Positions 1 to 64,000 of a stretch of DNA of 64,000 nt are shown here, piece after piece. The notes beneath the pieces were generated by a model that was not told where the DNA came from, did not search any database, and saw only the letters and a list, made by a program, of their open reading frames with translations. The DNA is from Faecalibacterium sp. I4-1-79 (GTDB lineage Bacteria > Bacillota > Clostridia > Oscillospirales > Ruminococcaceae), in the NCBI RefSeq assembly GCF_023347235.1, contig NZ_CP094467.1:1674001-1738000 (forward strand), written 5' to 3'. The translations under genes were made by a program, and so were the position numbers. Every line of letters starts with the position of its first letter. The stretch's first letter is position 1.

Positions 1-340
1 AGCGGAAGCTGACTGCCATGTGCTTTTCCGGGAAATTTGGGTCGGTGGTGTCTGTGACCTCGTAGAGCCGGGTGCCGGGATAGTGCTCATCCAGTTCGAA
101 CAGAGTGTACATCACATCCTCTGCGGCGTACAAGGTCGGCTCATAGAGGGAACGGTAGTTCACGTCCAGCACCTCCGCAATCTTGCGGAGCAACTCTTCT
201 TTAGGAGTGCGGGTGTTGCTTTCGTATTGTGCGATACGGATGTCTGCGCTCTTCTCCTCAAACCCGATGGCAATGCCCAGTTCTTTCTGGGTCATACCTC
301 GGAGGTTGCGGGCACGTTTGATGCGGTCACCGACTGCCAT
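1..340 (-). CDS. XRE-family helix-turn-helix repressor, 3' end cut by window edge
   Basis: Reading the minus strand from an ATG at 340 gives MAVGDRIKRARNLRGMTQKE and at least 113 residues without a stop before the window ends. Residues about 5-60 form a typical HTH_3 domain (RARNLRGMTQKELG, then an AQYESNTRTP recognition-helix region). The remaining part is rich in Tyr and acidic residues and matches no family I recognise. An AGGAGG at 348-353 sits 7 nt before the start. The gene is divergent from xis-int, the classic layout of an element's lysogeny-type switch, so it probably represses excision and integration genes. The C-terminus is unseen, so an ImmA-type protease partner or domain cannot be excluded. 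Confidence 0.88.
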   Translation of the reverse strand, partial: MAVGDRIKRARNLRGMTQKELGIAIGFEEKSADIRIAQYESNTRTPKEELLRKIAEVLDVNYRSLYEPTLYAAEDVMYTLFELDEHYPGTRLYEVTDTTDPNFPEKHMAVSFR

Positions 341-377
341 GCGATTGCCTCCTGACTTAAACATATTTGTTGAACCT

Positions 378-406
378 AGTATAGCACAGAAAAATAGGAG
401 GTGCAA
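378..406 (-). promoter_or_regulatory. Sigma-A promoter of the XRE repressor
   Basis: On the minus strand TTGCAC (406-401) and TATACT (383-378) are separated by 17 nt, about 40 nt before the repressor start. This is a near-consensus housekeeping promoter. Confidence 0.75.
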
Positions 407-449
407 TAGAAAATAAACAAAAAAGTTTAAGATTTTACCTGAAAACCTC

Positions 450-478
450 TTGACTTAACGGAATGTGTTTAGTATAAT
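450..478 (+). promoter_or_regulatory. Sigma-A promoter for excisionase-integrase operon
   Basis: TTGACT (450-455) and a perfect TATAAT (473-478) are separated by 17 nt. It faces rightward into xis-int and is divergent from the repressor promoter, as expected for a repressor-controlled switch. Confidence 0.85.
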
Positions 479-673
479 GAGAGCACAAAAAGATAAGCAA
501 AAATGCTTAGTAAAATTGAATGACCGCCAAACTGACCCAAACCGCCAAGACCTTCCGAAAGGAAGCGAGCGCTCCGCAAGGGGACGGCACAGCACCGCAA
601 AGGGGATATGCCTGCCGGAAGTCAGCGAGGATGAAGCGGCACCGAAACGAAACCAACAAGGAAAGGACAGAAA

Positions 674-859
674 ATGGCAAACAGCATTTTTATCAAGGCA
701 GACGAGCTGGCAAAGGAACTGGACATCTCCCAGGGTCTGGCGTACAAGATGATCGCCCAGTGGAACGAGGAACTGAAGGCCAAGGGCTACACGACCGTAG
801 GAGGCCGGGTGAGCAGGAGGTACTATCAGGAGAAGATCTACGGGGCAGGGGAGGAGTGA
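674..859 (+). CDS. Small excisionase-like helix-turn-helix protein
   Basis: The 61-residue product (MANSIFIKADELAKELDISQ...) reads as a MerR/Xis-type winged helix: KADELAKELDIS then YKMIAQWNEELKAKGY is the pattern of recombination directionality factors found just before integrases in Firmicutes integrative elements. An AAGGAAAGGA ribosome site lies upstream. It ends 4 nt before the integrase start, so the two are almost certainly co-translated. Function as excisionase is inferred from fold and position; a regulator of the integrase is the alternative. Confidence 0.8.
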   Translation: MANSIFIKADELAKELDISQGLAYKMIAQWNEELKAKGYTTVGGRVSRRYYQEKIYGAGEE

Positions 860-863
860 TAAG

Positions 864-1940
864 ATGCCAGCCTACAAGGACAGCAAACAGGGCACATGGT
901 ACGCTTCCTTTTACTTCGAAAACTGGCAAGGTGTGAAGCAGAAGAAGCTGAAACGGGGGTTTGCCACCAAGAAGGACGCTCTGGCGTGGGAGCGGGAGTT
1001 CCTTCTTCAGCAGGCGGCAGACCTGACCATGACCTTTGAAGCCTTCGTGGAAATTTATATCACGGACAAGAAAAAGCGACTCCGGGAAAACACCTGGTCT
1101 ACCAAAGAGCACATCATCCGAACGAAAATCTTACCGTATTTCAAAGAAAAGCGGCTCAGCGAGATAAAGCCACGGGATGTGATCGAATGGCAGAACGAGA
1201 TGCTGAACTACCGGGACAAAAACGGCAAGGCCTACTCACCGACCTACCTCAAGACGCTGCATGGACAACTCAGTGCCATCCTGAATCACGCCGTCCGGTT
1301 CTACGGGCTGAAATCAAACGCAGCAGCAACAGCCGGGTGCATGGGGTCAGAAAAGCACAAGGAAATGCTTTTCTGGACAAAGGAGGAGTACCTCAAGTTT
1401 GCAGAAGCGATGATGGACAAGCCGCAATCCTATTACGCTTTTGAGGTCCTCTACTGGTGTGGCATCCGGGAGGGCGAATTGCTGGCTCTGACCCCGGCAG
1501 ACTTCGACTTGGACAAGGGGCTGCTCTCCATCACCAAATCCTATCAAAGGCTGAAAGGCCGGGATGTGATCACCGACCCGAAAACACCCAAGAGCGTCCG
1601 GGTCATCCAGATGCCGCAGTTTCTGACGGACGAGATCAGAGACTATCTGAAATCCCTCTACAAAGTCCAGCCAGACCAGCGGATCTTTGAGGTGACCAAG
1701 AGCTACCTGCACCACGAGATGGACAGGGGAGCCAAGGAGGCCGGGGTGAAGCGGATACGAATCCACGACCTGCGGCACTCCCATGTATCACTGTTGATCG
1801 AGATGGGCTTCTCGGCTCTGGCAATTGCAGACCGGGTGGGGCATGAGAGCGTGGACATCACCTATAAGTACGCCCACCTTTTCCCCTCAAAGCAGCAGGA
1901 GATGGCGCAGAAGCTGGACATGGAGCGAAGGGAGGGATGA
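864..1940 (+). CDS. int: Tyrosine site-specific integrase
   Basis: This 358-residue recombinase would insert and excise the element at its attachment site. Residues 1-55 look like the N-terminal arm-binding domain (GTWYASFYFENW..., KKDALAWERE), about 58-150 the SAM-like core-binding domain, and 165-350 the catalytic domain. The active-site set is visible: Arg in CGIREGEL (about 202), Lys in PKTPKSVR (about 243), HDLRH (301-305), His in RVGHESV (about 327) and the Tyr nucleophile in YKYAHL (about 336). Length and motifs are those of an intact Tn916/phage-type integrase. Its stop is followed within a few nucleotides by the MobC-like gene. Confidence 0.95.
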   Translation: MPAYKDSKQGTWYASFYFENWQGVKQKKLKRGFATKKDALAWEREFLLQQAADLTMTFEAFVEIYITDKKKRLRENTWSTKEHIIRTKILPYFKEKRLSEIKPRDVIEWQNEMLNYRDKNGKAYSPTYLKTLHGQLSAILNHAVRFYGLKSNAAATAGCMGSEKHKEMLFWTKEEYLKFAEAMMDKPQSYYAFEVLYWCGIREGELLALTPADFDLDKGLLSITKSYQRLKGRDVITDPKTPKSVRVIQMPQFLTDEIRDYLKSLYKVQPDQRIFEVTKSYLHHEMDRGAKEAGVKRIRIHDLRHSHVSLLIEMGFSALAIADRVGHESVDITYKYAHLFPSKQQEMAQKLDMERREG

Positions 1941-1942
1941 AG

Positions 1943-2266
1943 ATGGAACGAGTACTCGACCAGCAAGGCCGCTGGCGGAACAAGGTGGTGGCCTTCCGAA
2001 TGTCCCCGGAAGAGGACGAGGTTCTGGAAGCCAAAGTAAAGCTCTCCGGGTTGACCAAACAGGAGTATATCATCCGCCGCCTGACTGACCGGGAGATCAC
2101 CGTGGTAGGCAACCCAAGGGTCTACAAAGCCCTACGAGGCCAGATGGAGCTGATCTATCAGGAATTGCAGCGGCTGGCCGTGGATGAAGAAGTCCCGCCG
2201 GACTTGCTGGAGACCCTGCAAATGGTAAGTCTGACGTTGAACGGACTTAAGGAGGAATGCGAATGA
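1943..2266 (+). CDS. MobC-like relaxosome / ribbon-helix-helix protein
   Basis: The product is about 107 residues. The start (AFRMSPEEDEVLEAKVKLSG then LTKQEYIIRRL) is the ribbon-helix-helix pattern of MobC-type mobilization accessory proteins, which help a relaxase open the transfer origin; the C-terminal half is a helical acidic tail. I chose the ATG at 1943 because the GGAGG at 1931-1935 is 7 nt away; the earlier ATG at 1937 abuts the ribosome site. It lies between integrase and RepA-like ATPase and its stop overlaps the next start (ATGA). A purely regulatory role at the element's origin is possible. Confidence 0.72.
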   Translation: MERVLDQQGRWRNKVVAFRMSPEEDEVLEAKVKLSGLTKQEYIIRRLTDREITVVGNPRVYKALRGQMELIYQELQRLAVDEEVPPDLLETLQMVSLTLNGLKEECE

Positions 2267-3387
2267 CGGACAATAGAAAAACGACCGTACCGGGTACATC
2301 TGTTGGCGCAGATGCGGTACAGTCGTCTGATAAAATTACCACCAATATTATAACAAATTCGGACAAGCAAATCAATCTGCAAGCCGCGAAAAAGTCAAAC
2401 AATTTCGGGCTGAACACGGTATCAATGACCGAGCTGTACGACACGGTATATCCACCCCGGAAACCCATCGTGAACGACTTGCTGTACAGTGGCACCTACC
2501 TCTTCGTAGGTGCGCCCAAGGTGGGCAAGTCCTTCTTCATGGGGCAGCTCGCCTACCATGTGGCGATGGGGCTTCCGCTGTGGGAGTACGAGGTGCATCA
2601 AGGCACCGTCCTCTACCTGGCATTGGAGGACGATTACGCCCGGCTGCAGCGGCGGCTCTCCCGGATGTTCGGGGTAGAGGAGACCAACAATCTCTACTTC
2701 GCAACGCAAGCTAAGTCCGTGAGCGAGGGACTTGACCAGCAGTTGGAAGGATTCATCCGGGAGCACCCGGATGTACGGCTCATCATCATCGACACCCTGC
2801 AGAAGGTGCGGGAGATCGGCGGGGACCGATACAGCTACGCCAGCGACTACGAGATCGTGACCAAACTGAAAACTTTCAGCGACAGGTACGGCATCTGCCT
2901 GCTGGTGGTTCATCACACCCGGAAGATGGAAGCCGAGGACAGCTTTGATATGATCTCCGGCACCAACGGTCTGTTGGGTGCGGCGGATGGCGCATTCATC
3001 ATGCAGAAGAAGCGGCGCACGGACAACACCGCCCTGCTGGACATTGTGGGACGTGACCAGCCGGATCAGGAGTTGACGTTGGAGTTCAACCGGGAACGCT
3101 GCGTGTGGGAGTTCCAAGGAGCCGAAACGGAACTCTGGAAACTGCCGCCCGACCCGCTTCTGGAAGCGGTGGCAAAGGTGCTCACCCCGGAACAGCCGGA
3201 GTGGAGCGGTGCGCCCACGGAACTGCTGGAACGTCTGCCGGGTGTGAGCATACAGGCAAACATCCTGACCCGGAAGCTGAATGTGAGTGCCGACAGGCTC
3301 TACAACGACTATGGGATTCGGTACGAAAGCAGGCGCACCCATGAGGGCAGGGTGGTCAAATTAACGCTGGAAAATTCTGGGGCGTGA
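2263..3387 (+). CDS. RepA-like AAA/RecA-fold ATPase of the mobile element
   Basis: This 374-residue protein carries a Walker A (GAPKVGKSFF, about residues 83-92), a Walker B (LIIIDTLQ) and a following LLVVHHTRK segment, the signature of RepA/DnaB-like hexameric helicase ATPases encoded by mobilizable elements. The N-terminal ~55 residues are Thr/Asn-rich and probably disordered; the last ~80 look like a winged-helix DNA-binding tail. The ATG at 2263 is preferred because GGAGG (2251-2255) stands 7 nt before it, and it forms an ATGA overlap with the MobC-like gene. A large iterated inverted repeat begins at its stop codon, suggesting that the protein may act on that DNA. Confidence 0.82.
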   Translation: MTDNRKTTVPGTSVGADAVQSSDKITTNIITNSDKQINLQAAKKSNNFGLNTVSMTELYDTVYPPRKPIVNDLLYSGTYLFVGAPKVGKSFFMGQLAYHVAMGLPLWEYEVHQGTVLYLALEDDYARLQRRLSRMFGVEETNNLYFATQAKSVSEGLDQQLEGFIREHPDVRLIIIDTLQKVREIGGDRYSYASDYEIVTKLKTFSDRYGICLLVVHHTRKMEAEDSFDMISGTNGLLGAADGAFIMQKKRRTDNTALLDIVGRDQPDQELTLEFNRERCVWEFQGAETELWKLPPDPLLEAVAKVLTPEQPEWSGAPTELLERLPGVSIQANILTRKLNVSADRLYNDYGIRYESRRTHEGRVVKLTLENSGA

Positions 3388-3459
3388 CGATTCGTGACGG
3401 TTGTGACGGTATTTTTGCTACTATGTAAAATACCGTCACAATCGACACAACCGACACGG
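3383..3459. repeat. Large inverted repeat of ~10-bp iterons (candidate replication/relaxosome site)
   Basis: The arms 3383-3415 and 3427-3459 are inverted copies matching at 28 of 33 positions by eye, around an 11-nt spacer. The inner 15 bp of each arm match perfectly (TTGTGACGGTATTTT at 3401-3415). Each arm is itself built of three roughly 10-bp units: GTGACGA, GTGACGG, GTGACGG on the left, and GTGTCGG, GTGTCGA, GTGACGG on the right when read in reverse complement. Helical-phase iterons immediately after a RepA-like gene suggest an initiator-binding or transfer-origin site. A terminator is less likely because no T-run follows. Confidence 0.8.
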
Positions 3460-3472
3460 GATGGTGATAACG

Positions 3473-3706
3473 ATGAAAAATGTGCAGATTTCGCAGGAAC
3501 TTTTCGTCGCCTTGCTGCATTATCATTTGAGCGGCGAAAATGAGTACGAAGAGGTCATTGAGCAGGGTCTGGAGCAAAAATTGGATGCGATGCTGCGGCA
3601 TGAGCTGTATGCCCAGTACAAAACAGCACCCACCGAGGAACAGCGGGAGCAGGCTCGGCAGGAGTATCTGGACAGACGAGGCGTGCCAGAAAGCTTCCGC
3701 TGGTGA
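3473..3706 (+). CDS. Small hypothetical protein of clostridial mobilizable elements
   Basis: The 77-residue acidic helical product begins MKNVQISQELFVALLHYHLS and ends DRRGVPESFRW. I recognise it only as a conserved cargo-type gene that recurs between replication and relaxase genes of clostridial elements; no enzymatic motif is visible. The start at 3473 was chosen over the in-frame ATG at 3461 because the latter falls against the inverted repeat without a ribosome site, whereas GGTGAT lies shortly before 3473. It may be a regulator or relaxosome helper, but this is unproven. Confidence 0.6.
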   Translation: MKNVQISQELFVALLHYHLSGENEYEEVIEQGLEQKLDAMLRHELYAQYKTAPTEEQREQARQEYLDRRGVPESFRW

Positions 3707-3725
3707 GTCCCTCTATTGGCAAAGT

Positions 3726-3748
3726 ACAGGAGCGTGTCACGCTCCTGT
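3726..3748. repeat. 23-bp near-perfect palindrome
   Basis: ACAGGAGCGTG (3726-3736) and its exact reverse complement (3738-3748) flank a single central base. No T-run follows, so it is more likely a protein-binding or transfer-origin element than a terminator. Confidence 0.75.
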
Positions 3749-3870
3749 GAATGCAATCACGCAGGAAGGTGGTGTTGGACCGGGCAGCGGCGAGGTACAG
3801 CGAAACCCCGTCCGCAGACGGAAGCCCCCGGCAGGGCGCAAAGGCATCTTTTGATGGACGGAACGTCTGT

Positions 3871-3917
3871 CAAAAGTGCTTTTGCGTTACTTTCGACGAA
3901 AGTAACAAAGCCTTTGT
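3871..3917. repeat. Three consecutive palindromes before the relaxase gene (candidate oriT)
   Basis: Three inverted repeats follow one another: CAAAA/TTTTG (3871-3884), GTTACTTTC/GAAAGTAAC (3886-3906, 3-nt loop) and ACAAAG/CTTTGT (3905-3917). They lie 43-89 nt before the start of a MOBV-type relaxase gene. MOBV origins are hairpins just upstream of the pre/mob gene, so this cluster is the best oriT candidate in the element. The nick site cannot be assigned from sequence alone. Confidence 0.6.
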
Positions 3918-3959
3918 CGTGTCCGGCACCAGTTACTTCCACAGAGAAAGGACGTGCGA

Positions 3960-5228
3960 TTGAAAAGAACTATTTCCGCAATGCGGGGTCCCGGCTCCCT
4001 CAACCATAACCGGAGAAGTTTCACCGCTGAAAACGTAGACCCGGAGCGCAGCAGTCTGAATGTCGTGTACCGGGATGAACTGATTCAGAAGGTGTACCAC
4101 GAACTGTTTGATGAGGCAGTGAACCGCTACAACGCCAAGCAGAAGCGCAAGGACCGCTGTATCACCGACTACTATGAGCACCTGCGGACAGGCAAGCAGG
4201 AAAAGCTTTTCCATGAGCTGATCGTCCAGATCGGCAACAAGGATGATATGGGTGTCCTGACCGAGAACGGCGCACTGGCAAAGGAACTGCTGGACGAGTA
4301 TATGCAGGGCTTCCAAGAGCGGAACCCGACGCTACGGGTGTTCGGGGCTTTCCTCCACATGGATGAAGCTACGCCCCATCTGCACATCGACTTCGTGCCA
4401 TATGTGTCCGGCTGGAAGGGCAAAGGACTGGACACCAAGGTTTCTCTGAAGCAGGCTCTGAAGGCCTTGGGCTTTGCAGGCGGTTCCAAGCGAGAATCCG
4501 AGTTGAACCAGTGGATCAACGCCGAGAAAGAACGGCTTGCTGCCGTGATGGAGCGGCACGGCATCGAGTGGGAACAGAAAGGCACCCACGAAGAGCACCT
4601 GTCTGTGCTGGACTTCAAGAAGCGGGAGCGCAGTAAAGAGGTGGCGGCTCTGGAAGCTGCCAAGCAGGAGCGCCAGACCGACCTGACCGAGATGCAGGAA
4701 CAGCTGGAAACAGCGCAGACAGCCGTAGAAGCCGCTGAACAGCGGGTACAGAAAGCAGAGCTGACCTACCAGAAGCAGAGCCAGAAGCTGAACAAGCTGG
4801 CCCCCATTATGGAAGGTTTGGAAAACTTGTCAGCGCAATACTCCCAGCGGCCAGAAGAATGGGTGCCAGAAGCAGCCACGTTTGAGACCGCCAAGAGCTA
4901 TCGGGAGAAGAAGGCCATGCCGCTGATCCAGAAGTTGGTGAAGGTACTCTTTACCCTCCATCGGAAGTACTGGGAGGTCAAGGATGAGCGGGATAAGTAT
5001 CTGCACTTCTATCAGGACGAGAAGAAAGCTACCCATCATCTAAGCCAGCGGCTGAAAGAGGTGGAGGCTGAAAACTCTCAGCTCTATGCGATGAAACGTG
5101 ATTTCAGGCGAGTATGGAACTATTTCGGTGTCGAAAAGATGCAGCAGGTCATTGGGCTTATGAGGGAGCAGGAGCAGACTGCGGATAGAAGCCAGAAGAA
5201 GAACAGGCAGAACAACGTAGAGCTGTAA
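3960..5228 (+). CDS. mobV: MOBV-family relaxase / plasmid recombination enzyme (Pre/Mob)
   Basis: The 422-residue protein starts in the family's typical way (KRTISAMRGPGSLNHNRR) and carries the metal-binding three-histidine motif HMDEATPHLHIDF (about residues 134-146), which defines the Mob_Pre nickase that cuts the origin and pilots the strand in conjugation. Residues ~215-290 are a long coiled coil (EAAKQERQTDLTEMQEQLE...), as in other Pre proteins. I chose TTG at 3960: AAAGGA at 3947-3952 is spaced 7 nt from it but only 1 nt from the upstream GTG at 3954, and the family N-terminus agrees. It is the last gene of the element's operon and appears intact. Confidence 0.93.
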   Translation: MKRTISAMRGPGSLNHNRRSFTAENVDPERSSLNVVYRDELIQKVYHELFDEAVNRYNAKQKRKDRCITDYYEHLRTGKQEKLFHELIVQIGNKDDMGVLTENGALAKELLDEYMQGFQERNPTLRVFGAFLHMDEATPHLHIDFVPYVSGWKGKGLDTKVSLKQALKALGFAGGSKRESELNQWINAEKERLAAVMERHGIEWEQKGTHEEHLSVLDFKKRERSKEVAALEAAKQERQTDLTEMQEQLETAQTAVEAAEQRVQKAELTYQKQSQKLNKLAPIMEGLENLSAQYSQRPEEWVPEAATFETAKSYREKKAMPLIQKLVKVLFTLHRKYWEVKDERDKYLHFYQDEKKATHHLSQRLKEVEAENSQLYAMKRDFRRVWNYFGVEKMQQVIGLMREQEQTADRSQKKNRQNNVEL

Positions 5229-5235
5229 GCATAGT

Positions 5236-5267
5236 AGACCCCCGCCAGCGGATGCTGGCGGGGGTCT
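5236..5267 (+). terminator. Strong hairpin after the relaxase gene
   Basis: A perfect 14-bp stem (AGACCCCCGCCAGC / GCTGGCGGGGGTCT) with a 4-nt loop begins 7 nt after the relaxase stop. The following bases are not T-rich, so termination efficiency is uncertain, but position and stability support an end-of-operon hairpin. Confidence 0.7.
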
Positions 5268-5461
5268 GTACATATAGGGGCAACTTTTCGGAAAATCCGA
5301 AGAGTTCAGGGCAGTTGTTAAGCGTTGCTTAATAACTTGGGCAGTCTGTCAACTATCCGGGATTTTTGGATGGTTCGAGTTTATCAGTTGGAACTATTAA
5401 GAAAAACTTAATGGTTGGACGTGCCAGAGAAAATAGAATGATATAAAGATATAATTTTAAG
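5268..5461. other. Junction region between mobile element and chromosome (no gene)
   Basis: This is AT-rich DNA with two small inverted repeats, TTCGGA/TCCGAA at 5287-5301 and TTAAGC/GCTTAA near 5318-5332, of the kind that flank integrase core sites. The attachment site is probably here, but it cannot be defined without the left end. Confidence 0.4.
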
Positions 5462-5989
5462 TTAAAGCTTCTCGAAAGATACCATAGCAGAAAGAGAGTT
5501 TCTCATTTTTGCATGGCGATCTGCGGACAGAGCCTTTTCACGAGAGGTGTCGGCGTAGCCGAGGACAAGGATGTTGACCGGTTCAAGGTTGTCGGGAATC
5601 TTAAATTCAGCCTTCAGGATGTCCGGCTTGAAATAGCATACCCATACGCTTCCTAAACCTAAGTAGGTGGCTTCCATCATCATGTGGTCGGTAGTGATGC
5701 TTGCATCAATATCGGTCAGCTTTTTACCATCAAAGGGACGTGTCCAGACCTTATTTGTATCGCTGCAAACGATAATTGCCAGCGGCGCACCATAGATATT
5801 TGTGGCCTTTCCAATTTTACGAAGGCCCTCATCACTCTGCACTACAATCAGGTGTTGAGGCTGGCAATTACCACCCGTGGGTGCAACGTGAGCTGCCTCT
5901 AAGATGGCATCCAGCTTTTCCTTCTCAACCTTCTGCTTTGTGTAAGCGCGTACACTATACCGTTTCTTTGCAAGTGTCAAAAAATCCAT
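5462..5989 (-). CDS. Nitroreductase-family FMN oxidoreductase
   Basis: The 175-residue protein has the nitroreductase layout: N-terminal RYSVRAYTKQKV, then AAHVAPTGGNCQPQHLIVV contributing to FMN binding, and a C-terminal LVLGYADTSREK segment. Such enzymes use NAD(P)H to reduce quinones, nitro-compounds or flavins in the cytoplasm. The internal ATG at 5989 is chosen because AAAGGA lies 10 nt before it and the family begins there (MDFLTLAKKRYSVRAY). It is divergent from an HxlR regulator, a common pairing in electrophile or redox-stress response. Base composition is more AT-rich than the downstream core genes, hinting at horizontal origin. Confidence 0.9.
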   Translation of the reverse strand: MDFLTLAKKRYSVRAYTKQKVEKEKLDAILEAAHVAPTGGNCQPQHLIVVQSDEGLRKIGKATNIYGAPLAIIVCSDTNKVWTRPFDGKKLTDIDASITTDHMMMEATYLGLGSVWVCYFKPDILKAEFKIPDNLEPVNILVLGYADTSREKALSADRHAKMRNSLSAMVSFEKL

Positions 5990-6104
5990 AATGTGATGGT
6001 CCTTTCTGGAAGTGTAAATTTGTGTAGGGTCTTGATAATTCAATCGGCCTATGCTATGATTTTATCAGTCGTTTTCAAAAAAGCAAGAACGCACTTTTTT
6101 GTTA

Positions 6105-6128
6105 TATACTACCTAAAAAGATAGTGTA
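6105..6128. promoter_or_regulatory. Candidate HxlR operator with overlapping -10
   Basis: TATACTA (6105-6111) and TAGTGTA (6122-6128) form an imperfect dyad (6 of 7 positions) around a 10-nt AT-rich spacer, of the TACTA-type recognised by HxlR/YodB regulators. TATACT itself would serve as -10 for the regulator gene. Confidence 0.5.
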
Positions 6129-6140
6129 GGGAAGAGAAAA

Positions 6141-6470
6141 ATGAAATGTCCAAGTACCTTTAGCTGCCCGGTTGAAGCAACCCTCGATTTGATTGGTGGG
6201 AAATATAAAGCACTTATTCTGTGGCATTTGATTGATAATACCTTGCGCTTTAATGAGATAGGAAAGTTGATTCCCAAGGCAACGCCTAAAATGCTGACAC
6301 AGCAGCTTCGGGAGCTTGAAAATGATAACTTGGTTATTCGGAAAGTTTATCCTGTTGTGCCGCCAAAGGTAGAATATTCGCTCAGCGACTTTGGGAGAAG
6401 CATCATTCCTATTTTGGATGCGATGTGTAAATGGGGAGAAAACTATCTGGCAGATGCAAGCAAGAAGTAA
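6141..6470 (+). CDS. HxlR-family winged-helix regulator
   Basis: This 109-residue protein opens with [26 protein letters not shown], the diagnostic HxlR start in which a conserved Cys precedes the helix; [26 protein letters not shown] is the recognition-helix region. HxlR proteins often sense quinones or electrophiles through N-terminal Cys residues, and two (Cys3, Cys9) are present here. It is divergent from the nitroreductase gene, so the likely job is control of that gene and itself through the dyad upstream. Confidence 0.92.
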
Positions 6471-6616
6471 TCCTTAAAAGACGGTTGCATCCTGAACGTA
6501 AATACGTTATAATACTCCCAGAGATCCCGCTGGTTGAGTGATACTATCCTGATACTAAAAAATCAGCAAGCCACATCTAGCACAGCAATCTCATGAAAAA
6601 GTGAACATTCAAGAAT

Positions 6617-6648
6617 AGCCTTACTAAACAAATTTGTTTAGTAAGGCT
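6617..6648. repeat. Perfect 32-bp palindrome
   Basis: AGCCTTACTAAACAAA (6617-6632) is followed directly by its exact reverse complement (6633-6648). There is no loop and no flanking T-run, so it resembles a recombination or protein-binding site, or an element remnant, rather than an ordinary terminator. Confidence 0.85.
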
Positions 6649-6687
6649 CCGAACTTACCGAGCTCGAGTAACCCCCAACAGCACCAT

Positions 6688-6734
6688 CACCCCGGAGGGT
6701 TCCGTAAAAACGAAACCTCCCGGGGTGTTTTTTT
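6688..6734 (+). terminator. Rho-independent terminator
   Basis: The outer stem CACCCCGG (6688-6695) pairs with CCGGGGTG (6720-6727), extended inward with a bulge, and is followed by seven T residues (6728-6734). No gene on the plus strand ends just before it, so its cognate gene may have been displaced by insertion or lost. Confidence 0.75.
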
Positions 6735-6842
6735 ATCTTCCAGCACGATCAAACAAGCTGTAACGTTCAAAGTATCTCCTGTACCAGCGCAAACTCTAAG
6801 CATTTTGACCGCAGTATTTTACACAAAAAAGCCCGAAACCCC

Positions 6843-6871
6843 TTTCTTCTCTGCCTGCGGGGGAGTATAAT
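6843..6871 (+). promoter_or_regulatory. Candidate promoter of azlCD
   Basis: A perfect TATAAT (6866-6871) is preceded at 17 nt by a weak -35 TTTCTT (6843-6848), about 43 nt before the azlC start. Confidence 0.5.
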
Positions 6872-6913
6872 AGAATCTGTTGTTTGCAAAATAGGAAAGG
6901 GGAAGTATCAACT

Positions 6914-7690
6914 ATGGAATCGAAGCAGAGGCTTTTAGAGCCGCAGCTCGTCCAAACAGGAAGGGCAGATCAGTTCAGCCGCAAGGTGTTCTGCGATGGA
7001 ATGCGGGATGGCGTGCCCATTGCGCTGGGCTATTTTGCGGTATCATTTTCACTGGGCATTGCGGCGCGCAAGGCGGGCTTTACGCCGTTTCAGGGATTTC
7101 TTGTCAGCCTGCTGAACAACGCCTCCGCAGGCGAATATGCCGCATTTGCGCTGATTATGGCAAATGCCACCTATTTTGAGGTGGCGGTCATCACCCTGAT
7201 CGCCAATGCACGGTATCTACTGATGAGCTGCGCGCTGGCACAGCGCTTTGCGCCGGAAACACCCTTCTGGCATCGGCTGCTCATCGGCTATGACGTCACG
7301 GACGAGCTGTTCGGAATTACCATCGCCCGCCCGGGCAGCCTGAACCCGTACTATACCTATGGTGCTATCCTGCTGGCGGCACCGGCTTGGGCGTCCGGCA
7401 CGGCGCTGGGCATTATCGCGGGCAATCTACTGCCGCTGCGGGTAGTCAGTGCCCTGAGTGTGGCACTGTACGGGATGTTTTTGGCTATCATTATCCCGCC
7501 GGCTCGCAAAGACCGGATCGTTGCGGTGCTGGTGGTCATCAGTTTTGCGCTGAGCTTTCTGTGCAGCTATCTGCCGGGCATCTCGGCGCTCTCCGAGGGC
7601 ACCCGCACCATTCTTTTGACGGTGGCAATCTCCGGTGCAGCGGCGGTGCTGTTCCCGGTCAGGCAGGAGGAAAACGAAAATGACGCATAA
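6914..7690 (+). CDS. azlC: AzlC-family branched-chain amino-acid exporter subunit
   Basis: The 258-residue protein has about seven hydrophobic segments. It shows AzlC hallmarks: GMRDGVPIALGYFAVSFSLG near the start, NARYLLMSCALAQRF in the middle and the GYDVTDELFGI motif. With its small partner AzlD it forms a membrane permease that exports branched-chain amino acids or analogues (BrnFE type). The ATG at 6914 follows AAAGGGGAAG by about 10 nt; the in-frame TTG at 6884 lacks a site. Its 3' end overlaps azlD by 11 nt, so the two are translationally coupled. Confidence 0.93.
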   Translation: MESKQRLLEPQLVQTGRADQFSRKVFCDGMRDGVPIALGYFAVSFSLGIAARKAGFTPFQGFLVSLLNNASAGEYAAFALIMANATYFEVAVITLIANARYLLMSCALAQRFAPETPFWHRLLIGYDVTDELFGITIARPGSLNPYYTYGAILLAAPAWASGTALGIIAGNLLPLRVVSALSVALYGMFLAIIIPPARKDRIVAVLVVISFALSFLCSYLPGISALSEGTRTILLTVAISGAAAVLFPVRQEENENDA

Positions 7691-7985
7691 CAATTATATC
7701 TATATTGCGGTCATGGCGTTGGTGTCCTATGCTATCCGTATCCTGCCGCTGACGTTGATCCGCAAACCGATTAAAAACCGCTTTATCCAGTCGTTTTTGT
7801 ACTATGTGCCCTATGTGACACTGGCTGTGATGACCTTCCCGGCCATCATTCAGGCAACACAGAGCCCGGCAGCCGGTGCTGTTGCACTGGTAGTTGGCAT
7901 TGCTGCCGCATGGTTTGGCGCGAGTCTGTTTCAGGTGGCTGCAGGCTGCTGTGCAGTGGTGTTCGTGCTGGAATTTTTTATCTGA
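7680..7985 (+). CDS. azlD: AzlD-family small transporter subunit
   Basis: This 101-residue hydrophobic protein (MTHNNYIYIAVMALVSYAIR...) has four predicted membrane segments and the AzlD motif ALVSYAIRILPLTLI. It is the obligate partner of AzlC. The start at 7680 is set by AGGAGG (7666-7671) inside azlC. The Pro-rich FVPYV-type loop (YYVPYVTLAVMTFPA) matches the family. Confidence 0.92.
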   Translation: MTHNNYIYIAVMALVSYAIRILPLTLIRKPIKNRFIQSFLYYVPYVTLAVMTFPAIIQATQSPAAGAVALVVGIAAAWFGASLFQVAAGCCAVVFVLEFFI

Positions 7986-8007
7986 GACCTTATAGCGGGA
8001 GAACAAA

Positions 8008-8844
8008 ATGAAAAAGATCCTTGTAACCGGTGCAGGCGGCTTTGTAGGTTCCCGCGTGATGCAGCAATGGACGGGGCGGTACGACCTATGCACTTTTCCC
8101 AAAGGCTTTCTGACAGTGGCAGGGGAGAACGCCGTGCGGCAGGCTGTTTTGCAGCAGCGCCCGGATGTCATCCTGCACACCGCAGCCATTTCGGATACCG
8201 GCTACTGCGCCGATCACCCGGAGCAGGCTTACCGCGCCAATGTGGAGCTGCCGGTCTGGCTTGCCCGTGCCGCAGCTGAGACCGGCGCAAAACTGGTGGC
8301 CTTCAGCTCGGATCAGGTCTATGCTGGTATAGAGCAGTCCGGCCCGCTGCCGGAGAACATTCCGCTGCAGCCTGCCAATGTGTATGGGCAGGGCAAGCTG
8401 GAAATGGAGCAGCGGGTGCAGGTGCTCTGCCCGAGTGCCGTATTGCTGCGTGCCACATGGATGTACGACCTGCCGGGCTACCGGCTGCCCATCCGGGGCA
8501 ACCTGCTGCTGAACCTTCTGCGTGCGGCACAGCGGGGAGAATCTGTCCGCTTTTCTGTCCAGGATTTCCGGGGTATCACCTATGTCCGTCAGGCGGTGGC
8601 GCTGCTGGAGCCTGCCCTGACCCTGCCCGGTGGGGTCTATAACTTTGGCAGTGAGAACGCTGAAAATATGGTATTGACCGCCCGGCAGTTTGCTGAGACA
8701 CTGGGAATTACAGTCGATATTCAGGAAGCTGACTGGGCACGGAATCTTGCAATGGATTGCAGCAAGCTACGGGCGCAGGGCATCGTATTTGACACCACCC
8801 AGGCAGGGCTGACGCGCTGTTTGCGAGATTATGGACTGCTCTGA
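8008..8844 (+). CDS. RmlD-like NAD(P)-dependent sugar-nucleotide reductase/epimerase
   Basis: The 278-residue extended short-chain dehydrogenase has the nucleotide-binding GAGGFVGS at residues 8-15, a TAAISDT segment, and the catalytic YGQGK (Tyr-x-x-x-Lys). Overall it most resembles RmlD-type dTDP-4-dehydrorhamnose reductases, but no rml neighbours are present, so substrate is unknown. It starts 22 nt after azlD and may ride on the azlCD transcript. It is followed by a long hairpin. Confidence 0.85.
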   Translation: MKKILVTGAGGFVGSRVMQQWTGRYDLCTFPKGFLTVAGENAVRQAVLQQRPDVILHTAAISDTGYCADHPEQAYRANVELPVWLARAAAETGAKLVAFSSDQVYAGIEQSGPLPENIPLQPANVYGQGKLEMEQRVQVLCPSAVLLRATWMYDLPGYRLPIRGNLLLNLLRAAQRGESVRFSVQDFRGITYVRQAVALLEPALTLPGGVYNFGSENAENMVLTARQFAETLGITVDIQEADWARNLAMDCSKLRAQGIVFDTTQAGLTRCLRDYGLL

Positions 8845-8894
8845 CCACAGAGAAGCAAATTTTTCTGTATCGCACAAAAAACAGAGAAAAGCAC

Positions 8895-8967
8895 AAAAAA
8901 AGCAGGGGATTCTGTATGATGCCAGCAACATCGGGCTGGACAAATCATGTAGAAACCCTGCTTTTTT
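8895..8967 (+). terminator. Long nested hairpin terminator
   Basis: AAAAAAGCAGGG (8895-8906) pairs with CCCTGCTTTTTT (8956-8967). Inside it, TCTGTATGAT (8911-8920) pairs with ATCATGTAGA (8944-8953) using G-U wobbles, and CCAGC pairs with GCTGG at the tip. The T-run at 8962-8967 makes it a terminator; the 73-nt nested fold is unusually elaborate for one. Confidence 0.75.
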
Positions 8968-9033
8968 GCTTGTCTGCCGGAGAAAAGTTCGATTATAGAA
9001 TGCAGCAATTTTTCATATAAAAGTCATACTTAT

Positions 9034-9062
9034 TTTACATCTTATCTGCATTTTGCTATAAT
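9034..9062 (+). promoter_or_regulatory. Sigma-A promoter of the purine permease
   Basis: TTTACA (9034-9039), 17 nt, and a perfect TATAAT (9057-9062). The leader of about 60 nt shows no purine-riboswitch core. Confidence 0.8.
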
Positions 9063-9128
9063 ATTTTCGCTTTTTTGCAAAGCATCCGAACCGCATAAAC
9101 CTTTAAAACCTTGAGGAGAGTGGAATTT

Positions 9129-10526
9129 TTGAAGGAAGTCAAGCTTGAAGAAGCGGCTTATCAATTTGAAGCCAAAATGTCCCTGCGTCAGGCCATCCCG
9201 CTGGGCTTGCAGCACGTCTGCGCCATGTTCGTGGGCAACCTGACCCCGCTGCTGATCATCACCAGCGCCTGCGGCATTGCAGGCGGCGAGTTCGCAGACT
9301 TGCAGGTCACCCTGCTGCAGAGCGCCATGTTCGTGGCAGGTATCGTCACGCTGGTGCAGCTGTTCACCATCGGACCCGTGGGCGGCGCAGTGCCTATCAT
9401 CATGGGTACCAGTTCCGGCTTTATCGGCGTGTTCAACAGCGTTGTGGGCACGATGGGCGGCGGTGTGCTGGCCTATGGCGCAATCATGGGCGCATCCATC
9501 ATCGGCGGTATTTTTGAAAGCGTGCTGGGCTTCTTCCTGAAGCCGCTGCGCAGGTTCTTTCCGCCGGTGGTCACCGGCACGGTGGTGCTTTCCATCGGCC
9601 TTTCGCTGATCTCGGTGGGCATCAACTCCTTCGGCGGCGGCAACAAAGCCAAGGACTTCGGCTCTGTGGAAAACCTGCTGCTGGCACTGTTCGTGCTGGT
9701 GGTCATCCTGTTCTTCAAGCACTGGACTACCGGTTTCCTCAGCTCCTCCGCCATCCTCATCGGCATTCTGGCCGGTTATGTGGTTGCTTTCATCATGGGG
9801 CTGGTACTGCCCACCACTGGCGTGACTGCTGATGGCGTAGAGTTCACCAAGGCATGGGTGCTCAACTGGAGCAAGGTGGCGCAGGCTTCCTGGTTCGCAG
9901 TGCCCAAGCTGATGCCGGTCAAGGTGGTATTTGACGCCCGTGCGATCCTGCCGGTGCTGATCATGTTCATCGTTACCGCAGTGGAGACTGTGGGCGATAT
10001 CTCCGGCGTGATGGAGGGCGGCATGAACCGTGAGCCCTCTGATAAGGAGCTGTCCGGCGGCGTTATCTGCGATGGTCTCGGCTCAACCTTTGCCGCACTG
10101 TTCGGCGTGCTGCCCAATACCTCCTTCAGCCAGAACGTGGGTCTGGTGGCCATGACTAAGGTGGTCAACCGCATGGCACTGGCCTCCGGTGCTGTGTTCC
10201 TGATCCTCTGCGGCCTGATTCCCAAGTTGGGCGCGCTGATCTCCATCATGCCGCAGGCCGTTCTGGGCGGTGCAGCCGTTATGATGTTCTCTTCCATCGT
10301 GGTCAGCGGCATCCAGCTGATCACTAAGGAAAAGATGACCCCGCGCCACCTGACCATCGTGTCTGTGGCGCTGGGCGTGGGCTACGGTATGGGTGCCAAC
10401 AGCGGCATTCTGGCACAGGCTCCGCAGGTCTTCCAGCTGATCTGTGGCGAGTCCGGTATCGTTCCGGCCGCCTTTGTGGCGATTCTGCTGAACGTGCTGC
10501 TGCCCAAGAACGATATGGCAGAGTAA
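9129..10526 (+). CDS. NCS2-family uracil/xanthine permease
   Basis: The product of about 465 residues is a nucleobase-cation symporter-2 protein with roughly 12-14 membrane segments. Family motifs seen are SLRQAIPLGLQHVCAMFVGN at the start, GGFIG-like loops, VETVGDISGVMEGG (substrate-site Glu region) and LPNTSFSQNVGLVAMT. The TTG at 9129 is chosen since AGGAG (9114-9118) is 10 nt away. Placed beside a molybdenum hydroxylase locus, it likely imports xanthine, urate or a related purine as substrate, though uracil transport is equally compatible. Its stop lies only 3 nt from the stop of the convergent mocA-like gene, leaving no room for a separate terminator. Confidence 0.92.
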   Translation: MKEVKLEEAAYQFEAKMSLRQAIPLGLQHVCAMFVGNLTPLLIITSACGIAGGEFADLQVTLLQSAMFVAGIVTLVQLFTIGPVGGAVPIIMGTSSGFIGVFNSVVGTMGGGVLAYGAIMGASIIGGIFESVLGFFLKPLRRFFPPVVTGTVVLSIGLSLISVGINSFGGGNKAKDFGSVENLLLALFVLVVILFFKHWTTGFLSSSAILIGILAGYVVAFIMGLVLPTTGVTADGVEFTKAWVLNWSKVAQASWFAVPKLMPVKVVFDARAILPVLIMFIVTAVETVGDISGVMEGGMNREPSDKELSGGVICDGLGSTFAALFGVLPNTSFSQNVGLVAMTKVVNRMALASGAVFLILCGLIPKLGALISIMPQAVLGGAAVMMFSSIVVSGIQLITKEKMTPRHLTIVSVALGVGYGMGANSGILAQAPQVFQLICGESGIVPAAFVAILLNVLLPKNDMAE

Positions 10527-10529
10527 GCT

Positions 10530-11189
10530 TTAGCCTTTTTGCCGGGCAATGGTCTCCAGTTGCTGCAACACCTCCGGGGTGTCTGCATCCAGCAGTTCTG
10601 CGCTGTCTGCAATGCAGATCGTGCGCACCTGTGCAGGGTACTTTTTAAGCAGCACGTTGCCGCCTTTGCTTTCCGGTAGGGTGAGCAGTTCCGAAAAGAA
10701 ACTGCTTCCAAACAGAACGGGACTTCCAACAAGAGGTGTCGGGTCGTTATCGGCCACGGCGCCCAGACGGAAGATCTCCCGTTCTGTTTCTTTTTGCCAT
10801 TCTGTCGGGGATGGCTGTTCGCGGCAAAAGCGCTCTGTCATAGTTTCTACCGTCTCCCGGCGCAGCAGGGGCTGATCCCCGGGCAGAAACATACAGCCGC
10901 TAAGCTCCGGCTGCTGCTCCAGCAGTGCCGAAAGGCCCAGTCGAACGGTATCATTGCGGCCGGGCAGACTGTGCAGCAGCACCGGAACGCCGTGCGCCCT
11001 GCACAACGCCTGCACCTCTTCCGAGCGGGTCACCACGATGCGGGCAGCGATACCGGGTGTGGCGGTAGCGTCAAAAGCACGGCAGAGCATGGGCTGCCCG
11101 CAAAAATCCGCCAGCAGCTTGTTTGTGCCAAACCGGCGGCTCAGCCCGGAGGCCATGATCACACAGCCGACCGTAAGCGACTTCTTCAT
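10530..11189 (-). CDS. mocA: MocA-like molybdenum-cofactor cytidylyltransferase
   Basis: The 219-residue NTP-transferase contains MASGLSRRFGTNKLL (variant of the LAAGxSxRFGxxK nucleotide-binding loop) and LPGDQPLL (metal-binding Asp). In xanthine-dehydrogenase systems such enzymes convert molybdopterin to the cytosine dinucleotide form; this role is inferred from position next to the hydroxylase genes. The ATG at 11189 follows AAGGAG with 9 nt spacing. It is transcribed divergently from the hydroxylase operon from a TATAAT at 11225-11230 with weak -35. The Met replacing the usual Leu/Ala before the Gly-loop is minor. Confidence 0.85.
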   Translation of the reverse strand: MKKSLTVGCVIMASGLSRRFGTNKLLADFCGQPMLCRAFDATATPGIAARIVVTRSEEVQALCRAHGVPVLLHSLPGRNDTVRLGLSALLEQQPELSGCMFLPGDQPLLRRETVETMTERFCREQPSPTEWQKETEREIFRLGAVADNDPTPLVGSPVLFGSSFFSELLTLPESKGGNVLLKKYPAQVRTICIADSAELLDADTPEVLQQLETIARQKG

Positions 11190-11292
11190 ACAAAAACACT
11201 CCTTCAGCAGCATTTTATAATAGTATTATATCGAAAGCTGTGCTAAAATAAAAGCAGAGATATCGCAGCGATAGAAAAGAGAGGTACTGCAC
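11190..11292. promoter_or_regulatory. Divergent mocA / hydroxylase promoter region with palindrome
   Basis: The minus-strand TATAAT (11230-11225) serves mocA. On the plus strand TAAAAT (11244-11249) is the best -10 for the hydroxylase operon but lacks a clear -35. A 13-bp palindrome TATCGC-a-GCGATA (11261-11273) lies downstream of it and could be an operator. Confidence 0.45.
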
Positions 11293-12096
11293 ATGATGAC
11301 GATCCGAGAATACAAGCGGGCAGAAAGTCTGGAGGAAGCGTGGCAGCTGAACCAGAAAAAGCCAAACCGCATTTTGGGCGGCATGATCTGGTTGAAGATG
11401 GAAACCATCAATGTCGGCACCGCCATCGACCTTTCCGGTCTGGGGCTGGATACCATTGAGGAGACCGAGGATAGCTTTTCCATCGGTGCTATGGTCACCC
11501 TGCGCCAGCTGGAGCAGCATCCGGGGCTTGCTGCCTACACCCACGGTGCCATGCGTGAGGCTGTGCGCCATATCGTGGGCGTGCAGCTGCGCAATCTGGC
11601 AACCGTGGGCGGCAGCATTTACAGCCGGTTCGGCTTTTCGGATGTACTGACCATGTTCCTTGCCATGGACTGTGATGTAGAACTGTACAAGGGTGGCATC
11701 CTGCCTTTGCAGGAATATGCCCAGCGCCCCTACGACCGGGACATTCTGGTGCGGCTGATCGTAAAAAAGACACCGATGCAGCTTTATTACCAGTCGGTGC
11801 GCAACAGCCAGACCGATATCCCGGTGCTGACCTGTGCCGCTGCCCGGATGGAGACTGGAGATTACCGCATCGTCATCGGTGCGCGTCCGCTGTGCGCCGT
11901 GCGGTTCGAGCTCCCGGCAGAGCCTGCTCTTGCGGCAGAACAGCTTGCTGCACAGTTTGCCGAAAGCGTAAAGGCGCAGGTCATTACCGGCTCCAATATG
12001 CGCGGCAGCGCCGAATACCGCAGGCATCTGGCTGGCGTGCTGACAAAGCGCGCGGTACTGGAACTGGAACAGCGTAAAATGCAGGAGGAAAAGTAA
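11293..12096 (+). CDS. Molybdenum hydroxylase FAD-binding subunit
   Basis: This 267-residue protein is the medium subunit of the xanthine dehydrogenase family. Seen: ILGGMIWLKM and IGAMVTLRQLEQH early, then RNLATVGGSIYSRFGFSDV, the FAD pyrophosphate loop, followed by a CO-dehydrogenase flavoprotein C-terminal region. It passes electrons from the iron-sulfur subunit to the acceptor. It is the first gene of a ten-gene plus-strand operon; its stop is immediately followed by the next start. SRFGFSD replaces the usual alanine-rich loop, a form I associate with selenium-linked hydroxylases, though that association is from memory. Confidence 0.92.
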   Translation: MMTIREYKRAESLEEAWQLNQKKPNRILGGMIWLKMETINVGTAIDLSGLGLDTIEETEDSFSIGAMVTLRQLEQHPGLAAYTHGAMREAVRHIVGVQLRNLATVGGSIYSRFGFSDVLTMFLAMDCDVELYKGGILPLQEYAQRPYDRDILVRLIVKKTPMQLYYQSVRNSQTDIPVLTCAAARMETGDYRIVIGARPLCAVRFELPAEPALAAEQLAAQFAESVKAQVITGSNMRGSAEYRRHLAGVLTKRAVLELEQRKMQEEK

Positions 12097-12567
12097 ATGC
12101 AGATCACACTTACATTGAACGACGTCCGGGTATCCGAGGAGATCGCCCCGGATATGCTTTTGATCGATTTTGTCCGTGCACACGGCTGCAAGAGCGTTAA
12201 GCGCGGCTGCGAGACCTCCAACTGCGGTCTGTGCACGGTGTTCATGGACGATAAACCGGTGTTGTCCTGCTCGGTGCTGGCAGCCCGCGCCGATGGACAT
12301 AAGATCACTACGCTGGAGGGCTTGCAGGAAGAGGCCGCCGAGTTTGGTGCCTTTATTGCAGATCAGGGCGCAGAACAGTGCGGCTTCTGCAACCCGGGCT
12401 TTATCATGAACGCGCTGGCTTTATTCCGGGAGCAGCCGTACCCCACCGAAGAGCAGGTGAAGGAATACCTTGCCGGAAACCTGTGCCGTTGCTCCGGCTA
12501 CGAAGGCCAGCTGCGCGGCATCATGAGCTTTCTGGCATGGAAAAAGCAGAAGGAGGGCGTACAGTGA
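12097..12567 (+). CDS. Molybdenum hydroxylase [2Fe-2S] subunit
   Basis: The 156-residue small subunit has the plant-ferredoxin cluster CETSNCGLC with a further Cys in PVLSCSVLA, and the second cluster CGFCNPGFI plus LCRCSGY. These carry electrons from the molybdenum site to FAD. Both clusters have complete Cys sets. It sits between the FAD and molybdenum subunits and its stop overlaps the next start (GTGA). Confidence 0.95.
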   Translation: MQITLTLNDVRVSEEIAPDMLLIDFVRAHGCKSVKRGCETSNCGLCTVFMDDKPVLSCSVLAARADGHKITTLEGLQEEAAEFGAFIADQGAEQCGFCNPGFIMNALALFREQPYPTEEQVKEYLAGNLCRCSGYEGQLRGIMSFLAWKKQKEGVQ

Positions 12568-14852
12568 AAACCGTCAACAAACCGTTCCGCAAAAAAGACG
12601 CGATGCAGCTGGTCACCGGCCAGCCTGTTTATATGGATGATATCATCCCGCAGGACTGCCTGATCGTCAAGCTGCTGCGCTCGCCCCATGCAAACGCCAT
12701 CGTCCGCACCATCAACACCGCTGTTGCCAAAAAGGTGCCCGGCATCGAAGCCATCTTCACTTGGGAGGATGTGCCGCAGAATGCCCGCCGCTACACGCAG
12801 GCCGGCCAGACCTACCCGGAAGCCAGCCCCTACGACCGTCTGCTGATCGATCGCCACGTCCGCTTTGTGGGAGACGTGGTGGCCATCGTAGCCGGTAAGG
12901 ACGAAAAGTGCGTGGACAAGGCGCTCAAGCTCATTAAAGTGGATTATGAGGTGCTGGAAGCCGTGCTGGATTTCCACACCGCAAAGGATAATCCTATCCT
13001 TGTGCACCCGGAAGACAACTGGGAGAGCCTTGCCCCCGTGGGTGCCGACAATAAGCGCAACCTCTGCGCTCATGATGAATGCGGCAACGGTGATATCGAC
13101 GCTGTGCTGGCCGGGTGCGATGTGGTCATCGACCATGTGTACCACACCAAGGCCTGCCAGCAGGCCATGATGGAAACCTTCCGCACCTATTGCTCCATTG
13201 ATACTTACGGGCGGCTGAATGTGCTCAGCTCTACCCAGATCGTTTTCCATGCCCGCCGCAACATCGCCAATGCACTGCATATCCCCAAATCCATGGTGCG
13301 TGTTTCCAAGCCCCGCATCGGCGGCGGCTTTGGTGCAAAGCAGACCGCTGTCAGCGAGGTTTACCCGGCCTTTGTGACCTGGATGACCAAAAAACCTTCC
13401 AAGCTCATCTTCAGCCGCGTGGAAAGCCAGACGGCTTCTTCGCCGCGCCATGAGATGGAAATGCACGTCCGTCTGGGTGCGACCAAGGACGGTATTGTGA
13501 AGGGCATTGACCTGTACACCCTGTCTAACACCGGTGCTTACGGTGAGCATGGCCCCACTACCGTGGGTCTGTCTGGTCATAAGTCCATTCCGCTGTACGG
13601 CAAGGCCGAAGCCTTCCGCTTTGTCAGTGATGTGGTATATACCAACCACATGTCTGCCGGTGCGTACCGCGGCTATGGTGCTACGCAGGGTCTGTTTGCG
13701 GTGGAGTCTGCGGTGAACGAGCTGGCACACAAGCTGAACATGGATCCCATTGCACTGCGCCTGAAGAACACCGTGCAGGAGGGCGATGTGATGCCCGCCT
13801 ACTACGGCGCTGTAAATACCAGCTGCGCACTGGACCGGTGCGTACTCAAGGTGCGCGAGATGATCGACTGGGAGCACAAGTACCCCGCCCGGGATATGGG
13901 CAACGGCAAGATCCGTGCCGTAGGCATGGGTATGGCCATGCAGGGCTCCGGTATCTCCGGCATGGACGTGGGCAGCGCTACCCTCAAGCTGAATGATGAC
14001 GGCTTCTATACCATGATGATCGGTGCAGCCGATATGGGCACGGGCTGCGACACCACGCTGGCACAGATCGCCGCCGAGGTGCTGGACTGCCCGCTGGATA
14101 ACATTACCGTCTTTGGTGCGGATACGGATTCCTCCCCCTACGATTCCGGCTCCTACGCTTCCAGCACAACCTATGTCACCGGTAAGGCCACTGAGAAGTG
14201 CGCCATGAAGCTGCGGGAACAGATCTGCAAACTGGGCGCGGAGCTGCTGGGCTGCCCGGCGGATGCTGTGGAGTTTGACGGCAAGGTCGTGTTTGAAAGC
14301 GCCGACCCCACCCGCCAAAAGACTTTGTCCGAGATCGCTTTTGCTTCCCAGTTCGGCCATAAAATCCCGCTGGAATTCACCGAGACTCACACCTCGCCTT
14401 TGTCGCCGCCGCCGTATATGGTGGGCGCTGCCGAAGTAGAGGTTGATACCGAGACCGGCGAGGTGAAGGTGCTGGAATTTGACGCCTGTGTGGACTGCGG
14501 CACCCCCATCAACCCCAACCTGACCCGTGTGCAGGCAGAGGGCGGCATTTTGCAGGGCATCGGCATGACCCTGACCGAGAACATCACCTACGACAGAAAC
14601 GGCTACCCGGAAGAGAACTCTCTGTTCCAGTATAAGATCCCTGCTCGCAACGATATCGGCCACATCCATGTGGAATTTGAGAACAGCTACGAGTCTAACG
14701 GCCCCTTTGGCGCAAAGTCCATCGGTGAGGTGGTCATCAATACGCCGCTGCCCGCCATCTCGGACGCCATCTACAACGCCATCGGTACCCGCTTCTACGA
14801 GCTGCCCATCACCCCGGAGCAGATCGCAATGGCAGTTACAGCCAAGCACTAA
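12564..14852 (+). CDS. Molybdenum hydroxylase large (molybdopterin-binding) subunit
   Basis: The 762-residue catalytic subunit hydroxylates an N-heterocycle, probably a purine, using water as oxygen source. Key elements are GGGFGAKQ (cofactor contact, residue ~253), AYRGYGATQ (~370) and a C-terminal GAKSIGEVV containing the essential catalytic Glu. The GTG start at 12564 overlaps the previous stop and follows AAGGAGG (12549-12555). The context of YqeB/YqeC/SelD/YedF indicates a selenium-dependent hydroxylase with a labile Se ligand; there is no in-frame UGA. The substrate could be xanthine, nicotinate or another purine; sequence alone does not decide. Confidence 0.93.
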   Translation: MKTVNKPFRKKDAMQLVTGQPVYMDDIIPQDCLIVKLLRSPHANAIVRTINTAVAKKVPGIEAIFTWEDVPQNARRYTQAGQTYPEASPYDRLLIDRHVRFVGDVVAIVAGKDEKCVDKALKLIKVDYEVLEAVLDFHTAKDNPILVHPEDNWESLAPVGADNKRNLCAHDECGNGDIDAVLAGCDVVIDHVYHTKACQQAMMETFRTYCSIDTYGRLNVLSSTQIVFHARRNIANALHIPKSMVRVSKPRIGGGFGAKQTAVSEVYPAFVTWMTKKPSKLIFSRVESQTASSPRHEMEMHVRLGATKDGIVKGIDLYTLSNTGAYGEHGPTTVGLSGHKSIPLYGKAEAFRFVSDVVYTNHMSAGAYRGYGATQGLFAVESAVNELAHKLNMDPIALRLKNTVQEGDVMPAYYGAVNTSCALDRCVLKVREMIDWEHKYPARDMGNGKIRAVGMGMAMQGSGISGMDVGSATLKLNDDGFYTMMIGAADMGTGCDTTLAQIAAEVLDCPLDNITVFGADTDSSPYDSGSYASSTTYVTGKATEKCAMKLREQICKLGAELLGCPADAVEFDGKVVFESADPTRQKTLSEIAFASQFGHKIPLEFTETHTSPLSPPPYMVGAAEVEVDTETGEVKVLEFDACVDCGTPINPNLTRVQAEGGILQGIGMTLTENITYDRNGYPEENSLFQYKIPARNDIGHIHVEFENSYESNGPFGAKSIGEVVINTPLPAISDAIYNAIGTRFYELPITPEQIAMAVTAKH

Positions 14853-14858
14853 AAGCAG

Positions 14859-15560
14859 ATGCTGAACGAAAAAGAGCTTCCGTTTCTGGCAGAGAAAGGG
14901 CATATCGTTTCTCTGGTAGGCGGCGGGGGCAAAACGACCTTGCTGTATGCCATGGCAGACCACTGTGCCCGTAAGGGATGGCGGGTGCCTGTGACCACGA
15001 CTACCCATATCCGGCAGCCTGCTGCCTGCTATGCACCGGATGACGCAGCGCTTACCGCCTTATGGCAAGCGGGTCACTACGTAGTGATCGGCACCCCGGC
15101 AGAAAACGGGAAGTTGACCCTGCCGCCGCAGCAGCTTTTGCGCCGGATGGCACAGGCAGATGCGGTATTTATAGAGGCGGACGGGGCAAAGCACCACCCC
15201 TGCAAGCTCCCGGCGGCGCACGAGCCGGTGCTGCTACCCCAAAGCGATATCGTTTTGGCGGTAGCAGGGCTTTCGGCGCTGGGTAAGCCCCTGCGAGAGG
15301 TCTGCTTCCGCTACGATACAATCCGTCCGCAGTTTTTAGCGGCTGCGCCGGATGCGCCCATTACGCCGTCCATGCTGGCACAGCTGCTTGCAAGTGCGCA
15401 GGGCGGACGCAAGGCGGTGGGAAACCGGCAGTTTTACGCCGTACTCAATCAGGCCGATACACCGGAATTGCAGCAGCAGGGCATACAAATACAACAGCTT
15501 TTGCGTCAGCAGGGTATTCCGTGCGTACTGACGCATTTTAAAGAGGAAGAACGTGCATGA
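14859..15560 (+). CDS. yqeC: YqeC, selenium-dependent hydroxylase accessory protein
   Basis: This 233-residue P-loop protein has Walker [12 protein letters not shown] at about residues 22-32 and [16 protein letters not shown], the hallmark of the YqeC family found only with selenium-dependent molybdenum hydroxylases. The biochemical role is not established; nucleotide-dependent cofactor or selenium insertion is the usual proposal. Its stop overlaps the selD start (ATGA), showing tight coupling with selenophosphate synthesis. Confidence 0.88.
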
Positions 15561-16594
15561 GCAAGGAAGATAAGATCGTATTCTGTACCGGGGGCGGCTG
15601 CACTGCAAAGCTGGGTGCCGGAGTGTTGAGCCGTATTCTGGAAAAGCTGCCCCGGGGCGAAAAAGACCCGGATCTTCTGGTTGGCTACGACAGCCGGGAT
15701 GATGCTGCAGTCTACCGCATTACGGACGACATTGCGCTGGTGCAGACCGTGGATTTTTTTCCTCCGATGGTGGACGACCCCTACACCTTTGGGCAAATTG
15801 CAGCCACAAACGCCCTGAGTGATGTCTACGCCATGGGCGGCGAGGTAAAGACCGCCCTGAATCTGGTCTGCTTCCCGGAGGATATGGATCTGAACGTGCT
15901 GGGCGAGATTTTGCGCGGTGGTGCAGAGAAGGTGACAGAAGCCGGCGGCAGTCTTGCAGGCGGGCACTCCATTGCGGACAGCGGGGTGAAATACGGTCTT
16001 TCTGTAACCGGCCTTGTAGACCCGCACCGGATGTATACGAACGACACCGGTATGCCGGGCGACAAGCTGGTATTGACCAAGGCTTTGGGTGTGGGGCTGC
16101 TGTGCACGGCAAACCGTGTGGGCGAAGCCGCCCCGGAGGAGATGGAAGCTGCCATCCGCTCCATGACCACTCTGAACAAAACGGCGGCAGAGCTCAGCCG
16201 CAAATACCGCGTCCATGCCGCTACGGATGTGACCGGCTTCAGCTTTCTCGGCCATCTGCATGAAATGATGGGCGGCAAACTTTCCTGCGTCATCCATGCA
16301 AATGCCGTGCCGGTGCTGCCGGGCGCGGAAAAAGCGGCGGATGCGTTTTTGTACACCGCCGCCGGGCAGCGCAACCGCAACCATACCGGGCCATTCGTCC
16401 AGTTTGAAAACGTAAGCTTTGCCATGGAGGAAGTTTTGTTCGACCCGCAGACCTCCGGCGGGCTGCTATTGGCAGTAGACCCGGCGGATGCAGCGGCACT
16501 GGAACAGGAACTGCGCGCCGCAGGTCTGCCCGCAAGCATTGTGGGAGAGATTCTGCCGAAACAGGAAATTGAGATCGCCGTAACAGACAAATGA
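15557..16594 (+). CDS. selD: Selenide, water dikinase (selenophosphate synthase)
   Basis: SelD makes selenophosphate from selenide and ATP. The 345-residue protein has the active-site loop [10 protein letters not shown] (Cys15, Lys18), the metal/ATP motif [25 protein letters not shown] and AGGHSI, with the AIR-synthase-like C-terminal [10 protein letters not shown]. The catalytic residue is ordinary Cys (TGC), not selenocysteine, and the second Cys of the E. coli GCGC loop is Ala here. No selA or selB is in the window, so in this locus selenophosphate is presumably used for the hydroxylase cofactor. Confidence 0.95.
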
Positions 16595-16608
16595 GAGGAG
16601 TAATCAGC

Positions 16609-17223
16609 ATGGCTGAATTTATCAAAGTGGATGCGCTGGGCGATGCCTGCCCGTTGCCTGTTGTTAAGGCAAAAAAAGCTATTTCCGAGCTGCAGGGCGC
16701 GGGACAGGTGGAGGTACTGGTGGACAACGAGATCGCCGTACAGAACCTGACCAAGATGGCACAGCAGAAGGGCTATCAGTATAGTGCTGAAAAGCTGGAA
16801 GAGCGCAAATACCGCGTGCTGTTCACGCTGGGCGAAGCAGAAAGCGCACCGGCAGAGCAAGCCCCTGTCTGCGTACCGGATGCCCGCACGGATACGGTGG
16901 TGGCTATTTCCGCTGCCGTTATGGGCGAGGGCAGCGAGGAGCTGGGCAAGACCCTGCTCAAGGCCTTTGTGTTCGCACTGACCCAGCAGGACAAGCTGCC
17001 CAAGACGATCCTGTTCTATAATGGCGGCGCAGCGCTGACCTGTGAAGGCTCTGCCATGCTGGAGGATCTTAAGGCATTGGAAGCACAGGGCGTGGAGATC
17101 CTGACCTGCGGTACCTGCCTGAACTTCTACGGCCTTACCGAGAAGCTGGCTGTGGGCAGTGTGACCAACATGTACACCATTGCCGAAAAGCTGACGCAGG
17201 CAGGGAACGTGGTAAAGCCGTGA
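16609..17223 (+). CDS. yedF: YedF, selenium-metabolism TusA/DsrE-fusion protein
   Basis: The 204-residue protein joins an N-terminal TusA-like domain (DALGDACPLPVVKAKKAI, residues ~8-25, with the CPxP Cys) to a C-terminal DsrE-like domain (ILFYNGGAALTCEGS and TCGTCLNFYG). It is thought to carry or relay selenium or sulfur. The ATG at 16609 follows GAGGAG by 8 nt; the ATG at 16591 overlapping the selD stop has no site. It overlaps the following gene by GTGA. Confidence 0.9.
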   Translation: MAEFIKVDALGDACPLPVVKAKKAISELQGAGQVEVLVDNEIAVQNLTKMAQQKGYQYSAEKLEERKYRVLFTLGEAESAPAEQAPVCVPDARTDTVVAISAAVMGEGSEELGKTLLKAFVFALTQQDKLPKTILFYNGGAALTCEGSAMLEDLKALEAQGVEILTCGTCLNFYGLTEKLAVGSVTNMYTIAEKLTQAGNVVKP

Positions 17224-18368
17224 TTTATCTTGACAACGCAGCCACCACCCTGCATAAACCACCGCAGGTGGAACAGGCTATTGTGGAGGCACTGCATACG
17301 GCTGGCAATCCCGGGCGCGGCGCACACGAGCCTACCCTTCACGCCGCACGGGTCGTGCTGGATACCCGTCTGGCGCTGGCAGCGCTTTTCCATGCGCCAG
17401 ACCCTTCCTGCATTGTTTTTGCCGCCAATGCGACCATGGCGCTGAACACAGTACTGAACGGTGTGCTGCATCCGGGCGACCATGTCATCACAACGGTATG
17501 CGAGCATAACTCCGTTCTGCGCCCACTATACCGGTTGCGGGCGCAGGGGGTAGAGGTCTCTTTTACCGGGGTGGATGCTGCTGCACGGCTTTGCTACGAC
17601 CAGTGGGAAACACTGCTGCGTCCCACGACCCGGGCGCTGGTGGTGACGGGAGCTTCCAACGTGACCGGCAATGGCACAGACCTTGCCCGTGCAGCAGACT
17701 TTGCGCACCGGCACGGTCTAGCGCTGATTGTCGATGCTGCCCAAACTGCCGGTGCGCAGTTCATTGATGTACAGCAGCTGGGCATAGATGCTTTGTGTTT
17801 TACCGGGCACAAGGCGCTTTTGGGGCCGCAAGGCACCGGCGGCGCTTATGTGCGCCCCGGCCTGCGTGTTGCGCCGCTCCTTGTGGGCGGCAGCGGCGTG
17901 CACAGCTTTGATGAAACGCACCCTTTGCAGATGCCCACCGCACTGGAGGCTGGCACGCTGAACGTGCACGGCCTTGCAGGGCTTTGCGCCGGTGTACAAT
18001 GGCTGCTGGAACAGGGTGTAGAAAACCTTGCTGCCCGGGAAGCCGCCCTTGCCCGCCTGTTTTATGAGCAGGTGCGCAAGGCACCGGGCGTAACAGTGTA
18101 TGGTGATATGACCATGCAGCCCCGTGCGCCCATTGTAGCGCTGAATATCGGGCAAGAGGATTCTGCCCGGGTGGCAGATATCTTGTGGGAGGACTATGGC
18201 GTCTGCGTGCGTGCCGGAGCACACTGTGCTCCGCTGATGCACAAGGCGCTTGGCACTGTGGAGCAGGGCGTAGTACGGTTCAGCTTTTCCCATTTCAATA
18301 CGGAGCAGGAGGTGCAGCGGGCAGCGCAGGCGGTCTGCGCACTTGCCCGGGAACTTTTATGCGAATAA
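17220..18368 (+). CDS. Class V aminotransferase / cysteine desulfurase-like protein of the selenium locus
   Basis: This 382-residue PLP enzyme has IYLDNAATT at the start, the PLP-binding Lys in FTGHKALLGPQGTG, and a persulfide Cys in RAGAHCAPLMHKALG. The family recurs with YqeB/SelD and probably mobilises selenium from selenocysteine or sulfur from cysteine for the hydroxylase cofactor. GTG start overlaps the yedF stop. All catalytic residues are present, so it should be active. Confidence 0.9.
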   Translation: MIYLDNAATTLHKPPQVEQAIVEALHTAGNPGRGAHEPTLHAARVVLDTRLALAALFHAPDPSCIVFAANATMALNTVLNGVLHPGDHVITTVCEHNSVLRPLYRLRAQGVEVSFTGVDAAARLCYDQWETLLRPTTRALVVTGASNVTGNGTDLARAADFAHRHGLALIVDAAQTAGAQFIDVQQLGIDALCFTGHKALLGPQGTGGAYVRPGLRVAPLLVGGSGVHSFDETHPLQMPTALEAGTLNVHGLAGLCAGVQWLLEQGVENLAAREAALARLFYEQVRKAPGVTVYGDMTMQPRAPIVALNIGQEDSARVADILWEDYGVCVRAGAHCAPLMHKALGTVEQGVVRFSFSHFNTEQEVQRAAQAVCALARELLCE

Positions 18369-18589
18369 AACGAAATTATATCGTGCTTTCCTTCCGTACC
18401 ACTTTAGAGGCTATGGAGTGGGAAAAGCAATGCCATGCCCGACAGGTGCCCGGGCGTCTGATCCCGCTGCCGCGTGAGATCTCGGCGGGGTGCGGGCTTG
18501 CATGGCGGATGCTGCCGGAGGACTGGCAAAGCTGGCAGGCAGCACTGGATCAAACACAGTTTGATAAGGTTACGCCGGTGGAGCAATAA
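18359..18589 (+). CDS. DUF3343 putative Se/S carrier protein
   Basis: The 76-residue protein (MRIKRNYIVLSFRTTLEAME...) shows the DUF3343 pattern: LSFRTTLEAMEWEK, then IPLPREISAGCGLAWRM with a single conserved Cys. Proteins of this type are proposed small selenium or sulfur carriers because they accompany selD and YqeB. It overlaps the aminotransferase by 10 nt, which suggests delivery of the chalcogen from that enzyme. Confidence 0.85.
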   Translation: MRIKRNYIVLSFRTTLEAMEWEKQCHARQVPGRLIPLPREISAGCGLAWRMLPEDWQSWQAALDQTQFDKVTPVEQ

Positions 18590-18608
18590 CAGAGGGAGAG
18601 GGACACCA

Positions 18609-19664
18609 ATGAACAGACAAACGCTTGCAGACGTTCTGCAAGATACAAACCAGACCGGTAGCTATACGCTGGCTACCGTGCTGGAAGGCGCAGAGGCGGG
18701 CAGTCAGCTGCTGCTGCGGGACGGAGATGCCCTATGGCAGACCCGGAGCGCCGAGCTTTTGCAGCGCCAGCTTTCAGCCCTGCAAGCCTGTACCGCCACA
18801 GGCTTTCTTACACTGGACGGGCGGCGGGTATTTGCCGAGCGCTTTGGTGCTGTGCCGCAGCTGGTAGTCTGCGGCGGCGGTCATGTGGCTGCTGCTCTTG
18901 TAAAGCAGGCAAAGCTTCTCGGTCTGCCGGTGCTTGCCATAGACGACCGGGAGGAATTTGCCCAACAGCTGCGCGCCGCCGGAGCGGATACCGTGCTTTG
19001 TGCCCCCTTTGCACAGGCACTTCAAAATGTGCCCGGCGGGGCAGAGACCTATTTTGCAGTGCTGACCCGCTCCCACGCCTTTGATTTGGATTGCCTTACT
19101 CAGATTTTGCAAAAACCTGCGGCCTATGTGGGCATGATGGGCAGCCGTGGTCGTGCCGCACTGGTGCGCCGTCAGCTGTTGGAGAAAGGGCTGGACAACC
19201 AGCGAATCAATGCACTCTGCGCGCCCATTGGCCTTGCCATTGGGGCGCAGACCGCTGCGGAGATCGCGCTTTCCATTCTGGCGCAGATCGTGCAGGTCAA
19301 GAATGCCCGCCCCCAGACCGAGGGCTATCCCGTCACATTGCTGGATGCGATAGTGCAGGCAGAAAAAGCCAGCACCCCGGCGGTGCTGGCTACCATCGTT
19401 GCGCGGCACGGCTCCACTCCTCGGGATGTGGGCGCAAAGATGCTCATTATGCCCGATGGCAGTACAGTTGGCAGCGTGGGCGGCGGTATTATGGAGCATT
19501 ACACGGTACAGGCTGCTCAGAAGCTGTTGGCACAGGCTGCGCCCGTTCTGCAATGCCTGCAGCTTTCGGCTGACGGCAAAAACGAGGATGCGGCCATTGC
19601 TGCCTGTGGCGGCTCCATGGAGGTGCTGTTGCAGACACTTTTCCCCGGGGAGGAAGCAAAATGA
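18609..19664 (+). CDS. xdhC: XdhC-family maturation factor with rearranged domain order
   Basis: XdhC proteins bind molybdenum cofactor and hand it, sulfurated, to the hydroxylase. Here the Rossmann part (LVVCGGGHVAAALVKQAKLL, residues ~88-107, then VGMMGSRGRA) precedes a complete CoxI-type domain (VLATIVARHGSTPRDVGAKM ... GSVGGGIMEH) in the last third of the 351 residues. The first ~60 residues (YTLATVLEGAEAGSQLLLRD) resemble a degenerate CoxI copy. Usual XdhC has CoxI first and Rossmann last. GAGGGAG precedes the ATG, and the stop overlaps yqeB (ATGA). Confidence 0.88.
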   Translation: MNRQTLADVLQDTNQTGSYTLATVLEGAEAGSQLLLRDGDALWQTRSAELLQRQLSALQACTATGFLTLDGRRVFAERFGAVPQLVVCGGGHVAAALVKQAKLLGLPVLAIDDREEFAQQLRAAGADTVLCAPFAQALQNVPGGAETYFAVLTRSHAFDLDCLTQILQKPAAYVGMMGSRGRAALVRRQLLEKGLDNQRINALCAPIGLAIGAQTAAEIALSILAQIVQVKNARPQTEGYPVTLLDAIVQAEKASTPAVLATIVARHGSTPRDVGAKMLIMPDGSTVGSVGGGIMEHYTVQAAQKLLAQAAPVLQCLQLSADGKNEDAAIAACGGSMEVLLQTLFPGEEAK

Positions 19665-20476
19665 AAAAGGATGCCTTAATTATCGTGCGCGGCGGCGGCG
19701 ACCTTGCCACTGGAACCATCCACCGGTTGTGGAGCGCCGGGCTGCGGGTGCTGGTACTGGAAACGACACAGCCCGCGGCCATCCGCCGTCAGGTGGCTCT
19801 GTGTGAAGCAGTGTATGAAGGCGAAACAACTGTTGAGGGTCTGCGCGCTGTCCGCATTGAAACATTAGAGCAGGCACAGTCCGTCTGGGCGCAGAGCGCT
19901 GTTCCGGTGCTCATTGACCCGGAGGGAGCCTGTATTGCCCGGGCAAAGCCTGATGTCGTGGTAGACGCCATTCTGGCTAAGCGCAACCTTGGCACCCGCC
20001 GGAATATGGCACCGCTGACCATTGCCCTTGGCCCAGGCTTTGTTGCTGGGCAGGACGTGGATGCCGTGGTGGAGACCAAACGCGGCCACCGGCTGGGCAG
20101 GATCATTCGGGAGGGGAGCGCTATCCCCAATACCGGCATCCCCGGCGTTATTGGCGGGTACGGTGCAGAGCGGGTGATCCATGCACAGGCTGGCGGTGTT
20201 TTTATGAATGTGCGTAAAATTGGCGATTTGGTAGAGAAGGGTGAAGTTATTGCTACCATCCGCACCCCCGAGGAAAAGGATACCCCGGTTACAGCACAGA
20301 TCCCCGGCATTCTGCGCGGACTGCTGCGCAGCGGCTATCCGGTCACACCGGGCTTTAAGATTGCGGATATCGACCCCCGGCGGGAGGAGCTTTCCAACTG
20401 TTTCCTGATTTCGGATAAATCCCGCTGTATTGCCGGCAGTGTACTGGAACTTGTCTGTGCGCAGGTGTGGCAGTAA
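19661..20476 (+). CDS. yqeB: YqeB, selenium-dependent molybdenum hydroxylase system protein
   Basis: The 271-residue protein begins IIVRGGGDLATGTIHRLWSA, the Rossmann-like signature of the YqeB (EF2563) family, and contains LTIALGPGFVAGQDVDAVVE and an IPGILRGLLRSG C-terminal motif. The family is the best genomic marker of the selenium-cofactor trait, but its reaction is unknown. It ends the operon and is followed at once by a strong terminator. Confidence 0.9.
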   Translation: MKKDALIIVRGGGDLATGTIHRLWSAGLRVLVLETTQPAAIRRQVALCEAVYEGETTVEGLRAVRIETLEQAQSVWAQSAVPVLIDPEGACIARAKPDVVVDAILAKRNLGTRRNMAPLTIALGPGFVAGQDVDAVVETKRGHRLGRIIREGSAIPNTGIPGVIGGYGAERVIHAQAGGVFMNVRKIGDLVEKGEVIATIRTPEEKDTPVTAQIPGILRGLLRSGYPVTPGFKIADIDPRREELSNCFLISDKSRCIAGSVLELVCAQVWQ

Positions 20477-20491
20477 AACCTATATAAAAAT

Positions 20492-20539
20492 AACCCCTGC
20501 CGTTTTGCAAAAAGGTCTGCAAAGCGGCAGGGGTTTTAT
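20492..20539 (+). terminator. Rho-independent terminator of the selenium/hydroxylase operon
   Basis: AACCCCTGCCG (20492-20502) pairs with CGGCAGGGGTT (20525-20535), extended by TTTTGC/GCAAAG inside and followed by TTTAT. It begins 16 nt after yqeB. Confidence 0.88.
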
Positions 20540-20548
20540 GGTTCCATG

Positions 20549-20743
20549 TTAGTTGCGGTAGCAGCGATCCTGTCCTACAAGCCAGTTTTCACACAGGCGC
20601 TGAGCTTCCTCAAGACTGCGGCTCTCGCAGTCAAAGAATGCGCCGCGCATAGAGCAGTAGGAGTAGTGCACCTTAGGAACACCGTTGCCATCCTTGAAGC
20701 GCTCGTATCGTTCTTCACCGGGCATCAGAAAAAGCTGTTCCAT
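20549..20743 (-). CDS. Small DUF3873-like hypothetical protein
   Basis: The 64-residue product (MEQLFLMPGEERYERFKDGN...) has the pattern PGEERYERF - HYSY - GAFFDCESRSLEEAQRLCENWL, close to DUF3873 proteins of gut Firmicutes and Bacteroides mobile regions. The ATG at 20743 follows AAGGAG with good spacing. It has no visible enzymatic motif. It ends 10 nt from the convergent yqeB terminator hairpin, which may serve both directions. Confidence 0.65.
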   Translation of the reverse strand: MEQLFLMPGEERYERFKDGNGVPKVHYSYCSMRGAFFDCESRSLEEAQRLCENWLVGQDRCYRN

Positions 20744-20903
20744 GGTTCCTTCTCCTTTGTTTTCAAGCAGTATAAACGGCCGCCGGGCGGCGGCACACAA
20801 CGCTTGCTATTGTATCACGATGGAGATCGGTTTGCCATTGTCTTTTTATCCAAAGATACGCCAGCTTTTTCTCTGTGGTTGTGTCAAAGAAGGGCTTGAC
20901 AAA

Positions 20904-21407
20904 TCATTCGTGCAAACTGCGTTCCTTTTCCAACGCTGCTTTCATGCCGTGGATACGCCCCAGTGCATAGGAGAGCATTGCTGCGCACAACAGGTTCAGC
21001 CAGCCGCAGCGAGCCTGATTCAGAGAGTTCGTTATGCCAAGAATCAGGTTTGCCAGACAGAGCAGGGAAAGCATCCGATTGATGCGGCTCAGATGCGTCA
21101 GACGGGAGTCGATATCCGAGAGCAGCTCAAAGCTGCCAAGCTCTGCTTTCCGACGGAAGTACACCCAGTTGACACAGCCACCGATATACTCTGCACCCAG
21201 CTCCTTTACAAAGGCGCGGTAATCACTGCTGGGGTTCATCTCCAAGCGGATGATATACTCGCCCGGTTCGCAGCGTACAAAGGTATAAAAGGAAAACCCG
21301 GTATTGTCCAGTATCCAGCCCTCCTGTGCCATCTCGTTCAGCCAGCGCTCTTCTTTTTCAAAATCCCACACAAAGAAAAGCTTGAAAACGGTTTTCTTTT
21401 CCCTCAT
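20904..21407 (-). CDS. DUF2812 membrane-associated protein
   Basis: The 167-residue protein has the DUF2812 start (VFKLFFVWDFEKEERWLNEMAQEGWIL, given in two motifs KLFFVWDF and EKEERWLNEMA) and two C-terminal membrane segments (LLCLANLILGI and LLCAAMLSYALG). DUF2812 genes are typically coupled to a PadR regulator, as here (4-nt overlap). The function is unknown; a membrane stress or signalling output controlled by PadR is a reasonable guess only. Confidence 0.85.
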   Translation of the reverse strand: MREKKTVFKLFFVWDFEKEERWLNEMAQEGWILDNTGFSFYTFVRCEPGEYIIRLEMNPSSDYRAFVKELGAEYIGGCVNWVYFRRKAELGSFELLSDIDSRLTHLSRINRMLSLLCLANLILGITNSLNQARCGWLNLLCAAMLSYALGRIHGMKAALEKERSLHE

Positions 21408-21721
21408 AAGGCTTCCTCCTTCAGGATGCTCTCACCATTGGCCACAAGCTGCTGCAAGCGGGCAAGCTCATGCTTTAAAACCTGTACACCTTCTGCGGTG
21501 AGCTGGTATTCCTTTTTGCGGCTGCCGCTCTCGGCAGGCAGGGGACGGATCCAGCCTTTTTCGCACAGGGAGGTCAATGCACCATACAGTGTCCCGGCGG
21601 CAAGATGGACTCTGCCGCCGGAAAGCTGCTCTGTCTGCTGCATGATACCATAGCCGTGCTGCGGATGGTAAAGAGACAACAGGATGTAATAGGTCGATTC
21701 GGTCAATGCAAGGTTTTCCAT
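21404..21721 (-). CDS. PadR-family transcriptional regulator
   Basis: This 105-residue PadR protein has LTESTYYILLSLYHPQHGYG, LAAGTLYGALTSLCEKGWI and SRKKEYQLTAEG, the three winged-helix blocks of the family. The start at 21721 is favoured by GGAG about 10 nt before it; ATG at 21736 lacks a site. It is the first gene of a two-gene operon with DUF2812 and is preceded by two identical-format operators overlapping its own promoter, so autorepression is likely. Confidence 0.92.
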   Translation of the reverse strand: MENLALTESTYYILLSLYHPQHGYGIMQQTEQLSGGRVHLAAGTLYGALTSLCEKGWIRPLPAESGSRKKEYQLTAEGVQVLKHELARLQQLVANGESILKEEAL

Positions 21722-21755
21722 ACTGAAATACTCCATGGATTCTATCGGACGTCTT

Positions 21756-21814
21756 TATATCGTCAACCGATATATCGCACTTAAAGTATATCGCCTCACG
21801 ATATACTTTGTCAA
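21756..21814 (-). promoter_or_regulatory. PadR promoter with twin operators
   Basis: On the minus strand TTGACA (21814-21809) and TATACT (21790-21785) are 18 nt apart. Two inverted repeats share one format, TATATCG-N5-CGATATA: 21756-21774, and 21783-21809 with 11-bp perfect arms AAAGTATATCG/CGATATACTTT. The second lies exactly between and over the promoter hexamers. Confidence 0.82.
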
Positions 21815-21929
21815 GTGCTTTCAGAAAAAAGTCATCAAAATGCTTTAAGACACAGTTCGTATGGAAAAACCGATGGAATGTAGGAAAATATTTTGTGCAC
21901 TTTTCATAGTTTTCTTCTGAAGATTTTGG

Positions 21930-21938
21930 TGGTACAAT
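21930..21938 (+). promoter_or_regulatory. Extended -10 promoter of phoH operon
   Basis: TGG followed by TACAAT (21933-21938) forms an extended -10; the -35 is weak. It lies 35 nt before the phoH start. Confidence 0.5.
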
Positions 21939-21973
21939 ATAGTCATCAAATTCTGCAATTCGGGAGGAGCTCC

Positions 21974-22969
21974 ATGGCGGAAAAGTGTATTGAACTGGAT
22001 AGTGTAGAGATCGCAGCGGCTGTTTTTGGCAACTGCGACCGGAATATTCGCTTGTTGGAAAAAGAGTTTTCGGTCACCGCTGTCTGCCGCGGTACACAGC
22101 TGCGCATTTCCGGCGAGCCTGCCAACGTGGCCGCTGCGAACCGCGCCGTGGAGGGAATGCTGCTTCTGATCGAGAACCGCACCCCGCTGGAGGATCAGAC
22201 CGTGCACTACTGCATCAGTCTGGCGCACGATGGCGCGGAGAAGCGCGTAAAGGAGCTGACCGAGGATTTTGTTACTGTCACGGTCAAGGGACGCCCGATC
22301 CGTCCCAAAACGCTGGGACAGAAGGAATACCTGAGCGCCATCCGTTCCAATGCCATTACCTTCGGTGTCGGCCCGGCGGGTACTGGAAAGACCTATCTGG
22401 CCGTAGCCATGGCAGTGAAGGCCTTCAAGGCTAAGGAGGTCTCCCGTATCATCCTGACCCGCCCGGCGGTGGAGGCAGGGGAGAAGCTGGGCTTTCTGCC
22501 CGGTGACCTGCAGCAGAAGGTAGACCCCTATCTGCGGCCGCTGTACGACGGCCTGTTTGATATGCTGGGCGCAGAGACCTACGAGCGTCTGGTGGAAAAG
22601 CAGATCATCGAGGTGGCGCCGCTAGCCTATATGCGCGGGCGCACACTGGATGATTCCTTTATCATTCTGGACGAGGCGCAGAACACCACCCCGGAGCAGA
22701 TGAAAATGTTCCTTACCCGTATGGGTGTAGGCTCTAAGGTGGTCGTTACCGGCGATGTGACCCAGATCGATCTGCCGGGCAGCACCCGCAGCGGTCTGGT
22801 GGACGCGCTGAAGGTGCTGAAGGATGTGAACGGCATTGCACAGTGCTACTTTACCGATAAGGACGTTGTGCGTCACCGGCTGGTGCAGGAGATCGTAAAG
22901 GCTTACGAGCGTGCGGCCCATCCGGCTGCCGAAGCGGAAAATAAAGAAAACAAAAAGAATTTTAAGTAA
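21974..22969 (+). CDS. phoH: PhoH-family ATPase (YbeZ-like)
   Basis: The 331-residue protein has an N-terminal KH-like region (LLEKEFSVTAVCRGTQLRIS) and a PhoH ATPase domain with GPAGTGKTYLAVAMA (Walker A, ~residue 138), RPAVEAGEKLGFLPGD and FIILDEAQNTTPEQMKM (Walker B). PhoH/YbeZ works with YbeY in ribosomal RNA maturation and quality control. The start at 21974 follows GGAGGAG closely. It leads the phoH-ybeY-era-yqzL-recO-mutS2 group. Confidence 0.93.
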   Translation: MAEKCIELDSVEIAAAVFGNCDRNIRLLEKEFSVTAVCRGTQLRISGEPANVAAANRAVEGMLLLIENRTPLEDQTVHYCISLAHDGAEKRVKELTEDFVTVTVKGRPIRPKTLGQKEYLSAIRSNAITFGVGPAGTGKTYLAVAMAVKAFKAKEVSRIILTRPAVEAGEKLGFLPGDLQQKVDPYLRPLYDGLFDMLGAETYERLVEKQIIEVAPLAYMRGRTLDDSFIILDEAQNTTPEQMKMFLTRMGVGSKVVVTGDVTQIDLPGSTRSGLVDALKVLKDVNGIAQCYFTDKDVVRHRLVQEIVKAYERAAHPAAEAENKENKKNFK

Positions 22970-22992
22970 CCCTTTGAAAGGAGTGGACCGAT

Positions 22993-23484
22993 ATGTCCAA
23001 CAAAGTTTTGATCACCAACTCCCAGAAAGCTGTCAAGGTGCCCTCTGGGCTCCGCATCCTCATCCGCCGTGCCTGCAATGCCGTGCTGGAATATGAGCAT
23101 TTCGACCGCCCCGCCGAGATCAGCGTTACCTTTGTGGACAACGCTGCCATTGCCGAGCTGAATAACCAGTACCGCAACAAGCCCATGCCCACCGATGTGC
23201 TGAGCTTTCCTCTGGGCGAGAACGGCAAGTATGATATCGACGAGAATAATGGCTGCATGATGCTGGGCGATATCGTCATCAGCATGGAGCGTGCCATGGA
23301 GCAGGCGAATCTGTATGGGCATCCGCTGCAGCGGGAGGTAGCCTTTTTGACCGTCCACTCCATGCTGCATCTGCTGGGCTACGACCACGAAAACGGCGGT
23401 CTGGAAGCCATGCGTATGCGCGAAAAGGAAGAGGCTGTGCTGCTGCAGCTGGGTCTGCCCCGCACGGTCAGCTACACGGAATGA
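22993..23484 (+). CDS. ybeY: Endoribonuclease YbeY (rRNA maturation)
   Basis: The 163-residue metal-dependent RNase carries HSMLHLLGYDHE, the three-histidine zinc site, and the conserved TDVLSFPL motif. It processes 16S rRNA 3' ends and supports ribosome quality control. It starts 23 nt after phoH with AAAGGAG upstream; the pairing with phoH is conserved in bacteria. Confidence 0.95.
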   Translation: MSNKVLITNSQKAVKVPSGLRILIRRACNAVLEYEHFDRPAEISVTFVDNAAIAELNNQYRNKPMPTDVLSFPLGENGKYDIDENNGCMMLGDIVISMERAMEQANLYGHPLQREVAFLTVHSMLHLLGYDHENGGLEAMRMREKEEAVLLQLGLPRTVSYTE

Positions 23485-23531
23485 TATTCCTTCACTGCAA
23501 CAGAACATAAAAAACAAGACAGGAGTTCACT

Positions 23532-24467
23532 TTGAGTACTACAACACCCGTTCAGGAGCATTACGACACCTCCTCTGTATTCGTTGCTGTCATCGGACGG
23601 CCGAACGTGGGCAAATCCAGCCTGACGAACCTCTTGGTCGGCGAAAAGGTGGCTATCGTCACCTCCAAGCCTCAGACGACCCGCACCCGCATCACCGGCG
23701 TGATCACCCGGGGGCCGCTGCAATATGTGCTGCTGGATACCCCCGGTGTGCACAAAGCTCACAATAAGCTGGGCAAACGCATGGATAAGACCGCCAGCGA
23801 TTCCATTGCGGATGTGGATGTTTCCATGATGCTGTTCGAACCCTACGGTGCACTGAACGAATCCGAGATGGTGCTGGTGGAGGCGCTACAGCGCAGCGGC
23901 CCGGCCATTGCGGTCATCAACAAGACCGACCTTGTGAAAGATCCTGCCGACCTGGAAGCCCGCAAGGCAGAGCTGAAGGCGCTGGGTGTATTTGATGCAA
24001 TCTACACTATCAGTGTGCGCAACAAGGAGGGCAGCGAGGAGCTGTTCGATGCCTTGAGCCGCTATGCCGTGGAAGGCCCCCATTACTTTGATGATGATGC
24101 CTATACCGATATGCCGGAAAAAGAGCTGGTGGCCGAGGTCATCCGCGAAAAGGCACTGCTCTTTATGCGGGATGAGATCCCGCACGGCATTGCAGTGGTG
24201 GTGGAGCGCTTCAAGGAGCGCCCGGGCACAGACCTGATCGACATTGATGTGAACATCTACTGCGAGCGGGAGAGCCATAAGGGCATGGTCATCGGCAAGG
24301 GCGGTGCCATGCTTAAAAAGATTGCCAGTGCTGCCCGCGCCGACTGCGAGGAGTTCCTGGGCTGCCGGGTCAATTTGCAATGCTGGGTCAAGGTAAAATC
24401 CGACTGGCGGGACAACGAATTTTTGCTGAATAACTTCGGCTTCAAGCAGAATCCATCCAACCGCTGA
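23532..24467 (+). CDS. era: GTPase Era
   Basis: Era is a 311-residue 16S-rRNA-binding GTPase for 30S assembly. Seen: G1 GRPNVGKSS, G2 region KPQTTRTRI, G3 DTPG, G4 NKTD and the C-terminal KH domain MVIGKGGAMLKKIA. It uses a TTG start (23532) six nt after AGGAG. The N-terminus is ~10 residues longer than usual before the first strand. It follows ybeY in conserved order. Confidence 0.95.
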   Translation: MSTTTPVQEHYDTSSVFVAVIGRPNVGKSSLTNLLVGEKVAIVTSKPQTTRTRITGVITRGPLQYVLLDTPGVHKAHNKLGKRMDKTASDSIADVDVSMMLFEPYGALNESEMVLVEALQRSGPAIAVINKTDLVKDPADLEARKAELKALGVFDAIYTISVRNKEGSEELFDALSRYAVEGPHYFDDDAYTDMPEKELVAEVIREKALLFMRDEIPHGIAVVVERFKERPGTDLIDIDVNIYCERESHKGMVIGKGGAMLKKIASAARADCEEFLGCRVNLQCWVKVKSDWRDNEFLLNNFGFKQNPSNR

Positions 24468-24570
24468 GCGCTGCCAAAGCAGGACAGTTTTCCCTTGTAT
24501 GCTGTGCTAGAATCAGGCTGACACTATAACAAAAGCAGCCTGTGTACAGGAAAGGGAAGGAGTGCTGAAA

Positions 24571-24735
24571 ATGGATGCTGCTGCAAGCTGGCAGGCCTTT
24601 GCCTGCACGGGGAATATTCTCCGTTATCTCGATTACAAACAACGGGTGCAGCTGCCCGCCGAGCATCCGGCAGGAGAAACAGACGATGGAACCATTTGTG
24701 ACCATGGGTCTGGTACTGAAGGAGACCCGTTATAG
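24571..24735 (+). CDS. yqzL: YqzL-like small protein upstream of recO
   Basis: The 54-residue reading frame starts 8 nt after GGAAGGAG. Its first part, SWQAFACTGNILRYLDYK, matches the YqzL pattern (W-x-x-F-x-x-TGNI-x-x-Y-L-x-Y-K) of the tiny gene that precedes recO in Bacillus. The C-terminal ~25 residues are Gly/Asp-rich and may be unimportant, since the frame runs 50 nt into recO. YqzL has no known function. Overlap suggests translational coupling to recO. Confidence 0.78.
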   Translation: MDAAASWQAFACTGNILRYLDYKQRVQLPAEHPAGETDDGTICDHGSGTEGDPL

Positions 24736-25435
24736 AGAAGCAGACCGTATTCTGACGATCCTTACCCCGAAACTGGGCGTGATCACGGCAATGGCTGCAA
24801 ACAGTCTGCGGTTGAAAAGCAAGCTGTTCAGTGCCTGCGGGCTGTTCTGCTATTCAGAGTTTACGCTGGTGCCAGGACGCAATATGTATACCGTGCGAGA
24901 AGCCGAGGTGCAGAACGTCTTCCACGGCATTTCCTCTTCCATTGAAGGGGTAAGCCTTGCCATGTATCTGACAGAACTTGCTGCTGCGCTTTCGCCTACC
25001 GGCGAGGAAGCGGCCCGGGAATTGCGTCTAGTGCTGAACAGCCTGTATATGATCAGCGAGCACCGCACCGACCTGCGGGTGATCAAGGCAGTATTTGAGC
25101 TGCGCACCATGAGCGAGTGCGGCTTTATGCCGCAGCTGGTCTGCTGCCGGGATTGCGGCACCTACGATGAAGGAGATGCCTTTTATCTGGACGCACAGGA
25201 AGGGCATCTGCTTTGCGCGTCCTGTGCGGCAAAGGCGGGCAAAAACTGCAATCTGGACAAGGCTGCGTTGTTTGCACTGCGCCACATCTGCTTAGTAGAG
25301 GACAAAAAAATATTTGCATTCAAGATCTCTGTGGGCAGTCTGGCAAAGCTTTCCGCAGTGGCTGAAAACTATGCCCTGACGCATCTGGATAAGCCGCTGA
25401 AGAGCTATGCCTTTTTGAAAAGTGTGCTGCCCTGA
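24686..25435 (+). CDS. recO: DNA repair protein RecO
   Basis: RecO loads RecA with RecR. The 249-residue protein has the OB-fold start (VTMGLVLKETRYREADRILT), and a zinc-finger-like CCRDCGTYDE ... LLCASCAAK in the C-terminal half. ATG 24686 follows AGGAG by 9 nt and matches the family start; upstream in-frame codons belong to the YqzL region. It is followed 15 nt later by mutS2. Confidence 0.93.
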   Translation: MEPFVTMGLVLKETRYREADRILTILTPKLGVITAMAANSLRLKSKLFSACGLFCYSEFTLVPGRNMYTVREAEVQNVFHGISSSIEGVSLAMYLTELAAALSPTGEEAARELRLVLNSLYMISEHRTDLRVIKAVFELRTMSECGFMPQLVCCRDCGTYDEGDAFYLDAQEGHLLCASCAAKAGKNCNLDKAALFALRHICLVEDKKIFAFKISVGSLAKLSAVAENYALTHLDKPLKSYAFLKSVLP

Positions 25436-25450
25436 CCAAAAAGGAACAGT

Positions 25451-27865
25451 ATGGAAACAAGCTACTTAAAAACATTAGAACTGGATAAGATCATTGCCCG
25501 TGCAGCAGAGGGCTGCGTATGCAAGGAAGCCCGTGCCATGCTGCTGGCTATTGAGCCGCAGTGCGACCCGGATGAGGTGCGCTATGCACTGGAGCAGACA
25601 GATGCCATCAACACCCTGCTGATCAAAAACGGCTCGCCGCGCTTTGGCGGAGTGGAAGGGGTCAGTCAGCTTGCCGCCCGTGCCGTAAAGGGCGGTGTGC
25701 TTTCCATGGGCGAGCTGCTGATGGTGGCCGGTGCGCTGCGCAATTTTCAGCATTTGACCAGCTGGTACGGCTCCTCCGAGCACGACGCGCTGCCGACCGA
25801 TGACCTGTTTTACGCACTTGCACCGGAACCGGGTCTTGAGCAGCAGATCTCAAGTGCCATTCTGGCACCGGACGCCATGGCGGATACCGCCTCCCGCACG
25901 CTGGCAGAACTGCGCAAGAAGATCCGTGCCACCGAAAACAGCATCCGCGACCGGCTGGAAAGCATGGTGCGCAATATGGATACCTCTAAATACTTGCAGG
26001 AAAGCGTGGTTTCCATGCGCAACGGCCGGTATGTTGTGCCGGTCAAGAGCGAGTATCGTGGCGAAGTGAGCGGTATCATCCACGATGTATCCTCTACGGG
26101 TGCTACGGTGTTTGTAGAGCCGCAGGCTGTGGTGGAGGCGAATGCCCGCATCCTGCAATACCGTGCACAGGAGGCGCAGGAGATCGAGCGCATTCTGGTG
26201 GCCTTTACCGCACAGGTGGCCGCTATTGAGCCGCAGTTTCAGTACAGCTACAAGGCAATGCTGGAAATCGATATTCTGCTGGCAAAAGCGCGGCTTGCGC
26301 TGGAGCTGAAGGCCTTCAAGCCCGCTGTGCGCACAGATTCTTCTTTTAATCTGATCCGCGCCCGCCACCCACTGATCGATCCGCAAAAGTGCGTTCCTGT
26401 GGATATTGCACTGGGCGGAGAATACGATTCTCTTATCATCACTGGCCCGAACACCGGCGGTAAAACAGTTACCCTGAAAACCGCCGGTCTGCTGTGTGCC
26501 ATGGCGCAGTGCGGCTTTCTGATCCCGGCTGACGAGCGCAGCGAGATCTGCGTATTTGATGAATTTTTGGTGGATATCGGCGACGAACAGAGCATTGAGC
26601 AGAGCCTTTCCACCTTCTCCGGACACATGAAAAAAATCACTGGTATTCTGGAACTGGCCATGCCGCACACCCTTGTGCTGCTGGACGAGCTGGGTGCCGG
26701 TACCGATCCCGCCGAGGGCGCCGCGCTGGCAGTTGCCATCATTGAGGAGCTGCGACGCCGTGGCGTTCTGCTGATGGCGACCACCCACTATGCAGAGCTG
26801 AAGGTCTTTGCATTGGAAACAAAGGGCGTGGTCAATGCCAGCTGCGAGTTTGATTTGGAGACCCTGCGCCCAACCTATAAGCTGAGTGTGGGCGTACCGG
26901 GCAAGTCCAACGCTTTCCTGATCAGCGAAAAGCTTGGCATCCCCAGCCGCGTCATTGAGGCTGCCCAGCAGCATCTGTCTGCCGAGGATAAACGTCTGGA
27001 TGCAGTTCTGGGTCAGCTGGATGATCTGAAACTTCAACTGAAAGAAAGCCAGAACGAGGTGGAGCAGCTACGCAACGAAGCTTCCCATCAGCTGGAAGCC
27101 GCCCGCAAAAAGCGGGACGAGCTGATCCAGCAGGGCGAGAATGAATTGGAAGCTGCTCGTGCCAAGGCGCGCACGCTGGCACAGCAGGTGGAAACACAGG
27201 CCTATGCGCTGACCGACGAGCTGCGCCAGCTGCAAAAAGATGAGCGCATGAGCGCCCAGCAGAAAGCGCAGCGTGCCCGCGAGATTGCCAAAAAGGAGAC
27301 CGAAAAGCTGTTTGCCGGTACGGAAGTGGTGCATAACCCCGTTAAGGAGTTTGTGCCACTGAAGGAGGTAAAGGTAGGGCAGGAGGTCTGCATTGCAGAG
27401 CTGAACCAGCTGGCCACCGTTCTGGCGCTGCCTGATAAAAACGGCGATGTGCTGGTGCGCGCCGGTATCATTAAGACCAAGGTACCCCTCAAGGGCTTGA
27501 AGCAGCCGGAAAAGCTGGTAAAAGAACCCACTGCACCAAAAACCAAGGCGCAGCAGCGGTATTCCCGCCTGACAGGCGATACCAACCGTCCCAACGGCAG
27601 GGTAGAGCGCGTACAGCGTACTGCCAAAATGGAGTGCAACCTGCTGGGACTTACGGTGGACGAGGCACTGTCGGAGGTGGATTCCTTTATCGACCGCGCC
27701 ATCCTGAACGGACAGACGGTGGTCTATCTGATTCACGGCAACGGCACTGGCGCGCTGCGCACCGCCATCCATAAGCATCTGCGCGGCAACCGCATGGTAA
27801 AAAGCTTCCGTCTTGGTCGTTACGGCGAAGGTGAGAGCGGCGTGACGGTTGTAGAACTGAAATAA
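25451..27865 (+). CDS. mutS2: Endonuclease MutS2
   Basis: This 804-residue protein has the MutS core and ATPase (GPNTGGKTVTLKT Walker A; LVLLDELGAGTDP signature and Walker B), a long coiled coil (~residues 515-620) and a C-terminal Smr nuclease domain (LLGLTVDEALSEVDSFID and HGNGTGALR). It suppresses homologous recombination or rescues collided ribosomes in Firmicutes. It is full length and ends the operon before a terminator. Confidence 0.96.
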   Translation: METSYLKTLELDKIIARAAEGCVCKEARAMLLAIEPQCDPDEVRYALEQTDAINTLLIKNGSPRFGGVEGVSQLAARAVKGGVLSMGELLMVAGALRNFQHLTSWYGSSEHDALPTDDLFYALAPEPGLEQQISSAILAPDAMADTASRTLAELRKKIRATENSIRDRLESMVRNMDTSKYLQESVVSMRNGRYVVPVKSEYRGEVSGIIHDVSSTGATVFVEPQAVVEANARILQYRAQEAQEIERILVAFTAQVAAIEPQFQYSYKAMLEIDILLAKARLALELKAFKPAVRTDSSFNLIRARHPLIDPQKCVPVDIALGGEYDSLIITGPNTGGKTVTLKTAGLLCAMAQCGFLIPADERSEICVFDEFLVDIGDEQSIEQSLSTFSGHMKKITGILELAMPHTLVLLDELGAGTDPAEGAALAVAIIEELRRRGVLLMATTHYAELKVFALETKGVVNASCEFDLETLRPTYKLSVGVPGKSNAFLISEKLGIPSRVIEAAQQHLSAEDKRLDAVLGQLDDLKLQLKESQNEVEQLRNEASHQLEAARKKRDELIQQGENELEAARAKARTLAQQVETQAYALTDELRQLQKDERMSAQQKAQRAREIAKKETEKLFAGTEVVHNPVKEFVPLKEVKVGQEVCIAELNQLATVLALPDKNGDVLVRAGIIKTKVPLKGLKQPEKLVKEPTAPKTKAQQRYSRLTGDTNRPNGRVERVQRTAKMECNLLGLTVDEALSEVDSFIDRAILNGQTVVYLIHGNGTGALRTAIHKHLRGNRMVKSFRLGRYGEGESGVTVVELK

Positions 27866-27871
27866 CCCAGT

Positions 27872-27907
27872 AAAGACTGCCTTTTGAAAAATTGGCAGTC
27901 TTTTTTT
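27872..27907 (+). terminator. Rho-independent terminator after mutS2
   Basis: AAAGACTGCC (27872-27881) pairs with GGCAGTCTTT (27894-27903) and is followed by further T residues to 27907. Confidence 0.92.
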
Positions 27908-27908
27908 G

Positions 27909-27937
27909 TTGCAGTACAGGGAAAAGGCGAGTATACT
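27909..27937 (+). promoter_or_regulatory. Promoter of the amidase gene with palindrome over the -10
   Basis: TTGCAG (27909-27914), 17 nt, TATACT (27932-27937). The -10 lies inside the perfect 12-bp palindrome CGAGTATACTCG (27928-27939), which could be an operator. Confidence 0.7.
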
Positions 27938-27975
27938 CGTATTATAAATGTAAAACGAACAGGAAGTAAAACTTT

Positions 27976-28839
27976 ATGCCAACCAGTCATCGCAGACCCG
28001 CAAATAAGTATAGTAAACGCAAAACACACCGCCGCAAAGCCCAGCGTCGGATTTTGCATGGACTACTGCTTGTTTTTGCGGCATTGATGCTCTGTTTTGG
28101 CCTGTTTTTATGGAAGGCGGCGCTGGAACTGAATGCACCCGCAGAACCCGCAGTCTCGGCCGCAGAGGATGATTTTCGTCCTGTGGTGGGCGACCCGCCG
28201 TACCGGGTGGCAATAGACGCTGGACATGGCGGCAACGACCCAGGCGCAAGGGGAGTGGTCGAGGAAAAACAGGTCACAGCAGCAACGGCTGCTGCGCTGC
28301 TTCAGTGGTTAGAAGAGGATTCTAATTACATTCCGTTGCAGACCCGGGAAAGCTTTGATGAAACCGCGACGCCTGCCCAACGTGCAGCCACCGCCAGTGC
28401 CCAAAGCCCACAGCTGCTGCTGTCCATCCACGGCAACTCCGCAGCCAATGGCTCTACGGCATCCGGCTTTGAATGCTATCCGGCAGTGCCCGGGCGCACA
28501 TGGCATCAGGAGAGCTTTTATTTTGCCCGGCTGCTGGCAGGTGGAATGCAGAGCATCGGCGCAAAGCTGCGCGGACGTGGGGGAGTGCGGTACATTTATT
28601 ATCTGGAAAACGACCAGAAGCAGCTGGTGGAGAACACCTACACACAGGTGCGGCCTGAGCGCAGCTTTACGCTGCTGGAAGATGTGGATTGTCCGGCAGT
28701 GTTGGCAGAGCAGTGCTTTGTAACGAATGCCGAGGATGTAGAGCGCTTCGGCAGTGAGGAAGGTTGCAAAGCTGTGGCACGTATTTATTACGAAGCCATC
28801 TGTGCATATTTCGGCACAGAACCGCTGCCGATGAAATGA
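27976..28839 (+). CDS. Membrane-anchored N-acetylmuramoyl-L-alanine amidase
   Basis: The 287-residue protein has a basic N-terminus and one membrane segment (ILHGLLLVFAALMLCFGLFL in part), then an Amidase_3 domain outside the cell. Zinc-site motifs are IDAGHGGNDPGA (His), LLSIHGNSAA (His) and the catalytic Glu likely in VLAEQCFVTNAEDV. It cleaves peptide stems from glycan strands in cell separation, or in spore-cortex remodelling if CwlD-like (size and single domain fit). It is monocistronic. Confidence 0.92.
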   Translation: MPTSHRRPANKYSKRKTHRRKAQRRILHGLLLVFAALMLCFGLFLWKAALELNAPAEPAVSAAEDDFRPVVGDPPYRVAIDAGHGGNDPGARGVVEEKQVTAATAAALLQWLEEDSNYIPLQTRESFDETATPAQRAATASAQSPQLLLSIHGNSAANGSTASGFECYPAVPGRTWHQESFYFARLLAGGMQSIGAKLRGRGGVRYIYYLENDQKQLVENTYTQVRPERSFTLLEDVDCPAVLAEQCFVTNAEDVERFGSEEGCKAVARIYYEAICAYFGTEPLPMK

Positions 28840-29018
28840 GCATCGTTTCACCAAAGCAGAAGAAACAATATTACTTTTATAACATGACCTGTAATGCACC
28901 AGAACAGCCACCGCAGGTATAAGTCAAACACTTGAACACACTGGTAACGCGTTCAATGGTGCAGAAGCGGGCACATACAAAAAAACAACATCCACAGAAG
29001 CTGCTGGAAATCTGACAG

Positions 29019-29046
29019 AAAGAGAGAAGGGCAGCTTCTCTCTTTT
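29019..29046 (+). terminator. Hairpin terminator left of the dif-like site
   Basis: AAAGAGAGAAG (29019-29029) pairs with CTTCTCTCTTT (29035-29045) over a 5-nt loop. The left arm contains GAGAAGGG (29024-29031), identical to the Bacillus SpoIIIE recognition octamer, oriented toward dif. Confidence 0.75.
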
Positions 29047-29056
29047 GATTACAGAT

Positions 29057-29084
29057 ATTTCGTATAATGCACGTTATGCGAAAC
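29057..29084. other. dif: Candidate chromosome-dimer resolution site (dif)
   Basis: Two 11-bp half-sites, ATTTCGTATAA (29057-29067) and TTATGCGAAAC (29074-29084), flank a 6-bp centre TGCACG. They fit the bacterial dif format TNCGNATAA-N6-TTATGNNAAA, and TTTCGTATAA/TTATGCGAAA are inverted with one mismatch. By eye the half-sites match E. coli dif at 7 and 8 of 11 positions. A Xer-type recombinase gene lies 440 bp away and gene orientation flips here, both expected at the terminus. Confidence 0.8.
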
Positions 29085-29087
29085 TTA

Positions 29088-29119
29088 GGGAAGTGAAAAA
29101 AGCCAACTTCCCGGATTTT
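29088..29119 (+). terminator. Hairpin right of the dif-like site
   Basis: GGGAAGT (29088-29094) pairs with ACTTCCC (29106-29112), followed by GGATTTTT. Weak terminator, or a spacer hairpin protecting dif from transcription. Confidence 0.5.
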
Positions 29120-29442
29120 TGGCGTTCCAGCCCCAGCTGGCTCATTATTAGGCTTGGTTCAACCGTTCTGCGCATTCTGCACTTTTTTATCATGTTTTAG
29201 TCTCACGCTTACAGATTGTTCCTGTGTTATGCGCTGCTGCATCGGTTCGTTTGTAATTCTTTTATTCCAGTAAGCATCTATGCGCCGCTTTATAACATTT
29301 CATGCTGCGTTTTATGATTTACAGTTTGCGGCTGTGGTTGCTCATTTGTTTTTATGTAGACATTACTTTGCGCGTTTCTATCAGATCGTTTCTATGGATG
29401 CTCCTGTATGTATGGCTGCTGACTGCTTATAATGCAAATTAT

Positions 29443-29491
29443 AAGGACCCATGACGTTATCCGGTCAAGCCGTATCGCGCCATAGGTCCTT
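29443..29491 (-). terminator. Imperfect hairpin at the 3' side of the Xer gene
   Basis: AAGGACC (29443-29449) pairs with GGTCCTT (29485-29491), with further ATG/CAT pairing inside. It lies 30 nt past the recombinase stop on the minus strand; the T-run is poor. Confidence 0.45.
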
Positions 29492-29521
29492 GAATCGTCT
29501 TATTAGATGTTTTGTGCGGGT

Positions 29522-30730
29522 TTAAGTATCGCTTGATAAATCGTCGTTTTTCTCATCAGATATTGCCGAAATATCTGCCCGAAAGCCATTCTGTGCAGCG
29601 CCCTTAAAGGCAGCCATCGGGCCGGACAGTTCAGAAGCATCCTCTCCCGCCGGGGCATTTTCGGTAGATGTCTCCCCTGCCGCTTCTGTTGTATCCAAGC
29701 TTGCTTTTGCGGCTTTTATGGGCAGTACCTTGCCCAGCGGATTTTCTTCAATGGCAGAGCGAACCTGAAATTCTTGTAGATGCGTATAAATTTGCGTTGT
29801 TCCGACGCTGCTGTGACCCAGAAGCTGCTTGAGGGTAAGGATATCCACATTGCCGGTTTGATACATCAACGTAGCGGCAGTATGGCGCAGCTTATGGGTG
29901 GAAAAGCCCTTCAGTCCGGCGGCCTTCATTGCGCCGGAGATCAGCTGTTCTACCCTGCGGTTCGAGATACGCTCCTTGCGCATCCGCGTAATGAACACGG
30001 CTTTTTCCTTGGGTGAAAGCCCTTCCATAGTATTGCGCTTGCGCAGATACAACTGCAACGCCTCCACACAGGCATCGTTCAGGTAGACCATGCGTTCCTT
30101 ATGGCCTTTGCCGAACAGGCGGATCTGCCGCTGCTCCAAATCAATGTCTCCAAGGTCCATGCCTACCAGCTCTGCAAGGCGCATACCGCAGTTGAGGAAC
30201 AGCACCACCATGCAATAATCCCGCTCCGGGAAATCGCTCTGGGTCTGGGTGCTCTCCAAAAGCGAGATGGACTGCTCTGCCGTCAGGTACTTGGGCAATA
30301 CTTTATCCTGCTTGGGCGGACGGATGGCCGCCGTAGGGTCCTCGGATAGGTGGTTGACCTGATTGACCAGATAATCATAAAAGCCGTGCAGGCTGGCCAG
30401 CCGCCGGGCGGTAGAGGATTTTTTGTTGCCGCACTCCCGGTTCAAAAAGTACAGATACTCGTAGATATCCTCTTTTGTTATGCTGCCCCAAAAGGCCGTA
30501 TCCAGCCCTTTGGGGTCGATCTCCTTAAACTCTGCATCTGCGGCCACAAGCCCGCGGCGGCGCTTCATAAAGCGGCTGAAGGAGCGCAGGTCGCAGTAAT
30601 AACTGAACGCCGTATTGGCACTTTTGCCGGCGATCACTTCAAGATAACGTACATATTCCACAATATCCGGGGCAGCATCCTCAAAGGGCGCGTGCTTGCC
30701 GGGATTTCTTTCGTCCAGATAAATCGACAT
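29522..30730 (-). CDS. xerC: Xer-type tyrosine recombinase with long C-terminal tail
   Basis: The 402-residue protein has a SAM-like core-binding domain (IVEYVRYLEVIAGKSANTAF) and catalytic domain with Arg in NCGMRLAEL, Lys in FGKGHKERM, HKLRHTAATLMY, LLGHSSVGTTQ and the Tyr in IYTHLQEF. It lacks any integrative-element neighbours and resembles housekeeping XerC/XerD, so resolving chromosome dimers at the dif-like site is its likely role. About 70 extra Ala/Glu/Ser-rich residues follow the Tyr domain, beyond the usual ~300-residue length. GAGGAA precedes the ATG. Confidence 0.9.
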   Translation of the reverse strand: MSIYLDERNPGKHAPFEDAAPDIVEYVRYLEVIAGKSANTAFSYYCDLRSFSRFMKRRRGLVAADAEFKEIDPKGLDTAFWGSITKEDIYEYLYFLNRECGNKKSSTARRLASLHGFYDYLVNQVNHLSEDPTAAIRPPKQDKVLPKYLTAEQSISLLESTQTQSDFPERDYCMVVLFLNCGMRLAELVGMDLGDIDLEQRQIRLFGKGHKERMVYLNDACVEALQLYLRKRNTMEGLSPKEKAVFITRMRKERISNRRVEQLISGAMKAAGLKGFSTHKLRHTAATLMYQTGNVDILTLKQLLGHSSVGTTQIYTHLQEFQVRSAIEENPLGKVLPIKAAKASLDTTEAAGETSTENAPAGEDASELSGPMAAFKGAAQNGFRADISAISDEKNDDLSSDT

Positions 30731-30745
30731 AGGTTCCTCGTTTCA

Positions 30746-32149
30746 TCACAGGCGGTCATTTTTCAGCGCGTTGATGGCATCTGCGATATACGCTGCACCG
30801 ACCAGCTTCATACCGGGATAATCTGCGGCATTCAGGTGCGCAAGGCTGTGCTTGGGAATGACCGCCCGCTCAAAACCGATACGCTCTGCCTCGTGCAGAC
30901 GCTGTTCCAAATTGGGCACGCTGCGCACTTCCCCGCCCAGACCTACTTCGCCAATGGCAATAAGCTTATCGCTGACCGGGCGGTCCAGCAGCGAGGAGAC
31001 CATACTCAGGCAAACGGCAAGGTCGCAGGCGGTATCCCGCAGTGCAATGCCGCCCACAATATTGACGTAAACATCCAGATTGCCAAAGAAGTACCCTGCC
31101 CGCTTTTCCAGCACGGCGATCAAAAGATTCATGCGGTTATAGTCGTATCCGCTGCAAGCGCGGCGGGGTGCCGGGAAATTTGTCTTGGTGGCAAGCGCCT
31201 GAATCTCGCTCAGAATGGGACGGCTGCCCTCCATGGTGCAGGCCACACAGTTGCCGGAAACCCCCAGCGGACGTCCTTCCAGCAGCATTTGGGAGGGGTT
31301 TTCGATCTCGGCAAGTCCTGTGCCGGTCATATCGAACATTCCCAGCTCATTGGTAGAGCCATAACGGTTTTTGGCTGCCCGCAGAATACGGTATGGCAGC
31401 ATCTTGTCGCCCTCAAAGTAAAGCACCGTATCCACGATATGCTCCATGACCTTGGGGCCTGCAATTGCACCGTCCTTATTCACATGACCCACAATGAACA
31501 TGGGAATTTCCTGCTTTTTGGCGACTGCCAGCAGCCGCGCGGCACTTTCCTTCACCTGACTGACTGTGCCGGACGAGGACGAGATATCCATGCAGCGCAT
31601 GGTCTGGATAGAGTCGATGACTACAAGATCCGGCTTTTCCTTTTCGATCAGACCGCAGATCTCATCCACGTCATTTTCCGCCGCCAGAAAAATGTTATCC
31701 TGCGGTACCTTCAGCCGCGCTGCACGCAGCTTGACCTGCCGGACAGACTCCTCGCCGGTGATATACAATACGCTGTGCTGGTTGGAGATGGCGCCGCACA
31801 GCTGTAACAGCATAGTGGATTTACCCACGCCCGGCTCACCGCTCAAAAGCACCACGCCGCCCAGCACGATGCCGCCGCCCAATACGCGGTCCAGCTCCGA
31901 GATACCAGTCAGGATGCGGCTTTTTTCCTCCGTGGTGCTGATCTCTGACAGCCGCCGGGCGGTCAGGGTGGTCACGCCCTCCTGACGAGCCGCAGCAGCC
32001 TGCCGGGCAGCAGGAGTCCCCGCCTTGGGTGCCTCGGCTACAACGTCCTCGTTCATGGTATTCCAGCTGCCGCAGCTGGGGCAGCGCCCCATCCAGCGGG
32101 GGCTTGTCTCTCCGCAATTGGAGCATACATAGACGGATTTCAATTTCAT
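30746..32149 (-). CDS. radA: DNA repair protein RadA
   Basis: RadA (467 residues) processes recombination branches as a RecA-like helicase. Seen: N-terminal zinc finger CSNCGETSPRWMGRCPSCG, Walker A GEPGVGKSTMLL, the RadA-specific KNRYGSTNELG motif and a C-terminal Lon-protease-like domain. It lies 15 nt upstream of the Xer gene on the same strand, so repair and dimer resolution genes share a transcript. Confidence 0.96.
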   Translation of the reverse strand: MKLKSVYVCSNCGETSPRWMGRCPSCGSWNTMNEDVVAEAPKAGTPAARQAAAARQEGVTTLTARRLSEISTTEEKSRILTGISELDRVLGGGIVLGGVVLLSGEPGVGKSTMLLQLCGAISNQHSVLYITGEESVRQVKLRAARLKVPQDNIFLAAENDVDEICGLIEKEKPDLVVIDSIQTMRCMDISSSSGTVSQVKESAARLLAVAKKQEIPMFIVGHVNKDGAIAGPKVMEHIVDTVLYFEGDKMLPYRILRAAKNRYGSTNELGMFDMTGTGLAEIENPSQMLLEGRPLGVSGNCVACTMEGSRPILSEIQALATKTNFPAPRRACSGYDYNRMNLLIAVLEKRAGYFFGNLDVYVNIVGGIALRDTACDLAVCLSMVSSLLDRPVSDKLIAIGEVGLGGEVRSVPNLEQRLHEAERIGFERAVIPKHSLAHLNAADYPGMKLVGAAYIADAINALKNDRL

Positions 32150-32180
32150 GTCTGTCCCTCATTTATTATGGTCTTTTGTT

Positions 32181-32209
32181 ATTGTAACACACTGTGCCAA
32201 AACCCGCAA
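32181..32209 (-). promoter_or_regulatory. Promoter of radA-xer
   Basis: Minus strand TTGCGG (32209-32204), 17 nt, TACAAT (32186-32181), about 35 nt before radA. Confidence 0.6.
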
Positions 32210-32223
32210 GAAAAGGATGCCGT

Positions 32224-32970
32224 TCACAGGCGGCTGCCCAGATACGAAAGCCCTGCCGCCGCACCGCACAGCGGCAGCAGCACCACCATAGTCAGCAGAT
32301 ATTGTCCCAGCAGTGCCTGTACCCCGGGGCGGGCTTGTCCGCCGGGATGCCTGCGAAAAGAATAGGCGTGAATCCGGCTGCTGACCTGCAAAGCACAGGC
32401 TCCGAAAAAGCACAGACAGCCGCTTGCTGCTGCCGCCGGCAAGCCTGTCCACAGCAGCGCCAGAAGTACCGTTTTCCATCCGCCTGCGGCGCAAAGCTGT
32501 ACCATAAGCAACCCGCTGCCCAAACCGTACAACATCATGCTCCCAAAGATCATCACTGGCCCAAGGGCAGACAGCCCCAATACCAGAAACAGGCTGACCA
32601 CAAGGCCGAGAGCCAGATATTCCATGCCGAAAAGCTGTACGGTACCCTGCAAGCTGCCCGGTGCAAACAGCCCTTGCCATGCCTCCAGATAATACTGCAG
32701 CAGTTCTGCCTGCCGGGCATCGCATACGGCCTGCAATACACCGGCTGCCGTGCACCCCAGCAGAAAGGCCGCAGCCAGCAGCCAGCAATCCCGGGTGGCG
32801 TGCCGCTTTGACGGGATGCAGGGTTCTTTTTGCGGCAATTTCTCTACGGTTTCTGGTGCAGTTTCCGGTACAGTCGGCAGAGTGGGCTTCGCTTTCTGCA
32901 CTGGCAGGCTGACCGTCTGCGGCAGCAAAGACAAGGCTTTTTCCGGTTTAGTTTGTTCATAGATCCACAT
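32224..32970 (-). CDS. Polytopic membrane protein, possibly SpoIIM-like
   Basis: The 248-residue protein has a ~55-residue Pro/Thr-rich cytoplasmic start, then about five hydrophobic helices (CWLLAAAFLLGCTAAGVL; YLALGLVVSLFLVLG; VMIFGSMMLYGLGSGLL; VLLALLWTGLPAAAASG; LLTMVVLLPLCGAAAGLS). Helix spacing resembles SpoIIM/DUF95 proteins, part of the engulfment peptidoglycan-hydrolase complex, but no diagnostic motif settles it. ATG 32970 is preceded by AGAGGGG. If SpoIIM, the usual SpoIID/SpoIIP partners must be elsewhere. Confidence 0.5.
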   Translation of the reverse strand: MWIYEQTKPEKALSLLPQTVSLPVQKAKPTLPTVPETAPETVEKLPQKEPCIPSKRHATRDCWLLAAAFLLGCTAAGVLQAVCDARQAELLQYYLEAWQGLFAPGSLQGTVQLFGMEYLALGLVVSLFLVLGLSALGPVMIFGSMMLYGLGSGLLMVQLCAAGGWKTVLLALLWTGLPAAAASGCLCFFGACALQVSSRIHAYSFRRHPGGQARPGVQALLGQYLLTMVVLLPLCGAAAGLSYLGSRL

Positions 32971-33011
32971 ACGCTGTTTTCCCCTCTGATGTATTCGATT
33001 TGCCAGATTGA

Positions 33012-33410
33012 TCAACGAAGTGCATGCCTGCGGCTGCGCAGGGTGACGCCAAACAGCCCGCCAATGCAGCCGCAGAGCAGCACCGCCAGAATGCGGCACA
33101 CCACAGCAGACTCGGCGGCTGTGCCGTTCCATACAGCAGAAAGCACCAGCGGCACTGCCAGAAAGGTACTTTGAAGCAGTCCTGTCAACAGACCGCGCGC
33201 CTTTTTTCGGAACGCTGCCGCCAGTGCACACAGCAAACTGCCCATGCATACGGCTGTTGTGGCAAGTATCGGCACTACGCTGCCGGAGCAGCCCTGCCCG
33301 GCCATCAGCTGCGCAAAACCGGCCAAAGCTGCCGCTGTTACAGCTACCCCCAACACCCCGAAAAGCAGAAACGAAAGAAGTTCCGCCGGGAAACCTCGAG
33401 ATTCAGACAT
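33012..33410 (-). CDS. Small membrane protein (TIGR04086-like)
   Basis: This 132-residue protein has four hydrophobic helices (LLSFLLFGVLGVAVTAAALA; VVPILATTAVCMGSLLCAL; LLQSTFLAVPLVLSAVW; ILAVLLCGCIGGLFGV) and a basic tail. Size, topology and position beside yajC match the TIGR04086 family of Clostridia, of unknown function. ATG 33410 follows GGAGG by 9 nt, and that ribosome site lies within the hairpin between yajC and this gene. Confidence 0.7.
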   Translation of the reverse strand: MSESRGFPAELLSFLLFGVLGVAVTAAALAGFAQLMAGQGCSGSVVPILATTAVCMGSLLCALAAAFRKKARGLLTGLLQSTFLAVPLVLSAVWNGTAAESAVVCRILAVLLCGCIGGLFGVTLRSRRHALR

Positions 33411-33417
33411 AACAAAA

Positions 33418-33452
33418 CCGCCTCCCTGCACATAGTCTATGCAGGGAGGCGG
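33418..33452 (-). terminator. Hairpin between yajC and the small membrane gene
   Basis: A 13-bp perfect stem (CCGCCTCCCTGCA 33418-33430 with 33440-33452), 9-nt loop. On the minus strand TTTTGTT follows, making it a terminator or attenuator. The downstream gene's ribosome site is part of the stem. Confidence 0.8.
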
Positions 33453-33476
33453 TTCATGTATGCACGGTGTAAACGC

Positions 33477-33794
33477 TTACTTCTTGTCGGCAGGAGCCTT
33501 GTCCATGTTCAGCTTTTCGACCGAAGAGATAGCAGACTTGGTGAAGCGGATCTTCACGCGGTCAGCGCCGGTCTCCAGAACAAAAGTGTCGTCCTTGATG
33601 GCGACAACGCGGCCAATGACACCGCCGATGGTGGTGACCTGATCGCCGATCTCCAGACTGCTGCGCATAGCGGCATCCTTCTTTTCCTGCTTCTTCTGGG
33701 GACGGTAAATCATGAAGTACAGCAGGACCAGCATCAGTGCCAGCGTGAAGAACAGGCTGATATAGCCTTCGGACGTGGTAGTCAGAAATTGCAT
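33477..33794 (-). CDS. yajC: Preprotein translocase accessory subunit YajC
   Basis: The 105-residue YajC has one membrane helix (LFFTLALMLVLLYFMIY) followed by RPQKKQEKK and a soluble domain SLEIGDQVTTIGGVIGRVV typical of the family. It associates with SecDF in the membrane. The ATG at 33794 is 9-10 nt after AGGAG; an in-frame TTG at 33800 is a poorer choice. It has its own strong promoter downstream of tgt. Confidence 0.95.
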   Translation of the reverse strand: MQFLTTTSEGYISLFFTLALMLVLLYFMIYRPQKKQEKKDAAMRSSLEIGDQVTTIGGVIGRVVAIKDDTFVLETGADRVKIRFTKSAISSVEKLNMDKAPADKK

Positions 33795-33829
33795 GGGCAA
33801 AATCTCCTCTCAAAAATTCAGATAATGCT

Positions 33830-33858
33830 ATTATACCCTCTTATCAGCCTTGTTGCAA
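33830..33858 (-). promoter_or_regulatory. Sigma-A promoter of yajC
   Basis: Minus strand TTGCAA (33858-33853), 17 nt, perfect TATAAT (33835-33830), about 36 nt before the start. Confidence 0.82.
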
Positions 33859-33867
33859 GGCTAAAGT

Positions 33868-35079
<1,212 letters not shown>

Positions 35080-35189
35080 TTATCAGAATGATCACAGCAG
35101 CGGTCTGCCGTAATTGTAAAGGGAGCGGCGGATGCAGATCGCATCCTTACCTTTCACATATAAATATCGCAAAAAACGCGAATTTTGTA

Positions 35190-36218
35190 TCAGACTATCA
35201 GCATAGCATCGCCAAAAGAGAAGAAGCGGTACTTCTCTGTCACGGCTACCTCATAGGCGTGCATAGTCTTTTCGTAGCCGTACAGAGCGGACACCAGCAT
35301 GATCAGGGTGCTCTCCGGCAGATGGAAGTTGGTGATCAGACCGTCGATGCAGTTGAACTTCACCCCCGGGTACAGGAAGATGGAGGTGTTGCCGCTGCAA
35401 GCTTTGATCTCGCCATACTTGGCAGCGGCAGCCTCCAGCGTGCGGCAGCTGGTAGTGCCCACGGCGATGACCCGGTGGCCTGCGACCTTGGTCTCGCGGA
35501 TGCGGCGGGCGGTCTCCTCGCTGATGGAGTACCACTCGCTGTGCATCTTGTGGTCGCTGATCTCGTCCTCCTGCACAGGGCGGAAGGTGCCCAGACCAAC
35601 GTGCAGTGTGACCTCGGCAATGCCGACGCCCATAGCGCGGAGGGTGTCCATCAGCTCCGGGGTAAAGTGCAGCCCGGCGGTGGGAGCAGCCGCGCTGCCC
35701 AGCTCCTTGGCGTAGACGGTCTGATACTGGCTCTGATCCTCCAGCTGCTTTGTGATGTAGGGCGGCAGCGGCATCTTGCCAAATTCATCCAGCTTTTCAT
35801 AAAGCGTTTCGGTATCATAATAGAATGTAACGTACTTGTTGCCGTCCTCCATGGTCTCGTCCACCACAGCGGTCAGACTGCCGTCGCCAAAGCTCACCTT
35901 TGTGCCGGACTGCATCCGCTTGCCGGGCTTTGCCAGGCACTCCCACTGGTCGCCCTTCACCTGCCGCAGCAGCAACAGCTCACACACGGCACCGGTAGGC
36001 TGCTTGACGCCCACGATGCGGGCGGGCAGCACCTTGGAATTGTTTACCACCAAAAGATCCCCCGGCTCCAGAAATTCCGGCAGGTCGCGGAACACCTTGT
36101 GCTGGATGCTGTCGTCCTTTTGGCTTAAAACCATCAGCCGCGCCGCATCCCGCGGGGCTGCGGGCTCCTGTGCAATGAGCTCTTTGGGTAAATCATACCA
36201 AAAATCTTTTTTTAACAT
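35190..36218 (-). CDS. queA: S-adenosylmethionine:tRNA ribosyltransferase-isomerase
   Basis: QueA adds the epoxycyclopentane ring to preQ1-tRNA. The 342-residue protein starts with DFWYDLPKELIAQEP and has ARLMVL, RIGVKQ-like loop ILPARIVGVKQP, AAPTAGLHFTPELM and CIDGLITNFHLPESTLIMLV, all family blocks. Start at 36218 is by homology; an ATG three codons earlier (36227) sits closer to the AAAGG site and is an alternative. It has a strong own promoter. Confidence 0.95.
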   Translation of the reverse strand: MLKKDFWYDLPKELIAQEPAAPRDAARLMVLSQKDDSIQHKVFRDLPEFLEPGDLLVVNNSKVLPARIVGVKQPTGAVCELLLLRQVKGDQWECLAKPGKRMQSGTKVSFGDGSLTAVVDETMEDGNKYVTFYYDTETLYEKLDEFGKMPLPPYITKQLEDQSQYQTVYAKELGSAAAPTAGLHFTPELMDTLRAMGVGIAEVTLHVGLGTFRPVQEDEISDHKMHSEWYSISEETARRIRETKVAGHRVIAVGTTSCRTLEAAAAKYGEIKACSGNTSIFLYPGVKFNCIDGLITNFHLPESTLIMLVSALYGYEKTMHAYEVAVTEKYRFFSFGDAMLIV

Positions 36219-36294
36219 AGTGTGCATTTGCCTTTCCGATGATTGACACGGACAACGTATCAATGATATCATAGAATCTGTATAAACAGTATCT

Positions 36295-36323
36295 ATTATA
36301 TTGCATCGCTGTCCGGTTTGCAA
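36295..36323 (-). promoter_or_regulatory. queA promoter sharing a palindromic -35 with asd
   Basis: Minus strand TTGCAA (36323-36318), 17 nt, TATAAT (36300-36295). Because TTGCAA is self-complementary, the same hexamer can serve as -35 rightward, with TACTAA (36340-36345) as a weak asd -10 at 16 nt. Confidence 0.75.
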
Positions 36324-36383
36324 GCCGTGTTCTTCGCAATACTAAGATTTGCTGTTTGTTTTTTGAAAGGAAAGGTGCTGGAA

Positions 36384-37466
36384 ATGGAAAGACAGTATAA
36401 AGTGGGTATCGTAGGCGCAACTGGCATGGTGGGTCAGCGTTTTGTGACTCTGCTGGAAAATCATCCCTGGTTCAAGCTGACCGTACTGGCCGCATCCGGT
36501 CGCAGTGCGGGCAAGAGCTATGAGGATGCAGTAGGATCCCGCTGGGCCATGACCACTCCCATGCCGGAGAGCGTGAAGAAGATGACCGTTCTGGACGCTT
36601 CCAAGGTGGAGGAAGTGGCTTCACAGGTGGATTTTGTTTTCTGCGCTGTCAATATGCCCAAGGACGAGATCAAGGCACTGGAGGAAGCATACGCCAAGGC
36701 TGAGTGCCCGGTGGTCTCCAACAACAGTGCCCATCGTTTCACCCCGGATGTTCCCATGGTGGTGCCCGAGATCAACGCCGACCATATCGAGATCATTCCC
36801 GCCCAGCGCAAGCGTCTGGGTACCAAGCGCGGCTTCATCGCGGTCAAGTCCAATTGCAGCCTGCAGAGCTATGTACCCGCTCTGCATCCCCTGATGAAGG
36901 ACTTTGGCGTGAGCAAGGCGCTGGTGTGCACCTATCAGGCCATTTCCGGCGCAGGCAAGACCTTTGACCGGATGCCTGAGATCGTGGACAACGTGATCCC
37001 CTACATCGGCGGCGAGGAGGAAAAGAGCGAGCGCGAGCCACTGAAGCTGTGGGGCCACATCGAGGGTGACCAGATCGTCAATGCCGAGAAGCCGGTCATC
37101 ACTGCACAGTGCTTCCGCGTGCCTGTTTCGGACGGCCACACTGCAGCCGTGTTTGTAAGCTTTGACAAAAAGCCCACCAAGGAGCAGATGCTGGAAGCAT
37201 GGGCAAACTTCCGCGGTCCCGCACAGGAGCTGAACCTGCCCAGTGCACCCAAGCAGTTCCTGCACTACTTTACTGAGCCCGATCGTCCGCAGCCCAAGCT
37301 GGACCGCAACACTGAGAACGGCATGGCTGTGTGCATCGGCCGTCTGCGGGAGGATACCCTGTTTGACTACAAGTTTGCCTGCATGAGCCACAACACCCTG
37401 CGCGGTGCTGCCGGCGGTGCTGTGCTGCTGGCCGAGCTGCTGGCAGCAAAGGGCTATATGGACTAA
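36384..37466 (+). CDS. asd: Aspartate-semialdehyde dehydrogenase (archaeal/fungal-type)
   Basis: Asd makes aspartate semialdehyde for lysine, threonine and methionine. The 360-residue protein has VGIVGATGMVGQRF (NADP site), active-site Cys in AVKSNCSLQSY and C-terminal SDGHTAAVFVS with the catalytic His. The SNCSLQ form and YQAISGAGKTF are those of the archaeal/yeast-type enzyme rather than the E. coli type. ATG 36384 follows AAAGGAAAGG. It leads asd-dapA-dapB. Confidence 0.95.
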   Translation: MERQYKVGIVGATGMVGQRFVTLLENHPWFKLTVLAASGRSAGKSYEDAVGSRWAMTTPMPESVKKMTVLDASKVEEVASQVDFVFCAVNMPKDEIKALEEAYAKAECPVVSNNSAHRFTPDVPMVVPEINADHIEIIPAQRKRLGTKRGFIAVKSNCSLQSYVPALHPLMKDFGVSKALVCTYQAISGAGKTFDRMPEIVDNVIPYIGGEEEKSEREPLKLWGHIEGDQIVNAEKPVITAQCFRVPVSDGHTAAVFVSFDKKPTKEQMLEAWANFRGPAQELNLPSAPKQFLHYFTEPDRPQPKLDRNTENGMAVCIGRLREDTLFDYKFACMSHNTLRGAAGGAVLLAELLAAKGYMD

Positions 37467-37510
37467 TGCCTGAATTTTTGCGCGATACACGCAGCAAAGG
37501 AGTTTTTACT

Positions 37511-38404
37511 ATGAAGAAGCCTGTCTTTACCGGTGCGGGTGTTGCCATCATCACCCCGATGTACGAGGACGGAAGCATCAACTTTGACGAGCTGGGCCGC
37601 ATTATCGAGGATCAGATCGCCCGCCACACTGATGCCATCATCATCTGCGGCACCACCGGCGAGTGCTCTACCATGACCGATGAGGAGCAGCTGGCCGCCA
37701 TCAAGTTCGCCGTGGATACGGTCAATCACCGCGTACCGGTCATTGCCGGTGCCGGTTCGAACGATACCGACCACGGCTGCGCACTGGCAGCAAAGTCTGC
37801 TGCCTGCGGTGCCGATGCCCTGCTGATGGTCACCCCCTACTACAACAAGACCTCGCAGGCCGGTCTGGTGGCGCACTTTACCGCCATGGCTGAGGCCGGC
37901 GGCATCCCGGTCATCCTGTACAATGTGCCCTCCCGCACGGGTCTGAACATTGCACCCGAGACCGCTCTGGAGCTGAGCAAGCACCCGCTCATCAACGGCA
38001 TCAAGGAGGCCTCCGGCAACATCTCTCAGGTGGCCAAGGTGGCTGCACTGTGCGGTGATGCGCTGAATATCTACTCCGGCAATGACGATCAGGTGGTTCC
38101 CCTGCTGGCACTGGGCGGCAAGGGCGTTATCAGCGTGGTGTCCAATGTTGCGCCGGAGCTGGTGCATAACTGCTGCCAGGCTTTCTTTGACGGCGACACC
38201 GCCAAGGCCTGCGCTTTGCAGCTGGAAATGCTGCCGCTGGAGGAGGCTCTGTTCTGCGAGGTGAACCCCATTCCGGTCAAGTACGCCATGAACGTGCTGG
38301 GCTGGAACGCAGGCGAATGCCGTCTGCCGCTGGTAGAACCCAGCGATGCCCACAAGGCAAAGATCGAGCAGGCTTTGCAGGCTGCTGGTCTGATCAAGGA
38401 ATAA
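37511..38404 (+). CDS. dapA: 4-hydroxy-tetrahydrodipicolinate synthase
   Basis: DapA condenses aspartate semialdehyde with pyruvate, the first committed lysine/DAP step. The 297-residue TIM barrel shows CGTTGECSTMTDEE, the Tyr of LYNVPSRTG and the Schiff-base Lys in GIKEASGN. ATG 37511 follows AAAGGAG; 44 nt separate it from asd. Confidence 0.96.
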   Translation: MKKPVFTGAGVAIITPMYEDGSINFDELGRIIEDQIARHTDAIIICGTTGECSTMTDEEQLAAIKFAVDTVNHRVPVIAGAGSNDTDHGCALAAKSAACGADALLMVTPYYNKTSQAGLVAHFTAMAEAGGIPVILYNVPSRTGLNIAPETALELSKHPLINGIKEASGNISQVAKVAALCGDALNIYSGNDDQVVPLLALGGKGVISVVSNVAPELVHNCCQAFFDGDTAKACALQLEMLPLEEALFCEVNPIPVKYAMNVLGWNAGECRLPLVEPSDAHKAKIEQALQAAGLIKE

Positions 38405-38414
38405 AAAGCGTACA

Positions 38415-38448
38415 GAATGCCCGGGAATTTTCAGCTTCCGGGCATTCT
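38415..38448 (+). terminator. Hairpin between dapA and dapB
   Basis: AGAATGCCCGGGAA pairs with TTCCGGGCATTCT with one bulged G. No T-run follows, so it is an attenuating or transcript-stabilising hairpin more than a full stop. Confidence 0.6.
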
Positions 38449-38476
38449 GCCATATTATAGAAACGAGGAAACAACA

Positions 38477-39235
38477 ATGACAGAGATCGTGATTCAAGGC
38501 ATTGGCGGCCGCATGGGCCATGTGCTGTGCGATATGATCGCACAGCGGGAGGACTGCCGTGTGGTGGCCGGTATCGATATGAAGGACGGTGAACAGAACG
38601 GTATCCCGGTCTACGACAGTCTGGAAAAGCTGAACGGCAAAGGCGATGTGATCATCGACTTCAGTTCTCCTGCTGCGGTGGAAAAGGCACTGCCCTACTG
38701 CCAGACCCACAAGCTGCCCATCGTAGTGTGCACCACCGGCCTTTCAGAGGAGTTGCAGCTGAAGGTAGTACAGCTGTCCCGCAGCGTTCCGGTGTTCAAG
38801 AGCGCCAATATGTCCATGGGCATCAACGTGCTGGCTGAGCTGTGCAAGCGTGCCTCTGCCGTGCTGGGCATCAACTATGATATCGAGATCGTGGAGCAGC
38901 ATCACCACAACAAGCTGGATGCTCCCAGCGGAACGGCGCTGATGCTGGCTGATGCCATCAACGAGGAAAATGACGGCGCGTATCATTATGTGTACGACCG
39001 CTCCTCCGTGCGCCAGAAGCGCGACCCGAAGGAGATCGGCATCAGCTCTGTGCGCGGCGGCAGCATCGTGGGCGACCACGAGGTGCTGTTCTGCGGCCCG
39101 GACGAGGTAATCACCCTGCGGCACACCGCCTACTCCCGCAGCATCTTTGCCAACGGCGCAGTGAATGCTGCGGTCTATCTGGCAAAGAAGGAGCCGGGCC
39201 TGTATGATATGGGCGACCTGATCGCCGCCCTCTGA
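38477..39235 (+). CDS. dapB: 4-hydroxy-tetrahydrodipicolinate reductase
   Basis: DapB reduces the DapA product. The 252-residue enzyme has IQGIGGRMGHVL (nucleotide site), the conserved EQHHHNKLDAPSGTA substrate motif and RGGSIVGDHEVLF. GAGGAA precedes the start. The order asd-dapA-dapB matches a lysine/cell-wall DAP operon. Confidence 0.96.
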   Translation: MTEIVIQGIGGRMGHVLCDMIAQREDCRVVAGIDMKDGEQNGIPVYDSLEKLNGKGDVIIDFSSPAAVEKALPYCQTHKLPIVVCTTGLSEELQLKVVQLSRSVPVFKSANMSMGINVLAELCKRASAVLGINYDIEIVEQHHHNKLDAPSGTALMLADAINEENDGAYHYVYDRSSVRQKRDPKEIGISSVRGGSIVGDHEVLFCGPDEVITLRHTAYSRSIFANGAVNAAVYLAKKEPGLYDMGDLIAAL

Positions 39236-39277
39236 GAAATAAACTGCCCCGGCATACGCCGGGAGAAAAGGTGAACG

Positions 39278-40570
39278 ATGAAGCAGGAGCCTTTAAAGCG
39301 GCGGCGTCCGGCTGCCCGTAAGCGTGGTCGAAAGCAAACGCTCCGGGCGGTGGTGCTGTCGGTTCTGACCGTAAGCGTGATCACTTTGTGTCTGGGAATC
39401 TGGACAAGACTGCCGGGAGAAGATGTACCGGTGGGTGGTATCGAGCCGCCGGAGGATGCGCTATCCCCTGTTTCATCCGTTGTGACCCCGGAGCCGGAGC
39501 CTGAACCGCAGCCTGTGGTGGAAACGATCAGGTTTTCTGCAACAGGAGACAACCTGATCCATGCTCCTATCTATAAACAGGCCGCCCGCCGAGCAGGCGA
39601 AGATGGAACGTACAGCTTTGATTACTGCTATGAACATATTGCGCCTTTCTATGCCGAGCAGGATGTGAACTGGATCAATCAGGAGACCCTTTGCAGCGAC
39701 ACCCTTGCACCCTCCACCTACCCATGCTTTTCCACCCCAGGTGACTGTGCGCGGGCACTGTACCGCGCCGGGGTGCGGGTGTTCAGCCTGTCCAACAACC
39801 ACACCTACGATAAGGGCGCGTCCGGCATTGCGGCTACACTGCAATTCTGGGAGTCCATGCCGGAGGATGTGGTCACCACCGGTCTGTGGCGCGGCGAAGA
39901 GGATTACGACCGCATCCCGCTGCAAACCGTCAACGGTGTGACCATCGCCTATCTCTCCTATACCGAACACACCAACGGCATCCGCCAGAACAAGAATATG
40001 ACAGCCAATGTCATCTACACCAGCCAGACTGATGTGATCGAGCGGCAGGTGCGCTTGGCACGCCAGCAGGCGGATTTTGTGGTGGTTGGGGTGCACTGGG
40101 GCGTAGAGGACAGCCACGCCATCGTGGACAGCCAACGCACACTGGCGCAGAATCTGGCAGACTGGGGTGCAGATGTCATTGTGGGCACCCACCCCCATGT
40201 ATTGCAGGATGCCCAGTGGCTGACCGCAGCGGACGGACGGCGAAGTTTTGTCGCCTTCTCGCTTGGGAACTTTCTCAGCACCCAGAACCGACCGGATCAG
40301 CTGGTGGGTGCCATCCTGACCTTGCAGCTGCAAAAGACCACCCAGCCAAACGGCTCAGTACAGTGTGAAGTACTTGCGCCGCAGCTGCACCCCACCGTGA
40401 CCCATTACGATGCCGGAAAATCCAATGTGCGCACCTATTTTTTAAGCGATTACACGCAGGAATTGGCGGCAGCGCATGGTGTGCGGGCAAATTATTCTGA
40501 TTTCAGCCTTGACAGGATACAAAAAATCGCGCAAAATAATATCAGCACATCCTTTTTAGCACTTACATAA
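39278..40570 (+). CDS. capA: CapA-family membrane-anchored metallophosphatase-like protein
   Basis: The 430-residue protein has a basic start, one membrane helix (AVVLSVLTVSVITLCLGIW), a Pro/Glu spacer and a CapA domain outside the cell. Motifs: FSATGDNLIH, NWINQETL, SLSNNHTYD, VGVHWGVED and VGTHPHVLQ, the metal-binding set of calcineurin-like CapA/PgsA. CapA acts in poly-glutamate capsule export in Bacillus, but no capBC is near, so the role here is open. Confidence 0.9.
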   Translation: MKQEPLKRRRPAARKRGRKQTLRAVVLSVLTVSVITLCLGIWTRLPGEDVPVGGIEPPEDALSPVSSVVTPEPEPEPQPVVETIRFSATGDNLIHAPIYKQAARRAGEDGTYSFDYCYEHIAPFYAEQDVNWINQETLCSDTLAPSTYPCFSTPGDCARALYRAGVRVFSLSNNHTYDKGASGIAATLQFWESMPEDVVTTGLWRGEEDYDRIPLQTVNGVTIAYLSYTEHTNGIRQNKNMTANVIYTSQTDVIERQVRLARQQADFVVVGVHWGVEDSHAIVDSQRTLAQNLADWGADVIVGTHPHVLQDAQWLTAADGRRSFVAFSLGNFLSTQNRPDQLVGAILTLQLQKTTQPNGSVQCEVLAPQLHPTVTHYDAGKSNVRTYFLSDYTQELAAAHGVRANYSDFSLDRIQKIAQNNISTSFLALT

Positions 40571-40625
40571 AAATGTGAAATGATTGAGCGTTGTCCGGCA
40601 ACCCGGGCAGAACGGAGGACTTTTT

Positions 40626-41093
40626 ATGTACGGAGTATCGAAGATCAATATCGAGACCGACCTGATGATGATCAGCGTGCAGGACGTGGCGTTCCGGGGC
40701 AACAGCCTGTCCCGGTATCTGGATATCTTTGCAGAAACCGGCGTGGTGGTGGATATGATCAGCCAGAGCGCTCCCCACGGCACTACCATTGATTTCAGCT
40801 TTACCGCATCCAGCAGCGATCTTCCGCTGGTGATGAAAGCAATCTCGGCGGCAAATCTGGACAAGGACGCCAAGGCTTCTCCCCTGATCAGTGTGGGCTA
40901 TTCCAAGCTGAATCTGTTCGGCGAGGATATGGTCACCAGCTGCGGTGTGGCTGCGCGGGCGCTGAATGCGCTGGCTATAGCCGGTATCGAGGTGCTGCTG
41001 ATCACCACCAGTGATCTGGATATCTCTCTGCTCGTCCACGCTGAAAACGAGGACGCCGCTTATGAGGCACTGAAAAAAGCATACGAGCTGTAA
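40626..41093 (+). CDS. Stand-alone tandem ACT-domain protein (aspartokinase regulatory-like)
   Basis: The 155-residue protein equals the regulatory half of aspartokinase without a kinase domain: first ACT (INIETDLMMISVQDVAFRGN...), second ACT (KLNLFGEDMVTSCGVAARAL ... VLLITTSDLDISLLV). Its catalytic N-terminus is absent and no frame upstream supplies it. Lying after asd-dapA-dapB, it may sense lysine or threonine or assemble with a kinase as a beta subunit. ATG 40626 follows GGAGG. Confidence 0.8.
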   Translation: MYGVSKINIETDLMMISVQDVAFRGNSLSRYLDIFAETGVVVDMISQSAPHGTTIDFSFTASSSDLPLVMKAISAANLDKDAKASPLISVGYSKLNLFGEDMVTSCGVAARALNALAIAGIEVLLITTSDLDISLLVHAENEDAAYEALKKAYEL

Positions 41094-41105
41094 CAGTAAT
41101 CAACC

Positions 41106-41144
41106 GGGGCCGAAGGGGCAGTTTCCCTTTCGGCCCTGTTTTTG
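41106..41144 (+). terminator. Rho-independent terminator after the ACT gene
   Basis: GGGCCG (41107-41112) pairs with CGGCCC (41131-41136), with AAGGG/CCCTT inside, followed by TGTTTTT. Confidence 0.85.
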
Positions 41145-41194
41145 CAGAATGCGCAGAAACAGGCAAAATTCCCTGCTGAAAGAAGGAAACCGGA

Positions 41195-41764
41195 ATGAAA
41201 GACCCCGCAACTCTTGTACATAGCGTCCGGCAGCGGCTGCTGGCACATTTTGAGAAAAGCGCGCCGTTTGCCCCGGAAGCCCCTGCAACGGAAGCTGCGC
41301 CTGCGGACAGCGGGCAGTTGCTCTATGCGCCGGTCACCGGACGCATCCGGGCACTGACCCGGATCAAGGACCCGGTGTTCTCCAGCGAGGTGTTGGGCAA
41401 GGGCTGCGCCATCGAGCCAAGCTGCGGCGAGGTGGTAGCACCCGCAGACGGCATCGTGAAAAAGATCGCCAAGACTCACCACGCTATCAGCCTGCTGTGC
41501 GACAACGGGTTGGAGGTACTGATTCATGTTGGCATGGACACCGTGGAGCTGAAGGGCAAAGGCTATGAGCTATTTGTACAGGCTGGCGATCATGTGCAGA
41601 AGGGACAGCTGCTTTTCCGGTTCGATCTGCAAGCCATCGCAGCGGCAGGCTACACGCTGACTACTCCGGTGATCGTGACCAACAGCAACCGGTTTGCACG
41701 GATAGAGCCTTTGCTCTCCGGTCGGGTAACTGCAGGGCAGCAGCTGCTGCGCGTCAAAATGTAA
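41195..41764 (+). CDS. PTS glucose-type EIIA protein
   Basis: The 189-residue soluble IIA has the glucose-family phosphorylation site LEVLIHVGMDTVELKG with the active His, the partner His in KTHHAISLL, and the AGDHVQKGQLLFRFD block. A ~45-residue Ala/Pro-rich N-terminal extension precedes the domain. No EIIB/IIC is adjacent, so it may phosphorylate a distant permease or act as a regulator. Confidence 0.92.
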   Translation: MKDPATLVHSVRQRLLAHFEKSAPFAPEAPATEAAPADSGQLLYAPVTGRIRALTRIKDPVFSSEVLGKGCAIEPSCGEVVAPADGIVKKIAKTHHAISLLCDNGLEVLIHVGMDTVELKGKGYELFVQAGDHVQKGQLLFRFDLQAIAAAGYTLTTPVIVTNSNRFARIEPLLSGRVTAGQQLLRVKM

Positions 41765-41767
41765 AAA

Positions 41768-41803
41768 ATGGGCCAGAAACGTCTGTGGACGTTTCTGGCC
41801 CAT
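41768..41803. terminator. Bidirectional terminator between EIIA and tyrS
   Basis: A 16-bp perfect stem (41768-41783 with 41788-41803) and 4-nt loop, with A-rich DNA on the left and TAAATTTTATAA on the right, separates convergent genes. Confidence 0.88.
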
Positions 41804-41820
41804 AAATTTTATAATGCTTT

Positions 41821-43041
41821 TTACAGCGTGACCTTGTGGTAAATCTTTTTGCCCTTCTTGATAACGATACCCTTGGCCAGCTGCTCTGCGGTAAAGCTGA
41901 CGGTAGGAGCGGCGACCTTTTCGCCGTCTGCCAGCACACCGCCCTGCACCACCAGACGGCGAGCCTCGCCGTTGGAGGCAGCCAAGCCGGCCTTGACCAT
42001 CAGGGTCAGGATGCCGATAGCACCGTCCGTCAGGTCAGCCTCGGTCAGCTGGGTGCTGGGCATGTGCTCGGTATCCATTGCGTTGCCGCTGAACAGTGCA
42101 CGGGCAGCATTCTGAGCCTTTTCGGCCTCTTCCTTGCCATGCACCATGCTGGTCATCTCGTAGGCAAGGATCTCCTTGGCCTCGTTCAGGCGCTGATCCT
42201 GCCAAGTGCTCATCTCGTCGATCTGCTCCAGCGGCAGGAAGGTGAGCATACGGATGCACTTCATCACATCGGCATCGCCCACATTGCGCCAGTACTGGTA
42301 GAACTCGAAAGGACTGGTCTTGTTGGGGTCCAGCCAGACAGCGTTGCCGGCGGTCTTGCCCATCTTCTTGCCCTGAGAGTCGGTCAGCAAGGTCACGGTC
42401 ATGGCGTAGGCATCCTTGCCCAGCTTGCGGCGGATCAGCTCAGTGCCGCCCAGCATATTACTCCACTGGTCATCGCCGCCGAACTGCATATTGCAGCCGT
42501 AGTGCTGGAACATATAGTAGAAGTCGTAGCTCTGCATGATCATGTAGTTGAACTCTAAGAAGGACAGACCCTTCTCCATGCGCTGCTTGTAGCATTCGGC
42601 GCGCAGCATATTGTTCACGGAGAAGCAGGCGCCCACCTCGCGTAGCAGCTCAACATAGTTCAGGTCCAACAGCCAGTCGGCGTTGTTCAGCATCAGCGCC
42701 TTGCCCTCGGAGAAATCAATAAACTTCTCCATCTGCTTTTTAAAGCAGGCTGCATTGTGGGCGATATCGTCCTTGGTCAGCATCTTACGCATATCGGTGC
42801 GGCCGGAGGGGTCACCGATCATGGTAGTGCCGCCGCCGATCAGAGCGATGGGCTTGTTGCCTGCCAGCTGCAGGCGCTTCATCAGGGTCAGCGCCAGAAA
42901 ATGGCCGGCGGTCAGGCTGTCGGCAGTGCAGTCAAAGCCAATGTAAAAGGTAGCCTTGCCGTTGTTGATCAGGTCGATGATCTCCTCATCGGTAATCTGA
43001 GCTACCAGACCGCGGGCTTTCAGTTCTTCGTACAGCGTCAT
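41821..43041 (-). CDS. tyrS: Tyrosyl-tRNA synthetase
   Basis: TyrS charges tRNA-Tyr. The 406-residue protein has the class I CTADSLTAGHFLAL (HIGH-like), QFGGDDQWSN and KKMGKTAGNA (KMSKS-like), with an S4 RNA-binding tail EARRLVVQGGVLADGE. ATG 43041 follows AGGAGG by 9 nt. A T-box leader controls it. Confidence 0.96.
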   Translation of the reverse strand: MTLYEELKARGLVAQITDEEIIDLINNGKATFYIGFDCTADSLTAGHFLALTLMKRLQLAGNKPIALIGGGTTMIGDPSGRTDMRKMLTKDDIAHNAACFKKQMEKFIDFSEGKALMLNNADWLLDLNYVELLREVGACFSVNNMLRAECYKQRMEKGLSFLEFNYMIMQSYDFYYMFQHYGCNMQFGGDDQWSNMLGGTELIRRKLGKDAYAMTVTLLTDSQGKKMGKTAGNAVWLDPNKTSPFEFYQYWRNVGDADVMKCIRMLTFLPLEQIDEMSTWQDQRLNEAKEILAYEMTSMVHGKEEAEKAQNAARALFSGNAMDTEHMPSTQLTEADLTDGAIGILTLMVKAGLAASNGEARRLVVQGGVLADGEKVAAPTVSFTAEQLAKGIVIKKGKKIYHKVTL

Positions 43042-43073
43042 GGGAAAAACCTCCTGTTTTGGGGGCAGAGGAA

Positions 43074-43362
43074 ACAAAAAACGCCCTCTGCCAAAATTGA
43101 ATTTGGCAGAGGGCGAGATAACTTCGCGGTACCACCTCTGTTTGCCGTTTCCTCACGGAAGCGGCCTTACGAGTGCACACCCCAGAGTAGAGTGACACTC
43201 CTGCGTCTTTAACGCTCGCACGCGGCACAGCCTACTAGCCTTACGCATTCAGCCTGCAGCTCCGGGAGGTATTTCCCCTGCTGTTCTGTGATCCCTTGCA
43301 CCAACCGGGACTTCTCTGGACAGAACGCTTCAGGGTACTTGTTCCCTTCATCGCCATTAACA
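43074..43362 (-). promoter_or_regulatory. Tyrosyl T-box riboswitch
   Basis: The minus-strand leader has the T-box core AGGTGGTACCGCG (43137-43125) and a terminator of 14-bp stem CGCCCTCTGCCAAA (43082-43095 with 43102-43115) followed by a T-run (43080-43075). Uncharged tRNA-Tyr would favour the antiterminator and permit tyrS expression. A candidate specifier codon UAC lies at 43271-43269 in the Stem I region (GGGGAAATACCTCCC). The codon assignment is tentative; the T-box itself is clear. Confidence 0.93.
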
Positions 43363-43368
43363 ATGTCT

Positions 43369-43397
43369 ACTCTATCACAAGACCGTCGCCTTGTCAA
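43369..43397 (-). promoter_or_regulatory. tyrS promoter
   Basis: Minus strand TTGACA (43397-43392), 17 nt, TAGAGT (43374-43369). Transcription would start about 43362, giving a ~320-nt leader. Confidence 0.88.
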
Positions 43398-43431
43398 GAG
43401 TTGCCTTTTTGCAAAAGCGCATTCTGCTAAA

Positions 43432-45102
43432 TCAGCCGCCGTGCTTGTGCTCCTGCAGCATCTCCCGTGCATTGGCACGGGAAAGCTCAGTAACGTGATC
43501 ACCGGAAATCAGGCGTGCCAACGCCTCTACGCGGCCATTTTCGTCCAGCGGGTGGATCTCGGTATAGGTACGCTCGTTGGACACGTTTTTCTGGATGAGC
43601 AGATGACAATCGGCCAGTGCTGCAATCTGCGCCGTGTGGGTGATGCACAGGATCTGATGTCCCTGTGCGCTCTGACGCAGTACCTCGCCAATGCGTCCGG
43701 CTGCCTTGCCGGACACACCGCTGTCGATCTCATCATAGATCACGGTAGGTACAGCGTCCTTATCGGCCATTGCATTCTTGATGGCAAGAGTGATACGGCT
43801 CAGCTCGCCGCCGGATGCGATTTTTGCCAGCGGCTTGGGCGCTTCACCGGGGTTTGTTGAGATGTAGAACTCGATGCTGTCCTGCCCATGGCTGGCCAGC
43901 GGGCCGCGGGTGTGCCGCAAAGTCATACGCACACCCGGCATATTCAAAAAGTCCAGCGTGCCGGAAATGCGGGTGTTCAGTTCCTCAAAGGCTTTCAGCC
44001 GGGTCTGGGTCAGCGCCTCTGCCTTTTCCCGCGCTTTTGCGTAAAGACGCAGCTTTTCGGCCTGCAATGCATCGTGGCGCTGTTGGGAATTCTGGATGTT
44101 ATCCAGTTCCTCCCGGGCCTTCTGCCCAAAAGAAATCACGTCCTCCACCGTGCTGCCGTACTTGCGCTTCAGCCGATACAAGAGATCCAGCCGTTGCTCT
44201 ACCTCGTCCAGTTCTGCATCATTGGTGTCGTAGGCATCCAGCCGCCCGATCAGATCTGCGGCCACATCCTTGGCGTTATAGTATAAGTCCAGCAGCTGCC
44301 CGGCGGCGGCTGTAAGCGCGGGGTCCAGCTGCGCAGCGGCATCCACTGCGTTGGAGGCTTCCCCTAGCAGATCCACTGCGCCTGCGGCATCATCACTGCC
44401 GGAAAGCAGCGCATAGCTTTGTGCCAGACGATCCCGGATGGCAGAGGCATTGGACAGCACCTTCCGGCGGTTTTCCAGCGTCTGCTCCTCACCGGCAGTC
44501 AGTCCGGCATCCTCGATCTCCTGCACCTGATATTGCAACAGGTCGATCTTGCGCTGTTTTTCAGCCTCATCCGTAATCAGGGCATCCAGTTCCCGCTTGA
44601 CCCGCACCAGCTCACGGTACAGGGTATAGTACTCCTGAAAAACAGTGCGGTTCTGCGCATAATCATCCAGAATGCCCAGATGATGCGCCGGATTGAGCAG
44701 ACCCACAGAATCGTGCTGGCCGTTGATGTTGATCAGACCGCCGCACAGCTCCCGCAGAACGGCTGCCGTGGCCGGCATCCCGTTGATGCGGCAGCTGCTT
44801 TTACCCTCGGCGGTGATCTCGCGGCTGAGCAACAGTGCTTCCGAGCGCTCGTAGCCGGACTGTTCAAGCTTATCCAGCACAGCAGGCGGCACCTGCTCAA
44901 AGGCGGCGCGGATCACCGCCTTTGCAGCCCCGGTGCGCACCAAGTCCTTAGAGGTGCGGTTGCCAAGGATCGCATTGATGGAATCGATCAGGATGGATTT
45001 GCCCGCACCGGTCTCGCCGGTCAGCACATTCAGCCCCGGTTCAAAGTGCACCTCCGCCTTCTGAATCACGGCAACATTTTCAATTTGCAGGCTGCTCAGC
45101 AT
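43432..45102 (-). CDS. recN: DNA repair protein RecN
   Basis: RecN is an SMC-like repair ATPase. The 556-residue protein has the P-loop GLNVLTGETGAGKSILIDS, a central coiled-coil, and the C-terminal KIASGGELSRITLA signature with VPTVIYDEIDSG Walker B. It is the last gene of the asp23-to-recN superoperon and starts 18 nt after argR. Confidence 0.96.
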   Translation of the reverse strand: MLSSLQIENVAVIQKAEVHFEPGLNVLTGETGAGKSILIDSINAILGNRTSKDLVRTGAAKAVIRAAFEQVPPAVLDKLEQSGYERSEALLLSREITAEGKSSCRINGMPATAAVLRELCGGLININGQHDSVGLLNPAHHLGILDDYAQNRTVFQEYYTLYRELVRVKRELDALITDEAEKQRKIDLLQYQVQEIEDAGLTAGEEQTLENRRKVLSNASAIRDRLAQSYALLSGSDDAAGAVDLLGEASNAVDAAAQLDPALTAAAGQLLDLYYNAKDVAADLIGRLDAYDTNDAELDEVEQRLDLLYRLKRKYGSTVEDVISFGQKAREELDNIQNSQQRHDALQAEKLRLYAKAREKAEALTQTRLKAFEELNTRISGTLDFLNMPGVRMTLRHTRGPLASHGQDSIEFYISTNPGEAPKPLAKIASGGELSRITLAIKNAMADKDAVPTVIYDEIDSGVSGKAAGRIGEVLRQSAQGHQILCITHTAQIAALADCHLLIQKNVSNERTYTEIHPLDENGRVEALARLISGDHVTELSRANAREMLQEHKHGG

Positions 45103-45120
45103 GGCTTCGTTCTCCTACTG

Positions 45121-45609
45121 TCATCTCTGCCCCACATAGCGGGTCAGCTCCGAACAAATGGTCTTTGCATCGCGCTCCGAGCGCGCAACAATTAAGAAGG
45201 TGTCGTCACCGGAAAGAGTACCGACAACGTTTTTCCACTGCAAGGCGTCAAAAACCTCACAGGCAGCATTTGCCATGCCGGAATAGCATTTTACCAGCAC
45301 AACATGCCCGGCGTAATCCACCCCCAAAACGGACTCATGAAAGATGGTCTCAAAGCGCCCTTGGGTCTTGGGGTTGAAGCTTTCGTTCCGGCTGGAAACA
45401 TAGCGGTAACCCTCGGTGGTGGCTGCCTTTACAAGGCACAACTCTCGGATATCGCGGGAAACGGTGGCCTGCGTTACCTCAAAGCCTTCGTTCCGCAGGT
45501 GTTCCAGCAGCACCTCCTGTCGGCTGATGGGATGCTCCTGCACAAGACGCAGAATCGTCTGTAAGCGTTCCGCTTTTGTTTTTGTATCTTCTTTGCGGCT
45601 GCGTGCCAT
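45121..45609 (-). CDS. argR: Arginine repressor ArgR/AhrC
   Basis: The 162-residue repressor has the winged-helix start (RLQTILRLVQEHPISRQEVL, TQATVSRDIRELCLVK) and an arginine-binding C-terminal core with VGTLSGDDTFLIV. It controls arginine synthesis genes and in this genomic setting is conserved next to recN. The second ACT-like core includes GHVVLVKCYSGMA. Confidence 0.95.
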   Translation of the reverse strand: MARSRKEDTKTKAERLQTILRLVQEHPISRQEVLLEHLRNEGFEVTQATVSRDIRELCLVKAATTEGYRYVSSRNESFNPKTQGRFETIFHESVLGVDYAGHVVLVKCYSGMANAACEVFDALQWKNVVGTLSGDDTFLIVARSERDAKTICSELTRYVGQR

Positions 45610-45629
45610 CTTAAAAATCGCCTCCCGTG

Positions 45630-46478
45630 TTATTGTCTTTTGCGCAGTTTCTGGTCAATGGCCTGAAACTGGTCTGCCCGCCCAAAGGTGATAAGCTTGA
45701 CGTTTTGATCGGACAGACGGATCTCTGCGGTGGCACCCGCCTTGAGGGGGTAGCCCGTACCGCCGTCACAGCTGATAAATACTTCATCATCTGCCACCTG
45801 TCCCACGCAGACGTTCAGCTTGCGCTCCTGCGCAAACACCATGGCCGGGCTGGCCAGACTGTGAGGGCAGATGGGAGTCACCACGATGCCCTTGGTCTGC
45901 GAGTCCAGAATCGGGCCTCCGGCTGCCAGCGAGTAGGCCGTAGAGCCGGTGGGGGTCGCCACAATAACGCCATCGCCTCGGTAGTGCTCTACCAGAATAT
46001 CATCGCAGTAAATGCTGAAGTCGATGGCCTGCTGCAAGCGCCCTTTGGTCACCACCACATCGTTGAGGGCGTGACCCTCCCAGCCGTCCTGACCAAGCAC
46101 CCGGGCATATAAAAGCATCCGGTTATCCAGCTGGAACTCACCCCGCGCCACGGCGGACAGCTTTGTTTCCATTTCGCCGATCTCGCAAGTAGCCAAAAAG
46201 CCGCAGCGTCCCAGATTGATGCCGAGGATGGGCTTTGCGTACCGGAGCGAAAGATTCGCTTCGTGCAGGATGGTACCGTCCCCACCGATGGTCAGGATTA
46301 CGTCAGCACGCTCCAGACACTGCTCCAGCGGCAGATAAACGACCCCTGCCGTGTTGTTTTCTTGCAAAGCATCGTTCATCAGCACGGCTACGCCGTGGGT
46401 CAGCAGGATCTGCGCCGCACGCAGCGCAATCTCGCTGGCGGAGGTCTTGCCCGGGTTGGGCGAAATGTAGATCGTCAT
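45630..46478 (-). CDS. nadK: NAD kinase
   Basis: NadK phosphorylates NAD to NADP. The 282-residue protein has ILTIGGDGTILHEAN (GGDGT), GINLGRCGFLA and VATPTGSTAYSLAAGGP. GAL/HALNDVVV carries the usual Asn-Asp/Glu position. It sits 20 nt from argR in the conserved gene string. Confidence 0.95.
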   Translation of the reverse strand: MTIYISPNPGKTSASEIALRAAQILLTHGVAVLMNDALQENNTAGVVYLPLEQCLERADVILTIGGDGTILHEANLSLRYAKPILGINLGRCGFLATCEIGEMETKLSAVARGEFQLDNRMLLYARVLGQDGWEGHALNDVVVTKGRLQQAIDFSIYCDDILVEHYRGDGVIVATPTGSTAYSLAAGGPILDSQTKGIVVTPICPHSLASPAMVFAQERKLNVCVGQVADDEVFISCDGGTGYPLKAGATAEIRLSDQNVKLITFGRADQFQAIDQKLRKRQ

Positions 46479-46508
46479 GCCGGCTTCTCCTTTGCTGACG
46501 GCTGGGTC

Positions 46509-47312
46509 TTAACGATCCAGCGTGGTGTGGCTTGCTGCCACCACCTGTGCGGCGGCTTCATCGTCCAACACTGCGGGCTGGTCACTCTTCTGCACAAACA
46601 TCAGGTACTCGATATTGCCCTCCGGCCCCTTGACCGGGCTGTAATCCAGCCCGCGCACTACAAAGCCGTTTTCCGCAGCATAAGACATGGCATTGTGCAG
46701 CACCTCACGGTGCACGGCGGGGTCGCGCACCACACCGTTTTTGCCCACCTTTTCGCGGCCTGCCTCAAACTGCGGCTTCACCAGACAGACGCCCATGGCG
46801 TCCGGGGTTGTGATGCGCTGTGCCACCGGGAAGATGTGATGCAGAGAAATAAAGGAAACATCCACACTGAAAAACTCAATAGGCTCTGCCAGATCTTCCG
46901 GCGTGACATAGCGGATGTTCGTGCGTTCCATGTTCACCACACGATCATCCGTCCGCAGGCTCCATGCCAGCTGACCATAGCCAACATCTACGGCATACAC
47001 TTTCACTGCACCATTTTGTAGCATGCAGTCGGTAAAGCCGCCGGTGGACGCACCAATGTCCATGCAGACCTTGCCGTTAGGGGTAAGCGGGAAACACTTC
47101 ATGGCCTTTTCCAGCTTCAGACCGCCGCGGCTGACATAGCCGATATCGTGGCCGCGCACCTCGACCACAGCATCCTCCTTAATCATTTCGCCGGCCTTGT
47201 CCACCTTTTGCTGATTGACAAAAACCACGCCGGCCATGATCAGAGCTTTGGCACGCTCCCGGCTCTGCACAAGGCCGTTCTGCACAAGATATTGATCCAA
47301 CCGAATTTTCAC
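46509..47312 (-). CDS. tlyA: TlyA-family S4/FtsJ rRNA methyltransferase
   Basis: The 267-residue protein pairs an N-terminal S4 domain (IRLDQYLVQNGLVQSRERAK) with an FtsJ-type methyltransferase (VCMDIGASTGGFTDCML SAM site). TlyA 2'-O-methylates rRNA; some relatives act as hemolysins. Its GTG start at 47312 overlaps the dxs stop (GTGA) and follows AAAGGAG; longer in-frame upstream codons belong to the dxs frame region. Confidence 0.93.
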   Translation of the reverse strand: MKIRLDQYLVQNGLVQSRERAKALIMAGVVFVNQQKVDKAGEMIKEDAVVEVRGHDIGYVSRGGLKLEKAMKCFPLTPNGKVCMDIGASTGGFTDCMLQNGAVKVYAVDVGYGQLAWSLRTDDRVVNMERTNIRYVTPEDLAEPIEFFSVDVSFISLHHIFPVAQRITTPDAMGVCLVKPQFEAGREKVGKNGVVRDPAVHREVLHNAMSYAAENGFVVRGLDYSPVKGPEGNIEYLMFVQKSDQPAVLDDEAAAQVVAASHTTLDR

Positions 47313-49192
47313 AGCTCGTTTTCTCCTTTCATAAGGGCAGCCCGGACTGCCTGCACAAGATCTGCAGCATCCAGACCGGTGCACTGCTTGATCTGCGGAA
47401 CAGTCGCGTGCGGCAGACAGGCCGTGTGAACAGCGCAGTGCAAAAAGCGGCCGTTCCAGCCCTTTTGCTGTAGAGCATATGCCAGATGCTCGCCAATGCC
47501 ACCGGCTGCAACACATTCCTCTGCGAACAGTACAATTTTATATTTCAACACAGCATCGATAAGTTTATCTGTAAAGGGATACAGCTTTACAAGCTTCAGA
47601 ACATCCGCATACTGCGATGCATCGTTCAATTGATCGGCAGCTTCCAGCAGTTCCTCTAGCTCATCCGCATAGCTGACCAGAAGGATCTTTGCTCCGGGCG
47701 TCTGTTTCAGGAAATCGTAGTCCTGCTTTGTGCAGGGATACTGCGCCAGCTTTGCACTCTCGCCGCCGCGGGGATAACGGATAGCCCGCGGGCCAGAGAC
47801 TGTATCCTGCAATAAATAGTGCAGCCAGTATTGCAGCTCCTCGTAGTTGGAGGGCGCATAGACCGGGATACCCATCTGGCTGAGGAAAGCAGCATCATAG
47901 ATGCCCTGATGGGTCTCGCCATCTGCGGGAACAAAGCCTGCACGGTCGATGGCAAAGACCACGTTTTCCTTTAAAAGGTTGACATCATGGATGATCTGGT
48001 CGTAGGAGCGCTGTAGGAAGGTAGAGTAGATGCACACCACCGGTAGCATTCCCTGACTGGCAAGACCTGCTGCAAAGGTGACGGCATGCTGCTCTGCCAT
48101 GCCCACATCAAAAAAGCGCTGCGGGTGACGATGGGCAAAGAATTGCAATCCGGTGCCGTACTTCATGGCAGCGGTGATCGCGCAGAGCTTCGGGTTTTGG
48201 ATTCCCTCCTGCACCAGCATCTTGCCGAAAACGGTGGAGAAGGACTCCTTCGGCGCAACCTCCGGGTCCGGCATTCCATCCGGGTCAAAGGCGGATACAC
48301 CGTGATAGTTGCCCGGGTTCATCTCTGCCGGCTGATAGCCCTTACCTTTTTTAGTCACAACATGCAAAAAGTGCGGGCCCGGCCGCTGATAGATCGAGCG
48401 CAGAGTGCGCTCCAGTTCCTCCACATTATGACCGTCCACCGGGCCGATGTACTCAAAGCCCATATCCTCGAACATGGTGGAGTGGTACATGGCGCGGCGC
48501 ACCAGCGTTTTTGCGCCCATCAGCGACTTTTTCATCGGCGTACCGATCAATGGCACGCCGTCCAGAAAGCTGCGCACATTATCCTTGGCATCGTAATAGG
48601 CCGTAGTCGTGCGCAGATGGGTCAGATACCGCGCCAGCGCACCAACATTTTTAGAGATGGACATCTTGTTATCGTTCAGGATCACAAGCAGATTATCCAA
48701 CCCGCCGATGTTGTTCATGCCCTCGTATACCATACCGCCAGTAAAAGCACCATCGCCGATCACTGCCACCACAAGCCCGGATTCTCGCTTGATTTTTTTT
48801 GCCCAAGCCATGCCAATGGCCAGCGAAAGCGCCGTATTGCCATGTCCGGCAATAAAGGCATCGTGCACACTTTCATGGGGGTTCGGGAAACCGGAAATAC
48901 CATCCAGCTGCCGCAAATGGTCAAACTGCTTCCGGCGTCCGGTGAGCAGCTTGTGGGTGTAGCACTGATGCCCCACGTCGAATACGATCTTATCCTTAGG
49001 CGTTTCCAATACACGGTGCAGCGCCACTGTAAGCTCTACAGTGCCAAGATTAGAGGCCAGATGCCCGCCCGTTTTGGAGATGTTTTCCAGCATAAAATGC
49101 CGTATCTCCGCGCAAAGCTTCTCCACCTGCTGTGCATTCAGTTTTTTAAGATCGCTGGGCTGATCGATCTTGTCCAGCAACAACGATTCCAT
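47309..49192 (-). CDS. dxs: 1-deoxy-D-xylulose-5-phosphate synthase
   Basis: Dxs starts the non-mevalonate isoprenoid pathway. The 627-residue enzyme has the thiamine-binding VIGDGAFTGGMVYEGMNN (GDG..NN), HASNLG-type GGHLASNLGTVEL, and C-terminal transketolase motif ARVAEQ-like DVGMAEQHAVTFAAGLA. ATG 49192 follows AAAGGA by 9 nt; the GTG at 49198 is too near the site. It is grouped with ispA for isoprenoid precursors. Confidence 0.96.
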   Translation of the reverse strand: MESLLLDKIDQPSDLKKLNAQQVEKLCAEIRHFMLENISKTGGHLASNLGTVELTVALHRVLETPKDKIVFDVGHQCYTHKLLTGRRKQFDHLRQLDGISGFPNPHESVHDAFIAGHGNTALSLAIGMAWAKKIKRESGLVVAVIGDGAFTGGMVYEGMNNIGGLDNLLVILNDNKMSISKNVGALARYLTHLRTTTAYYDAKDNVRSFLDGVPLIGTPMKKSLMGAKTLVRRAMYHSTMFEDMGFEYIGPVDGHNVEELERTLRSIYQRPGPHFLHVVTKKGKGYQPAEMNPGNYHGVSAFDPDGMPDPEVAPKESFSTVFGKMLVQEGIQNPKLCAITAAMKYGTGLQFFAHRHPQRFFDVGMAEQHAVTFAAGLASQGMLPVVCIYSTFLQRSYDQIIHDVNLLKENVVFAIDRAGFVPADGETHQGIYDAAFLSQMGIPVYAPSNYEELQYWLHYLLQDTVSGPRAIRYPRGGESAKLAQYPCTKQDYDFLKQTPGAKILLVSYADELEELLEAADQLNDASQYADVLKLVKLYPFTDKLIDAVLKYKIVLFAEECVAAGGIGEHLAYALQQKGWNGRFLHCAVHTACLPHATVPQIKQCTGLDAADLVQAVRAALMKGENEL

Positions 49193-49240
49193 ATTCACAC
49201 GTCCTTTATGCGTTTGTACTTTGGGCGTTTCTGTCGCTTT

Positions 49241-49708
49241 TTACACGACCGGGAACAAAAAGCCCACCAGAGAGCCGAGCAGCACGCCTGCTACGACCTG
49301 CAGCGGCGTGTGACCGACCATTTCCTTCAGGTGCATATTCTGTAAAAAGGGAGCGTTTTTCTCACTTACATCGATCCACTGGGCGATCATCTGGTTCAGC
49401 ACCTTTGCCTGCTCGCCGGTCTCGTGCCGGACACCCATAGCATCATGCATGGTGATGATCGCTACAACGCAGGCAACCGCGAAAATGGGCGAAGAGATCC
49501 CGGCACTGCGCCCGGTAACAATGGCCATGGCGCAGACGGTCGCGCTGTGTGCGCTGGGCATACCGCCATCGCCCCACATCCGCTCTAGCTGGAACTTGCC
49601 CAGCAGAACAAAGTTGATGATGGTCTTTAACACCTGCGCAATGAACCAGCTGAGGAGCGATGCCGTCAAGATCTGATTGGCTGATAAGATGTTTTGAATA
49701 AACTGCAT
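49241..49708 (-). CDS. Divergent PAP2-family membrane protein (DUF212/YuiD-like)
   Basis: The 155-residue membrane protein has three to four helices and the DUF212 motifs GDGGMPSAHSATVCAMA and MHDAMGVRHETGEQAKVLN, plus GHTPLQVVAGVLLG. These are phosphatase-like but divergent from PAP2; activity is unknown, possibly on isoprenoid phosphates given its place between dxs and ispA. Confidence 0.9.
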   Translation of the reverse strand: MQFIQNILSANQILTASLLSWFIAQVLKTIINFVLLGKFQLERMWGDGGMPSAHSATVCAMAIVTGRSAGISSPIFAVACVVAIITMHDAMGVRHETGEQAKVLNQMIAQWIDVSEKNAPFLQNMHLKEMVGHTPLQVVAGVLLGSLVGFLFPVV

Positions 49709-49726
49709 ATCCGTATTCCCTTTTCT

Positions 49727-50608
49727 TTAGTTTTTGCGCACCAGCAGTTGCTGTGCCAACTGCTGCAAAAAAGCCGCTTTTACGCCAAAATGCTGTTGCA
49801 GATCTTCGCAGATCTGCTCGTTCAGCTTTTGTGCCAATGCCATTGCACCGTCTGCCCCGTACAGGGTGACGAAAGTTGTCTTGCCGTTTTCACTGTCGCT
49901 GCCAATGGGCTTGCCCAGCTGCTCCGGGGTGCTGGTAACATCCAGCACATCGTCCACGATCTGGAACACCAGCCCCAACCCGTATGCGTAGGAGGCCAGG
50001 ATCTCGCACTGCTGCGGTGTTGCACCGGCTGCGGCAGCGCCCATCTGGACGGCGGCGTTGATCAGTGCACCGGTCTTGTTGCGGTGGATGAGACGCAACT
50101 GCTCCTCCGTAGCAGCCAATGCTTCATATTTCAGATCCAGTTCCTGTCCGTAGACCATGCCGCGGCTGCCCGCACCTGCGCCCAGTGCACGGGCGGCTGC
50201 CACGCAGACTTGCGGCGCAGCGGGTGCGTTGGCGATCACCTCAAAGGCCTCGGTCAACAACACATCACCGGCCAGCATCGCTGTGGACTCGCTGAAAGCC
50301 TTGTGGCAGGAGGGTCGGCCCCGGCGCAGATCATCATTGTCCATGCAGGGCAGATCATCGTGGATCAGCGAGTAGCAATGCAGCATCTCCACAGCTGCCG
50401 CAAACTGTGCAGCAGTCTGCATCTCGCCGCCCAGCATATCACAGACGCTGAGTGTCAGAATTGCGCGGATGCGCTTTCCGCCGCCCAGCAGGCTGTAACG
50501 GGCGGCTCTGCACACCTCCGATTCCTCGGGCAGAAAACGGGCGCTGGCAGCATCCAGCGCAGCCGTGGCTTGCAGCAGATATTCCTGATATTGCGCCTTG
50601 TATTCCAT
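49727..50608 (-). CDS. ispA: Geranyl/farnesyl diphosphate synthase
   Basis: The 293-residue prenyltransferase has the first Asp-rich motif LIHDDLPCMDNDDLRRG and second FQIVDDVLDVT, making C15 isoprenoid. Its ATG overlaps the xseB stop (TAATG). Location upstream of dxs is the Firmicutes standard. Confidence 0.95.
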   Translation of the reverse strand: MEYKAQYQEYLLQATAALDAASARFLPEESEVCRAARYSLLGGGKRIRAILTLSVCDMLGGEMQTAAQFAAAVEMLHCYSLIHDDLPCMDNDDLRRGRPSCHKAFSESTAMLAGDVLLTEAFEVIANAPAAPQVCVAAARALGAGAGSRGMVYGQELDLKYEALAATEEQLRLIHRNKTGALINAAVQMGAAAAGATPQQCEILASYAYGLGLVFQIVDDVLDVTSTPEQLGKPIGSDSENGKTTFVTLYGADGAMALAQKLNEQICEDLQQHFGVKAAFLQQLAQQLLVRKN

Positions 50609-50838
50609 TATTCTTCCTCCTGCTCCTGCGGGGCTTCTACGGTCTCAGCAATCTTTGCACTGATCTCCTCGATCTGCAACGAGGTTTTTTCCAGTGTTGT
50701 ATGGCAGTACTGCATCAGAGAGGCCGCTTCCGCATACAACTTGACGGAATCTGCCAGCGAGGTGTCCTCCTGCTGCATCTGTGCAAGGATCGCGTTCAGC
50801 CGATCCATTCCTTCTTCAAAGCTTTTGGGTGCTCTCAT
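50608..50838 (-). CDS. xseB: Exodeoxyribonuclease VII small subunit
   Basis: The 76-residue protein (MRAPKSFEEGMDRLNAILAQ...) has the XseB helical pattern LADSVKLYAEAASLMQYC. It pairs with XseA; the genes overlap by 23 nt. GGAGGAG immediately precedes the ATG at 50838. Confidence 0.93.
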   Translation of the reverse strand: MRAPKSFEEGMDRLNAILAQMQQEDTSLADSVKLYAEAASLMQYCHTTLEKTSLQIEEISAKIAETVEAPQEQEEE

Positions 50839-52039
50839 TGATCTCCTCCACCGTTTCCACACGGCATCGTGCCTGATATTGCCGACTGCGCACGCAGATA
50901 GTCTGCTCCGGTTGCAGCTGTTCCACGGTACAAACCTTTCCTTTTGTATCGGTTACAAGGGCATAGCCACGGGCCAGCACGCGGTATGGATCCAGCGATG
51001 CCGCCAGTGCAGCTGCGTGTTGCAACTGCATATTTTTGTCATTCATACGCGCTTTTTGTTGCATCTGAATGGCCTGTCGCATCTGTTGCAGACGACCTGA
51101 ATACTGCTGTAAGATTTTGCTCGGCGCGCTTTGCTCCAACAAAAAGTTGTATTGTTCCAGACCATTATAACACAACGCAAGTCGTTTTTGTATATTTTTG
51201 TGAATATTTTCTTCAATATTTTCAAAAATGCGCTGCTGCTCCTCCCGATCCGGCACCGCAAGCTCTGCGGCGGCGGACGGCGTGGGCGCACGCTGGTCGG
51301 CTACGAAGTCCAGAAGGGTGTAGTCGATCTCGTGACCAATGGCGCTGATCAGCGGCGTTTTGCAGCGAAATGCTGCCCTGGCGATCTCCTCGGCGTTGAA
51401 CACCCACAGATCCTCCCTGCTGCCGCCGCCCCGGGCCACGATGATCTCGTCCACCCGCCCGCTCTGGTCCAGCGTGCGGATGGCGGCGGCGATCTGCCGG
51501 GCGGCTTCAAAGCCCTGCACTGTTACCGGGCATAGCAACAACCGGACAGACGGCCAGCGGCGGCTGATCACGTTGCGGATATCCTGCAATGCCGCCCCGG
51601 TTTTGCTGGTGACGACACCAATACATTTTGGGTACACAGGCAGCGGCTTTTTATGTGCAGGGTCGAACAGACCTTCCTTTTCTAGCCGGGCTTTCAGCTG
51701 TTCCAGAGCAAGCTGTGCTGCGCCTAGACCGTCCGGGAACATCTCGTTCACATAGACCTGAAACGCGCCGTCCCGCTCGTAGAGGGTAGCGCGGCAGCGT
51801 ACCACGACCCGCATCCCCTCCTCCGGGCGAAATGCCAGACGGCGGGCATCGGTGCGGAACATCACTGCTTTTACGCTGCAAGCTTCGTCCCGCAGAGAAA
51901 AGTAGCAGTGCCCGCTGCGGGCGTTCTGCACAAAGTTTGCGATCTCGCCCCGCAGGGCAAGATCAAACAGGCCGTCGTTCACATCCAGCAGCGTTTTGAC
52001 ATAATGGTTCAGCTCGGATACCGAGATCACATCAGCCAT
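50816..52039 (-). CDS. xseA: Exodeoxyribonuclease VII large subunit
   Basis: This 407-residue protein has an OB-fold N-terminus (LRGEIANFVQNARSGHCYFS), the catalytic region CIGVVTSKTGAALQDIRNV and IIVARGGGSREDLWVFN, and coiled-coil C-terminal part with DPYRVLARGYALV. It degrades single-stranded DNA with XseB. Confidence 0.96.
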   Translation of the reverse strand: MADVISVSELNHYVKTLLDVNDGLFDLALRGEIANFVQNARSGHCYFSLRDEACSVKAVMFRTDARRLAFRPEEGMRVVVRCRATLYERDGAFQVYVNEMFPDGLGAAQLALEQLKARLEKEGLFDPAHKKPLPVYPKCIGVVTSKTGAALQDIRNVISRRWPSVRLLLCPVTVQGFEAARQIAAAIRTLDQSGRVDEIIVARGGGSREDLWVFNAEEIARAAFRCKTPLISAIGHEIDYTLLDFVADQRAPTPSAAAELAVPDREEQQRIFENIEENIHKNIQKRLALCYNGLEQYNFLLEQSAPSKILQQYSGRLQQMRQAIQMQQKARMNDKNMQLQHAAALAASLDPYRVLARGYALVTDTKGKVCTVEQLQPEQTICVRSRQYQARCRVETVEEINESTQKL

Positions 52040-52968
52040 AGTCCGGCCTCCCGCGCAGCAAGAATGGACACGCCGATGGCGTTATCACTGGAATACTGCC
52101 CCGGCACAAAATAGACTTGCGGCAGCCGCTGCTGCACCCATGTGCGGATGATATCACTGCTCATCACGCCGCCGGCGCAGACCACCGGCAGACCGGGGTA
52201 TTCCTTCTGCGCGGCCTTTGTCATGCGGACAACGGTATCTGCCACACAAAGCAGACAGTACTTGCAGACGTATTCCGGCGCTTTACCGGCAGCAAGCAGG
52301 GCGTTGCACTGGTTTTCCAGTCCGGAAAGGCTGCATTGCAGCCCCTTTACGCTGGACTTGGGGCGGATCTCCTCGGTGCACTGCGCAGCAAGGCGGGAGA
52401 CCTCGGCCCCTGCGGGAAAACCGAAGCCCAGCCGCACGCCTACGCGGTCCACCGCCTGACCGGCGTACAAATCGGTACTGGTGCCAAGGGTGGTGATGGT
52501 ACGCACCTGATCACACAGCAAAAGGTCCGTTGTCCCGCCGGAAATATGGAACAGCAGTACCTTCTGGGAAAACAGTGTCTCGCCCTTTGCGGCATACAGT
52601 GCCGCAGCAGCGTGACCTTGCTGATGAGTGGTATGGATCAGCGGAATGCCCCGCGCTGCTGCAAAGGCAGTTGCCGCACTGACACCGGCCAGAAAGCAGG
52701 GCATGTAGCTGCCCTCTACCGGACGCGGCTTTTGCGAAACACCCACGGCATCTATTTTTGTCAGGTCGAATTCCTGCGCCAGCTCCTGTAGCATCTCCGG
52801 CAGAGCTGCCGTATGATGGAACAGCGCATCGCTCTGCCGCAGGCCAAGCTGTCCGGCTTTTACCGGCAAAAAGCGCTTTTTTGCACAAACAACCTCCCCG
52901 GCTGTATCAAAAACTGCCAGAGAGGTTGCATAGTTGCTTGTATCGACCCCGAGCGTATAACGGCTCAC
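52027..52968 (-). CDS. TsaD/Kae1-like paralogue in the nusB-xse operon
   Basis: The 313-residue ASKHA-fold protein resembles TsaD: GVDTSNYATSLAVFD at the start, the metal HxxxH in THQQGHAAAAL, HISGGTTDLLL and CAGGVMSSDIIR. It is shorter and more divergent than housekeeping TsaD and its TsaB/E partners are not here, so it may not make t6A. Its GTG start overlaps the nusB stop and its end overlaps xseA by 13 nt. The family is conserved in this position in clostridia, but function is unknown. Confidence 0.8.
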   Translation of the reverse strand: MSRYTLGVDTSNYATSLAVFDTAGEVVCAKKRFLPVKAGQLGLRQSDALFHHTAALPEMLQELAQEFDLTKIDAVGVSQKPRPVEGSYMPCFLAGVSAATAFAAARGIPLIHTTHQQGHAAAALYAAKGETLFSQKVLLFHISGGTTDLLLCDQVRTITTLGTSTDLYAGQAVDRVGVRLGFGFPAGAEVSRLAAQCTEEIRPKSSVKGLQCSLSGLENQCNALLAAGKAPEYVCKYCLLCVADTVVRMTKAAQKEYPGLPVVCAGGVMSSDIIRTWVQQRLPQVYFVPGQYSSDNAIGVSILAAREAGLWLM

Positions 52969-53411
52969 TGTTCAGCCGACTCCGCGACGGCTTCATCACT
53001 CAGGCCATGGTCGCGTGCCACAGCACCCAGCAGGCCATTCACAAACTGATAGTCCTCGCCCGCGCCGTACTTCTTGGTCAGCTCCACAGCCTCATTGATG
53101 GCAACACCGGGCTTGTTTTCGCCGCCGAACAGCATCTCAGCCACGGCCAGGCGCAGCACGGTCAGGCTGACGCGGGGCAGACGCTCCATGGTCCAGTTGC
53201 GCAGATGGGCACGGATCTCGTCATCCACCTCTGCGGAATGATCGTAGTAGGCGTTCAGCAGCAGACGGCTGAACGCGTCCACGGGATGCTCCTCATCGTT
53301 TTCGGCGTGATTGGACAGTGCCTCGGCCAGAGGAATGTCACCGAAGGTCTGCGAAAATGCCAGCAAAAAGGCGTTTTCACGGGCTTCTCTACGGGGCAGA
53401 ATATTTTCCAT
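52965..53411 (-). CDS. nusB: Transcription antitermination factor NusB
   Basis: NusB joins rRNA antitermination. The 148-residue helical protein has REARENAFLLAFSQTFG and C-terminal GVAINEAVELTKKYGAGEDYQFVNGLLGAV (in separate motifs AINEAVELTKKYG and FVNGLLGAV). ATG 53411 follows AAAGGA. It is between asp23 and the TsaD-like gene. Confidence 0.95.
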   Translation of the reverse strand: MENILPRREARENAFLLAFSQTFGDIPLAEALSNHAENDEEHPVDAFSRLLLNAYYDHSAEVDDEIRAHLRNWTMERLPRVSLTVLRLAVAEMLFGGENKPGVAINEAVELTKKYGAGEDYQFVNGLLGAVARDHGLSDEAVAESAEQ

Positions 53412-53495
53412 AATGTTCCTTTCGCAATACAAACCCTCCCCGCCGGGCGTGCCGGGAGGAGGATCGTTTTCTGATATGATTTTTTGCTAAATTTG

Positions 53496-53855
53496 TTACT
53501 GCGCCTCGGCAAGGCCTGCAATGACCAGATCCACGCGACTGACCGTCACATTGGTCATGTTCTGTACGGCAGACTTGACGTTTTCCTGTACCTTTTCGGC
53601 CACGGAGGGGATCCGTGCGCCGAACTCCATCATCAGGTGCAGGGTGATGCTGGCCGTGCCGTCCCGCATCTCTACCGCCACAGGCGGCTGGATGCTGGCA
53701 GATTCCAGCAGGTTTTTCAGCTTTTTGTTCTGCACGCCGCAGGACACCTCGGCAACGCCGTCCACTTCCAGTGCGGCACAGCGGGCGATTTTACCCACGA
53801 CCTCGGTCGAAATCTGAAGGCTGCCGCCCTGAAGATCCATGTTCTGTAAATCCAT
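53496..53855 (-). CDS. Asp23/Gls24 envelope-stress protein
   Basis: The 119-residue protein has the DUF322 fold pattern LQISTEVVGKIARCAALEVDGV and SITLHLMMEFGARIPSVAEKVQENV. Asp23/Gls24 proteins are membrane-associated alkaline-shock factors. ATG 53855 follows GGAGG by 9 nt. It is first in the long operon to recN. Confidence 0.92.
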   Translation of the reverse strand: MDLQNMDLQGGSLQISTEVVGKIARCAALEVDGVAEVSCGVQNKKLKNLLESASIQPPVAVEMRDGTASITLHLMMEFGARIPSVAEKVQENVKSAVQNMTNVTVSRVDLVIAGLAEAQ

Positions 53856-53992
53856 TGTGCTGTCCTCCATCCAAAGGCGGTTGCGGCGGTGGTTTCAATA
53901 CTCTGAAACTGGCCTGCCGTAGCTGCCTTTTTTGTTCAAACGCGCCCCTGCGCTATGCATAAAGGCACGCGGCATTCGTTTTTGATAGAGTT

Positions 53993-54022
53993 ATTATACC
54001 ATCAATGCGGGGGCAATTTCAA
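53993..54022 (-). promoter_or_regulatory. Promoter of the asp23-nusB-...-recN operon
   Basis: Minus strand TTGAAA (54022-54017), 18 nt, TATAAT (53998-53993) with TGG extended -10, 138 nt before asp23. Confidence 0.8.
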
Positions 54023-54144
54023 TACTTGTTTGGAAAAGAAGATGGAAATCAGCACAGAATGGCATCCCGGCAGTGCATACAGCTTTCTGCCTGCAAGAAA
54101 AGCTGCACCTGCGCCGCCGGGGTGTCAGCATAAATAAAGAGCGT

Positions 54145-54768
54145 TTACTTCACCTCTACCACCGTGATATTCTGGGCGGTCACACTGCTTTTGTTCATCA
54201 CCACATCCCGAATCTGCGCCACCTGTGCCGCTGTGAGCGGCTCGCCTGCCGTCATCACGGTCAGATCCGCCCGCCCTGCCTGCAAAAAGCACAGGCAGTC
54301 CGCAAAGCCCTTGGCACGCACCAGCGTCTCGATCTCGTTTTCTGCGTTCAGATCTTCCAGCCCGGCCGCCATTTGTGCGGTGTACTCCTTTTTCTCCTCG
54401 GCTGTCAGGGAGGAGGACTTCAGGCTCTTTTGCAGGGTGTCCATGGCTTCGTCATGTGCCTTTTCCCGCTTGAGACGAGCCTGTTCGAAAAAGCGGGTAC
54501 CGCTGTCGTTTGCAACGCTGACAAGCTGTGCTTCGCCATAGTTTTTGCTGGCACCGGAGACGGCTTCTGCCTCTGTGGGCAGTGCATCCGTGATAGTGGT
54601 CTCCGCATCTGCTTCCACCGGTTCTGCCGAGACCATGAGGGTGTCATCCTCTGTCTGCGGGGCGATGTCTGCCCGGGCATACTGCCAATTTAAGTAGACG
54701 GCAATGACCAGTGCCGCCGCCAGCGTCAGAGCGGTGACCCTGCGGGTGTTTCTGGAAAGTGCTCTCAT
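54145..54768 (-). CDS. spoIIIAH: Stage III sporulation protein AH
   Basis: The 207-residue protein has one membrane helix (LTLAAALVIAVYLNW) and a C-terminal YscJ/FliF-like domain ending KSSVTAQNITVVEVK, the SpoIIIAH ring-forming region that pairs with SpoIIQ across the two spore membranes. It is the last gene of spoIIIAA-AH. Confidence 0.92.
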   Translation of the reverse strand: MRALSRNTRRVTALTLAAALVIAVYLNWQYARADIAPQTEDDTLMVSAEPVEADAETTITDALPTEAEAVSGASKNYGEAQLVSVANDSGTRFFEQARLKREKAHDEAMDTLQKSLKSSSLTAEEKKEYTAQMAAGLEDLNAENEIETLVRAKGFADCLCFLQAGRADLTVMTAGEPLTAAQVAQIRDVVMNKSSVTAQNITVVEVK

Positions 54769-54828
54769 AAAACGGTTCCTCCTTTGGTATTTCGGTAAGC
54801 AATTGCGGTACTTGACAAAAGCAGAGGG

Positions 54829-55341
54829 TCAGCGCTTGCGCTGCTCCACACAGATGCGGTTTGTGGGCAGATCCAGCAGCGAATGCAGCAGCTCCGTGAT
54901 ACGGGCTGCAACGCGGACATCTCCCCCGCCCTCACACAACACGGCGACCCCGCAGACCTGCGGCAGATAGGTTGTCTCAGCCAGCGCAGAGCCATCCTGT
55001 AAAAGAACGTGCGTCTCCTGCTGCTGCATATCCCCCGTCTGGGTGTCTACTGCGTAGACAGTCTCCTCCCCGGCGGACAGAGTGACCATGACCGCGGTGT
55101 GACCCGCCCCTTGCAGCTGGCTGATCAGTTCTTCCAGCTGCTGCTCCAGCTGGGCCTGGTACTGGCTGACGGTAGCTGTTTGGGCGGTGGATACCGCCGC
55201 TTTCTGCGTGTTCCCGCTGGGTAAAAGCTCCGACAGCAAAAGCAGCAGCATTGCCAGCACACCGACCACCACCGCCAGCGAGGTGCGGTTTTTGCCGCTT
55301 TGCAGAGCGCGGAAAACGGAAAGCAATTCGCTCTTTTTCAT
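54829..55341 (-). CDS. spoIIIAG: Stage III sporulation protein AG
   Basis: The 170-residue single-pass protein (SLAVVVGVLAMLLLLLSEL helix) has the C-terminal secretin-like ring domain of SpoIIIAG (YEQQLEELI-like QLEQQLEELISQLQGAGHTA). ATG 55341 overlaps the AF stop. It builds the mother-cell side channel ring. Confidence 0.88.
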   Translation of the reverse strand: MKKSELLSVFRALQSGKNRTSLAVVVGVLAMLLLLLSELLPSGNTQKAAVSTAQTATVSQYQAQLEQQLEELISQLQGAGHTAVMVTLSAGEETVYAVDTQTGDMQQQETHVLLQDGSALAETTYLPQVCGVAVLCEGGGDVRVAARITELLHSLLDLPTNRICVEQRKR

Positions 55342-55820
55342 GGTGCACTCTCCTCCGCCGCCGCAGAAGCGGTACCCAGCGTCTGCTGCAAAAAGCTGAG
55401 CACCGCCTGTTTTTGTGCAGCGGTACAGCCCGCCGGGAAGGCAGCAACAGCCTTTTTTACCACGACCTGCTGCCCGGCTTTTTCCAGCGTGACCGTCACA
55501 CGAATATCCAACCCGAATTGCTGTCGGCACTGTGCAGTGCAATACTCTTCCAGTTGAGCCTTGGTCTCAGTCAGGATCTCCGTTTCCAGTGCATCCGGCT
55601 GTGCAGTGGATGTGGCCGCCGGGGCTGTATTCCCCGAAAAAGCGGTCATAACCTTGCCCGGCAGGTGCGGCAACTGCGCAAGAAGGACTGCTAAAATATA
55701 TAGCCCGGCTACGGCTTTTATGCACCGGCCAGCCCAGCTTTGCCCGCCAAAAAGGCTGACCAGTTCCGCCCCGATGCACGCCATGCAGAACACTGCCGCA
55801 GCCCGCTGAAACGCCTGCAT
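55338..55820 (-). CDS. spoIIIAF: Stage III sporulation protein AF
   Basis: The 160-residue protein has two membrane segments (AVFCMACIGAELVSLF; CIKAVAGLYILAVLLAQL) and a soluble C-terminal domain, as in SpoIIIAF. Overlaps AE end and AG start. Confidence 0.87.
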   Translation of the reverse strand: MQAFQRAAAVFCMACIGAELVSLFGGQSWAGRCIKAVAGLYILAVLLAQLPHLPGKVMTAFSGNTAPAATSTAQPDALETEILTETKAQLEEYCTAQCRQQFGLDIRVTVTLEKAGQQVVVKKAVAAFPAGCTAAQKQAVLSFLQQTLGTASAAAEESAP

Positions 55821-56879
55821 CTAACCACCCCCTGCCAGCATCAGCAGCACGATGCCCACCACAAACAACATGAAAAACAAAGCTGTAACTGCCGCCATGC
55901 AGCGCACGGCTTCGGCAAAGCATTGCAGCAGCTTATGGCAATGCTCCAGCCCGCCGATCCCGGCAAGCCAGCCGCAGCAGGACAGTAAAAACAGATGCAC
56001 CAGAAGCCCGAGATATAATGGCACAAATTCTGCCCCGATGCTGAGCAATGCGGCAATGCCAAGGGTGCTTTTGAGTAGCTGCATCCCGGCCAGCACTGTG
56101 TCTGCCGCGCTGCTCAGCGCCTGTCCCACAATGGGCACGCTGCCGGTCAGCAGCTGTCCCAGACGAGAGGCAGCACGATCCAGCTGCACCGTGACTACGC
56201 GCTGCAGGCTCATCAGAGCGGCGAACGCTTTACCCGCCCAACCGATGGCCTGTCGCAGCAACCGCCCGGTCAGGGTACAGCCCTCGGACAGGCTTTTGCG
56301 GGAGCTGATGCCACAGGCCATGCTGATGACAAGGTAGCTGCGCAGCAGTGGTTGCAGCCAGAGGGTGACCGCCTGTGCAACAAAGCACAGCACCGTGAGT
56401 AGAAAGCCATTTGCGGCAGCTCCGGCGTTCCATTCGCCTCCAGCTGCCAACACGCCGCTGTATACCGGCAAAAAGCCCAGCAGATAGCTTTTCCACCCGG
56501 CCATCCGAGTGCACAAGGCGGCAGCAAGCTTGTCCAGTTCCTGCCACAATAAAACGCCGCAACCACCGGCAGCCGCCAGTTCCAGCAGTGCTTTGTCGGC
56601 GGTGTCCTGCAAGAGAAATGCAAGCCCGGTCGCCAGCGATAAAAACAGCAGCACACCGGCATATTGATGCAGCACTTCCCGCAGCAATTGCACCGGTTCG
56701 GCAGCAAACAAACGCAGCAAGGTGCCCAGCGGGTCTGCCGCAAACTGCTCGGCCTGTACAGGTGCTTTTTCGAGATAGGTCTGCCACGGCGTTGTCTCTG
56801 CTGCCGCAGCTTTCAGAGCGGTTTTGCTGCACAGAAAGCCCAGAGTTACCCCACTGATGATACAGCCGCGTTTTTTCAT
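55821..56879 (-). CDS. spoIIIAE: Stage III sporulation protein AE
   Basis: The 352-residue protein starts after a signal-like hydrophobic region (MKKRGCIISGVTLGFLC) and has about seven further helices, with GTGVGSVPIVG-type motif LLTGSVPIVGQALSSAADTVL typical of SpoIIIAE. It is the core permease-like subunit of the SpoIIIA channel. ATG 56879 overlaps spoIIIAD stop. Confidence 0.93.
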   Translation of the reverse strand: MKKRGCIISGVTLGFLCSKTALKAAAAETTPWQTYLEKAPVQAEQFAADPLGTLLRLFAAEPVQLLREVLHQYAGVLLFLSLATGLAFLLQDTADKALLELAAAGGCGVLLWQELDKLAAALCTRMAGWKSYLLGFLPVYSGVLAAGGEWNAGAAANGFLLTVLCFVAQAVTLWLQPLLRSYLVISMACGISSRKSLSEGCTLTGRLLRQAIGWAGKAFAALMSLQRVVTVQLDRAASRLGQLLTGSVPIVGQALSSAADTVLAGMQLLKSTLGIAALLSIGAEFVPLYLGLLVHLFLLSCCGWLAGIGGLEHCHKLLQCFAEAVRCMAAVTALFFMLFVVGIVLLMLAGGG

Positions 56880-57259
56880 CCCACCAGCCCCCAAATCGTC
56901 TGGAATATCTGTTCCAGCAGCGGCCACACCGCCGCCAGCACGAGACACCGTCCCGCCAGCCCGGCGCACCATGCAAGCGTATCCGCTCCGGCTTCCTCGC
57001 AGAGGGTGCGGACATAATCTGCCAGCAGCAAAATCCCTGCACTGCGCAAAAGACAGGAAAAAGCCTGTGCATTGGTGCGCTGTCCCAGCTGTACTAATGC
57101 TTGCAGTACCCCGCGCAGCGGCTGAGCCAGACGGAGCAGCAGCCACACCGCAGCGCCCAGCGAAAGCAGCAGTGCAAACGCCGGGGAATACCGCTGCAAT
57201 AGAATGCCCGCAAAGGCTACCAGCAGCAGCGCCGTCAGCACCGGAACCGCCGCGCTCAT
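56876..57259 (-). CDS. spoIIIAD: Stage III sporulation protein AD
   Basis: The 127-residue polytopic protein has four helices and the family's AQAFSCLLRSAGILLLADYV and LCEEAGADTLAWCAGLAGR motifs, resembling stator proteins of type III secretion. Start overlaps spoIIIAC. Confidence 0.9.
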   Translation of the reverse strand: MSAAVPVLTALLLVAFAGILLQRYSPAFALLLSLGAAVWLLLRLAQPLRGVLQALVQLGQRTNAQAFSCLLRSAGILLLADYVRTLCEEAGADTLAWCAGLAGRCLVLAAVWPLLEQIFQTIWGLVG

Positions 57260-57450
57260 AGCGCAAACAAAGACCGGATCGTGGCAAACAGGGCACTGAT
57301 CTGCTTGACCAGAATGGAGAGCACCACAACAAGCCCCGCCAGCGTGGTCATCATGGCCTGATCCTCCCGCCCGGAGCGGATGAGCAGCTGGTTGAGCACC
57401 GCCACAATGATGCCGATGGCCGCAATTTTGAACACAAGCTCGATATCCAT
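57256..57450 (-). CDS. spoIIIAC: Stage III sporulation protein AC
   Basis: The 64-residue two-helix protein (MDIELVFKIAAIGIIVAVLN then LLIRSGREDQAMMTTLAGL) is a typical SpoIIIAC with the invariant GREDQA loop. Confidence 0.95.
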   Translation of the reverse strand: MDIELVFKIAAIGIIVAVLNQLLIRSGREDQAMMTTLAGLVVVLSILVKQISALFATIRSLFAL

Positions 57451-57477
57451 CCGTTTCTCCTTTGTTCCGTACAGCCT

Positions 57478-57942
57478 TTACAAAAAGAGCAGCGCCAGCA
57501 TCATGCCGCCTGCCAGTCCCAGACGGTGCGGCAGACCGGCCTGCCGCTGTGCTGTGCGGCGTGCCTGTTGTAAATAGTCCTCGAACCGCGCCGTATAGTA
57601 GCTAAGCCGTTCGCATTCCTGTGCAGCCTCTGCGCGGCCGATACCGCAAAAGCACTCTGTAAAACAGGCGCGCTCTGCCGCAGAGAGTTGTTCCGGCGCA
57701 GGCAGCTGCTGCAATGTACCGCCGGGAGTTTGCGTCAACAGGCCCTCGCGGCAAAGCTGCCGGTAGAGACTTTGCAGGTCTGCCCGGCGGTACTGGATCT
57801 CCTGCCGGATGCGCTGTAATAGCTCGATAGTGCGCTGTAAAGCGGCAAGATGCAGAGTTGTTCTGGCCTGTACCGCATCCCCTGCCAGCCAACCGCACAA
57901 CGGGAGCAAAAACAAGCCGAACCCACGCAGAAGGCCGCTCAT
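57478..57942 (-). CDS. spoIIIAB: Stage III sporulation protein AB
   Basis: The 154-residue protein has helix LLRGFGLFLLPLCGWLAG at the start and a GspF-like helical domain with C-terminal segment LGLAGGMMLALLFL. Start 57942 overlaps the AA stop (ATGA); upstream in-frame codons belong to AA. Confidence 0.88.
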   Translation of the reverse strand: MSGLLRGFGLFLLPLCGWLAGDAVQARTTLHLAALQRTIELLQRIRQEIQYRRADLQSLYRQLCREGLLTQTPGGTLQQLPAPEQLSAAERACFTECFCGIGRAEAAQECERLSYYTARFEDYLQQARRTAQRQAGLPHRLGLAGGMMLALLFL

Positions 57943-58829
57943 ACGGCGCACACTTCCCGGATGCAGCCCGGCGTCTCCCGCCCGGCAAGGACGACCAGCT
58001 GCCGCAGCATCCCGCGCTGCAGCAACGCCTGTACCTGCGGACGGCATCGTGCCTGTGCAGCGTCCGGCGCGTGGAGGCTGGCAATAAAGTCCACCCCGCT
58101 GAAAAAGCCCTGTTCCAGTGCCATCGTTTCCTCCAGACTGCCCAGCTCGTCCAGCAGGATCACCTGCGGTGCCAGTGTGCGCAGCGCCATCTGGACGGCG
58201 CGGGCTTTATCCACCCCGCCAATGCGCTCCAGCGGCGGCAGCGGCCCTTCCGGCGGGAAAAGCTCGCCCCGCTCGTCTATCACTGCCACCAGACGCTGCC
58301 GCTCGGCTAGCGTCCGGGCAATGGTGCGCAGCAGGGTGGTCTTGCCGCTGCCGGGCTCTCCCACCACCAGCAGCCCGGTAAAATGCTGCTCCAGCAGCTT
58401 GTCCAGTGCAGGCAGCAGACGGATGGTGCAGCTGCGTGCGATACGCAGGTTGAGCGAAGTGACCTTTTGCAGGGTGATGCCATGCCCTTCCCGCTGCACG
58501 AACTGCCCTGCCACGCCCACACGGTTTCCGGCAGCGGTGGTCAGGTAGCCCTCGGATAGTTCCCTTTCATGGGTGTGCACTGAGCCGTTGCAAAGGGTGT
58601 GGAAGATCTCCTCTATTTGCAGCGTGTCCAGCCGCATTGCAGACAATGCCGGAGGACAACCCGGCAACGCAGAAGCAGAGCATTGCCGCCCTTGTACGGT
58701 AAATGTGACCGCACAACCTGTGCGCAGGCGCAGTTCCTGTACACGTGCTGCCGTTTGTGCGGGCAGCTGTGCCAGCGGCGCCGCAAGCCAAGTAGGAAGG
58801 GCTCTGACGGCCCGGTAATACTCGTCCAC
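57939..58829 (-). CDS. spoIIIAA: Stage III sporulation protein AA ATPase
   Basis: The 296-residue secretion-type ATPase has Walker A VVGEPGSGKTTLL and Walker B VILLDELGS; it drives the SpoIIIA channel. GTG 58829 is 8 nt after AAGGAG, better than GTG 58847. A sigma-E-like -10 lies 36 nt upstream. Confidence 0.93.
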   Translation of the reverse strand: MDEYYRAVRALPTWLAAPLAQLPAQTAARVQELRLRTGCAVTFTVQGRQCSASALPGCPPALSAMRLDTLQIEEIFHTLCNGSVHTHERELSEGYLTTAAGNRVGVAGQFVQREGHGITLQKVTSLNLRIARSCTIRLLPALDKLLEQHFTGLLVVGEPGSGKTTLLRTIARTLAERQRLVAVIDERGELFPPEGPLPPLERIGGVDKARAVQMALRTLAPQVILLDELGSLEETMALEQGFFSGVDFIASLHAPDAAQARCRPQVQALLQRGMLRQLVVLAGRETPGCIREVCAV

Positions 58830-58864
58830 TTTGTTTTCTCCTTCCACGAAAGCTTTGTGCTAGC

Positions 58865-58872
58865 ATTGTATG
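58865..58872 (-). promoter_or_regulatory. Sigma-E-like -10 of the spoIIIA operon
   Basis: Minus strand CATACAAT matches the sigma-E -10 consensus CATACAnT exactly. The -35 region is not a clear match. In Bacillus this operon is sigma-E dependent. Confidence 0.6.
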
Positions 58873-58904
58873 CGCTTTGTGCGTTCTTAGAACCGCGAAT
58901 CAGA

Positions 58905-58942
58905 AAACAAAAAAGCCCCTGCAACAGCATTGCAGAAGCTTT
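58905..58942 (-). terminator. Terminator of ligA
   Basis: On the minus strand AGCTTCTGCAA and TTGCAGGGGCT form a stem with TTTTTTGTTTT after it, 38-75 nt past the ligA stop. Confidence 0.85.
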
Positions 58943-58979
58943 TGAAATTATCTGTATTTCGACGTTCAGGAAAGCCGCT

Positions 58980-61007
<2,028 letters not shown>

Positions 61008-61104
61008 TCATTTTGCCGCCCGCCGTGCTGTTTTCCCGGCAGAAAAAGTGCTGTACACCGGACACAGCAGACGAGCGGCAGTCGTTTGCATTTGCATCTT
61101 CCTT

Positions 61105-61133
61105 AGTATACCACATCCATGGATGGTCTGCAA
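61105..61133 (-). promoter_or_regulatory. ligA promoter
   Basis: Minus strand TTGCAG (61133-61128), 17 nt, TATACT (61110-61105). Confidence 0.8.
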
Positions 61134-61341
61134 AGCGTTAAATACAAATCGTATTTTTGAAGTGCTCTCATGTTTTGAAATCGATATCAGCACAGATCGC
61201 ACGTTGATTTATAATCACTTATAAAAGATACTAAACGTATATTCGTTATATTTTACATCGATAATGCGCTTTATTTTAGGAATCCTTTTGTGGTGACTTT
61301 TAGTAATTCTTTGTGCTGCTTTTTTCTGCGCAGGCACAGGC

Positions 61342-61392
61342 AAAAAGAATCCCCCTCCCCGGCGCGGCAGCTTGTGCCATCCGGGAAAGGGG
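61342..61392 (-). terminator. Terminator of the DUF3794/LysM gene
   Basis: On the minus strand CCCCTTTCCCGG pairs with CCGGGGAGGGGG, followed by ATTCTTTTTG, just past the stop. Confidence 0.8.
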
Positions 61393-61410
61393 TACAGTTA
61401 AGTTTGCAGC

Positions 61411-62928
61411 TCAGGTGACCGGGATCAGCAGCCGCTGTGCCTGCGGCAGACTGGCAAGCTCCTCTTCCAGCTGATTCGCCGCAAGGATCTGCGCCGGAGC
61501 CACATGGAACCGCCGGGCCACTGCAAACAGCTCCTCCCCGGCCTGCGCGTAGTAGATTCGCAGAGCAATCTCGGGGTCGGTATCGGGCAGCGGGTCGCCA
61601 AGGGTGATGCTGCCGATGACCGGGCTGGTGGTGCAGCCTAAAATCGCGCCCTCTGCCCGGACAGTAATCGTAGCTTCCAGTGTGCCGCCCGCACAGGTGC
61701 ATTGCACGTTCTCGGTGCTCAGCCAACATTCCGGCACAAGCACCGTTTCCTCCGGCGGCGTGATGGGCAGCGGGACGGCGACCTCCAAGGTTTTCTCGTA
61801 GCTTTCCAGTTCACCGAGGGTGTTCTCTGCAAGGGCTGTTACCACCGCCTTTGCGGCAAGCACCCAGCCCTCCCCTTTTTGGATGGTCTGCTGGGGGCCG
61901 TAGTGTACAAAGCAGGCTCGCAGCTGCGCCCCTGCATCCGGCAGCGGACCGGAGCCTGTGGCGGTAGCGGTATCGTTCAAGGTGCAGAGCAGTTGCTCTG
62001 TAACGAGCGGCTGCGGCGTGAGCTCCGTTTCAAATCGGGTGGAAAAAGCATCCACTGCCACCTGCAGCTGGTAGCTGCACCATGCCCGCAGATGCAGCAT
62101 GACATTCGCCGTCAGCTGGGCAGCGGCGCTTTCCGCCTGCGACAGGGTAAAGCCCACCGGCTCTGCCACGCACAGGCAGCGGCAGTCCTCGGTGATGCCT
62201 TCTAAATCTATCACCTGCTGGAAGGGCAGCGCCGCCGCCTGACTTTGCAGGGCAGTGTCCCCTTCTGCCCGCCATGCACACTGCACCCGCAGCTCCCCCT
62301 TGACCACAGCCTTACCGGCAAGAAGTTTTACCTCCCCCACACAGGCGTTGCCGGTAATGTCCAGCACGGCGGCAGGGGGCTTTGCAAAGACAAGCTCTCC
62401 CTCTAAGGTAACCAGCTTATCCAGCACAGCCACGCTTCGCACACCTTGCAATGTACGCAGCTGCTGCTCAATGCCGCCATCTGCCAGTGCGGTGATAACC
62501 TCGGTCTTGCACTGGGTGTGCACCGTGACTACCAACCCGTAGGCACCCCGCACCTCAATACGGCGCGGGTCTGCCGCGCGGGTGTTGAGGTACTCTGTCT
62601 GCCCTTCCACCACGGCTGTCCATGCCGTAAAGGCAAGCTCCGGCAGCTCCAGCTGCCGGGTGAAGGGCAGCTTTTGCTCGGTCTGGCACAGGCCTTTTTC
62701 CGCTTCGCTCTGGTAAAACACCGTGCAGCGCAGATAGCCTTCTAAGGTAAGCCTGCCCGGCTGCAACTGCCGCTGCAGCACCACCGGGCGGACAAAGCAC
62801 TTGACCAGCTTGCCCACCGGCGGTAGGTCATCCGAGATGCGGATCTCGGTTTCCAGAGGAAGTTCTGCTTTTACGGTACAGCCTGCCCCGCCCTGCGGCA
62901 GCGTGTCCCGGAATATCTTCAGTTCCAT
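61411..62928 (-). CDS. SipL-like DUF3794/LysM spore-coat morphogenetic protein
   Basis: The 505-residue protein has repeated DUF3794 beta-rich segments (residues ~30-430, e.g. RIEVRGAYGLVVTVHTQCKTEV is split as RIEVRGAYGLVV and VHTQCKTEV) and a C-terminal LysM (YYAQAGEELFAVARRFHVAP). This architecture is that of SipL, which binds SpoIVA in C. difficile coat assembly. ATG 62928 follows AAAGGAG. A sigma-E-type promoter and a SpoVM gene lie directly upstream. Confidence 0.85.
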   Translation of the reverse strand: MELKIFRDTLPQGGAGCTVKAELPLETEIRISDDLPPVGKLVKCFVRPVVLQRQLQPGRLTLEGYLRCTVFYQSEAEKGLCQTEQKLPFTRQLELPELAFTAWTAVVEGQTEYLNTRAADPRRIEVRGAYGLVVTVHTQCKTEVITALADGGIEQQLRTLQGVRSVAVLDKLVTLEGELVFAKPPAAVLDITGNACVGEVKLLAGKAVVKGELRVQCAWRAEGDTALQSQAAALPFQQVIDLEGITEDCRCLCVAEPVGFTLSQAESAAAQLTANVMLHLRAWCSYQLQVAVDAFSTRFETELTPQPLVTEQLLCTLNDTATATGSGPLPDAGAQLRACFVHYGPQQTIQKGEGWVLAAKAVVTALAENTLGELESYEKTLEVAVPLPITPPEETVLVPECWLSTENVQCTCAGGTLEATITVRAEGAILGCTTSPVIGSITLGDPLPDTDPEIALRIYYAQAGEELFAVARRFHVAPAQILAANQLEEELASLPQAQRLLIPVT

Positions 62929-62964
62929 GTGCAGTGCGCTCCTTTCCCTGTCCGTTTCCGTAAG

Positions 62965-62993
62965 AGTGTATGCAGCGGCAAGCAGCGGTATGC
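62965..62993 (-). promoter_or_regulatory. Sigma-E-type promoter of the SipL-like gene
   Basis: Minus strand GCATAC (62993-62988) and CATACACT (62972-62965) are 15 nt apart, fitting the sigma-E -35/-10 pattern, 36 nt before the start. Confidence 0.62.
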
Positions 62994-63000
62994 CGACAGC

Positions 63001-63042
63001 AAAAGGCCGGTGTGCAGCAGTTGTGCCACACACCGGCCTTTT
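63001..63042 (-). terminator. Terminator after spoVM
   Basis: AAAAGGCCGGTGTG (63001-63014) and its exact complement (63029-63042) form a 14-bp stem with A/T flanks, just past the 26-codon gene. Confidence 0.88.
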
Positions 63043-63048
63043 ATGGAT

Positions 63049-63129
63049 TCAGTTCTCTTTGCGAATGCCGAACAGCTTGCGCAGAATGCCGCACAGCGCT
63101 TTCGGGCTGCGAATGACCACTACCTGCAT
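63049..63129 (-). CDS. spoVM: Stage V sporulation protein M (26 aa)
   Basis: The tiny frame encodes exactly 26 residues, starting MQVVVIRSPKALCGILRK. It matches SpoVM in length, the bend-forming Pro9-Lys10, Gly14-Ile15, Arg17, Gly21 and basic C-terminus (compare Bacillus IKLPKFLGGIVRAMLG). SpoVM is the amphipathic helix that marks the curved forespore membrane and anchors SpoIVA; placement beside a SipL-like gene supports this. AAAGG lies 10 nt before the ATG. Confidence 0.87.
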   Translation of the reverse strand: MQVVVIRSPKALCGILRKLFGIRKEN

Positions 63130-63199
63130 CTCCACCCCGCCTTTCGCTCATGTTTACCCCATTATAGCGTCTGACGGGTAAAAATGTTCCGGGGAGGGT

Positions 63200-63835
63200 T
63201 CAATCTGCGATGGTCTCCACCACCACAAGCGCACCCTGCCGGGTGCTGACGGTGATGCAGTCTGAGCCTTCGGCGTACTCGTTGCTTACACCCAGCGGAT
63301 AGCCTGCTGTGAGCACGGCATCCTCCAGCTCATAGAAGGAGCCTTTTTCGTACACGCCCTCGGCGCGTCCCTCCATGGGGAAGGCCGAGAAGTAGAAAAA
63401 CTCCTCCTTGGGGTAGCAGCGGCTCTCGCCCGGCAGCACAAAGGTAATGCGGGAGCGCTCGTCCTGCAAGGCGGCACGGATGCCGCGCTGCTCCAGCCCA
63501 AGACCGGTGCACAGGTTTGCAAGGGTATGCTCCACCCGCCTGCCGCCCAGTGCACCCAGCAAAAGCACCTCGTCAAAGCCCTTTTGCGCCGCGAGCTTTG
63601 CAGCATACTCGGTATCGGTGTCGTCCTTGACGTGGGGCAACACAACGATATCGTCCGCATTCTGCTGCGGACAGGGAGCGGAATCAAAATCGCCTACAAT
63701 GATATCCGGCTTGCAGCCCAGCCGTTCGCAGTTGCGGTAGCCCGCATCGCAGGCGATGATAAAATCATCGCTGCGCAGCAGGTGCTTAAGCTCAGGCTGC
63801 ACCGGGCAGGCGGAAAGGATCACACAACGGGACAT
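63200..63835 (-). CDS. thiN: Thiamine diphosphokinase
   Basis: The 211-residue enzyme makes thiamine diphosphate. Seen: IACDAGYRNCERLG, IVGDFDSAP and HVKDDTDTEYAAKLA, the catalytic Asp sets, then GALGGRRVEHTLANL. It lies 18 nt downstream of rsgA, a common clostridial neighbour pair. GGAAGGAAG precedes the ATG. Confidence 0.93.
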   Translation of the reverse strand: MSRCVILSACPVQPELKHLLRSDDFIIACDAGYRNCERLGCKPDIIVGDFDSAPCPQQNADDIVVLPHVKDDTDTEYAAKLAAQKGFDEVLLLGALGGRRVEHTLANLCTGLGLEQRGIRAALQDERSRITFVLPGESRCYPKEEFFYFSAFPMEGRAEGVYEKGSFYELEDAVLTAGYPLGVSNEYAEGSDCITVSTRQGALVVVETIAD

Positions 63836-63853
63836 TTTATTCTTCCTTCCGTA

Positions 63854-64000
63854 TTACACTTTCGGGCGTTGCCAGTCCTTGACATCCTTTACCTCGTCGT
63901 ACATGGCGCAGTAGCTGTCGTACCGGGTCTTGGAAAGCTTGCCCTCTGCCAGCGCTGCCCGCACAGCACAGCCTTTTTCGCTGCGGTGGGAGCAGCCGGT
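63854..64000 (-). CDS. rsgA: Ribosome small-subunit GTPase RsgA, 3' end only
   Basis: The visible 48 C-terminal residues (CSHRSEKGCAVRAALAEGKL then SKTRYDSYCAMYDEV) match the zinc-binding C-terminal domain of RsgA, with C-x-H and later Cys ligands and the ...GCAV..AL..G.l...Ry.sY pattern. The GTPase domain lies beyond the right edge. RsgA matures 30S subunits. Stop TAA is at 63856-63854. Confidence 0.88.
   Translation of the reverse strand, partial: TGCSHRSEKGCAVRAALAEGKLSKTRYDSYCAMYDEVKDVKDWQRPKV

Follow-up and report, generated by a model that had tools for sequence, protein, structure and literature searches.

Organization of the locus

The window, meaning the whole 64,000-nucleotide stretch of the Faecalibacterium sp. 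I4-1-79 chromosome analyzed here, contains a non-coding gap of 682 bp (28840–29521) between an amidase ORF and an Xer ORF. To the left of the gap, on the plus strand, are mutS2 (25451–27865) and the gene for an N-acetylmuramoyl-L-alanine amidase of the Amidase_3 type (27976–28839), which is CwlD-like but scores below the CwlD cut-off. To the right, on the minus strand, is xer (29522–30730), which encodes a tyrosine recombinase of 402 aa; radA (sms; 30746–32149, minus strand) lies directly upstream of xer and is co-directional with it. Residues R184, K208, H279, R282, H306, and Y315 of Xer are invariant in 28 homologues and, after the tyrosine-recombinase family, are presumably its catalytic residues.

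A 28-bp candidate dif site is found within the gap on the plus strand (29057–29084), approximately 440 nt from xer. The initial annotation had described a gene-free gap of 680 bp with the recombinase gene at 440 bp, and both distances agree with those measured. Between the amidase gene and the site is a terminator-like hairpin read from the sequence (AAAGAGAGAAG-GGCAG-CTTCTCTCTTT, then T; 29019–29046, plus strand). On the other side, 2 nt outside the right arm, is AGGGAAG (29087–29093, plus strand), the window's copy of AGGGRAG, a candidate FtsK-reading (KOPS-like) motif. A second hairpin, also read from the sequence (GGGAAGT ... ACTTCCC followed by a T run; 29088–29120, plus strand), overlaps this motif in the window's species. 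Elsewhere in the window, a further tyrosine recombinase/integrase gene near the left end (864–1940, domain at 1383–1883) suggests an inserted element in the terminus region, and a T-box leader (43106–43360, minus strand, 112.5 bits) is the only match to Rfam at gathering scores.

A single palindromic site

The site reads ATTTCGTATAA-TGCACG-TTATGCGAAAC. Two inverted 11-nt arms (29057–29067 and 29074–29084) enclose a 6-nt centre (29068–29073) in non-coding DNA, which is the 28-bp format of bacterial dif sites. The arms are symmetric at 9 of 11 positions and differ at the other two, and the palindrome covers 20 of the 28 nt, compared to 16 of 28 in E. coli dif. A degenerate dif pattern applied to both strands of the window matched at 29057–29084 and nowhere else, and 0 of 100 shuffled sequences gave a match. 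In the whole genome, a single contig of 3,227,950 bp, the pattern with up to three mismatches again had one match, so that no better dif of this pattern exists elsewhere; a reversed-pattern control had none. The earlier proposal of a 28-bp dif-like site with 11-bp half-sites and a 6-bp centre is borne out by the sequence, the palindrome, and the uniqueness of the match.

Position at the replication terminus

The dnaA gene is located at 40–1311 of the contig, and dif, at 1,703,057, is 52.8% of the way round from it. Cumulative GC skew was calculated from 40 stretches of 20 kb together with the window (approximately 27% of the genome), with 4-kb steps near the site. In this sample the skew has its maximum at approximately 1,702,001, beside the site and not in another part of the chromosome. 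Inside the window, cumulative skew peaks at 28,777, 280 nt from dif. A single-copy site at the skew maximum, opposite the origin, is what is found for bacterial dif sites, and the suggestion that the window spans the replication terminus is upheld by the skew maximum at dif and the position of dnaA (skew from the 27% sample).

Gene orientation was examined with a crude ORF caller, which picked a wrong-strand frame over xer/radA. Left of dif, 19 ORFs are on the plus strand and 6 on the minus strand; right of dif, the counts are 7 and 23. The orientation switch that had been reported at the site is thus present, although the statement that nearly all genes to its left are on the plus strand was somewhat too strong.

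The association with the skew flip extends to relatives. In all seven single-contig genus genomes (G149, G150, G162, G165, G174, G175, and G176), skew is plus to the left and minus to the right of xer/dif. The flip is also found at xer/dif in five of seven more distant family genomes (G132, G051, G140, G013, and G114); in G020 skew is zero and then negative, i.e., half a flip, and in G117 neither a dif site nor a skew flip was detected. Among ten genomes of the class, the flip at xer is clear in five (G205, G438, G327, G348, and G382) and not clear in G390, G196, G334, G273, and G298, although in G390, G196, and G334 xer is at 0.49–0.51 of the contig. Because the flip is clear in only five of these ten, it is not claimed that the gene is always at the skew flip across the class.

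One recombinase or two

According to profile models, the window Xer scores 211.9 bits as XerC (cut-off 335.15), 203 bits as XerD (cut-off 329.6), and 139.6 bits as XerS (cut-off 267), and is therefore below both NCBIfam equivalog cut-offs for XerC and XerD as well as that for XerS. The best E-values among the 28 homologues against XerC and XerD (1.9e-69 and 1.3e-64) imply scores below the cut-offs too. The 6-bp centre likewise differs from the 11-bp centre of the 31-bp difSL site of XerS. The initial annotation had compared the layout to XerS/XerH systems; this is supported as a way of working, with xer beside dif, but the protein is not XerS by model and the format of the site is unlike difSL.

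Other Xer genes had also been suggested as a check. A whole-genome search with the XerD model returned no protein above the cut-off of 329.6, and at E ≤1e-30 it returned two proteins only: the window Xer (199 bits) and a second Xer-like protein of 303 aa (164 bits), encoded at 2,162,080, which scores 164–170 bits to the XerD/XerC models. The genome has 24 tyrosine-recombinase domain matches, some of which may be fragments of the same gene. Eleven of the tyrosine-recombinase proteins were compared to the XerC model; in a scan of ten other recombinase proteins, all except the 303-aa protein scored ≤97 bits to any Xer model. The second-best homologue of the window Xer in the genome scores 43.9 bits. 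Around the 303-aa gene, helicase-like, AAA-ATPase-like, and GAPDH-like frames were read by eye. The check thus came out free of any protein above the XerD cut-off, but not free of a second Xer-like gene.

The presence of this second gene would be in keeping with a two-recombinase system, in which the Xer encoded beside dif would work as a pair with the 303-aa protein or another integrase, in the manner of XerC and XerD, and so would the imperfect symmetry of the window arms, which differ at 2 of 11 positions. Such a system is nevertheless quite improbable: a match resembling the 303-aa protein (25–26% identity, same stretch) is found in just 3 of 31 genus genomes, arms are perfectly symmetric in many relatives, and the XerD cut-off is passed by 3 of 148 family genomes. 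In the same family search, in which the genus was represented by G000 and G081 only, 8 of 148 genomes have a XerD-like protein of at least 288 bits, in some cases directly beside xer. The 303-aa protein looks accessory, though it may have a part as partner of the window Xer. Linkage of dif to the xer gene is a feature of single-recombinase systems, and judged from sequence, a one-recombinase Xer system is most likely.

Additional Xer-like proteins occur among the relatives. Six other genus genomes encode one of 331–354 aa that is approximately 30% identical to the window's Xer, and two tandem Xer gene copies, 39 and 40% identical to the window's, are found in one relative (G062:C56:6837-9617). 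Where a XerD-like gene is directly beside xer (G033:C19, G098:C37, G116:C8, G394:C11, G352:C61, and G305:C11; loci L361 and L363–L367), the site keeps its palindrome, with one mismatch at most. No site was found in the stretch taken from G084, which has a XerD-like neighbor, or from G060 and G105, in which the XerD-like gene is elsewhere.

Conservation of dif and its linkage to xer

Some match to the Xer protein is present in 30 of 31 genus genomes, and 28 loci have an orthologue (one partial). A dif site was found at 27 of the 28 xer loci, the remaining one being interrupted by a contig end; 22 loci show the site in the first flanks taken, and wider stretches added five of the other six. In the core clade (23 loci), dif is 0.4–3.9 kb 3' of xer, while in four divergent loci of the genus (L088–L091) it is 5' of xer. 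Across the 23 core-genus sites, the mean frequency of the major base is 0.90 and 0.97 in the arms and 0.91 in the centre, as opposed to 0.72 and 0.53 in the 60-nt flanks. The 28 bp are thus kept better than their surroundings, as had been asked of close relatives and as is found for bacterial dif sites.

In the family, a Xer orthologue (E ≤2.2e-50) is present in 122 of 148 genomes. The degenerate site pattern with up to two mismatches matches 96 of 148 genomes and its reversed control 33 of 148; therefore, single pattern matches are not proof of dif. Positions were compared in 57 of the 96 matching genomes, those among the matches listed. Here, 48 genomes have the site within 5 kb of xer, and in 9 it is elsewhere or on another contig. 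The xer-linked sites listed are 5' of xer in 47 of 48 cases (45 at a distance of 16–252 nt), and the one 3' site is that of the window's genome. The usual family site, ATTTCGCTAAA-TNNNNA-TTTAGCGAAAT, is a near-perfect palindrome; one example that was scored has 24 of its 28 nt in the palindrome. In the window's clade, xer is reversed with respect to the module formed by dif and its flanking motif, as would result from inversion or relocation of the gene with the site left in place. Xer and dif remain linked although their relative orientation has changed.

The position of the palindrome 16–252 nt upstream of xer, in 45 of the 57 family genomes listed, is promoter-like, and in a few loci (e.g., L059 and L257) an AGGGGAG-like motif is also at Shine-Dalgarno distance from the start codon. 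Both features could be expected of an operator through which Xer or another regulator controls xer, rather than a recombination site. That the palindrome is such an operator is very improbable, since in the window's clade the site is 0.4–3.9 kb 3' of xer with its arms and centre still kept in 23 sites, it coincides with the GC-skew maximum, and its 11-6-11 spacing is the dif format. The evidence from format, uniqueness, position, and conservation points instead to 29057–29084 being, very probably, the dif of this chromosome, with a single Xer recombinase encoded beside it.

Distribution across Clostridia

In 293 genomes of the class, best matches to this Xer clade are bimodal (approximately E ≤1e-67 vs. 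1e-35 to 1e-51), and the strong matches are spread over many families. The canonical XerD cut-off is passed in 91 of the same 293 genomes, and these include genomes with a strong Xer-clade match too; the Xer clade and XerD can therefore coexist, and mutual exclusion of the two across the class is ruled out by, e.g., G390, G348, and G438.

An 11-6-11 palindrome, defined by AAA/TTT inner ends and at most one mismatch, is present within 620 nt upstream of xer in 32 of 80 named Clostridia loci; this rule finds nothing in the other 48. Applied to control intervals, it gave 1/73, 1/72, 0/80, 0/80, and 2/76. Without the AAA/TTT rule, a palindrome is found upstream in 36 of 80 loci and downstream in 8 of 80. 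The loci with an upstream palindrome include Gemmiger, Thermoanaerobacter, Clostridium, Anaerococcus, Oscillibacter, and Acutalibacter. The outer arms are clade-specific (ATTTCGCTAAA, ATTATACAAAA, ATTGAACAAAA, ATTGCACAAAA, and others). A canonical Firmicutes dif near xer was also considered in ten class genomes and rejected, with a best match of 16 of 22 positions to the template.

A polar motif at a fixed distance from dif

AGGGGAG has a leading-strand bias of 81:8, with 40:4 in the left replication arm and 4:41 in the right, and inverts at dif (864 kb). It ranks first by z-score among heptamers with at least 60 copies on both strands together. The less common form, AGGGAAG, has a bias of 40:10. 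In the window, all six plus-strand copies of AGGGGAG are to the left of dif (the last at 28,249) and all three minus-strand copies are to the right (the first at 29,672). A strong leading-strand bias that inverts at dif is the behavior of KOPS/SRS-type guide motifs. Of 5,205 heptamer pairs in the dif-flanking DNA of six other family genomes, AGGGGAG is at the top (37:2). Its rank in the pooled flanks of the genus is only 137 of 5,476 (33:3), perhaps due to repeated counting of orthologous genes, and in five class genomes it is too rare for ranking.

The motif was chosen from the genome heptamer count before the flanks of dif were compared. Exactly 2 nt beyond one of the arms, a match to AGGGGAG at 6 or 7 of 7 positions is present in 22 of 22 core-genus sites (another of the 23 had too short a flank and was left out), 26 of 30 family sites, and 14 of 32 other Clostridia sites; none of the 29 other offsets has more than one such match. 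The family set takes the best match per locus at 33 loci, 3 of which were without a match having enough flank. In 40 sites the A-rich half of the centre faces the motif, in 6 it is on the opposite side, and 23 are tied. One FtsK above its family cut-off is encoded in the genome, with alpha, motor, and gamma domains. From these patterns, AGGGRAG appears somewhat more probably than otherwise to be an FtsK-reading motif built into dif, where it would break the symmetry of the palindrome. Two features speak against this: the dif-proximal copy is directed away from dif, opposite to the polarity of its replication arm, and the window's copy has the less common form.

An alternative, which is possible but rather unlikely, accepts dif and the single Xer and takes AGGGGAG to be a Chi-like hotspot, or its offset-2 copy to be a remnant of the xer leader or Shine-Dalgarno sequence. 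Chi sites are often G-rich and leading-strand biased too, and the motif is similar to a Shine-Dalgarno sequence and precedes xer in many relatives. Against this, the Shine-Dalgarno-like AGGAGG itself has a bias of just 326:232, and leading-strand copies of AGGGGAG are about equal in ORFs of both strands (29 and 35, from crude ORF calls). Moreover, 22 of 22 core-genus sites have the motif at offset 2 even though it lies there 3' of xer and on the other strand. Given the AGGAGG bias, the balance between ORF strands, and the fixed offset, a Shine-Dalgarno origin seems unlikely, and for a Chi site a fixed position beside dif would lack an evident purpose. Either version is compatible with the core of dif plus a single Xer.

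Dif-like sites on viral contigs

Sites with arms identical to those of the window dif and another centre, ATTTCGTATAA-TAGGTA-TTATGCGAAAC, are found on three viral contigs (L106:1690-1717, L121:1216-1243, and L110:821-848). These lack AGGGRAG, and a stretch to one side of the site is conserved. Sequence around the site is the same in L106 and L121 and divergent in L110; phage genes include those for a head protein and endolysin on L106 and a small terminase on L121. The TAGGTA centre is the reverse reading of the dif centre in a relative (G167, locus L088). Judging by these arms and genes, the three are possibly phage that exploit Xer. A perfect ATTTCGCTAAA-TCTTGA-TTTAGCGAAAT palindrome is found in either direction, with similar flanks, on low-GC viral contigs (L103 and L118; L116 and L122). 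Of 43 dif-like sites on viral contigs, one has the motif, on a contig that carries a xer gene.

Comparison to other Xer systems

Single-recombinase systems named in the literature are XerS, XerH, XerA, and XerL (available portions of PMC3025954, PMC5357621, PMC9765430, PMC2958812, PMC2731167, and PMC5993296). XerS/difSL of streptococci and lactococci is, from the portions of PMC5357621 and PMC2731167 used here, alike in having one Xer, its gene beside the site, and a terminus location, and XerS is reported to need FtsK; difSL differs in its length of 31 bp, its 11-bp centre, and an additional nucleotide in one of its arms, as opposed to 28 bp and 11-6-11 here (PMC5357621, in part). XerH/difH of Helicobacter and Campylobacter shares the single recombinase with a linked site, and a one-sided polar motif is not mentioned for it in the available portion of PMC5357621. 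The window Xer resembles the solved XerH only weakly (47.9 bits, vs. 102.9 bits to the solved XerD, 1a0p). XerL/dif of Legionellales is similar in its single recombinase and the uninterrupted dyad symmetry of the arms, but in L. pneumophila more than 400 kb separate dif from xerL (available portion of PMC9765430). XerA/dif of Sulfolobales differs in belonging to archaea without FtsK, and the available portion of PMC2958812 does not connect its flank with a polar guide motif.

XerCD/dif of E. coli and B. subtilis is alike in the 28-bp 11-6-11 site, the terminus location, the FtsK gamma domain, and the strand-polar guide motifs. It differs in that the window system probably has one recombinase instead of two, and the arms here are more symmetric than in E. 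coli (20 of 28 nt, and 24 in the family example, vs. 16). In one sequence record of E. coli dif, no G-rich motif abuts the site.

A 2011 survey with a Bacillus-seeded profile predicted dif in 97 of 100 Firmicutes genomes (available portion of PMC3025954), and a 2012 paper on KOPS in Lactococcus is named in the available portion of PMC5357621. A search of the open-licence literature for dif together with Faecalibacterium returned no paper. No description of dif in gut Clostridia was found in the available portions of the papers, and the Firmicutes predictions of PMC3025954 may include some.

Proposed mechanism and implications

In other systems, FtsK is guided to dif by polar motifs and activates Xer through its gamma domain (available portion of PMC5357621). 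A comparable scheme can be proposed for this family, with AGGGRAG as its guide motif. When a dimeric chromosome is trapped at the septum, FtsK would pump DNA along the AGGGGAG polarity toward dif, and the two dif sites would be brought together. The single Xer recombinase would bind both arms of both sites, and two strand exchanges across the 6-bp centre would resolve the dimer. Because the arms are symmetric or nearly so and there would be one protein only, the asymmetric centre and the one-sided AGGGRAG copy would determine which strands are exchanged first. The dif-locked copy could either dock FtsK-gamma beside the Xer monomer on that arm or halt FtsK arriving from that side. Since this copy faces away from dif, halting or docking would fit better than loading toward dif.

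Taken as a whole, the proposal is of a widespread single-Xer system of Clostridia that uses a composite dif of approximately 44 bp, consisting of a perfect or near-perfect 11-6-11 palindrome and a one-sided FtsK-reading motif 2 nt from an arm. The motif and the co-oriented centre would supply the asymmetry given elsewhere by XerC/XerD, and the site would act on one arm as a dock or stop for FtsK. The chances for and against this complete model are evenly balanced.

XerC/XerD owe their direction and strand order to there being two proteins, and for single-Xer systems it has yet to be settled how one recombinase on symmetric arms obtains them. A directly testable answer would be a polar motif built into dif at a constant spacing. 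For gut Clostridia, dif would also provide a marker of the terminus and a candidate site of chromosomal integration.
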